Positions 1-41,013 of a stretch of 41,013 nucleotides of DNA are shown in pieces. The stretch lies in assembly GCA_013416795.1 (NCBI GenBank), contig RQSC01000012.1, forward strand, positions 171,385 through 212,397, read 5' to 3'. Position 1 is the stretch's first letter, and each line of letters begins with the position of its first letter. Source of the DNA: Prasinococcaceae sp. CCMP 1430. Lineage: Eukaryota; Prasinodermophyta; Palmophyllophyceae; Prasinococcales; Prasinococcaceae. Made by a program: the position numbers and the translations under genes. The notes under the pieces are model-generated. The model saw nothing but the letters and a program-made list of their open reading frames with translations, had not been told where the DNA came from and did not search any database.

Positions 1-20
1 GCGCGGCGGGCGCCGCGCCG

Positions 21-1106
21 ATGCTGCCCCGCCGCGACGCGCGCAGCAGCAGCGGCAGCCGCAGCAGCAGCAGCGGCAGCAGCAGCAAGGGGGCGCTGTC
101 CATGGGCAGGACGCGCCGCGCGTCGACGAAGGCCGCGGCCGTGGAGTTCAGCTTCAGCGGAGGCTCTTCGGCGTCGGGCGTGGCGCTCGCCGACCGCCCG
201 GCGTGGATGAAGCCCTTCACAATCTTCGCGTCGCAGGTCAAGGCGCAGCGCTGGCGCGAGTACTGGGACCGCGAGTGGAACTCGCGCGACATCACGTACG
301 CCGCGTTCATCGGCGGCATGCACCTGCTGTGCCTGGCCGCGCCCTTCACGTTCAGCTGGGCCAACCTCGCGTTTGGCGTGGCCATGTACGTCGTGACGGG
401 CATGCTGGGCATCACGCTGTCGTACCACCGCCAGCTCAGCCACAAATCCTTTACCACTCCCAAGTGGCTCGAGTACGCGCTGGCGTACTGCGGCGTCCTG
501 TCGATGCAGGGGCCGCCCATCGAGTGGGTCAGCGCGCACCGCTACCACCACCAGTTCTGCGACACGCCCAAGGACCCGCACACACCGCACGAGGGCTTCT
601 GGCACTCGCACGCGGGCTGGCTCCTCGACAACGACGTCAATGACGAGCGCTGCGGCATGCGTGGCAACTGCCAGGACATGACGAGGCAGCCGTTCTACCA
701 GTGGCTCGAGCGCACGTACATCTGGCACCCGATGCTCTTCGGCGCGCTCACGTTCGCCATCGGCGGCTTCGGCGCGCTGGTGTGGGGCGTGGCGCTGCGC
801 ACCGTGTGGGTGTGGCACATCACGTGGGCTGTCAACTCCATCTCGCACGTTTGGGGCAAGCAGGCGTGGAACACGGGAGACGAGTCGCGCAACAACCTGC
901 TGATCGGCATCCTCGCCTTCGGCGAGGGTTGGCACAACAACCACCACGCGTTCGAGTACTCGGCGCGCCACGGACTGGAGTGGCAGCAATTTGACATGAC
1001 GTGGATCTCCATCTGCTTTCTCAAGTTCCTGGGGCTCGCCGACAACATTCGCCTGCCGTCCGAGGCCGCCATGAACAAGCTGCGGCTGCCGCCGGCGACG
1101 GCGTGA
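21..1106 (+). CDS. ADS/FAD5-type acyl-lipid (delta-9 family) fatty-acid desaturase
   Basis: Membrane di-iron desaturase of 361 aa, expected to put a double bond into an acyl chain in the plastid or ER using O2 and electrons from ferredoxin or cytochrome b5. The three histidine boxes are present: HRQLSH at residues 136–141, HRYHH at 173–177 and HNNHH at 305–309. The stretch VNSISHVWGKQAWNTGD (271–287) is typical of plant ADS/FAD5 and cyanobacterial DesC enzymes. Hydrophobic segments lie near residues 92–135 and 235–275. The first ~40 residues are rich in Ser, Arg and Ala, like a plastid transit peptide. The reading frame stays open upstream to the window edge, so the true start may lie outside. 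It converges with the C5orf34-like gene. A TGTAA at 1338–1342 may be its 3'-end signal. The family is certain; regiospecificity and substrate cannot be read from the sequence. Confidence 0.93.
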   Translation: MLPRRDARSSSGSRSSSSGSSSKGALSMGRTRRASTKAAAVEFSFSGGSSASGVALADRPAWMKPFTIFASQVKAQRWREYWDREWNSRDITYAAFIGGMHLLCLAAPFTFSWANLAFGVAMYVVTGMLGITLSYHRQLSHKSFTTPKWLEYALAYCGVLSMQGPPIEWVSAHRYHHQFCDTPKDPHTPHEGFWHSHAGWLLDNDVNDERCGMRGNCQDMTRQPFYQWLERTYIWHPMLFGALTFAIGGFGALVWGVALRTVWVWHITWAVNSISHVWGKQAWNTGDESRNNLLIGILAFGEGWHNNHHAFEYSARHGLEWQQFDMTWISICFLKFLGLADNIRLPSEAAMNKLRLPPATA

Positions 1107-1416
1107 GGCGGAGCAACCGCGCGCCCCGGGGGGATGGGGGGGTGGGGGGGATGAAAGGGGTGGGGGGGAAGAAGCTGCGGGCGGGCCCACACGGTGAAAG
1201 GGGCGCATATCGAAAGCGGATGAGCAACCCAACGACTGAGGGGGAAGACGAGCTCGCGGCGCAATTTTACTGCCGCTGCGCTATCTAGCAGGTTGTGCAC
1301 ATGCCGCGGCGAGCCAAGTGCTAGCACACGAAGCACAATGTAAAGTTATTTGCGTGTGATGTGACAGCCTGAATCCGCAGAGCGCGCTAGTCGCGCGTGG
1401 GCGTTCGCTGAGCACG
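1107..1416. other. Convergent intergenic spacer with G-rich tract
   Basis: This 310-bp gap between two convergent genes holds the 3' UTR of the desaturase. It contains a G-rich stretch at 1126–1170 of G runs broken by single A or T bases, a TGTAA at 1338–1342, and the first copy of a 30-bp tandem duplication (1381–1410). No coding potential is convincing. Confidence 0.6.
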
Positions 1417-1440
1417 CTAGTCGCGCGTGGGCGTGATAGG
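1381..1440. repeat. 30-bp tandem duplication spanning a stop codon
   Basis: Two copies with a 30-bp period, 1381–1410 and 1411–1440, match at 23 of the first 24 bases and then diverge. The second copy includes the last codons and the TAG stop of the minus-strand C5orf34-like gene. Because the period is a multiple of three, the first copy carries an in-frame repeat of the same terminal residues and a second TAG. Confidence 0.8.
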
Positions 1441-3738
1441 TTCTAGTGCTGCGGCCAGCAGCTGCATCTGCTGCTCGTTGCGCTTGAGCATCTCCTCGAC
1501 GAGTAGCTGCCTGCCCGCGGCCGTGCTCGCACCGCCTGGTAGCGCCGCGTCCCACTGCGCGGACGGTATGCTCAGCTGTGGGCTACCACGCTGCGCTTCC
1601 GCCAGCGCTGGGGCGGGCCGCCCGACGTCCATGGGAGGCGCAGCGTGCTCCCTGGCAGCCTGCACGCTTGCGTGCGGCTGGTCGCCCGTGCTGCCCGCTG
1701 CCCGCGTCGACTCTGCGTGCGCATCCCATCTCCTCACGGGGGTCACCGTGGGCGGTGCGGCTCTTGGCGCCTCTTCGCTTGCAAGCGGCGAAGGCGTCGG
1801 TGCGAGCGCTTCTGCGTCGTACCGTCCTGAGAGGGCAAGCGAGCACACAGCGCGTTGCCGCTGGTTGGCGGCGAGCGTGGCGTCGATGTGCTGCTGTGCG
1901 CGCGTGGCCTGCGAGCGTTCCTCGGGCGTCTTGAAGGCCCAGTCGGCGAACTCCAGCGCGTCGCGCACGTAGCCCTCCGCCCCGATGGGTGCTGCCACGC
2001 GGACTGTGGTGCGCGTGCCGTCGGGAAAGATGACGTCTGCCGTGTTGCGCTCGCCGTCCAGCTCGAGCAGAGTGCGATCGCGAAAGGACACGCGTACCCG
2101 GCCGTCCGCGTACGCAGAGAACGCGCCCTGCCGCGGCACCTCAACGCGCGTGACGAGCGTCGTCGAAACCACGGCCGCCTTGGTCGCGCCTCTGCCCAGC
2201 CCCGCGCCTGGCGCGGCCGCAGCGGCAGCCTCAGTCGCGGCCTCGAGCTGCGCTCGTTCGGCGGCATCCGCGGCCACGGCGGCCGCGCGCAAGGCGACAG
2301 CGCGCCTCGCGGCGGCGCCTAGTGGTACCGCAACGGAATCGTGCAAATTCGAGCTCGCGGGGCTCCTCCCCTCGCCCTCGCCCTCGTCCTTGCCGTGCGC
2401 GATCTCATTCGAGTACTCACTGGTAGCAAGACCTGCGCCCGCCACACTTGTGCGTGCGGACGTGGCCCCGCGCCTCAGGGCATACACGTGCTCAGGCACA
2501 TTCGCCGCCGCCAGCGTGGTGCTATCCTCGTCGCGGGCGCCTGTAACGTGCCGCACGAGCAGACCGCCGGCGGCCGTCTCGAGAAGCGAGCCGTCCGCAG
2601 CGAGCGTGCCGCGCACCTCGCCTTCGCCACCGCGCGCGTGACCGCTCCTGCCGTGCGGTGTCGCCACCCAGTGCAGCGTGCAAGCGGGTGTCCACTCGAC
2701 GAGCGGCGCGTGGGCGGGGTCGGAGCTGTAGGTCTCCAGCGATGCGCTGCGCCACCACGACGAGCCGCCCAGGTCTGACCAGCCAGGGACTACCGCGCCC
2801 TCACCCGCGCGCGGCACCGCTGGGAGCGCGGTCGAGGAACCGCCCGCGCCAGCTGCTGCGAGGGTGGCCGCATCCGCGCACGCGGCCGCGCTGGTCGGCG
2901 CGCAGCCGCTCGCGCGCGCGTCCAGTGCGAGCCGCACTGCCGGTCGCCAGCGCTCCGGATAGCAGCCATCCGTTGCCGCGAACACCTGCGACTGCCACAC
3001 GCACTCGCTCTGCTGCTCCTGCGCGTCGCGCGCGTTGGGTGCTCGCCCAGCGTCGTCCGCGTCGTCCGCGAGCGCAGGCGGCAGTGCGAGCGGATACGTG
3101 ACGCAGAAGTGCGCGCCGTGCGCCGAGAGGAGCAAGTGCGCTGAGCCGCACAGCGAGCGCACTGAGATGGCACCCGTCTCGGCGGACGCGCTCACGTGGC
3201 CCACCGCTGCGCCCGCACGCGCCGTGGCGGGCCACGCGACGGCGGGCGGGCGCGCACGAGGCGCAGAGAATGGCGTACAATAGCCCGCTGCCCGTGCGAG
3301 TGCCCCGCTCTCCGCGTACGGAGGCGCGTCGGCGCACGCGCCGCAGTGCATGTTGCGAAAGCGCAGCACGGCGCCGACGCGCGCGGCGTGCTCGCGCGTG
3401 GCGCACGCGCTCAGCTGGCGGCGCAGCTCGCCGCGTTGCGACACCGCCGTGAAGGCTCGACCGCCGGGCTCCAGCCACAGCGCCGAGCCGTCCGAGAACT
3501 GCCCGCGCGCTGCGCCGCAGCGCGTGAGCACGCAGCGCACGAGCGACGGCGCTCCGGCGCGCATCTCGGCGGTAGACGCCGTGGCCGCGGCGGCCTTGCC
3601 GGGGCGTGCATCGTCCGCGTGTGCGTGCTGCCGCCCTGCGGCCTTGCGCGTTGGCGTGGGCGCCGAGGGCCGCGCCGCCAGCGCGTCCCCGCCCGCGCCC
3701 ACCATCCCTTGGTCGACCGCCTCGCAAGGCGCGGACAT
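1417..3738 (-). CDS. C5orf34-family protein (DUF4524/DUF4520-like)
   Basis: A 773-aa protein with sequence hallmarks of the C5orf34 family, whose function is not known. An N-terminal module (about residues 68–200) contains FSDGSALWLEPGG, the family's DGS-x-L-x-L-x-P signature. A middle segment has CVWQSQVFAATDGCYPERW. A C-terminal module (about 535–615) starts FSAYADGRVRVSF and continues through VIFPDGTRTTVRV. The linkers are Ala/Gly-rich and low in complexity, with an Ala-rich helix before the C-terminal module. An in-frame start 23 codons upstream (3807) lies in the CA/CG microsatellite and would encode a Cys-Val run, so I chose the ATG at 3738. The gene diverges from the JmjC gene and converges with the desaturase. 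No intron is needed. Family assignment is by eye and should be confirmed by profile search. Confidence 0.75.
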   Translation of the reverse strand: MSAPCEAVDQGMVGAGGDALAARPSAPTPTRKAAGRQHAHADDARPGKAAAATASTAEMRAGAPSLVRCVLTRCGAARGQFSDGSALWLEPGGRAFTAVSQRGELRRQLSACATREHAARVGAVLRFRNMHCGACADAPPYAESGALARAAGYCTPFSAPRARPPAVAWPATARAGAAVGHVSASAETGAISVRSLCGSAHLLLSAHGAHFCVTYPLALPPALADDADDAGRAPNARDAQEQQSECVWQSQVFAATDGCYPERWRPAVRLALDARASGCAPTSAAACADAATLAAAGAGGSSTALPAVPRAGEGAVVPGWSDLGGSSWWRSASLETYSSDPAHAPLVEWTPACTLHWVATPHGRSGHARGGEGEVRGTLAADGSLLETAAGGLLVRHVTGARDEDSTTLAAANVPEHVYALRRGATSARTSVAGAGLATSEYSNEIAHGKDEGEGEGRSPASSNLHDSVAVPLGAAARRAVALRAAAVAADAAERAQLEAATEAAAAAAPGAGLGRGATKAAVVSTTLVTRVEVPRQGAFSAYADGRVRVSFRDRTLLELDGERNTADVIFPDGTRTTVRVAAPIGAEGYVRDALEFADWAFKTPEERSQATRAQQHIDATLAANQRQRAVCSLALSGRYDAEALAPTPSPLASEEAPRAAPPTVTPVRRWDAHAESTRAAGSTGDQPHASVQAAREHAAPPMDVGRPAPALAEAQRGSPQLSIPSAQWDAALPGGASTAAGRQLLVEEMLKRNEQQMQLLAAALEPITPTRD

Positions 3739-3770
3739 TGCGGCCGCCCCCGCTCCCCGCTCCCTGTGCC

Positions 3771-3815
3771 CACGCACGCACGCACCCACGCACACACACA
3801 CACACACCTACACCC
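3771..3815. repeat. CA/CACG microsatellite in a divergent promoter
   Basis: An (ACGC)n stretch runs into an uninterrupted CA run at 3791–3807, just upstream of the minus-strand ATG at 3738. It would be translated as a Cys-Val run if translation began further upstream, which argues that it is 5' UTR or promoter. Confidence 0.85.
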
Positions 3816-3951
3816 ACCCCTCACCCCGCGAGGCTGGCGCGCGCGCGCCCGAAATTCGACAACGCGCTTTTCCCGCCACCACCACCCCGCGGCGTGGGCA
3901 GGGGCATGGACGACCCCGGTCTGCGACGCCCGCTGAGGACCGTCTGATCGG

Positions 3952-5985
3952 ATGTGTATGCTGAATCACCGGGGATCTTCGGACGAGCGAAACCCCGGAG
4001 TGCAGATGTGTATACGGGGTCAGCGCTGGAATCGCGATGAGGGAGGCCGCCACGACGAATTTGCTTTGCTTTGCTTTCCCCCCATCAAAAGACACGAACG
4101 AACGGCCGCGCGACCACACCTCGCGCCGCCGGCAGACGCGCTGGCGAGGCCGGGGGGGGGGGGGGACGGCGCGGCGCCGGGGCTGGGCGCACGCGTTGCC
4201 ATCGACGCGTCCGCGCTCTCGGACGAGGCCGCCGGCTTCGACGCAGCGAGGGTGCTGCTCGGGGGACTGCTCGCGGACGCAGGCATCGACGCGCCCGTCA
4301 CGGGCGCCAGCGGCCTGCGCGGCCTGCGCAGGAGACGGCGAGCGCCGCCGTCGGCCGCCTACTCCAAGCCAGTTGAACTGGAAGGGGGTACTGGAGAAGA
4401 GCCGCGGCCGCCGCTGTCCTCTCCCGTGGCGCCGAGCCCGCCGCGAGCGCCGCGCCCGCCGAGCAGCCGGGGCGCTCGGCCTCATCCCACAAGCCGTGGC
4501 AGCCTCGGGAGCGCCCGTGCTACGCGCGCATCGCTCTCGCCCGCTGCGTCCAAGGAAGCCATCACAGCGGCTCATCGGCGGCGGGGCCTCGGCAGCCTGG
4601 CGGTCCTCCCCCCACACATCCTCGAGCGCGTGCTCTCGAGCCTGCTCCCCCGCAGCCTCACGTGCGTGGGCTGTGCGTCGCCTGCGCTGCGCGCGGTGGT
4701 GCACGACGAGGCGCTCTGGCGTCAGGCGGCGCTCCGCCGCGCGCACTCCGGGATGGCGCCGCCTTGCACGCGCTACGCGCTCGACGGTTCCGCGCCCGAT
4801 GTGTGCGTCATCCCCTTCGACTGCAGCACGCTGAGCTGGCGGGTTTGTATGGGTGTGGGAAAGGGCGCGGGCTTGGGTGCCGGCGGTGCCGACGAGCTTG
4901 CGTGCCAGTCGAAGGTGCCCCCCGCTTCGCCCGAGCTGCTGCTCGCCCTGCCTCTGGTGGCGCAACGCCGCAGGCTGCGCAGCATTAGCCTTTCGGCGTT
5001 GTCGGTGCTGCCAGAGGACGCGCGCGAGGTGCTGCGCCTCGACAGCGGCACCACAAGCGACAAGTTCGCGCGCGAATGCGACTCCCTGCAGGCGCCAGCG
5101 GTGCTCAAGGGCGCGGCCAATATGTGGCCGCTCTGCGGCGTCGAGGCCTCGCAGCTGTGCGAGGCCTTTCCCGGCGCGCCACTTCGCACGACCGAGGGCG
5201 GGCTCTGTATGACAGGCGAGTGCTTCGGCGCGTATCTGAAAGCTAATGAAGGCCTCGAGGCGCTCGATGCGGAGCCGCTCTGCGTCTGCGATCCGGAACT
5301 TGGTGGTGCTCCCATCGCGCCGGAAATCGAGGCCGGCTACGCCGTGCCCAACGCCATTGCTGGCGGGTGCGTGGGCGGTGATCTGATGGAAGTAGGCAAC
5401 GTCTTGTGCGGCGACAGGCGGCCCGCGAACAGGTGGCTTCTAGCGGCCCCACCTCGGGCAGGCTGGCGTTGGCACGCTGGTCCTGCGCTCACGTGCGCGT
5501 GGCACGCGCTTGCGTCCGGGAGGCAGCGTTGGGCGCTCTATCCTCCCGGCCAGCTTCCGGAGGGGGCCGGTGCCGTCTCCGCGGCCAAGGACAACGAGAG
5601 CAAGGCTGGAACGGACGACCCTTCAGCGCTCGAGTGGTTTACCCGTGTGTATCCTTCATTGGTGCCGCATGAGAGACCGCTCGAGTGCGTGCTGGAAGCG
5701 GGAGACGTCATATGGTTGCCGGCTGGGTGGTGGCACTGCGCGCTCAACATTGAAGAGACTCTGGCGGTGCGACACAGCTTGGTCACGGAGGCCAGCCTGA
5801 TCGCTGCTCAGCGGCAAAGCGTGCGGTATTCATCGGACGAATCGCCTGTGGCCGGCAAGGCGAGTGGGACGCACCGCTCCGAAAGCTTGTGCGGCCTAGG
5901 CGGCGACGCACAGGCGGCTTGGGCTGCAGCAGTGCGCGAGCACCGCCCCCACCTCAGCGGCGCTATGGAGGCGCTCGGGCTGTAA
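3952..5985 (+). CDS. F-box / JmjC-domain protein with altered iron-binding triad
   Basis: The 677-aa frame has an F-box-like segment at about residues 213–262 (LAVLPPHILERVLSSLLP…) and a C-terminal JmjC double-stranded beta-helix at about 370–615, the architecture of plant JMJ21/22 and close to JMJD6. Such enzymes are Fe(II)/2-oxoglutarate hydroxylases or demethylases. The second metal His is kept in GDVIWLPAGWWHCALN (H595). The first motif reads WHAGPALTCAWHALASG: aligned with the family HxDP…WNAL it gives H508-x-G510, so the Asp ligand is Gly, and the 2-oxoglutarate-contacting Asn and Lys positions also differ (H518, Q525). It may be inactive or have a changed reaction. The N-terminus is uncertain: ATGs at 3952, 3958 and 4006 precede a G14 tract (4152–4165) where a one-base length error would change the upstream frame. 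The fold is confident, the start is not. Confidence 0.85.
   Translation: MCMLNHRGSSDERNPGVQMCIRGQRWNRDEGGRHDEFALLCFPPIKRHERTAARPHLAPPADALARPGGGGDGAAPGLGARVAIDASALSDEAAGFDAARVLLGGLLADAGIDAPVTGASGLRGLRRRRRAPPSAAYSKPVELEGGTGEEPRPPLSSPVAPSPPRAPRPPSSRGARPHPTSRGSLGSARATRASLSPAASKEAITAAHRRRGLGSLAVLPPHILERVLSSLLPRSLTCVGCASPALRAVVHDEALWRQAALRRAHSGMAPPCTRYALDGSAPDVCVIPFDCSTLSWRVCMGVGKGAGLGAGGADELACQSKVPPASPELLLALPLVAQRRRLRSISLSALSVLPEDAREVLRLDSGTTSDKFARECDSLQAPAVLKGAANMWPLCGVEASQLCEAFPGAPLRTTEGGLCMTGECFGAYLKANEGLEALDAEPLCVCDPELGGAPIAPEIEAGYAVPNAIAGGCVGGDLMEVGNVLCGDRRPANRWLLAAPPRAGWRWHAGPALTCAWHALASGRQRWALYPPGQLPEGAGAVSAAKDNESKAGTDDPSALEWFTRVYPSLVPHERPLECVLEAGDVIWLPAGWWHCALNIEETLAVRHSLVTEASLIAAQRQSVRYSSDESPVAGKASGTHRSESLCGLGGDAQAAWAAAVREHRPHLSGAMEALGL
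4152..4165. repeat. G14 homopolymer inside the JmjC gene
   Basis: A run of 14 G lies in the N-terminal coding part and is read as four glycines. A length error here would join the downstream frame to a different upstream start, for example the ATG at 4037 in another frame. It should be treated as an assembly and start-site caution. Confidence 0.9.
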
Positions 5986-6285
5986 GTGCGTCTCGCGCGC
6001 AACCGACAGGTGTACAGAATCTCGTCTCACAAATCAACAGTCGCTACAGCGACGCGCTGAAGCGCGCGCGCAGGCGCTGACACTCTCGTCCGCTGTGGGA
6101 AGCAGAGAGAGCGGGAGCGGGCCCCGGTGCTTGCTCTGAGGGTGCCGAGTAGAGGTAGGCGAGCGTCAGCTCCGTTTATTGAAGCGGACGAGGGGTAGCA
6201 GCTGTTAGTCGATGCGGGTGCCAGACACTCCTGCGCTGCACCGTCGCCAGCGTCTCCAGGATGAGCTCATTTCTCCCCCCTCGGC
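5986..6285. other. Convergent spacer between JmjC and CUE genes
   Basis: This 300-bp gap holds two facing 3' UTRs. A TGTAA overlaps the JmjC stop codon. On the minus strand an AATAAA (6180–6175) lies about 105 nt past the CUE-protein stop and could be its polyadenylation signal. I see no further gene. Confidence 0.5.
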
Positions 6286-7402
6286 CTACTCCGCCTTCGC
6301 ACCCCCGGCCCTGGCTTTCGGCCGGCGCTTCTTTAGGCGCCCCGATGCGCCCGCCCCGCCCTGCACCGCACCCGTGTCACGCTCGTCCTTCGCATGGCCG
6401 TCGTCGTCCTCGTAGTCCTCATCTTCGTCGCCATAAACAACCTGAAGGATGCGCGCGCAAGTCTGAGTCAGCGGCGCGGCGTAGGCGCGCTTGGGCTGCT
6501 GTGCAGAGTGGCACGCCCGCGCGTCGGGGGCACGCGCAAAAATGCACCCACAGCACGAACCTCGGTAACCAGGTCACCGATGTAGTTGATGGTCTCGTTC
6601 ACCGCGTCGTTGAAAGAGTTCACCTTTGACCGCAGGTCTGCGCTCATCGTGTCGAGCCAGTGGTCGGACGTCTCGCCCGGGGCCTCGCTGCCCCCAGTGA
6701 AGAAGCCGAACCCTGGGAGGATCGGATGCGCCGGCGCCGAGCGCAGGGCGGGCGGGCGTGGCGTGCCAGCGTGAGGAAGTTGGCGTCAGCGCGTTTGCGT
6801 GCGGGTCACAGGCACAGTTTGAACCCCGCTCATCCCAGCGCGCAGCGCGGCAGCGCCTGCGGCAGCAGCAGTGAGCGCCATCCTGCCTCTGCGCGCGCGC
6901 CGGCGCGCACACCCTCCTTCGCTGGCGCGCTCGCAAAAACACGTCCTGCACGGACGCACAAAAGCGCCACCTCGACTGCTGGGCCGCCTGCGAGACGGCA
7001 CGTCGCGGCCGCCACTTTCTCCCCTTTCTCGCCTCTCAACTTCCGTGCGCTGCAGCGTGCGCCTGCCGCGCAAGCCGCCCAGGCGCCCGTCCTCAACAGC
7101 TGCACGGGGGGAGTGTGTGTGTAGAGGGGGGGGGCTGAAGAAAAAGCACGCGCGGCAGGCGCACCGGCGGCGCGCAACGCACAGTCGTCGTCGTCCTCCT
7201 CCTCTCTTCCCCCGCCGCCATTTGCCCTGCCGCTGCCTCCCACCCCGCCCTGGTTCTCCCTGGCCGCCTTGTTCCCCTTTTGCAGCGCCAGCAGGTTCTC
7301 GATCGTGCGCTCCATGTTCTCGTCGTTGGCCTCGTACAGGCTCGCGATCACCGAGCGCTCGATGTCGGGAAACATGCCGACGAGCGTCTGCACGCCCGAC
7401 AT
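6286..7402 (-). CDS. Small CUE-domain protein, three exons
   Basis: Assembled from exons 7402–7183, 6712–6561 and 6441–6286 (introns of 470 and 119 nt, donors GTGCGT and GTTCGT) to give 175 aa. Phases agree across both junctions. Residues ~4–44 form a CUE domain, a three-helix ubiquitin-binding fold, with the diagnostic MFP (10–12) and LL near its end (ENLLALQKGN). A Gly/Asn/acidic linker follows, then an aromatic patch (WFGFFTGG) and a helix (DHWLDTMSADLRSKVNSF). An acidic stretch (YGDEDEDYEDDD) precedes a basic tail (GRLKKRRPKARAGG). CUE proteins act as mono-ubiquitin adaptors in trafficking, ERAD or chromatin; nothing here says which. The gene diverges from the Gln-rich gene. The first exon is strong; the exact first intron is inferred from phase and GT–AG. 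Confidence 0.75.
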
Positions 7403-8384
7403 GGCGGCGGCGCGCCCGCGGCGCGCGCGGCGGCCGTGCGCGTGGTGTCGCGCTCTCGCGTGCCGGGGCGCCCGCGGAGCAACGCCCCCTGCTCGCGGTG
7501 TTGCGGCCCCCAGCTGCGCCGCCCCCTTTCCCCCGCGCTCCCCCGAGCTGCTGATCGCCAAACCCGGGCGGCAGCGGGGGCGCGCGCGGCGCGGCGCGCG
7601 AAAACGACGCGTGTCCAGTCATTTCCTGGACCGCGGCGCGCGGCGCCCCGCCAACACCCCCCCCCGCCGCGCGCGGCCTGGGGTATTTACTAGTCTACTA
7701 GTGAAGCCAAAAGCTGCCAGCCTTTCGCTGCGCGGGCGGGCGCGCGCACAGCGTGTGATGGATGGGACGGTGCTGTTGACAATCAATTGTTCGCAGCTGC
7801 CATCAGTCAGCAGGGCCCTCGTCGGAACCCAAATCATTTTCTTTTTTTTTTCTCACCCCGCCCCTCCCCCGAATTGAGTGCGGCGCACCTCGCGGGTTCG
7901 CGTCGGCCAAATGGGCGCCCGACCGGAAGGGCGCGCGGCGCGCGCGCATGCGGCGCGATGGCCCGCGCGATGGCATCGCGGGCGATTGGCGGGGCGCGAA
8001 AAGCGCATCGCTCGCGCCGAAAACGCGCGCCGAATCCAAATAAATCTAAAAAACGAGTACAGATTTTCCCGCACGCGAAATGCTCCTTCGGCGGCGCCGC
8101 GCGAGGTCGGCGCGCAGGCGACTCGCGCGGGGACCCGAGAGAGAGAGGGACTTCCGTTTTTTTTTTTTGCGCGCGCCGCGGCGATGCGAGGGCGGGCGTG
8201 CAGGCAGGCTGGGATGAACGGGGGCACAGGGCAGGGGAGGACGCGCGCGCGGCGCCGCCCCCCGGGGCGGGGACGGGGGCAGACCTCGATACGCTCGTTT
8301 CCTCAACCTCTCGCGCGCCCCGCGCGCACGCGCGCCGCCGCTCGCACCCTCCCTCCTGCGGGCGCCCGCGCGTTTCGGAGGGAG
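7403..8384. promoter_or_regulatory. Divergent promoter region, CUE gene and Gln-rich gene
   Basis: This 982-bp gap lies between two divergent start codons. It contains two ACTAGT hexamers at 7689–7694 and 7697–7702, a near-palindrome ACAAT-CA-ATTGT around 7779–7790, and T runs at 7847–7855 and about 8158–8168. An open frame runs from 7878 into the downstream gene, but its residues are Arg/Ala-rich and cross a T run, so I read it as 5' UTR. Promoter function is inferred only from position. Confidence 0.45.
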
Positions 8385-11048
8385 ATGGCAGCGGCCGCTG
8401 CGGAGACGCTCGGCACCGCCGAGGCGCCCGCGGCGCCCGCACCGGGGACGGGCGGGGATGCGGCGAAGGGAGGGCAGCCCCAAGAGGTGGGGGCGATCGG
8501 TGGCGAGGCGCAGGCGCCGAATGCCGCGGGTGGGGCGCCTGCCGCGGACGCTGCGGGTGGCGCCGGCGAGGGCGGCGAGCAGAGCCCGCGCCCAGCCGAG
8601 GACGGGGGCGGCGCGCAGCGCGCAGCAGCTAACGGTAGCGCCGGCGGAGAGCACCCCGCGGCGCAGACGGGATCTGGCGAGGCGAAAGGTCCTGGCGTGC
8701 CCCTGCCGTGGCCCCTGCTGCGCTCGGGCGGAGGCGGAGGTGGAGAAAAGGCCACCGTGAGCAGGGCGGCGCTCGCGGTGTTTGCGGAGGGCGATGCAAA
8801 ATGCGTCCCAGGTGCGGGGCGGACCAGCAACGGCGGCGTAGCAGCCGGGAGCCATCACGGCTGCAGCAACGGCAAGTTGGCGCACCGGGACGGCCCGGTC
8901 TTGGGTGATGGCAGCGACGGCGCGGTCAAAGGCGTGGGCGGCGCCGGCGAGGCCGCCACGGCACCCGCGGAGGGGACCAAGGGCCCGGTCGTGTGGGGGG
9001 CGCTGCTTGAGGCGGGCGAGGAGGCGAAGATGCTTGCGTCAATGGCGTCCGACGCCGCCAAGAAAGTCGAGCTCGAGGTCGCCCATGCGAGCGAAGCGAA
9101 CTTCATGGAGGCGGAGCTGATGCCAGTCCTCGGGCAGTCCCCGCTGTCGGAGCGTCTCGACCTGGTCGTTTGCGGCGACAGCCAGAGAGTGGTGTTGCGG
9201 AGCTGCTTCTCGGCCCATTACGCCCAATGCGAGGCATACCGGCGCGATGCCAGCGCCGCCGCGAAGCATGCCGAGGGTGCATTGGCTGCGGCGGCTGCGC
9301 TCGGAGAGCGCGAGCGTGCGCAGGGCCGCAAGAGTGACCTGGCACAAAAGCGTGGCACCACGCCCGAGACCGCTGCAGCGGGTGGCAGCAGCAATGGCGA
9401 CTTTGTCCTTCCCACGCGCGGGGAGTGGCTGCAGGCAATCGACGGTCTTCGAGGGCGGTACTTGGATGAAGGCAACGGGCTCACGAGCGGCGCTGTTAAG
9501 AGGAAGCGCTCGCAAGCGCCGCGGGAGAAGTCACGCCGGAAACGCACAGACGCTATCCTCGCAGACATGGGCCGGCAGATTGGGGAGCGTGAGGACGGGG
9601 GCGGCGACGCAGGGGCTGGCGGCGGTGGTAGCGGCAGCTCGCAGCGCTCGGAGCTCGATGCCCTTCTTTCGGCGTACCGAAGCTGCATTCGCCCATCGGC
9701 GGGCCGGAGCGGCGGAGCCAAATCACAGCAGGACCACCTCTTCTCGTACCCGACGCAGGAAGACTTCGAGGACACCACGCCGCAGACAAGCGGCGGCAGC
9801 GTGGACCTTACGCGGGTGCAGAGTGGACTCATGGAGCCCTTCCGCGTCGCGCCGATCGCGACGCCGAAAGCCTCGTGGCGGAACGCACGGTTTCTGTCGT
9901 TCCTTCTTGGATACTTTCCCGGGCTCGAGCAGGCGCAGCTGGCTTTGCAGCAACAGAGGCAGCAGATGCAGCTTCGGCAAGCTCACGCGCAGGCACAGGC
10001 GCAGGCGATGGGTTTGACTCCAGCACAGCAACAACAGCTGGCCCAGACCCAACAGCGGCAGCGACAGCAGCAGCAACAGTCCATGACGCAGCAGCAGCAG
10101 CCATCCCCTTCACTGCAGCAGCAGCGGCAGCAAGCTGGCACTCAGCAGCCGATGGTATCGGCCCCGATGACGCAACAGTCCATGGTGCAGGCGGCGATGG
10201 AGCAGGCTGCCGCAATGGGACAGCTGCCCATCGGCCAACAGCAGCAGCAGGCACAGCAGCAGCAGCAGCGGCGGCAGCAATCGCTCGGGCAACAACAGCA
10301 GCTTCAGCAGCAGCAGCAGCAGCAGTTGCAGCAGCTCCAGCAGCTCCAGCAGCAGCAGCAGCAGCAGCAGCGCCAGCCCATGCAGCAAGTTCAGTTGCAC
10401 CAGCTGACTCCTGCACAGCAGCAGCGACTCCTGCAGCGTATGCAAGCGCAAGGGCTCACCCCAGCGCAACAAGCGCAGATGCAAGAGCGCATTCGGCGGG
10501 CGCAGGAGGCGCGGGCTGCGATGAACCCTTTGCACCGAACCCAGCAAAGCCAGCTTTCACAGATGACTCCCGCGCAGCAGCAACAGCTGTTGCAGCAGCA
10601 GATGCAGCAGCGTGGCCTGACTCCAGCGCAACAGGCGCACTTTCAGCAGCGTCTGGCGCAGCAGCAGCAGGCAAGGGCACAGGCACAGGCTCAGGCCCAG
10701 CAGCAGCAGGCCCAACAGCAGCAAAAGGGCCAACAGCAGCAGCAGCAGGCCTCGCAGCAGCATCCTCAGACGCAGGCGCACCAGCAGCAGCAGCAGGCCC
10801 TGCAAAAGCAGGCTACCACTTCAAATGCGCGGCCGGAGGGGCACATGCCTATCAGCTCTGGGGCTATGGCGCAACAGGTGCACCACGCAATCGCACAGGC
10901 GCAGGCGCAGGCAATGCAGGCACAGGCAATGCAAGCGCGTGCGCAGGCACGCGCAGGCCAGCAGCCACAGCAGACGCAGCAGGGCCAACAAGTTCCACCG
11001 CAGCAGCAGCCGGCGCAAATGTGGCAGCAGCAACCGCAGAGCAATTAG
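8385..11048 (+). CDS. Long Gln-rich nuclear-type protein with LTPAQQ repeats
   Basis: An 887-aa protein of no family I recognise. The N-terminal ~200 residues are Ala/Gly-rich. A helical middle follows (EEAKMLASMASDAAKKVELEV and on), then a bipartite-looking basic cluster KRKRSQAPREKSRRKR that could be a nuclear localisation signal. An ordered-looking stretch, SWRNARFLSFLLGYFPGLEQ, immediately precedes a Gln-rich domain covering the last ~370 residues. Within it the heptad [GQM][LM]TPAQQ occurs five times. Such domains are common in transcription co-activators such as Mediator or SAGA subunits, so a coactivator role is a guess. I start at the ATG at 8385 because upstream in-frame codons look like UTR. 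The CAG-repeat DNA makes long alanine frames in the other frames, which are shadows. The gene converges with the hydrolase. Confidence 0.8.
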   Translation: MAAAAAETLGTAEAPAAPAPGTGGDAAKGGQPQEVGAIGGEAQAPNAAGGAPAADAAGGAGEGGEQSPRPAEDGGGAQRAAANGSAGGEHPAAQTGSGEAKGPGVPLPWPLLRSGGGGGGEKATVSRAALAVFAEGDAKCVPGAGRTSNGGVAAGSHHGCSNGKLAHRDGPVLGDGSDGAVKGVGGAGEAATAPAEGTKGPVVWGALLEAGEEAKMLASMASDAAKKVELEVAHASEANFMEAELMPVLGQSPLSERLDLVVCGDSQRVVLRSCFSAHYAQCEAYRRDASAAAKHAEGALAAAAALGERERAQGRKSDLAQKRGTTPETAAAGGSSNGDFVLPTRGEWLQAIDGLRGRYLDEGNGLTSGAVKRKRSQAPREKSRRKRTDAILADMGRQIGEREDGGGDAGAGGGGSGSSQRSELDALLSAYRSCIRPSAGRSGGAKSQQDHLFSYPTQEDFEDTTPQTSGGSVDLTRVQSGLMEPFRVAPIATPKASWRNARFLSFLLGYFPGLEQAQLALQQQRQQMQLRQAHAQAQAQAMGLTPAQQQQLAQTQQRQRQQQQQSMTQQQQPSPSLQQQRQQAGTQQPMVSAPMTQQSMVQAAMEQAAAMGQLPIGQQQQQAQQQQQRRQQSLGQQQQLQQQQQQQLQQLQQLQQQQQQQQRQPMQQVQLHQLTPAQQQRLLQRMQAQGLTPAQQAQMQERIRRAQEARAAMNPLHRTQQSQLSQMTPAQQQQLLQQQMQQRGLTPAQQAHFQQRLAQQQQARAQAQAQAQQQQAQQQQKGQQQQQQASQQHPQTQAHQQQQQALQKQATTSNARPEGHMPISSGAMAQQVHHAIAQAQAQAMQAQAMQARAQARAGQQPQQTQQGQQVPPQQQPAQMWQQQPQSN
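9946..11040 (+). repeat. CAG/CAA-rich polyglutamine-coding tract
   Basis: About 1.1 kb of imperfect CAG/CAA repeats encodes the Gln-rich domain. The longest pure CAG stretches lie near 10305–10325 and 10349–10371. Interruptions by CTG, CTC and CCA create the recurring LTPAQQ motifs. The tract is likely prone to length variation. Confidence 0.85.
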
Positions 11049-11261
11049 AGCTCGTACGAGCTGATTGCAACGCTCCCCCGATTGCAAGGCGTGCGCGCCA
11101 AGCGCAGCTGGAGGGTGACGCGATCCCCCTCACGTTTGGTGCGTCGAGTAACAGAACGGCACCAGCCACCATTGATGACCGTTGTAAGGAGATAGAAGGC
11201 CAGCTAGCTAACTAATTTTTAGAGAGAATGGAAACCACTCATCAATGTGTTTACGGCCTGG

Positions 11262-13129
11262 CTAGCGAGCTACTGCGTCGACACAATCGGCCAGCGGATT
11301 TAACAATGTCTCCCGCTCGCTTGGCGCGATACCCAGCTCAGGGTCGTCGTCGCGGAAATAAGAGATGGCATCCTCGAAGTCGTCGCCGTCATCGCCACTG
11401 CCTGCATCGCCGCCGTCTGCCGAGACGGTCGACACCATCGTCGCGGTGAAGAGCGAGGCCAGCGCGACCTTTCTGAGCGTACGCGCCTTCCAAACCTGCG
11501 CTTCCTCGCTTCGCGGTCGACCGAGCCCGCAGCAGCACCAATGAACCAAGAATCCGTACGTTGGCCGGTGCCACAGCGTGTCTGCCCTCTGCAGAATGGC
11601 CCGCCCTTGAGCCCCGCTGCCGTCGCCGCCCCGGCACAAGTCCTTCAGCAGCGAGTTCACCTCGACCGCGTTCTCGCGGCAGCAAAAATGAGCGCCTGAT
11701 TCGCCGGCGCGCAGGCGCGCCATGTCGTCGCCGTGCAAGTGCACAGGTCAGTCATATGCATCCATGCACGTTTGCGCGCGCACCAACACACAAAGCGTCA
11801 CGCTACGCGCGATCTGGTGCTGAAACGCCATTGCCGCACCTGAGAGAGCGACGAACTTTGCACGCTTGCCCAGCCTGTGCGCCAGCGCTCTGCCGGCAGC
11901 CTCGACGGCCAGCTGATCTTGCACGCCGTGCACCACGAGGATGGGGTACGACGCTTTATGGATCGCGCGCAACTGCATCGTTGATACGCGGTGCGAAAGC
12001 AGATGTGCAATGTCACGCGGACACAGTCAGCACATAGAATTGCACCATTCGTGCGCGCGCGAGAGAGGCACAGTGCTCGCACCTCGCGCCTGGACATCCT
12101 GTGACTGTGCACTGCGTGAAGCTGCCCCTCGAGACCTGCCTGGCATTGCTCGCCGCCGTTCGCAGATGCCTCTATGTACTCCTCTCGGAGGAGCGACTGC
12201 CGGCTCGGGGAAAGCGGCTTTGGCGCCTCTTCGTTCGCTGGCGAATCCGCGTCAGCATGCGGTCCAGCTCTGCGGTCGTTTGCACCGCCATCATCGCCAT
12301 CTTCGTGCATCACCTCGTCAGGGTGGTCTACTCGGTGCGTCAGCCAATCGTCAGTGTAGTGTATCCACAAATCGAACTTTGCGCGTGCTTTGCGCGCGGG
12401 CATAAGCGAGTAGCGCATCATCTTCCCCGCTGCGCCAAGCAGAAAGTCCAGCGGAGGTAAAAAGAAAGCGGACCCACCGCCGAGGCTGCTAGAGATCGGC
12501 ATGAGAGATGCCACACGCTCAGCGCCGAGAAGTGCGGCCACCTTGCACGCAATCATGCCTCCCATCGAATGGCCCACGATGTGGATTCGCTCGCCGGGTG
12601 CATCCCAGCCGGCCGCAGCGAGTGCTGCAATCGCATCCCTCGCCATGAACTCCGTCGAGTAGTCGCTGGCGCGTGAGGGCGATCCAGAGCGCCCGATGCC
12701 GCGATTATCAACAGCAATGCACTGCCGTGCGCTGCTACTGCCGTCGAAGAGCGTGAACTGCGGCGCCCAGGCCCTGCTGGCCGCGGCGACGCCCATGATG
12801 AGCAACACGCGCGCCGGCCGGCTGCGCGTCGCGCCAGTGACCCGAGTGCCTTCGCTTTCGCATTCTTCGCTTCCACCGTCGGCTCCACCACCGCCGTGCT
12901 GTGGTGCAGGTCCGCTCCCGCCGTTCAACGGCCCGCCTGCGTGTGCGTCCCCACCTCCATCGCCGCCGCCACCACCATTGTCATCCTCCCCGTGCACTTC
13001 ATAGTAGATCTCGATCGTATCGCTGCCAGCGTCGCCGGCGCCGTCCGCGGCGGCATGCCAGTTGCGCGGCACGCGTACGAATGGCATCAGAGCCCGCAAA
13101 CGAATGGGGTGGGTGGTCGCGATGGGCAC
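11262..13129 (-). CDS. Alpha/beta-hydrolase, three exons, with C-terminal extension
   Basis: Assembled from exons 13129–12083, 11972–11840 and 11695–11262 (introns 110 and 144 nt, donors GTGCGA and GTGCGG), giving 537 aa. The catalytic elements are present: nucleophile elbow GHSMGG with S188, acid D368 in LVVHGVQDQLA, and H396 in SGAHFCCRE. NRGIGRSG (142–148) and the IMGVAAASRAW strand resemble plant alpha/beta hydrolases of unknown substrate. A Gly-rich low-complexity insert lies at about 48–100. About 125 residues follow the normal end of the fold, with a Cys cluster (HWCCCGLG) and an acidic patch; I recognise no domain there. An exon starting further upstream with a VHLHGDD reading was rejected because no AG acceptor precedes it, whereas GAATCAG gives a phase-correct SGAHF join. 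It converges with the Gln-rich gene. Confidence 0.85.
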
Positions 13130-13462
13130 GGTTGAGTGGGGAGAGCGAGCACCCGCGGCACCCTGCCAGCCCGCGGCGCTCGGGGCGCGCCTGACGCGCC
13201 GCGTGTGGCAGCAGCTGGTTGCGCGAGATGTGCTGCAACACCCCGGCCCCGACTTTTTTTTTTTTTTTTACTCGTTCGGCACAGGTTCTGTACCCTGGCT
13301 TGCTTCAGGGTACGTTCGCGGCTCCAGGGGCGGTGGGCCACACAGCGCATCCCCTTCTCCACCCCCCACCTCACCCCGCGCGCGCGCCTTCCCTCGCCTT
13401 ACACGCACTCGCTCGTTGCGCTGCGCCCTCGCCGCCCTCGAGGCGCGCGAGAGGCGGGCGCG
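13130..13462. promoter_or_regulatory. Divergent promoter region, hydrolase and PRP6
   Basis: The 333 bp between divergent starts contain a T16 run at 13254–13269, the most AT-rich local feature, which may help exclude nucleosomes. No TATA-like box stands out. Function is inferred from position. Confidence 0.45.
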
Positions 13463-16374
13463 ATGGCCTCTGGCAGCAACAACATCCATGCGCGCCCGCC
13501 GCCGGCCAAGGTGAACTTTGGCAAGCCACCGCCTGGCTATGTACCAGGGCTCGGCCGCGGCGCAGCGGGCTTCACGACGCGCTCGGACATTGGCCCCGCG
13601 CGCCAGGCTGCGCCGGGTGACAAGGGCGCGGATGATGACGCGCGAAGGCAGAACCAGGAGTTCGACAAGGTGTGCATGCGCGTGTGCGCGCCTGTGCATG
13701 TCGGGAGAATGGCCGCGCTATGCGGGCGCGAAGCGACGCAGCGCGCGGCGGTGCGAGGCATGCCGTGGTTCATACTGACGCGCGCTGTGCCTCCGATCCG
13801 CCCGCCTCGTGATCGCCTCGTAATCACGCACACGCCTGCGCCTCTGCGGCGCAGTTCGAGGGTGGCGATGGCGGCCTGCTTGGGGCTGGCACGTACGACG
13901 CCGAGGACGCCGATGCAGATCGAGTGTGGGCAGCAGTGGACGACCGTGTCGACGAGCGGCGCCGCGACGCGCGCGAGGCTCGCCTAAAGGCCGAGCTCGA
14001 GGCGTACCGCCGCGACAATCCCAAGATCACAGAGCAGTTTGCCGACCTCAAGCGTGGCCTCAGCGCAGTGAGCGAGGCCGAGTGGAGCGCCATCCCCGAC
14101 ATCGGCGACTACTCGATAAAGAAGCAAAAGAGAGAGACGTGGGCGGCCGCGCCGGACTCGCTGCTCGACCGTGCGCGCCAGGAGACCGAGCAGAGCACGT
14201 CGGCGTACGATGGCGGCGGTGAGGGCCTCAAGACTGACCTCACTGCCGTCGGCGAGGGGCGCGGGACCGTGCTTGGCCTCAAGCTCGACAAGATGAGCGA
14301 CAGCGTGTCGGGGCAGACGGTGGTTGACCCTAAAGGCTACCTGACAGACCTAAGCTCGATGAAGGTGACCAGCGACACTGAGGTGGCCGACATCAAGAAG
14401 GCACGAGTGCTGCTCAAGTCTGTAACCGCCACAAATCCCAAGCACGCGCCGGGCTGGATCGCCGCGGCGCGCTTGGAGGAGGTGGCGGGCAAGATGACGA
14501 CGGCGCGCGCCATCATCCAGAAGGGCTGCGACGAGTGCCCCTCGAGCGAGGACGTGTGGCTTGAGGCGAGCCGCCTACAAGTTGGCGAGCTCAGCAAGGC
14601 TGTGCTCGCGCAGGGCGTGCGTGCGATCCCAACGAGTGTCAAGCTGTGGCTGGCGGCAGCGGAGCTCGAGCACGAGGTCCCGTCGAAGAAGCGCGTGCTG
14701 CGGCGTGCCCTCGAGCAGGTGCCGAGCTCGGTGCGCCTGTGGAAAGAGGCCGTGAGCTTAGAGGGTGAAGAGGACGCTCGCGTCATGCTCAGCCGCGCAG
14801 TTGAGTGCTGCCCGCAGCACGTCGAGCTCTGGCTGGCGCTTGTGCGTCTGGAGTCGTACCGCAATGCCAAGAAGGTCTTGAACAAGGCGCGCGAGACGAT
14901 CCCAACCGAACCTGCCGTATGGTTCACCGCGTGCAAGCTTGAGGAGGCAAATGGCAACGCCGCGATGGCGGACAAGATCATTGGGCGTGGGATGCGCTCG
15001 CTGCAAGGCCACGGCGTCATCATTGAGCGCGAGGCGTGGATGAAGGAAGCGGAGGCCGCAGAGCGCGCAGGCAGCCCGGCGACCTGCGGCGCCATCGTGC
15101 GCGCCGTCGCCACCGTCGGCGTCGAGGAGCAAGACATGAAGCGCACTTGGATGGCTGACGCCGAGGAGTGTATCAAACGCGGTAGCGTCGAGACCGCTCG
15201 CGCCATCTATGCGCACGCCATCACAGTCTTCCCTGGCAAAAAGGGCGTCTGGTTGCGCGCCGCCAAGCTCGAGCAATCCCAGGGCGAGCGCGAGCGCCTC
15301 GATGCGCTGCTGCGGAGAGCTGTCACCTACTGCCCTCAAGCGGAGGTGCTGTGGCTCATGGGTGCCAAGGAGCAGTGGCTGGCCGGGAATGTACCCGCGG
15401 CCCGCGAGATCCTGCAGGAAGCATTCGTAGCCAACCCAGAAAGCGAGGCCATCTGGCTGGCGGCGTTCAAGCTCGAGTTCGAGAACGGCGAGCCCGAGCG
15501 CGCGCGTATCATCCTGGAGAAAGCACGCGAGAGGCAACCGACAGCGCGCGTGTGGATGAAGAGCGCAATTGTCGAACGCGAGCTTGGCAACTCCGACGCC
15601 GAGCTGGCCCTTCTCAAGGAGGGGCTGGCGAAGTACCCGGCCTTCACCAAGATGTGGGCAATGCTCGGCCAGCTGCACGAGCGCCTTGGCAACCGCGTGG
15701 CCGCGAGGGAGGCGTATCATAAAGGATGCGCGCTGTGCGCCAAGGACGAGAAGGTGCCTATGCTGTGGTTGGCGCTTGCCAGGCTCGAGGAAGGCGCCGG
15801 AAACGCGGGCAAGGCGCGTGCGATGCTCGAGCAGGGGCGTCAGCGCTTCAAGGCTTCGCACAATCGCGCGTGTCCGGAGTTGTGGCTCGCCGCCGTCCGC
15901 GCGGAGCGCCGCGCGGGCAACGAGCAGGCTGCGTCGGTGCTCCTCGCCAAGGGGCTGCAAGAGGTCCCCAGCGCCGGCCTCCTATGGGCAGAGTCCATCC
16001 GCATGGCGCCGCGGCCGCAGCGCAAGAGCAAGTCTGCAGACGCGCTCAAGAAGGCCGACAACGATCCCCACGTGGTCCGTGCGATCGCCGAGCTTTTCCT
16101 CTCCGACAGAAAGATCGACAAGGCGCGCAACTGGCTGGAGCGTGCCGTGACGCTCGCGCCGGACCTCGGCGATGCCTGGGCGGCGCTTTACAAACTCGAG
16201 CTGGAGCATGGCACAGATGAGCGGCAGAGCGCGGTACTTGAGCGCTGCGCCAGGGCGCAGCCCGTGCATGGCGAGGTGTGGCAGTCGGTAGCGAAGGCGG
16301 TCGAGAACGCACACCTTCCTGCGGGGCAGGTGCTGAAAAAAGTGGTCATCGCGATGTCGACAGCCGCGCAGTGA
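13463..16374 (+). CDS. PRP6: Pre-mRNA splicing factor PRP6 (U5 / tri-snRNP)
   Basis: Exons 13463–13669 and 13855–16374 (intron 185 nt, donor GTGTGC) encode 908 aa, close to the usual ~940 aa. Exon 1 carries the PRP1 N-terminal signature [21 protein letters not shown], which is nearly invariant in PRP6/PRPF6/STA1. Exon 2 continues with [20 protein letters not shown] and then the HAT/TPR helical repeats to the C-terminus, each with the W–x–x–x–A/L–E pattern. PRP6 bridges U5 and U4/U6 snRNPs in the tri-snRNP in the nucleus. Without the intron the second exon would lack a sensible start. The gene diverges from the hydrolase and converges with SMU1. A TGTAA lies 11 nt past the stop (16385–16389). 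Confidence 0.96.
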
Positions 16375-16483
16375 CAGCCGGCCGTGTAACAATTGGCATG
16401 TACAGTACACCACGATTATGGTCAGGGAATATGCGCAACGGCGCCGACGTGGGCCATTGATATTGTGTGTACACGAACACTCG

Positions 16484-18329
16484 CTACTCCTCCGTGAGAC
16501 AGATCTTGCCATCCATTCCTACTGAGTATACTCGGTTGGAGTGCGGATGGTGGCACATGCTGATGACCTCTGCGCCGTGGACATCCTCTGCCACGCCCTC
16601 CTCCCGGCCGTCCTTGGCGAAGCATGTAATCGCCTGGGCCTCGCTCGCTGCGTAGACAAACTCGCCAGACGGGCTCAGGCAGCAAGCAGTGTACACGGGG
16701 GCACCATTTGCGTCCGCCTTGGCGTGCTTGTACGAGCGCAGCACTTCGCCCTCGGTTGACATCACATGCAGCTCTGGCGAGCGCGTGCAGACCAGCAGGG
16801 CACCGTCCTGGCCGGGAACGGGGGCGAGGTCGACGAGCTGCGGCATGACAGCCGCAGTCTCGGCGGTGGGCGACGGCGGTTTGAAGCTCAACAGGTTGTC
16901 GCCTGTCTTGGCATCCCATACCTGTGTTGGACGTCGCAGGTGACGGCACAGACAGTGAGTCAGCTCGCACGGCCTCGCATGACAAGTATCGCCCCCATCA
17001 TCGGTATGAGCAAATGCGCGGGCGCAAGCGCGCTCGGCGCCGTGGCGGGCGGACCTTAATACTTCCGTCGCGGGCGCCCGAGTACACCCGCGACATGTCG
17101 GCGCCGTAGACTGCACGAACCACGGAACCATCGTGCCCACGCATCTCTTTGATCATGCGCCCAGACTTGAGGCCGTGGACGCGGACGAGGCCATCTGAGC
17201 CCGCGCTCAAAACGTGCGAGTTGTCCCGGCTAAACATGACGCTGTTGGTGCTGCCTGCATGTGCGGCCGTGAATATGCGCAGGAGCTGGCCTGTGCGCAC
17301 GCGCCAGACCTTGATGACGCCATCTAACGAGCCAGACGCCAGCAGCTCCGAGTCACGGCTGAACGCAACGCACAGCACCGAGTCGTCGTGCATCATAAAT
17401 GCGTCGTCCGCCTGGAACTGCAGGTCTGTGCGCATTTTCCCCGTGGCCACATCGAGCACCTCAATGAAACCATCGCTCGTGCCCGCCACCAAGAAGGCGC
17501 CGTCAGCCGACACGGCTACGCACTCCGAGTGTGACTTCTTGCTCCCGACGCGAGTGCGTCGAGCGGGCGCCACGCACGGCCGTTCACCGCGGGCAGCGGC
17601 CGCACCTCCCCCCTCGCCCTTGGCAGCCTTGCCCGCAAGCAGGTCGAAGCGGCCGCCAGCGAGCGGCACCTGGCCAATGTTCTGCTGCCACTTTAGCGCC
17701 TGCCCCAAGAGCGCGAGGAGGCGCCCAGGGGGCACATCCGCGGCCTCCTGCAGCAATTTGTCGGCGGCGCGGCGCCCGCGTCAGCCTCATTGCGGGCAAA
17801 GCTTGCGCTGGCAGCGATGGCTGCGCCGCCGCGCTGAGCGCAGGCACGCGCGACGCACCTTCCCCAGCAGCGCCGCCACAGCCTCCCGCCGCGACTCGCG
17901 ACCCCCGGCGCCGTACGCCTCCCTGGCGTCGAAGTAAGGGCCGGTGACGATCCTCTCGAGCCGCGCGTGTTTCTCCGGGTGCGCCTGGCGCATCTCGGCC
18001 ATCACTGCCGTCTGGCGCAGAAGCGCCTTGGCCGTGTCGGCCTCTCGAGCCTCCGCCATCTCAAGCGCGACAAGCTCGTAGAGCGCCTCGAGCGTGGATC
18101 TCGGGAGTTCCAGCGTGGCTACGGCGGGGAGCACCGCGTCCCACCTGCCACGCCTTGTGTCTGCGAGCAGTGCCGCGCGGCCGCCCGCCGGCGCGTTGAG
18201 GCTCACGCGCGCCTCGCGCGCGAGCGCGACGGCCGTCGCGTCCAGGCCCGACTCGCGGGCCCACTGCAGCACGACGCGCACGACGTCCTGCGCGTCGATC
18301 TCCACCGGGGCCCCTTCGCCAGAAGCCAT
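16484..18329 (-). CDS. SMU1: WD40 spliceosomal protein SMU1
   Basis: Exons 18329–17859, 17747–17055 and 16921–16484 (introns 111 and 133 nt, donors GTGCGT and GTCCGC) give 533 aa, against 513 in human SMU1. The LisH region (about 13–45) is followed by a CTLH-like helical segment with LLRQTAVM and PYFDAREAYG. The family-specific RLLALLGQALKWQQ comes next. WD40 repeats then fill the rest: CVAVSADGAFLVAGTSDGFI, CVAFSRDSELLASGSLDGVI, VMFSRDNSHVLSAGSDGLVR and so on. SMU1 joins the spliceosomal B complex with RED and affects splicing of short introns in animals. The start is the first in-frame ATG before the LisH. It diverges from SEC15 and converges with PRP6. Confidence 0.95.
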
Positions 18330-18675
18330 TTCTGTCCGATCCAAACCCCGGCGCACCCCCCTCCGCACCCCTCCGCGCAGCCGCAACACCGCCGCCGCAC
18401 GCCCCCGCTGTGGCGCGGGCGCGCGCTCACAGCGAGCAACCTAGCTCGAGGCACTTTTCGCCACCAACTGACACAAAAAAGCGTTGGGCGTGTACGTGTG
18501 CGCTGCCACACGCCGCCGCCGCCGCGCCAGAGCTAGCGAGCGCACGCACGCGGCCGTGGCCGCGCGGCTGCGGTCGCCGCGCGCCAGCGCCTAGCGTCCG
18601 AGCGTCTCTGCGCCCCTCGCCGCCCCCGGTCTTTTCCCCTGCGGCAAGGCGACGCCGCTCGTACACGTGCGTGCG
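18330..18675. promoter_or_regulatory. Divergent promoter region, SMU1 and SEC15
   Basis: This 346-bp gap between two divergent ATGs is GC-rich throughout, with one short A6 run near 18475–18480. No clear core-promoter element is visible. Confidence 0.4.
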
Positions 18676-21422
18676 ATGGGCGAGCAGGCAGCAGCCCCGG
18701 CTGTTGGGGGCGCGGCGGCGACGGCGTCCACGGCAGCGGCGGCAAAGGCTGCAGCAGCAGCGGCGGCGGCGGCGGCGGCAGCGGCAGCAGCAGCGGGAGC
18801 TGACGACGAGCAGTCTCTCGGCGACGCGCTTCTGCCGACTGTGTGCGCGGCGCTTGCTCGCGGCGAGGCTGATGCTGGCGCGCTCGCCGACGAGCTGCGC
18901 ACAGCCGCAGCAGCGCGTGCCGCAGAGATCGAGCAGCTCTGTAGGGAGCACTACGGTGCGTGCGCCCCCGCGCCGCGCCCAAGCCCCACACCTCTTGCGA
19001 CCATACCTGATACACCGACCTATCGGGGCGCGTCCGTCCCCCGCTGACGCGGCTGCTGCACGCCCGCCCCTTGTCCCGCACGTGGTGCGCAGATGAGTTC
19101 GTGCTCGCCGTCGATGAGTTGCGATTTGTGCGCGAGGAGGGTGGCGCCCTGCGTGAGCGTGTCGTTGCACAGGATGACGCTGTGCAAGAGTCGGGTACAC
19201 GAGTGCTCTCCTCCCTTGAGAGCCTTATATCTACCAGGGAGGGAGCGGAGCGAATGTCAGCGGCCGCATCTGCCGCCGATGTGTGCCTGGCCGCGCTGGA
19301 GTGCTGCAGCGAGGCAAACGCTGCCCACGCGTCGCGCGACTTCTACGGCGCGATCCGAGCGCTCGGGGAAATCCGAAAGGTGCATATCCCGGCCGTGGGC
19401 GTGGCATCTGCGGAGCTGGCGGGCTATCTCGAGCGCTGCGCTCCGCGCTGCGAGGCCCAGATCGTACGCCAGGTGACACAAGAGCTCAACGCCTGGTTGA
19501 CCGAGGCCCGCTCGCTGGCGCGCGCAGCGGGAATGGCGGGCATACGCGCCGCGACGGCACGACGCAGGCGGCTGGCGGAGCTCGCAAAGCAGCAGGACAG
19601 GGCGCTGGCGTCCATGCACCGGACTGATGGCGACGGCGGCGGCGTTTTGGAGTTCCCGCTCGGTGACGAGCGCGATGAGGACGAGGGCCAAGCCAACGAA
19701 GCGGGTCTGCAGGAGGACGACGGCGCGGAGGCGATGGACCTGACGCCGCTGCATAGATGTGCGCACGTGCAAAGCATGCTGGGTCGCTCGGACGACTTCG
19801 CCGCGTACTACGTGGAGAATCGCGCAGCCCAGCTCCGCTCGGACCTTTCGAAGGTGGTGGCCGGCCTCGGCGACGGCGGTGGCGGCAACGGAAGCGCTGG
19901 CGGGGGGGCGTCCGACCCGGGCGTCGCCTTTCTGCAGAGCTATCAGTCTTCGGTCGCGCAGGTAGTCGGCTTTTTCTTGGTCGAAGCGCGCGTTTTGCGC
20001 TCGGGCGTCAATGGCATGAGCGCTGCGGCGACGAGAGCCCTGTGGGGAGAGGCGGCCTTCACGCTGGCGTCCGCGCTACGCACGAGCGCCGGTGTCATGC
20101 GCGACCCCGGGCAGGTACTCGTGGTGCGAGACTTTGTCGCGCTGGCTGCCGACGCTGTCCGCGCGGTGGGATTCGACGCCCGTTCCCTGGATGCTGCGCT
20201 CAATGGCACGCGCGAGATGTACATGAGCCTGCTCGCCAACGACGCGGCCGAGCAGATCCGCTCGGTTCTCAGCACGGGGAGCCTGGAGCCATTCGAGGTG
20301 AGCACCGAGGGCGAGATGGAGCGGCAGGTGGTTGCGTACGGCTTGCACGAGCTCGCGGTGGGCCAGGCGTCCGAAGCGGGGCGCGGCCAGAGCCCGATTG
20401 GCGTGGCTAGCAGCCCTGGCGATGGAAACGCGCCGCCCGCGTCCCCGGCAGCGTCGAGCTCGCCGCGCCTGCCGTGGCGGGCGCCGTTCAGCGCCTCGGT
20501 GCCCCGCGTGTGCCAGTTGACGAGCCGCTTCCTGGGTGACATGGCCCAGTTCCTTGGCACGGTGTCCATGCCGGCCGCGGAGGCGCGCGCCGCCCTCGCG
20601 TCCGGCGTGTCGACGTTGCTGGCGGAGGCGGCGCCAGGCGCCGTGGACGGCGCTCTGTCCGCCGAGAGCCTGCCCGTCGCGAAGGCCGTGCGGCTCTCCC
20701 TTGACGCGGCCGCTCTGAAGACGAGCTGTGCTGCGCTCGAGCGCCGCGCGAAGCACGTCTGCTGGCAGGAGATGCGCGTAGAGGTCTCCCCCAAGGAACT
20801 CTTCGCTCAGGCGACGTTGGCACTCGAGGCTGCGAGCAAGAGGGCCACAGACTGCGCGGCGAACACCATGCTGGTGTTTGTGGAGCGGTACCGAATGGCG
20901 AACGCCGGCCGATCGTGGGCGCCGGACGCGCCACCGGCGGTATCGCAGGGGCTGACGGTGCCCTCCGCCGAGATGGAGGATCTGGCGGAGCAGCTCGCGA
21001 TGTCCTTCGCCAGCGTGCGCGCGTTCCTCTCGCGCGAGGAGTACGCGCGCCTGTGCGCGCAGCCGCTGGGCCAGGCCGGCGCCTGGCTCGCGGGCGCGCT
21101 CGCGTCCGAGGCGTCGCGCCACTGGAATCCGTGGGGGCTGGCGACGCTCGACGCGGAGCTGCGGCGGCTGGAGACGGCGGTGCGCTCCGCCGAGCTGCCC
21201 GACACGCAGCTGGCGGAGGCCCGCCAGCTCGTGAGCCTGCTGCAGAGCCAGAGCCTAGAGCGGCTCGACGAGGCCGGCTACCTCCAGCGCCAGTACCCGC
21301 GGCTATCCGCGGCGAAAGTGCTGATCGTGCTGGAGAAGTACCGCGAGCCGCCGAATGACCGCACCTCGTTCATGCGGCGCAAGGCCGTCGACGCGGCGCT
21401 CAAGAAACTCAGGCGGCAATAG
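18676..21422 (+). CDS. SEC15: Exocyst complex subunit SEC15 (EXOC6)
   Basis: Exons 18676–18955 and 19093–21422 (intron 137 nt, donor GTGCGT) encode 869 aa, about the normal length. The junction is phase 1 and restores HY-DEFVLAVDELR. Family landmarks include FYGAIRALGEIRKVHIP, the helical RQVTQELNAWLTEAR, DLTPLHRCAHVQSMLG…YYVENRAAQLRSDL, FFLVEARVLRSG, and the C-terminal VLIVLEKYREP…ALKKLRR. SEC15 links Rab11/Sec4-type GTPases to the exocyst during tethering of secretory vesicles at the plasma membrane. The N-terminus carries an uninterrupted alanine tract (about residues 22–40) not expected in the family. An upstream in-frame GTG at 18667 is not a likely start. It is followed on the same strand by the F-box–Kelch gene, one of only two same-strand neighbour pairs here. 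Confidence 0.93.
18739..18801 (+). repeat. GCN repeat coding polyalanine in SEC15 exon 1
   Basis: GCA/GCG codons in a row encode an alanine tract of more than 15 residues. Repeats of this kind often vary in length between strains. Confidence 0.75.
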
Positions 21423-22695
21423 CGGCGGCGGCCCGCGCCCGCGCGCCCGCCGCGACTGCCGGTAGTAGTAGGTAGCTGCTCTCTCTCTCTAGACTAGCTA
21501 GCTAGGGCCCCCTGTGAGAAGATCAGTCCGTCCGTGCATAGTGTCCTCACCACGGCTGGCGCCGACGTCGAAGCGGCCGGGGTGGTGTGGCGAAACAGCA
21601 AGCACGCAACCCACCGCTGGCTCGTCCGGCGGGGGGGCTCGGCACGCACAGCCCGTCGCTCGCCGCCTCGCTACCCCGCGGCGGCGGCCCTCCCCACTTT
21701 GCCCCTTCCCCTCCCCTCCCCCCCTCCCCCCGGTCCCCTGCGCGCCGCGTTTCCGCCATCGCACGAGCATGCCATCGCTCGCCATCGAGCGCATGTGCGC
21801 GCCGGCGCCGCTCAAGGGGCACTGCGCCGCGTGGCGGGGGCACTTTTCGCGGTTGGGCCGCGGGCGCCCCGCCGTGCCCGTCTCTCCCGCGCCGGGATTG
21901 AGCCGCGCGCGCGGCACGTCGGCGCCCTCCGGTTCGGGCGGGGGAACGGCGCGCCATCCCATCACGCCGCACGCGCCTCACATCCACGGCCTCATCTGCG
22001 CCGCGCCCTCAGTCAAGTCAGCCCGCGCTCCGCGCTCGCCCCCGCCCCGCTCCCCGTCCGGCGCCCGGCCACAACCGCCCGCGGACTGTCGGGACCGAAA
22101 AGTGCAAACAAGATCCATCCGCCCGCGCGCGCGGATCCCGCTCCGCGGAACCTCGAAACCCATCAGAACGCATCCGCGCGCGACTGCATGTGAAAGTGTC
22201 TGATATTTGTCACCCGCAAAAAAAATCGCGCGGACGCGGGCGAAGCCACGTGCCCTTTTTTGCCCTTTTTTTCTCGGGGCGCGGCAGTTTCGAGGGGGAG
22301 CGGCGCGGAGCGGAGATGTCGAAACGAAGGCGCTCTGAATTTACGGAAGTGAATTCGGATGGTGCGCGGCGGCGGGCGAACGGCGGCGCCCTCGCGGAAG
22401 GGCGCGCGCGCGCCGGGGCGACGCAGCCACACGGCGGCGCGCGGACGCCGGCGGCGCGCGCGCGCGTGTGGTGGTGGTGGTGGTGGGGTGGGTGGGGCGG
22501 AGGAGGAAAGAGAGCGACCGCGCTCCCTCTCACCGCCCTTCCGCTTCTGGCGCGCGCGCTTCGCCGACCCCTCCGCTCGCACCACGCCGCCGACGCCGAC
22601 AACGCGCCCGCAAACAAACACTTCCACGCCAAGCGGGGGGGGGGGGGGGGGGGGGGGAGGGTAACCCTTACCGCCGCCCGCGTTTCGGTACCGCC
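21423..22695. other. Long intergenic region without a supported gene
   Basis: About 1.27 kb separates SEC15 and the F-box–Kelch gene. It holds a CT-repeat and CTAG-rich stretch at 21480–21505, C-rich pyrimidine tracts near 21700–21735, A/T runs at 22217–22225 and 22255–22272, a TGG/GGT-rich stretch at 22465–22500, and a G23 run at 22635–22657 just before the next start. Open frames exist on both strands but are Arg/Pro/Ala-rich and show no motif, so I call none. I looked for a LOV domain upstream of the Kelch gene and saw none. Confidence 0.5.
22635..22657. repeat. G23 homopolymer in the 5' UTR of the F-box–Kelch gene
   Basis: An uninterrupted run of 23 G ends 38 bp before the ATG at 22696. 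In RNA it could form a G-quadruplex near the start codon. A second run of 11 G (22740–22750) lies within the first 20 codons of the gene. Confidence 0.9.
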
Positions 22696-25086
22696 ATGCT
22701 GCTCCCGGCAGACGCCCAGCAGGCGCTGGGGTGCGCGGTGGGGGGGGGGGCTCTGAAGCTGTCCGGCCGCGAGGACGCCGCGGGGCGCGCGTCGGAGGAG
22801 GCGTCCCTGGAGGAGGCCGCCGCGGCCGCCGCGCTGCGCGCGCCCGGCGATGGGGAGGCCGCGGCGCAGCCGGCCACGCTGCTGTCGCTCACCGACGCGA
22901 TCCTGGCCGCGCACGTGCTGCGGCGCTGCCCAATACGCGACGTGTGCGCCATGGCGGGAGTGTGCCGTCGGCTGCGCCGCACGGTGTTGCAGTCGAGCGG
23001 GATGTGGGAGGCGCTCTTCGAGCGTGACTTCGGCACGCACGCCGCCGCGGGCGTGCGAAAGGCGCTCTCGCAACGCTTCACCTGGCGGCACGCAGCGCGG
23101 CAGATGATCGACCTGAGCGGGCTGCACTGGAACAAGCTGCACGCACGGGTTGCGCCCACCATCAGGCCGCGCTGCAACTTTGCGCTCTGCGCAGTGGGCG
23201 AGAAGCTGTACACGTTCGGCGGCGAGGGCGAGGGCATGACGGCGCAGGGCGACGTGTGCATGGTCGACCTCGCTGCCACCGCGCCGCAGTGGCAGCACGT
23301 CGAGACTGTGGGCGAGTCGCCCCCCCCACGGTGGGGGCACACGCTGACGCACGTCGAGGGCGACAGCGGCAGCACCCTCGTGGTGTTCGGCGGATGCAAT
23401 CCCGAGGGAGCGCTCGACGACCTGTGGGTGCTGGAAATCGACGGGGAGCCGATGCCGCGCTGGCGGCGTGTGTGTGCGGCGCGAGCCAAGGCGCGTGCGC
23501 GCACCTGGCACTCGAGCTGCGTGGTGGAGGGCTCGCGTTTGGCAGTGTACGGTGGTGCCACGATGGACGGCACCCTGCTCTCCGACCTGGCTGTGATTGA
23601 TGTGCTCGCCGAGCGTCCCTGCTGGAGGGTCATCGAGGCGGAGAGCGAGGGCAAGCCCTCCGCCCGCCTTGGCCAGTCCCTCGTGAGCATCGGCGGCGCA
23701 CGCCTGCACATGTTCGGTGGCCTGGCGTCGGGCTCCAGGCCAGGCGAGAGCAGCCATTCGGACGAAACGTACGTGATCAATGTTGACGACGACGTGCCCC
23801 GATGGGAACGCGTGGGAACCGCCGGGCCGAGCAGCTCGAACGACAGCGTCGGTAGGAGCGACGCCGCGCAAGTCAAGCCCTTGGGAGATCGCGAGCATCG
23901 GCCCACGCCGAGGTACGATCACGCGTGCCTCGGCCTGCCGGGCGGTCGTGTGCTGATCTTCGGAGGGCTCGGACAGCTCGGGTTGCAGTCGCCAATGCAG
24001 ATCTTTGCCATCACGCCGAACTCGGCAGCACCGCACTGGCGCAGATTGTGTCCGCGTGGCACGCCGCCGGAAAATGCTTGGGGCCACTCCACTCACCTCA
24101 CGCGCGGGCTGAACGTCGTGATGATTGGTGGCGGCGCTTCGGATGGCTCCGACTGGGACTTGGGCACGATTCACGAGCTCAGGCTCGTCTGTGCAGAGCC
24201 CGAGGCGCGTTCTGATGCCGCCACGCGCGTGCGCCCAGCGGTGCGCAAGTCTCCAAAGCAGTGGCGCGCGTTGCATGCCGAGGTCCCGGTCATCCGCAGC
24301 GACGGCGATGGTAGCGGCGGCAACGAGAGTGGCGGAGAGACCAGCAGCGGTGCTGGGGGTAGCGGCGATGACGACAATGTGCTGCCCGAGAGTGTGCCCG
24401 GCGCTGGCATGCGCAAGCTCGACTGGACCAGCCCTCAGCGACAGGGGGAGGCCTGCGCACGCGGCGCCGCCGCCGCCAACACGTGCACGGATGAGCCGGA
24501 CTTTGGAGGCCAGGTCCGGAGCACGCAGTACTACGCCGCTGCCGGGACGGGCCACCCGTCGAGGGCACTCTTGAATCGTGCGCGGGCCGGTGTGGGCGGA
24601 GAAGAGTCGCGGAAGTACTATGGCTCTGAAGAATCGTCAAGTGGGGAAGAGACCCCGCCGGGCGCCGTGGCTGTGAAGTCGATTGGTCGAGATGGAGGTG
24701 GGTCGATGGGGGACGCTGCAGCCCAGGCTCCTCTACTGTCTGAGAGTCCTGCGGGCCACAAGCGCGTGCGCGAGTGGTCAAGTCGCGAGGCGACCTCGGG
24801 CAGCAACGACATGAGCACGAGCGACGGGCTGAGCATGAGCACAAGCGAGCCCTTCAGCTCGGGGTCGGGCTCGACCTCAGTCCGTGAGACGTCTTCGGGG
24901 TCGGGATCCGGATCGGGGTCTGGCTCCAACGACAGCAGCTCCTCTTCTCCAGGAGAGTCGTCCGGTCCGGATGACGTCGCCGAGGAGCCCAAGGGCAGTC
25001 CCTCCGCCTCGCACTCATCAGGCGCGCCTCCCTGCAAACCGCTCGTGGTGTTGGCCACGGCTCATGCCCCAAAGCCGCGCGAGTGA
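22696..25086 (+). CDS. F-box–Kelch protein, ZEITLUPE/ADAGIO-like but without LOV domain
   Basis: A 796-aa protein. An F-box-like segment lies at about 62–112 (LLSLTDAILAAHVLRRCPIR…VCRRLRR), followed by HAARQMIDL. Six Kelch repeats follow between about 155 and 505, with cores LYTFGGEGEG, LVVFGGCNPEG, LAVYGGATMDG, LHMFGGLASG, VLIFGGLGQLG and VVMIGGGASDG. The order and intervening motifs (RTWHSSC, SARLGQSL, RYDHACLGLPGGRVLIFGG, AWGHSTH) match the Kelch half of plant ZTL/FKF1/LKP2, SCF adaptors that degrade clock proteins. The blue-light LOV domain those proteins carry at the N-terminus is absent; an Ala/Glu-rich 60-residue leader takes its place. A ~290-residue Ser/Gly/acidic tail is unlike plant members. 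It probably acts as an SCF ubiquitin-ligase substrate receptor; the substrate is unknown. Confidence 0.86.
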   Translation: MLLPADAQQALGCAVGGGALKLSGREDAAGRASEEASLEEAAAAAALRAPGDGEAAAQPATLLSLTDAILAAHVLRRCPIRDVCAMAGVCRRLRRTVLQSSGMWEALFERDFGTHAAAGVRKALSQRFTWRHAARQMIDLSGLHWNKLHARVAPTIRPRCNFALCAVGEKLYTFGGEGEGMTAQGDVCMVDLAATAPQWQHVETVGESPPPRWGHTLTHVEGDSGSTLVVFGGCNPEGALDDLWVLEIDGEPMPRWRRVCAARAKARARTWHSSCVVEGSRLAVYGGATMDGTLLSDLAVIDVLAERPCWRVIEAESEGKPSARLGQSLVSIGGARLHMFGGLASGSRPGESSHSDETYVINVDDDVPRWERVGTAGPSSSNDSVGRSDAAQVKPLGDREHRPTPRYDHACLGLPGGRVLIFGGLGQLGLQSPMQIFAITPNSAAPHWRRLCPRGTPPENAWGHSTHLTRGLNVVMIGGGASDGSDWDLGTIHELRLVCAEPEARSDAATRVRPAVRKSPKQWRALHAEVPVIRSDGDGSGGNESGGETSSGAGGSGDDDNVLPESVPGAGMRKLDWTSPQRQGEACARGAAAANTCTDEPDFGGQVRSTQYYAAAGTGHPSRALLNRARAGVGGEESRKYYGSEESSSGEETPPGAVAVKSIGRDGGGSMGDAAAQAPLLSESPAGHKRVREWSSREATSGSNDMSTSDGLSMSTSEPFSSGSGSTSVRETSSGSGSGSGSGSNDSSSSSPGESSGPDDVAEEPKGSPSASHSSGAPPCKPLVVLATAHAPKPRE

Positions 25087-25389
25087 GCGTTGCGACAGTA
25101 ACCGTGCCTTGAGCGTCTCCGGAGACGTCGTTCGCGCCCCGATGGCCACAGGCGCTGAGCGTGCCCAGCCGGTGCCGCGGCGCCCATGGCTCGCGTGTGC
25201 GCCTCACTTCCAGTTCGAGGGTTACGGTTAGGTTTGGTTCGAAAAGGGTTCCAGACACCAGCCGCACTCATGCCGCGCGCGCGCTTGCGGCGCGCACACG
25301 CATAGGTGGGACAGAGCGCGCCGCGCGCACGCGTTGCCTGCTGCGGGCGCCCTACCTCGCTCTAGCGCGCCCTCGTGAAAGTGCTCGTA
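25087..25389. other. Spacer before the cupin gene with telomere-like motif
   Basis: This 303-bp same-strand gap contains a degenerate GGTTA/GGTTTG stretch at 25219–25237 reminiscent of plant-type telomere repeats or a telo-box. Nothing coding is supported. Confidence 0.4.
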
Positions 25390-26215
25390 ATGGCGGGTCC
25401 CGCACCCGGTGGCGTGCAGTCGATGAGCGCGCGCCAGCTCGTCGACGCGCTCGGGCTGGTGCCGCACCCCGAGGGCGGTTTCTTCCTAGAGACGTGGCGC
25501 ACGGGATGCACGCCGATGACGACGATGGGGCAGAGCGATCCGGCGGCAGACGGCACCGTATCCACTGCACGTGGCCAGCGACGTCCGGATGGCGACGGCC
25601 GACGCAACGCGCTCACTTCAATCTACTGGATGCCCACGCGAGCGTCTCCCAGGCTGCCGCTCGGTGTCAACCTCAGCGACCACGTCCACTACTATCACTG
25701 CGGCGCGCCGTTTGAGTACACCCTGTACGACCCCGCGACTGGCGAGATGCACGTCGAGGTCCTCGGCCCCGATGTGCTTGCCGGTCACAGGCTGCAGGTG
25801 TGCGTGAAAGGAGGCACGTGGAAGTGCGGCAGGCTGCTGTGCGGCGACGCTCCGGTGGGCGCCGCAGGTGGCGGCGGCGACCCGCGAGATCACTGCCTGC
25901 TCGGCGAGGCCGTCGCGCCGGGCTTCGATTTTCATGACTTCGCGTGGGTCACCAGACAAGAGGTCGACGTTCTTAAGGATGAAGCTGCGAAGGTAAGCGC
26001 ATGGGAGAGAGAGAGCGCGGCCCGGCGTCCGTGGCAGGGCTGTTTGGCAGGAACTGACGCACTGGTCGCTCGCTCCTGTGATGTCTCTGCAGGCAGCACT
26101 GGCGCCATACGTCCACGAACGCATCGACGAGCTCGCCGACGCGAAGGCGACCATTGCGGACGCCGAGGCTCACTACGCAGAGGATACGGAAGCAGAGGCG
26201 AAGCGGCGTCTATAG
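25390..26215 (+). CDS. Cupin_5 / DUF985 family protein, two exons
   Basis: Exons 25390–25992 and 26093–26215 (intron 100 nt, donor GTAAGC) give 241 aa. The family signature LGLVPHPEGGFFLETWR is near the N-terminus. It is followed by ALTSIYWM, the cupin strands DHVHYYHCGAPFEYTLY, GPDVLAGHRLQVCVKGGTW and the closing APGFDFHDFAW. DUF985 proteins are single-domain RmlC-like cupins whose reaction is mostly unknown; some relatives act on sugar derivatives. Exon 2 adds a 40-residue charged helix (HERIDELADAKATIADAEAH) not usual for the family. The first 15 residues contain two Met, and the ATG at 25390 is preceded only by an in-frame GTG. It converges with the SDR gene with 63 bp between stops. Confidence 0.88.
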
Positions 26216-26278
26216 TGCGTAAGGACTGCCCAAGATACATATGCTACAACGGTGCGCGCGTGCGTCCCGCGCACAAGC

Positions 26279-27337
26279 TCACTTGCGCTGGCCGGCGCGG
26301 AGCTCGAGGTCGCTGGCCAACCCTGATAGCAACGCAACGTAGCTGGTGCACCCAGAGCGCGATCCTCGCTCACCGCCTTCCTCAGCGAAGCGCTCCGGCG
26401 ACTGCGGCGCGGCGCCAAGCAGCCGCAAGACTGCGCTGTTGGCCAGGGCCTCGTCGCTCAATATGTCGCCCACCGTGAGCGCTTTCGTGCTCACGCCTGA
26501 GCCAGTGTCGTATACTTCGAAGCTGGCGTCAGTGACGAGCATCTCGCCCCCACTGGCGTCGGCGAGATCGCTCTCGCACAGCGCAGCAACTAAATCAGCG
26601 ACATCTGCGCGCGACACCCGGCCTGCGGCGCCATCGGCCTGACGCACGGTGAGCGCGCCCACGCCCTTGCGCGCGCCGTCGACAAGTCCACTTGGGCGAA
26701 TGACAGTGTAGCACACGTTGTCCGGCGCGGATGCGTACGCGGCACGCACGCCCTCCTCACCGCTCACTTTGCTATCCATTCGCCGCCCAAAGAGGTTCAG
26801 GAAGCGGTATGCCTGCGAGGCTGGCTCGGTCACGCCAGCGCCCGATATCAGCACGAAGCGATTCACACCAGCCGCGACGCACGCGCGTGCGGCGGCTCCA
26901 GCGGCCACTGCGTCCACCGCCGTAGCGTCGCCCGCCGCTCCTGCAGTCGCGGCGAACACGCAAGCCGTCGCTCCCTCGATGGCACGGGCGACTTCATCGC
27001 GCCGAGTCACGTCGGCTTTCGTCGCTGTGATAAGCTCCCCGACTGCGGGATGAGCGCTCGAAGCGATAGGCAGTGTGCCGTCACGCGTGCACGCGCGCAC
27101 GCGCACGCCGCACGCGGCTGCGGCGCAACACACGAGCCAGCCCGTACGGCCACCCGCGCCGAGCACGACCACCAGTCCCCCATGGCCGTGCGACGGCGCG
27201 GACGCGTCGCCGGCTACAGCCGCGCGGAGTGGCAGGCGCGACGCACAGCCGCCGCCGCGACGGCGTGCGGGCGCGAGCCGTCGCACACCATCCTCCCCTT
27301 CCCGTGCGAGCGCAGCTCGCCTAACCACGCACGCCAT
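26279..27337 (-). CDS. Atypical SDR / NmrA-like NAD(P)-binding protein, probably organellar
   Basis: A 352-aa single-exon protein. Residues 1–~48 are rich in Arg and Ala and lack acidic residues apart from a short patch, consistent with a plastid or mitochondrial transit peptide. The Rossmann start is GLVVVLGAGGRTGW with the dinucleotide motif GAGGRTG at 60–66. Further SDR-fold landmarks are DVTRRDEVARAIEGATACVF, VNRFVLISGAGV and YTVIRPSGLVDG. There is no clear YxxxK catalytic pair, as is usual in NmrA/Ycf39/TIC62-like atypical SDRs, which act in photosystem assembly, redox sensing or quinone/isoflavone reduction. The substrate cannot be assigned. It converges with the cupin gene and diverges from the glycosyltransferase-like gene with 196 bp between starts. 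Confidence 0.85.
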   Translation of the reverse strand: MACVVRRAALAREGEDGVRRLAPARRRGGGCASRLPLRAAVAGDASAPSHGHGGLVVVLGAGGRTGWLVCCAAAACGVRVRACTRDGTLPIASSAHPAVGELITATKADVTRRDEVARAIEGATACVFAATAGAAGDATAVDAVAAGAAARACVAAGVNRFVLISGAGVTEPASQAYRFLNLFGRRMDSKVSGEEGVRAAYASAPDNVCYTVIRPSGLVDGARKGVGALTVRQADGAAGRVSRADVADLVAALCESDLADASGGEMLVTDASFEVYDTGSGVSTKALTVGDILSDEALANSAVLRLLGAAPQSPERFAEEGGERGSRSGCTSYVALLSGLASDLELRAGQRK

Positions 27338-27490
27338 CGCTCGATCCCCAGCCCGTCGCCCGCGCGCGCGTGTGGATGTGGCGCGTCCGGGAGGGCGGCG
27401 CACGCGCGTGCGTGCCGACGGCGCACAGATCCCGCAAACGGGGAGCGCTGTTCCGCGAGTGCGCTGACAGATTGGGCGCCACACCGCGCA

Positions 27491-27508
27491 CGCGCGCGCG
27501 CGCGCGCG
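27491..27508. repeat. CG dinucleotide repeat in a divergent promoter
   Basis: An alternating CG run of 18 bp, a Z-DNA-prone sequence, lies 26 bp upstream of the ATG at 27534 and within the 196-bp gap shared with the SDR gene. Confidence 0.8.
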
Positions 27509-27533
27509 GTAGTGTGCACGACAGGTGGAGCGG

Positions 27534-29045
27534 ATGATGCAGCGCAAACAACTGCCTGTTGGCGGCGCGGCGCTGCCCGCGGCGGCCGTGGCGGTCCTCT
27601 TCGCGGCGCTTTCAGTGGGCGCGGCGAGCGCCGCCATGGCCACCGCAGGAGCGGCGTCAACACCCGCTCCTCTGCCCACTCCACTGCTCTCCGTGGAGTT
27701 CTCCCCGCGGGCGCGTGGACGAGCAGAGAGCTCGAGAGGAGGGGACGGTGGCGCCGAGCTGACAAACCTTCTGGCTACTCGCAGTGCGACTGCGGCCCTC
27801 GGCCGTGCACCTCCGGTGCCGACAGCCGTGCGCGTGGCGGTGCTCTGTGCGGGCCACCTTCGCAGCGCAGGAAGCACCGCGCACTCGCTGGGTGCAAACC
27901 TGCTCGCTCCACTGATGACCGCAGGGCAGATACGCGCAGCAGAGGCTAGGCAGTTCGAGCGACTTGGCGGAGCCAGCGGTGGGCTCTCTAATAGCGTGGG
28001 TGAGGCGGCCGCAGCTGTCGTAATGGCGGGGCGAGGCAGCGGCGGTCCGACAGACAGCAAGGGCAGGGGTTCCCGAGGCACGTCGTTCAGTTTTAGAATA
28101 ATGCGACGCATCATGGCGGGTGAGGTAGCGCTCGCAACAGGTGCGAGCGACAACGGTAGACAATCCGGCGAGCGCCTCGACGACACGCATGCTCGCATTG
28201 AGGTTGATCTGCACGTCGTGACGCATGCGGCGCTGTCGAGCGACAAGCCCGAGGCGGCGCGGCGAGCGGCGAGCGAGGGAGGGGCGTTTTACGGCGAGGG
28301 GGTGGATATGCCGACCGTGACCGCCGACCTCGCTCGTGATGCCGCAGACTTTGCCGTTGATCTCTACCGCTCGATACCTGGCGGATCAGCGGCGCTCGCG
28401 TCGGTGACCGTGCTCAATTCAACAGCGCTCTCCAGCGCGGCGGCGGCCGCCGCTGCGCCATACGTGCATGCCCGACGTGGTAGCTGGCGGTACGGTCCCA
28501 AGGCTGCCGCCCGCGTGACGGAGGTGGCTCTGCTTGCAAGGCTCGCGTTTGAGCGCCTGCGATGGTATGAGAGGAGCTTCTTCGGTGCCGAGCAGCGATA
28601 TGACTACGTGCTGAAGATACGCCCCGACATCGCTGTGCTACGCCCTGTGCCGTCGCTCACGTCGCTACTTCCACCGCTGCTGCCGCCCCGCGAACCGACG
28701 CTCGCTGGCGAATCCAAGATCGCGGGACCTCTCGTTTCGTCCATGAGCGACTACCAGCGGCGCCTAGGCTTCAACTTCAGCGACCATCTGACCTTTGGGT
28801 CGCGCAGCGCGGTGGAGGCCTTTTCGCGCTTCTTCGATGCCTTGCCAGCGCTGGACGAGCGCGGCGTCGACGTGTCTTGCATTGAGGATGCATGGCCGGC
28901 GTACCTGCGTACAGAGGCGGGGCTAGCGTTCTTGCCATCGCTGAACATCAGCTACAAGATCGACCGCGCGCTACCGGCTGGCGGTATTGCCGGCGCCCGA
29001 GAGGCTTGGGTGAGGCAGCTAAGGCAGCAGCGAGACGGGGAATAG
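27534..29045 (+). CDS. Membrane-anchored glycosyltransferase-like protein
   Basis: A 503-aa protein. A hydrophobic segment at about 12–37, after a short basic start, looks like a signal anchor or cleavable signal peptide. The body begins VRVAVLCAGHLRS, a typical first strand of a GT-A fold. It then has RYDYVLKIRPDIAVL (near residue 358–372), whose R-x-D is seen in several uncharacterised eukaryotic glycosyltransferases, followed by NFSDHLTFGSRSAVEAF and the C-terminal SCIEDAWPAYL. Ala/Gly/Ser-rich inserts separate these. I infer a Golgi glycosyltransferase; donor, acceptor and even catalytic activity are unproven. An in-frame GTG lies just upstream, and the ATG at 27534 is the first true start. 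It converges with the Borealin-like gene. Confidence 0.65.
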   Translation: MMQRKQLPVGGAALPAAAVAVLFAALSVGAASAAMATAGAASTPAPLPTPLLSVEFSPRARGRAESSRGGDGGAELTNLLATRSATAALGRAPPVPTAVRVAVLCAGHLRSAGSTAHSLGANLLAPLMTAGQIRAAEARQFERLGGASGGLSNSVGEAAAAVVMAGRGSGGPTDSKGRGSRGTSFSFRIMRRIMAGEVALATGASDNGRQSGERLDDTHARIEVDLHVVTHAALSSDKPEAARRAASEGGAFYGEGVDMPTVTADLARDAADFAVDLYRSIPGGSAALASVTVLNSTALSSAAAAAAAPYVHARRGSWRYGPKAAARVTEVALLARLAFERLRWYERSFFGAEQRYDYVLKIRPDIAVLRPVPSLTSLLPPLLPPREPTLAGESKIAGPLVSSMSDYQRRLGFNFSDHLTFGSRSAVEAFSRFFDALPALDERGVDVSCIEDAWPAYLRTEAGLAFLPSLNISYKIDRALPAGGIAGAREAWVRQLRQQRDGE

Positions 29046-29198
29046 AGCAGCATCGATTGCAGCCGGAACCGTAGCGCCAAGGCGGGGTAGCCTCCAGGCA
29101 TCGAGGTGACTCGTATGTGTTATCTTGCGACACAATCCTTAGGCGCAGGTGCAACGGCTTCGCTTCGTCTAGGCGCGTGTCCCCAGCGGCGCGTGCGC

Positions 29199-30239
29199 TT
29201 ACTTGCCCAGCTTTGCCATGAGTGCCGCGACGGTGTTCTGCAGCCCCATCAGCTTCTCCAGCGCGGCCGCCTTGAGGCCCTCTCCGAGCCCGTCGACGCC
29301 GTCGGCGTTTGCGAGGTCGATCTCGACGCCGTCGTCTGTGCGTAGCGTAATTGCGGGCTCCTCCTCCACTTCCATAATGGGCTCGGGACGGCCGCGGCGG
29401 TTGCGGCGCGTGCGCGCCACGGTGCCAACGCGCGCTTTGACCATGGTCTTGGCACAAGTCTCCATCCCACCCTGGGCAAATTATTGCGGGCGCGCGGGTG
29501 CAGATGTCAGGCAGCGAAGCGTCAGTGCGCATGGCGTATGATGGGCACGGGAGAGGGGGGCTGAGAAACGGGGGATCTGGCGTGCGCGGCAGCAATGATC
29601 GCTGGCATCGGCCGCTTAGCGCACCATCGTCTTCATGCCCACAGCCGGGGTCACACCCCCCTCCAAGAAAACGCCGAGTGGCGAGCCATTCGCGCTGACG
29701 AGTTCCTCTCCTTGCCTGGGCATCCGCGACACTGTCCCCGGAGCTGCTCCCTTGGCGCCCTGCGCGCTCGGTGTGCAAGGCACCTTGTCGGCAGGCTCGC
29801 ACTCGCTGTCAGCCGACGCGTCTGCCTTGCGCTTCTTGCCACTTCCACTCGCCTGCTGGCCCGAGCCCGCCGCCGTCGCCGCCGCGATGCGCCTGTCGAT
29901 GTCCGAGAGCATCGCCGCGTCGATGCTCTCACCGAACTCCTTGCGGAACTCGGCGAGTGGCATCGATCGCACCTTCTTTGGCAGCTTCATTAGCTGCACG
30001 CGGTACTCTGCGCGCAGAGCGACGACGGCGTCCTCAGCGACCTCCATGAGCTTCGCACACCGTGACTCCACCTGCGCCTCAAGCTCCTCCGTGAGGGAGC
30101 GAACCTTGGCCGCGCGCGACTCCGCCGCCGCTACGGAAACGCCCGCGGCGGTCCTCTTCGACGGCGCCGTCTCGACCGCCCTCTGTTGCACGCTCACCTC
30201 GCCGAGCGGCCGCCGCCGCGTGCTCGCAGCGCGCGCCAT
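29199..30239 (-). CDS. BORR: Borealin-like chromosomal passenger complex subunit, two exons
   Basis: Exon 1 (30239–29625) and exon 2 (29471–29199) give about 295 aa; a second in-phase acceptor would start exon 2 at 29447. The N-terminal half is a charged helix with KVRSLTEELEAQVESRCAKLMEVAE and LPKKVRSMPLAEFRKEFGE, matching Borealin's INCENP/Survivin-binding helix and its LP…R…F pattern. A Lys/Arg-rich linker (GKKRKADAS) follows. The hallmark PRQGEELVSANGSPLGVFL corresponds to Borealin's GE-x-x-x-S-x-NGSPL motif. The C-terminal part (AITLRTDDGVEIDL…LEKLMGLQNTVAALMAKL) resembles the dimerisation domain. Borealin brings Aurora kinase to centromeres with INCENP and Survivin. The donor is GTGCGC. 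It diverges from the coiled-coil gene. Confidence 0.8.
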
Positions 30240-31125
30240 ATCGCGCCGACTTCCCCTTCCCCCCAGCGCCCCGACGTGCACGTGAACCTCGAGCGCCGCA
30301 CCCCCAGCTTCCCCGCCGCCCCGCTTTCCCCTTCCTATGAGTCCCTTGGACGCGCAAGACCCCACGCGCCCGCCCTGCCCGCGCCCTCACGCCACGCCTC
30401 CCCTCCCCGCCGCCAGCACGCGCGTCGCGCGCTGTGTGGCGCCGCGCCCCTCGCGCCGCGCACGACGCCGACGCCACAGACCGACGCCGCCGACAGCCCG
30501 TACGGCGCTCTCAATCCGTGGTGTGCACTCCCCACGGGCGACGCTTTCCGCCCTCGATTTCCCACGTCAAAACGCACGCGACGCGCGCGGGGCGTCGTGC
30601 GGGCGCCCGCGCGCGCCCCAACGGCTCCAACGGCTACGAAAACGGCCTCAACGTTCGGAACCGCGGCAAATGTGCGCGCGCGCCGCGCGGGGCGGAAGGC
30701 GTTCCGATATCTGGCGCGCCGGAGCATCGCGCGCCGAAATCGCTTTGCGTGAAACGAACCGCCGCTGGAAGAGGGGCGCCGGCCCGGCCGATGGAAGAAA
30801 CGGACGCGGGAACGGGCGCGGCGCCCGCAGCGGCAACACCCGCGGAAAACGCGGAAGGAGTGCGCGCGAAATATGCGGGAGAGCGAGGGGCGCAGAGGTG
30901 CGCGGCGATGGGCAAAATCGACGGTGGGACGCGACGAAATGCGAGGCGAGGCGGGACGCCGGTGCGATGCCGGTGGCCTCGCACGCGCAGCCGGCCCCGC
31001 CGGCGGGCGGAGGCGCCACACGCGGCACGCGAGCGGCGGCGCGGCGTGCCCGGCCCGGTGGCGCGCTCGAGGTGGAGGAGGAGGCAAGTGGGAGGAGGCA
31101 TTGATTGGGTCGCGGCGTCGGCGCG
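30240..31125. promoter_or_regulatory. Divergent promoter region, Borealin and coiled-coil genes
   Basis: An 886-bp GC-rich gap with many CGCGCG patches. Open frames on both strands are Arg/Ala-rich and mutually overlapping, with no recognisable motif. I see no distinct regulatory element. Confidence 0.4.
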
Positions 31126-32616
31126 ATGGCTCCCGCGGTGGCCGCCGCGCACATCAGCGTCGACTTCAGCTCGGACGACTTCTTCTCGGACGGATGGGGT
31201 GCGAAGACGCCCGCGGGCAGGGGCGCGGGCGGCAAGAAGGGGGCGGGCACGCCCAGGCGGGCGCTCGCACCGATAAACGGGGGCAGGCAGCAGGCGGGGG
31301 CGCAGCCGAGCAAGCAGCAGGGGCGTGGCTCGCTCGGAGGCGGGCAGCCGCAGAAGCAGCAGCCGGGCGGTGCGGACGCTCAAGCGAGCGCGGGCGCGGA
31401 TGCCACCGCGCCGGCGGATGAGGACGCCTCAGACTGGTCCTGGGTCAGCCCCACCAAGATGGTCACTGCTGTTGCCGAGTACATCGAGACGGTCGACGTC
31501 ACGCCGACGAGCCCCACCGAGCGCATGATGGTGGGCAAGGGCTCCAAAACGCGCCAGGGCAGACGGTCGAGGAGGTCGACCTCCCCGGGCGTCATCGGCG
31601 GCAGCTTCGGCCTGCTAGGCACGATGGTGAACGGGCTGGGCAACGCGGTGATACGAGGAAGCGTGAACGTGGCGCGGGGCATTGAAGTCGCACTCAATGA
31701 CCTGGAGAGTGCCGCATCTGAGCTGGCGGGCGCGGCAGACTCGCCGTCGAAGCTGGGCGCATCGGCACAGGCGTCGGCCTACCAGAAGCACAAGCGCTGG
31801 CAGCAGCAGCAGCAGCAGCAGAGGCAGAAATCTCAGAAGGAGGTGGCCCGCTCAAGGCTCGCAGCGCCGGGGTGCGAGGTTCCAGCCTCCCGTGATGCAG
31901 AGGATCCGAGTGAGGCGCCGTTGCGGGTGCCGGTGGCTGCGCCGCTTGCCAGGCAGACCAAGTCCAAGCCGGTGAAGCTGCGCGGTGCTTTGAAGGCCGC
32001 GCGGAGCCCTCAGGGGATGCAGACCACGCCGCAAGGGGACGCCTCGAAGCCGCAGACGTCTGCGGCGGCGGCGGCGACCAAAGCAGCACAGGTGGCAGCC
32101 AGGGGCGAGGCTGAGGTCGAAAAGGCGGCGGAAGCATCCCTCGAGAGCTCCGATGCCGAGGCCGTGCGCGCCGAGCTCGAGGACGCTCGGAAGGAGATCT
32201 CAGCCTTGCGTGCGCAGAACGATGACCTCAAGGCCTCGTTGGAGCATGAGCGCGAGGCTACGGACCCGCTGGCAGACATGCTGCGCATGCAGACCGAAGC
32301 GCTCATGAAGGAGCGCGCGACGCTTCGACGCGACAACGAGAGCCTCGCGCGTGACAACGACCAGCTTCACGAGCTCGTTGAGTTCCTTGACAGTTCGCTC
32401 AGGCAGGCACTCGCAGCACAGGCGCACATGCAACAGGCGGCAAGCAGCGGCGATGACTTCAAGGTGCCCCTTTCTGCCATGCCTGAGAGCCCGCACGAGG
32501 GTGAGGACATGCCGCCCACGCCCGTGGTGAATCCCTACGAGACTGTGGTCGAAGCCAGCGACGACGAGCAGTGCGCAGACGTGCATGGTGCTGATGTCGC
32601 CGAGGCTACACCCTGA
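31126..32616 (+). CDS. Coiled-coil protein of unknown function
   Basis: A 496-aa single-exon protein I do not recognise. The N-terminus has an acidic/Phe patch (HISVDFSSDDFFSDGWG) of the kind that binds trafficking adaptors or serves as a short linear motif. Gly/Gln-rich disorder follows. Next is a distinct ordered-looking block, DWSWVSPTKMVTAVAEYIE, and a hydrophobic stretch GVIGGSFGLLGTMVNGLGNAVI that might be amphipathic rather than transmembrane. Gln and Ala tracts lead into a coiled coil at about 340–435 (AELEDARKEISALRAQNDDL…ATLRRDNESLARDNDQLHEL). The acidic tail carries SP/TP sites. A structural or vesicle-tethering role is possible but unproven. A TGTAA lies 5 nt after the stop (32621–32625). 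It converges with the TruA gene. Confidence 0.8.
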   Translation: MAPAVAAAHISVDFSSDDFFSDGWGAKTPAGRGAGGKKGAGTPRRALAPINGGRQQAGAQPSKQQGRGSLGGGQPQKQQPGGADAQASAGADATAPADEDASDWSWVSPTKMVTAVAEYIETVDVTPTSPTERMMVGKGSKTRQGRRSRRSTSPGVIGGSFGLLGTMVNGLGNAVIRGSVNVARGIEVALNDLESAASELAGAADSPSKLGASAQASAYQKHKRWQQQQQQQRQKSQKEVARSRLAAPGCEVPASRDAEDPSEAPLRVPVAAPLARQTKSKPVKLRGALKAARSPQGMQTTPQGDASKPQTSAAAAATKAAQVAARGEAEVEKAAEASLESSDAEAVRAELEDARKEISALRAQNDDLKASLEHEREATDPLADMLRMQTEALMKERATLRRDNESLARDNDQLHELVEFLDSSLRQALAAQAHMQQAASSGDDFKVPLSAMPESPHEGEDMPPTPVVNPYETVVEASDDEQCADVHGADVAEATP

Positions 32617-32731
32617 GCCATGTAAACCACATGAATACACCCTGCACCCACGGCGGCCGTGCACGCCCAGACAGGGAGATGAGCGCCACGCTCGCACGTG
32701 TACCCATGATGTGATTAGCCAATCTCAAATA

Positions 32732-34132
32732 TTACTCACGGAGTGCCGTCAAGTCTTGCGGCCGCACTACGTCCGCATCGTCATCGAGCTGGATGCCCTT
32801 GAGAGCGAGGAGCTCATGAAAGACCTCCGTGCCCCGCTCGGCGCAGTACTCTGCGTGCATGGATACGTGCGCGCACGCGCGTGCACGCATATCGACGTCA
32901 GGTACAGTCAGAACGGAAGAGGCAGAGCACACCAGAGTGAGCATCGAGGCGCTCAGAGCGCGCGAGCACGCACCGTGATCGAACACGAAATCCGGATACT
33001 CGACGTCATGCAGGTAAAGCCCGTGCGCTGGCGCTGATTTGGGAGCCATGCCTCTGTCCTTAGCTTCAAGCAGCCGCGTGATCTCCTCGCTTGCGCTCTT
33101 GCCATCACCCACGCGAATGATGGCACCCACCATGTTGCGGACTGCGCGCGGTGCAAGAGGTCAGCAATTTGCCGGCCAGGAGCGCCGCGTCGATGCGCAC
33201 ATGGGCGCGCGCTAGCGCACGCGCACAAGTCGTCCCGCTCATCGCTCACCTTGCCTGTACAGAAAGCCCGGACCGCGCACGGCGATGACAATCCCTGTAC
33301 GGGTCTCTTCAACCCAGCACCGGGACACCGTACGGACGGGGTTGGGCTGTTTGCTGCGGTCGCGTGTGCGGTTGGCAAACGAGGAGAAGTCATGCGTGCC
33401 CTCGAAGAGCGCGCACGCCTCCGCCACGCGCGCTACGTCGAGCGGCCTGTGCAAGAAAAGCGCGTGTGAGCGCCGCAGCGGGTCGGCATGGGGCCCGAAG
33501 TCGATCTCGTAGCGGTACTCCTTGGTGAGCGCCGATCGCCGCGCGTGAAACTGGGGGGGCACCTCGAGTGCGTCGTGGCAGCGCACGTCGGCATCCAGCA
33601 GGCCGTTGAGCCCGCCGAGCAGCTTGGCGCCGCCGCCACGCAGCGGCTGCTCCGTCCAGAAGTGCACCCACTGCGCGCGCGCATGAACTCCCGAGTCGGT
33701 GCGCCCGACGCCCGCCACGCCAAGCACGGCACGGTCGGCGCCGGTCAGGCGCGGTAGCACGCGCTCCACTTCGCCCTGTACTGTGCGTGGCGCGCCGAGG
33801 CCGCGCATGCGCCGGCGCCCCACGCCGATTCCTCCATCGCTGCCGCTGCCGCCCTCGCTCTCGCTTGCACTGTCGGAGTCGCTGCCGCCCTGCCGTCGCT
33901 GCAGCTGGAAGCCTGCAAAGCCCGAGCCGTCGTAGGACAGCTTCACGGCATATTTGTGCCTACGCCGGGCGGAGATGGCGTCCGCTTCCACTCGTGCACT
34001 GCTTTGGCTCTCGCCCGCGGCGTCGGCTGCGCCCGCGCCCGCGCCTTGGCCCTCGCCGTTTGACGCCGCGCGCGCCCTGCCTTGCGCTCGTGCGCGCCTC
34101 GCGGGCCTCGCGAGCCGCACCGCCGCGCGCAT
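32732..34132 (-). CDS. TRUA: TruA-type tRNA pseudouridine synthase, three exons
   Basis: Exons 34132–33250, 33141–32974 and 32850–32732 (introns 108 and 123 nt, donors GTGAGC and GTGCGT) give 389 aa. The catalytic Asp is in GVGRTDSGVHARAQ (near residue 140). Other landmarks are LSYDGSGFAGFQ, LTKEYRYEI, HDFSSFAN, and GFLYRQ joined across intron 1 to VRNMVGAIIRVG, which restores the invariant LY-RQ-VRNMVG. The C-terminus has PAHGLYLHDVEYPDF. The second intron is 41 codons long and open, but its product is unlike the family, so I splice it. TruA converts uridines 38–40 of the tRNA anticodon arm. The Arg/Ala-rich first ~45 residues suggest organellar targeting. A Ser/Gly-rich insert of ~30 residues follows the first strand. 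The upstream in-frame GTG at 34285 is not used as start. Confidence 0.92.
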
Positions 34133-34621
34133 CGGCGGCGCCCCGGCGCGCCCGCGCGCTGTCCAAAGGGAGGCCACCGCCCCGCCGGGCAAGTTGGAGA
34201 GGGCGAGGGGAGAGAGAGAGAGAGAGGCACCGCGCGCGCGCGCCGTGGTGCCGAGGTGCCGCCCGCGCCGCGCCGCGGGCAGCACACCCCGACGCCGGCG
34301 CAGCCCATCCTAGGTGCGGCGCACCGAGGCCAGCGAGGGTTTGGGGTTCAGGTTCGGGATTTGCTACGCCCGGAAAATGCACCCAGCAGATGAGGAGCCC
34401 GTCCTGTCCTGTGTCATTTAGGGTTATTCTGAATGCAGTCAATGTTTCACATGTGATCATGAATATAGGGTTTCGTCCTATCTTCACGCTCCAAGGCGGC
34501 GGCCAGGCGCGGGAGGCGCGCCTCAGCGCAGGCGGAGGAGGGCGGCCACACAGCGCACCCGCGCGGCGCGGGGCGTGAGGCGTGAGGGGGGGGTTGAGAG
34601 GGCGAGTAGAGGGAAGGGGCG
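34133..34621. promoter_or_regulatory. Divergent TruA/HisA promoter with telo-box-like motifs
   Basis: The 489-bp gap drops in GC between about 34325 and 34495, unlike its surroundings. In that stretch TTAGGGTTA lies at 34418–34426 and TATAGGGTTT at 34464–34473; the reverse complement of the latter contains AAACCCTA, the core of the plant telo-box found in promoters of translation and cell-cycle genes. A GA repeat sits at 34210–34227. Regulatory function is inferred. Confidence 0.5.
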
Positions 34622-35897
34622 ATGAAGCTGTCGGCGGCTGTACACGCGGAAGCGGGAGCGGCAGCAGGCGGCGGGGCGCCCCGCCGCGCGCCGCCGCGTG
34701 CGCGGGCGGCGCGCTTCCGGCCATGCATCGACATCCATAAGGGGAAGGTGCGCAGCGCGCGGGGGCGCAAGCGTACCGCGGTCGCAGACGCGCGGCCCGC
34801 CCGCTGACGCGCGCGGCGGCGGCACGCGTGGCGCGACCGTAGGTGAAGCAGATCGTCGGCTCGACGCTCACGGACGTCGCGGGCGGCGCCGCAAAGGTGC
34901 GCGACTGCGCGCAGGCGCTCCCGCGCGCAGGCGCCAGCTCGGCCACGCGCAGCAACCCCCTCGCCCCTGTATGCGCTAATGAAGGGCGCGCACTGGCTGT
35001 CCCGCCGCGCGCGCGTAGGAGAGCGCGCCGGTGACGAACTTCGAGACGGCGCGCTCGGCCGCCGAGTTCGCCAGGCAATACGCCGCCGATGAGCTGCTTG
35101 GCGGGCACGTCATCATGCTTGGCGCCGACGATGCCTCCATCGAGGCGGCCTCGGGCGCGCTGGCCGCCTACCCGGGCGGGCTGCAGATCGGTGGCGGCGT
35201 GAATGTTGAAAACGCGGCCTCGTATCTGGACGCCGGCGCCTCGCATGTCATCGTGACCAGCTACGTCTTCCGCGACGGTGCGCTCGATCGCGAACGGCTG
35301 GACGGCCTCGTGAGCGCCATCGGGAAGGACAGGCTGGTGCTCGACCTGTCGTGCCGCAAGAAGGACGACGGCGAGTACTACGTGGTCACCGACCGCTGGC
35401 AGAAGGTGCGCCCGCCCGCCGGCTGTGCGAGCGCCTCGCGCCTGCGCTCGCGCCGAGCAGGATGAGCGCAGGCGCTCGCGTGCTCACTGCGTGTGCGTCG
35501 GCGCCCCTGTGGTATCGCTCATGGCTGATGCGCGTGCACACCCCGCGTCCTTGGGACGGCGCGCGCACGCGTCGCGCTTCCACAGTTCAGCGACCTGCGC
35601 GTGAACGCAGAGACGCTCGAGAGGCTGTCTGACAGCTGCGATGAGTTTCTGGTCCACGCAGTGGACGTGGAGGGCAAAAAGCTGGGCATGGATGGCGAGC
35701 TGGTGCGCCGGCTGGGTGAGTGGAGCCCCATACCGGTGACGTACGCTGGTGGCGCGGGCTGCGTGGCCGACCTGGAGGCAGTGGCGGCCGACGGCGGTGG
35801 CAGGGTCGATGTCACGGTTGGCTCGGCCCTCGACATTTTCGGCGGAGAGCTACCGTATGAGCGGGTGGTGCAATGGCACAACGAGCAGGCGGCGTGA
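34622..35897 (+). CDS. HISN3: Phosphoribosylformimino-AICAR ribotide isomerase (HisA), four exons
   Basis: Exons 34622–34747, 34843–34896, 35019–35405 and 35586–35897 (introns 95, 122 and 180 nt, all with GTGCGC donors) give 292 aa with every junction in phase 0. This (beta/alpha)8 enzyme performs the Amadori isomerisation of ProFAR to PRFAR in histidine synthesis. It is of the yeast HIS6 / plant HISN3 type: [11 protein letters not shown] with D37, [36 protein letters not shown] with D169, [15 protein letters not shown] and [11 protein letters not shown], whose last motifs bind phosphate. The two Asp correspond to the acid/base pair. The first ~30 residues are Ala/Arg-rich, compatible with plastid import as in plants. 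It converges with the ROMO1-like gene. Confidence 0.95.
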
Positions 35898-36033
35898 CGC
35901 GAGTAATACATCCGCGAATGCAGTGCGCGCCATCGAGCGCGCGGACACCCCATCCCAAAATTACTCCCCGCCCACGCGCGCAGGGCGCCAAGCGAGGCCG
36001 GCAGCCGGAGCGCGCGCTCGCACGCGCGAGCTG

Positions 36034-36255
36034 CTACCTGCGCCCGCACTGCAGCAGCGAGCCGGCGCCGAGCATGACGCCGAAGACGGCCGCGCTGCCC
36101 ACGGCGTTGCGACCAATGTGGCGAATCTTGAGCAGGCCCGGCACCTCGTTGACGAAGGCCTCGTACGTGCCGTACACGGTGCCGAATGAGCAGCCCACCA
36201 CGCCGCCGAGGAAGGCGCCATACTTCACTCTTTGCGCGCAGTGGTCATCGAGCAT
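36034..36255 (-). CDS. ROMO1/Mgr2-like small mitochondrial inner-membrane protein
   Basis: A 73-aa protein with two short hydrophobic segments. Family landmarks are CAQRVKYGAFLGGVVGCSFG, with a small-residue (Gly/Ser/Ala) helix, the basic loop KIRHIGR, and the second glycine-rich helix GSAAVFGVMLGAGSLLQC ending near a Cys. ROMO1 in animals and Mgr2 in yeast belong to one family acting at the TIM23 translocase and in cristae/redox signalling. The middle segment VYGTYEAFVNEVPGLLKIR is as I expect for plant and algal members. The size fits the family (70–110 aa). It converges with HisA and is transcribed away from the glutamine synthetase gene. Confidence 0.78.
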   Translation of the reverse strand: MLDDHCAQRVKYGAFLGGVVGCSFGTVYGTYEAFVNEVPGLLKIRHIGRNAVGSAAVFGVMLGAGSLLQCGRR

Positions 36256-37463
36256 GGCTGCTCACTTCGCCGCCGCGGAGCGTAGCGTCACCAACGTACG
36301 CAGCACACAAGCGCCGGCGTTCGTGCGCGCGCGGCCAATCGCAGAGGTGGACACGCGCACAGACACGGCGGGGCACCGATTCGCGGCGGCAGGTGCGGCG
36401 AACGCGCGCGTCAGCGCCAGCAGCGAGCGGGCAGGAAGCACGGGAACACACGCGCGGCGGGGCGCCTCCACCTCGCCACCCTAACACGCCAGCAGAGAGC
36501 GGGGCGCGGCGGCCCGGGGCGCGGCGTTCGGCGGCGGCGGCGCGGGCCCTTCCCCCAGCCTCCCTCCTCCCCTCGCGCGCGCTCCGCACCGCACCTCCCG
36601 CCCACGTGCGCGGCAGCGGCGGCGGCAGCAGCGCGCGCTGTGGCCGCGGTGCCGCGCGCAGCAGACGCAGCGTGTGCGCACGCACGCGGAGATCGCATCG
36701 CCTTTTAAGGTTTTTACTTTAGGGTTTGTACCAATCATGCGCGCCGCTTCTCAAGCGCCGTGGCAACGTTCCCGACTCGTGCCGTGACGGCACGGCGCGG
36801 TGCCGTACGTGCACGTCCTCGGCCGTCGCGCAGCCCTCGCGGAGCGAAGCGGGCGCATGCTGCGCATGGCGTGCTGTGCTCGAGCGATGGCGTGAGTGGC
36901 CAATGCTCTCAGGTTGTCGCCTGTCCGTCGTGTGTGGGTGTGTGGGTGTGGGTGATGCGTGTGTGCGTGACACAGACGCAGAAAGGCGACAGCGACGTGT
37001 GTGTGTGTGTATGTGTGTGTGTGTGTGCAACATGTGTGAGCGCGCCGGCGTGTGCCATGGCGTACCATCTGATGGTACACACCTGAGCACTTCTGCGCGT
37101 GCGCGGACGAGCTGTGTTTATGTGTGGGACCCCGGCGCGGACAGTGGGACCGTCGCGCGCGCCGGCGCTGCGCGCAGCCAAAAAAAAAACATCCGCTGCG
37201 CCCGCCGAAAAGGGCGCGGGCGCCCCTCGTTCCGAGTGCGCGCGAATGCGCGCGGCGCCCGAAAGCTGCGGTGCGCTGCCGCGGGGCGATTCCGGGGAAA
37301 AATCCGATCGGAGCCCGATCGGACGGACGCGCGGGAAAAAAACGTGCGGGGTTCCGCGCGGGGCGCCAGAGCGCGCGGGAGAGGCGGGGTCCAGCTGGCC
37401 TCGTACGCGCACCCTCCGCCGACGGCGCGACCGATCGGAGCACCACAGAGCCCGCGGATCGCC
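36256..37463. promoter_or_regulatory. Divergent intergenic region, ROMO1-like and GSIII genes
   Basis: This 1.2-kb region contains TTTAGGGTTT at 36718–36727 (reverse complement AAACCCTAAA, a full telo-box) in a local AT-rich patch. It also has a GTG/GT-rich stretch from 36930 ending in a (GT)n microsatellite at 36997–37027, and an A9 run near 37181–37189. Open frames across it are low in complexity and carry no motif. It may hold the control elements of the nitrogen-assimilation gene; I see no recognisable nitrogen-regulator site. Confidence 0.45.
36997..37027. repeat. GT microsatellite
   Basis: An alternating GT run with one A interruption at 37011, about 440 bp upstream of the GSIII start. 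Confidence 0.9.
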
Positions 37464-40016
37464 ATGATGAGGGCTGCCGCCGCATCCGCGCGAGCGCCGA
37501 GCGCGCGCGCCCGCGACGGCCTCGAGGCGCGCGGCTGTGCGCGCGGTCGCGCAGCCGCCCAAGCAGCGCCCGCCCGCCGACCGCACCGTGCAGGTAAGCG
37601 CCGCGGGGGCGCCTGCGCGCTGCGCATGTGTGCGATGCGGGCCGTGAGCTGACCGGGCCCTTCTGGATACTTGTGCCCTAGTCACAGGCTGCAACGAAGC
37701 CCTACGGCGGCGCGCAGATCGAGGACTACGGAAAGTACGTCTTCAGGGGCGCCGTCGCCGACTCGTACCTCGAGCCTTTCGGCCTCACCTCCGAGGACCT
37801 GAGTAGCCTCGACTGGACCTTCGACGAGGACAAGGTGTGCGGACGCCGCGCTCGCGCGCGATGGCGCCAGCTCTGGCCTGCCAGCCGTGGCCTGCCAGCC
37901 GGCGGCCACGCCGGCCAGGCGCCAGCGGACGCGTCACGCTCATATGTGTCTGCAATGTGTGACCAGCTGACTGATGCTCTCTTCGTGCCATGTCCCTCGC
38001 GTCGTGCTCGTGTTGGCGCCCGTCGCGGCGTAGGCGGAGCTTGTCGCGACGGCGATGCGCGACTGGGCCGTCGACTGTGGGGCCACATCGTACGCGCACT
38101 GGTTCCAGCCGATGGGCGCCGGCGGTGTTCGTCACGGGCAGGCTGCCTGCGTGCAGACCTCAATGCTCAGCTTCGGCGCGGACGGGCGTCCCAGCTATGA
38201 GTTCTCCGCCGACGACCTTCTCACCGGCGAGACGGACGGATCGAGCTACCCCAACGGCGGCATGCGCGCGACGCACACCGCGGGTGGCTATTTGGCGGTC
38301 GATCCGCTCAGCCCCCCTTTCGTGCTGGGCGATGTCATGTTTATCCCGGCGGCTTTCATCGCGTACACCGGCCAGGCCCTCGACGAGAAGACGCCGCTGC
38401 ACCGCTCGGCCGAGGCACTCTCGGATCAGGGCACGCGCCTGCTGAACCTGCTCGGCGTTGAGTGCACGGGCATTGTCGCGAACATCGGCCTCGAGCAGGA
38501 GATCTTCCTCGTGCCTCGCGACGCCTACTACACGCGACCTGACCTGCAGTTCGTTGGTCGCACGCTCATTGGCAAGGCGCCCGCGCGCGGCCAGGAGATG
38601 TCCGATCACTACATGGCGCCGCTCACGTCGGCCACCGCGGCTCTGGCGTGCATGCAGGCAATTCAGGAGGAGTGCTTCAAGCTGGGCATTCCGCTGAAGA
38701 CGCGCCACCGTGAGGTCGCCCCCAACCAGTACGAGTTCGCGCCGCTCTTCGGCGACTGCCGCGTGCAGACCGACCAGAACCTGCTTGTGATGCAGATCAT
38801 CGAGGAGACGGCCGCAAAGTACAACCTGGCGGCGCTGCTTCACGAGAAGCCCTTCGCAGGGGTCAACGGCTCGGGCAAGCACAACAACTGGAGCTTCGCC
38901 ACCGTGGAGGGCCTGCAGCTGCTCAACCCGAAGCAGGTCTTGAAGACAACGGGCAACCCAGACCTCTTTCCGGCCATCATGGCGGCCGTCGTGCGCGGCG
39001 TCGACCTCTACGGTGACCTCCTGCGCCTGTCCATTGCCTCACCGGGCAACGACTTCCGCCTGGGCGCCATGGAGGCGCCGCCGGCCGTGATGTCGACCTA
39101 CCTCGGCAGCAGCCTGACCGAGTACCTCGAGAGCTACGTCGCCGGCGAGGACGTCGAGGGCTACTCGCCCACCAAGATGAGGCTGCCCTTCGGCGTGAAG
39201 TCGCTGCGTCCCATGGATATCCCCTCCGAGGACCGCAACCGCACGTCGCCCCTCCCGTACGGAGGCAACCGCTTCGAATTCCGCGCCGCGGGATCGAGCC
39301 AGAACGTGTCCATGATCAACACGGTGCTTAACACGATCACCGCAGAGGGGATGAAGGTCATCGCCGACAGGGTCGAGGCTGGTGAGGACCTCAAGGCCGT
39401 TACGCAGGACCTGCTCAAGACACACATGAAGTGCGTGTTTAACGGCGATGGCTACGACCCCGCCTGGCCGGACAAGGCGGTCGAGCTCGGCATCTTCCGC
39501 ATCGATTCTGGCGTGGACGCCGTCGCCGAGCTCACGGCCGACAAGAACATCAAGCTGTTCGGCGAGATGGGCGTCCTCAACGAGGAGGAATGCGAGGCTC
39601 GCAAGAACGTCATGTTTGACCACTACGTGGGCATCGTCGAGATGGAGGTGCTGTGCTTGAAAGACATGATCCAGCAGCACATCCTCCCTTCCTGCGAGGC
39701 GAGCGACTCCTGTGACGTTGAGACCCTCCAGAGGCTGCAGAAGGCCGCCACGACTCTCGTCGAAAAGGCGGTAGAGGTTGAGGAGGCCGCGAGCCCCGAG
39801 GAGGCGGCCAAGCTCGCGCACACGCTGCGTTTCGGCACGATGGAGCATGTTCGCGCGCTGTGCGACGAGACTGAGGCGAGCTGCAAGGCTGACCTGTGGA
39901 CGATGGCCACGTACAAGGATCTGCTCTTCCTGGACACGCACACGCATCTCAGGGAGGAGCTCGCCTTCGGCGCCGCTACCTCCGACTCAAACTCCCCGGG
40001 TTTTGGCGGTTTTTAG
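37464..40016 (+). CDS. GSIII: Type III glutamine synthetase (GSIII), three exons, first exon uncertain
   Basis: GSIII makes glutamine from glutamate, ammonium and ATP. Exon 2 (37688–37834) encodes YGKYVFRGAVADSYLEPFG, and exon 3 (38034–40016, after a 199-nt intron with GTGTGC donor) carries the catalytic body. Its landmarks are AHWFQPMGAGGVRHGQ, SFGADGRPSYEFSADDLLTGETDG, SSYPNGGMRATH, ANIGLEQEIFLVP, HREVAPNQYEFAPLF, FAGVNGSGKHNNWS and YGGNRFEFRAAGSSQN. The ~710 residues of exons 2–3 agree with the large GSIII class and not with the 350–450-aa GSI/II. Exon 1 (37464–37593, donor GTAAGC) starts like a transit peptide but ends one base out of phase with exon 2; a shift inside the GC run at 37499–37513 would fix it. 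The 5' end is therefore provisional. It converges with the lumen-protein gene. Confidence 0.92.
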
Positions 40017-40244
40017 GCGGCCTCGCTGGTGCGAGCCGATGGCTGCGTTGACGACGCACCCACGCGCGTTCGACAGCGGATCCGCCGCCTAGCGCGCGCG
40101 CGCGCTCGACGCTCGCATACCTAGCCCGTTGTAGCGCCACGCCGCGTGGCAAGAAGTCGCCGCGCTGCGCAGACGCGAATGGCCTTTCCTTGTCGTAAAA
40201 CGGGATCGCTTGTTCGTGCGCACCGCTTCGCGCTCGGCGCCCCC
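40017..40244. other. Convergent spacer after GSIII
   Basis: The 228-bp gap between the GSIII stop and the stop of the minus-strand gene contains CG repeats near 40095–40108. The minus-strand sequence here can be read as a further exon of the lumen-protein gene, reached from a donor-like GTAGGTGAGG at its stop, but nothing decides this. Confidence 0.4.
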
Positions 40245-40956
40245 TCACCTACCGGCCGCGAGTAGCTCCTCCGCCTCGCCCGCAAGCTTAAAGACGAACT
40301 CCGGGTTGTACAGCGTGTGTTCCGCGTCCCAAGGTTGCTCGAGCGCGATCTGCCGATTGACATTGGCGCCGACAATGAGCCCCAGGCGCGTGATGACGCT
40401 GTAGCTCTTGGTGTAAGGGCCTTTGTTGAAGTGGTAGTTCAGATCGTAGTCTGCTTTCATTCGTTCGAATGTCTCCATGTCGTTGCTCTCGCCTTTTACG
40501 AGCGCCTACGCGGCATGGGCGCGCGCGCGAAGGAGGGAGAGAAAGTGTCGAGTCAGCGGCCTCGTACTCGATCGGGGACAGTGCGCGAGCACGAACGCCA
40601 CGCATGCGCACCTTGATCAGGGCAACGAACTCTGCCGAGTCGGCTTGGTACTCATCGAGCGTGTGGAATGGCACGCGGGCGGTCTGCTCGTTGCATTCCC
40701 GCTGGATGGGTATGCACGGCAGAGGCTTGTCGATTTTGCCCGCCGAGAAGAGCGACGCATGCGCTGGAGGTGCCGCAACCGCGCCGGCTCCTCCCGCGGC
40801 AATCGCAATCACGCCGGCGAGCGCCAGGCGGCGCCCCTGCGCCTGCTCGCCATCTGTCACACGATTCTCATTCGCCCCCCTCGGGTGTTCCTTTGCATGG
40901 CATTGCGCCCTCCGTGGCTGGCAGGACGTCCGGGCCGGCCTGCCGCCGCGGCGCAT
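40245..40956 (-). CDS. Predicted thylakoid-lumen protein of unknown family, two exons
   Basis: Exons 40956–40612 and 40487–40245 (intron 124 nt, donor GTGCGC) give 195 aa. The N-terminus is a bipartite targeting sequence: a basic leader to about residue 40, then a twin-arginine-like GRRLALAGVIAIAAGGAGAV and the cleavage-type APPAHA-S, as in Tat-imported lumen proteins. The mature part (about 125 aa) contains LPCIPIQRECNEQTARVPFH with two Cys that could form a lumenal disulphide. It continues with the helical YQADSAEFVALIK, MKADYDLNYHFNKGPYTKSY and VNRQIALEQPWDAEHTLYNP. I do not recognise the family; size and targeting recall PsbQ/PsbP-like photosystem II proteins, but I see no family signature. 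The stop lies in GGTAGGTGAGG, which also looks like a splice donor, so a further exon cannot be excluded. Confidence 0.65.
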
Positions 40957-41013
40957 GCGGTCGCCGCGCTCGAGTCCGCGCTGCTGCTGACCCGCCGCCT
41001 CCCACTCGGGCGA

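Follow-up and report, generated by a model that had tools for sequence, protein, structure and literature searches.

A predicted F-box/JmjC protein of Prasinococcaceae sp. CCMP 1430 with a substituted iron site and 2-oxoglutarate pocket, probably a catalytically dead oxygenase

The analysed window comprises 41,013 nucleotides of contig RQSC01000012.1 (positions 171,385 to 212,397) from the alga Prasinococcaceae sp. CCMP 1430. An uninterrupted frame of 682 codons on the plus strand (3937-5985) encodes the F-box/JmjC protein that is described here (Table 1). Pfam confirmed the order of its two domains, with the F-box-like match at query residues 201-244 and the JmjC match at residues 479-592, the latter overlapped by a Cupin_8 match (PF13621, 38.3 bits, cutoff 27.4). 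All Pfam matches of the protein belonged to cupin, JmjC and F-box families, and matches to PhyH or to the AspH family were absent from this search. A sequence search of the PDB returned human JMJD6 with an E-value of 1e-22, and the next solved structure followed at 0.056. The ~215 residues N-terminal to the F-box form a low-complexity stretch, and it is uncertain where the protein truly starts. At the start of the frame (3952-4030, plus strand) a short motif is present as two near-copies, ggatgtgtatgctg and agatgtgtatacgg, which are similar to a portion of a sequencing transposase end; chance could explain this similarity, but it makes the assigned start less certain. Two further genes of the window were annotated. 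A second F-box-type protein is encoded at 22339-25086 (plus strand), where a weak F-box match below the cutoff is followed by strong Kelch repeats. A frame of 796 amino acids at 1417-3807 (minus strand) contains the N- and C-terminal domains of C5orf34, a poorly characterised eukaryotic family.

Table 1. Coordinates of the F-box/JmjC protein, its domains and its aligned active-site positions in the window (2OG, 2-oxoglutarate)
Feature	Position	Strand	Basis
F-box/JmjC protein, open reading frame from first ATG, 677 aa	3952..5985	+	frame analysis
F-box-like domain	4600..4731	+	Pfam PF12937, 27.3 bits (cutoff 24.3)
Cys444 (TGC) for JMJD6 Tyr131, contact to 2OG C5 carboxylate	5281..5283	+	alignment
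JmjC domain	5434..5775	+	PF02373, 31.8 bits (cutoff 24)
Trp505 (TGG) for JMJD6 Thr184, 2OG contact	5464..5466	+	alignment
His508 (CAC) = JMJD6 His187, first iron ligand, retained	5473..5475	+	PDB-search alignment to JMJD6
Gly510 (GGT) replacing iron ligand JMJD6 Asp189	5479..5481	+	JMJD6 alignment
His518 (CAC) for JMJD6 Asn197, 2OG contact	5503..5505	+	alignment
Gln525 (CAG) for JMJD6 Lys204, 2OG salt bridge	5524..5526	+	alignment
His595 (CAC) = JMJD6 His273, distal iron ligand, retained	5734..5736	+	JMJD6 alignment
Arg607 (CGA) for JMJD6 Thr285, predicted 2OG contact	5770..5772	+	alignment

In the structure of JMJD6 with iron and 2OG the metal ligands are His187, Asp189 and His273 (PMC6663879). 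The alignment to JMJD6 places G510 on D189 without gaps close by, and the motif reads H508-A509-G510-P511. Instead of the HxD/E...H iron triad of catalytic JmjC oxygenases, the F-box/JmjC protein thus carries HAG...H. This agrees with an earlier note on the same DNA, which had reported HxG in place of HxD and whose numbering of H508, G510, H518, Q525 and H595 was exact when counted from the ATG at 3952. A one-base read error (GAT to GGT) as the origin of Gly510 was rejected because five further pocket residues are changed. The 42-residue stretch that opens with N494, immediately ahead of the equivalent of W174, and closes with Q535 is free of Asp and Glu, and therefore no neighbouring carboxylate is available to stand in for Asp189; a carboxylate located far away in the protein could still replace it. 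In JMJD6 itself, the D189A variant did not support productive hydroxylation (PMC6663879).

The pocket for the co-substrate is changed as well. JMJD6 holds the C5 carboxylate of 2OG with Lys204, Tyr131, Thr184 and Asn197 (PMC6663879), and Thr285 is a further, predicted contact (PMC2453528). None of these five positions is kept in the F-box/JmjC protein (Y131C, T184W, N197H, K204Q and T285R), and the invariant residues Q286 and N287 are replaced by H608 and S609 directly after Arg607. The earlier note had listed two differing 2OG contacts, H518 and Q525; both do differ, but the count was too low. Its description of the rest of the fold as well conserved applies only in part, as 32 of 55 positions that are invariant in JMJD6 and in the two paralogues L002 and L003 (described below) are kept. 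The two iron histidines are the only survivors of the active site.

Taken by itself, the HxG motif would imply neither the death of activity nor a halogenase, to judge from characterised enzymes. AspH is a natural HxG...H hydroxylase with two histidine ligands, and the D201G variant of FIH is catalytically viable (PMC6817910). An active two-histidine hydroxylase of the AspH type, in which Gly takes the place of Asp and water fills the site, would accord with these precedents and with the retention of both histidines. However, AspH and FIH D201G are hydroxylating enzymes of other subfamilies with an intact 2OG pocket, AspH falls into a Pfam family that the F-box/JmjC protein does not match, and the JMJD6-type contacts have all gone, Lys204 included. 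Because every one of these contacts is replaced, the protein is unlikely to be a hydroxylase or halogenase that depends on 2OG. Together with the failure of JMJD6 D189A to hydroxylate its substrate, this makes an AspH-like activity very improbable.

The earlier note had also suggested a Fe/2OG halogenase in which a halide would occupy the place left by the lost carboxylate, on the model of SyrB2 and WelO5. SyrB2 is a member of the PhyH family, which is absent from the Pfam matches of the F-box/JmjC protein. The exchange of HxD for HxG does recall the halogenases, which have two histidine ligands (PMC6817910), but these enzymes still need 2OG and the JMJD6-type residues that would contact it are replaced throughout, although the protein could conceivably bind 2OG in a mode unlike that of JMJD6. 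In addition, AspH, which has the same motif, displayed no halogenase activity when chloride was supplied (PMC6817910), and attachment to an F-box suggests a role at the protein level. The halogenase proposal is hardly credible on these grounds, and the F-box/JmjC protein is not expected to open new halogenation chemistry.

Cupin dioxygenases with a three-histidine metal centre that do not require 2OG exist. In the F-box/JmjC protein, such a 2OG-independent site would form if His518 joined His508 and His595. His518 occupies the position of Asn197, which lies in the pocket beside the metal, and the iron histidines have been retained although the whole 2OG pocket was lost. Furthermore, HxH in place of HxD is the motif of the JmjC subgroup JFP6 (PMC2453528), and a JmjC protein with HVHGP at this site is encoded in the same genome (L044, C68:170813-171079). 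The geometry of His518 is unreadable, however, from the predicted structures, both of which are of very low confidence: pLDDT was 39 for the single sequence and 36 when three distant bacterial relatives, but not the paralogues L002 and L003, were supplied. A Foldseek search with the latter model retrieved JMJD6 on top with a TM-score of only 0.24, and site geometry could not be read from the model. A three-histidine centre is considered quite improbable.

The protein was compared with its own genome (G000; 24.5 Mb, 145 contigs, 68.6% G+C), which encodes two JMJD6-like paralogues with intact sites. L003 (contig C98) is the JMJD6 orthologue with HVDP, Asn, Lys and Thr intact, and the part corresponding to the JMJD6 N-terminus sits in an upstream exon. 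The nearest relative is L002 (contig C84), which shares 39.8% identity over the JmjC region as well as a WH at the first iron histidine and the pattern LEC..EAGD. L002 differs from the F-box/JmjC protein in its intact catalytic site (HKDP, Asn, Lys, Tyr and Thr285, with Ser for Thr184) and in the lack of a Pfam-detected F-box. On the minus strand at 2784-2640 of the L002 locus, the second half of an F-box alone is recognisable by eye, in frame and preceded by a (CA)n repeat; its missing first half may have been lost or may reside in an exon that escaped recognition. Nearly all JmjC/Cupin_8 loci of the genome with a readable motif region have HxD or HxE, and among them HxG in an otherwise alignable site is confined to the F-box/JmjC protein. 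One Cupin_8 match (L019, C98:7547-7789) shows no HxD motif that could be read within its matched segment and is possibly a second degenerate JmjC-type protein of this genome. Beyond the genome, viral contigs were searched with the F-box/JmjC protein, with L003 and with a three-sequence alignment, and GTDB genomes with the three-sequence alignment. Neither search gave a eukaryotic match, the sole matches were three distant bacterial cupins, and a viral scan with one of these cupins as the query gave no match.

In a four-sequence test the F-box/JmjC protein paired with L002 in all of 2000 bootstrap samples. It has accumulated 32-33 unique changes versus 13 in L002 (Tajima p = 0.005 to 0.007), a rate about 2.5 times that of the intact paralogue and as expected under relaxed constraint. 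Third-position G+C of the JmjC part is 0.70, close to the 0.69 of the whole window, and in the matched JmjC segments it reaches 0.93 for L002 and 0.97 for L003. A few other JmjC/Cupin_8 genes are equally low (0.68 to 0.76), and the low value could reflect low expression or relaxed constraint. Both observations would suit an early pseudogene, a functionless duplicate that drifts and in which a stop codon has yet to arise. The frame is open, as the earlier note had stated, over 682 codons and has no frameshift, but on its own an open frame argues only weakly for selection, because 4 to 16% of neutral simulations with point changes to about 40-55% identity stayed free of stops. The lack of frameshifts and the retained F-box add to the case for selection; neutral drift this far would be expected to introduce indels as well. 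Both iron histidines are kept, the F-box scores above its cutoff, and family-invariant positions are preserved at 30 of 48 sites outside the active site versus none of the six non-histidine sites within it (Fisher p = 0.005, for a grouping picked after the data were seen; p = 0.06 to 0.12 with all active-site positions, histidines included). A pseudogene is therefore regarded as unlikely.

The best-supported reading, to which we assign a probability of roughly 0.7, is that the JmjC domain is catalytically dead and that the protein acts as an F-box protein scaffold or substrate receptor. The earlier note had named such a pseudo-oxygenase scaffold among its alternatives, and the changed iron Asp and 2OG contacts now speak for it, next to an F-box above cutoff and paralogues in the same genome that keep the site (with the Ser for Thr184 of L002). 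The substitutions, the F-box, the intact paralogues and the faster evolution are observed, and the loss of catalysis and the role as scaffold or receptor are inferred. The retained iron histidines speak against a dead site, in that a freely decaying site need not keep them. With the enzyme half disabled and the F-box still recognisable, the simplest reading would be that the beta-helix now functions in binding or as a scaffold. The genome contains at least 14 F-box-like genes above the cutoff, including the one described here, and three cullin matches. Skp1 was not matched in the genome by a search that was insensitive and found Skp1 in no control either. Given its predicted F-box, the protein is a candidate substrate receptor of an SCF ubiquitin ligase.

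This reading can be spelled out as follows. The protein would belong with the F-box/JMJD6-like proteins JcdI, JcdH and FBXO13, whose family occurs in protists, plants, algae and some fungi (PMC9485057, PMC11570480) and in which an N-terminal F-box is likewise followed by a JMJD6-like JmjC domain. Its 2OG pocket has been rebuilt, with Cys, Trp, His, Gln and Arg standing where JMJD6 has Tyr, Thr, Asn, Lys and Thr, and the iron has lost its carboxylate ligand. Still recognisable are the F-box and the core of the double-stranded beta-helix. Most likely the beta-helix would now provide a binding surface, either as a scaffold or as the substrate-recognising part of an SCF ubiquitin ligase, and the chemistry in the cell would be left to the two intact JMJD6-like paralogues.

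Several known systems resemble parts of this arrangement. JMJD6 shares the JmjC core, both iron histidines and Trp174 with the F-box/JmjC protein at about 31% identity; the latter adds an F-box and lacks Asp189 and the five 2OG contacts. JARID2, an inactive yet essential JmjC protein (PMC11241480), and hairless are precedents for non-catalytic action by JmjC domains whose catalytic residues are substituted (PMC11241480, PMC2453528), but both are chromatin proteins of KDM families without an F-box. Among F-box/JMJD6-like proteins, Dictyostelium JcdI is an active dioxygenase that is limited by physiological oxygen and whose F-box binds Skp1 (PMC9485057), in contrast to the erased site with a kept F-box seen here. 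For Toxoplasma FBXO13, the proposed role is that of an enzyme under regulation through Skp1, as opposed to a substrate receptor (PMC11570480).

F-box/JMJD6 proteins are currently viewed as enzymes that depend on oxygen and whose levels are controlled through Skp1, and not as substrate receptors (PMC9485057, PMC11570480). An ancestral F-box/JMJD6 enzyme that required oxygen might have been split by duplication, such that L002 kept the catalytic site and the F-box/JmjC protein kept the F-box, its JmjC domain turning into a binding module or into a metal site of three histidines (His508, His518 and His595) that needs no 2OG; this scenario is tentative and rather doubtful. If true, it would be a naturally occurring separation of functions that bears on the choice between enzyme and substrate receptor as the role of F-box/JMJD6 proteins. 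The presence of a clear F-box next to an erased pocket, with an intact paralogue alongside, suggests that the pairing of an F-box with a beta-helix can be useful without catalysis.
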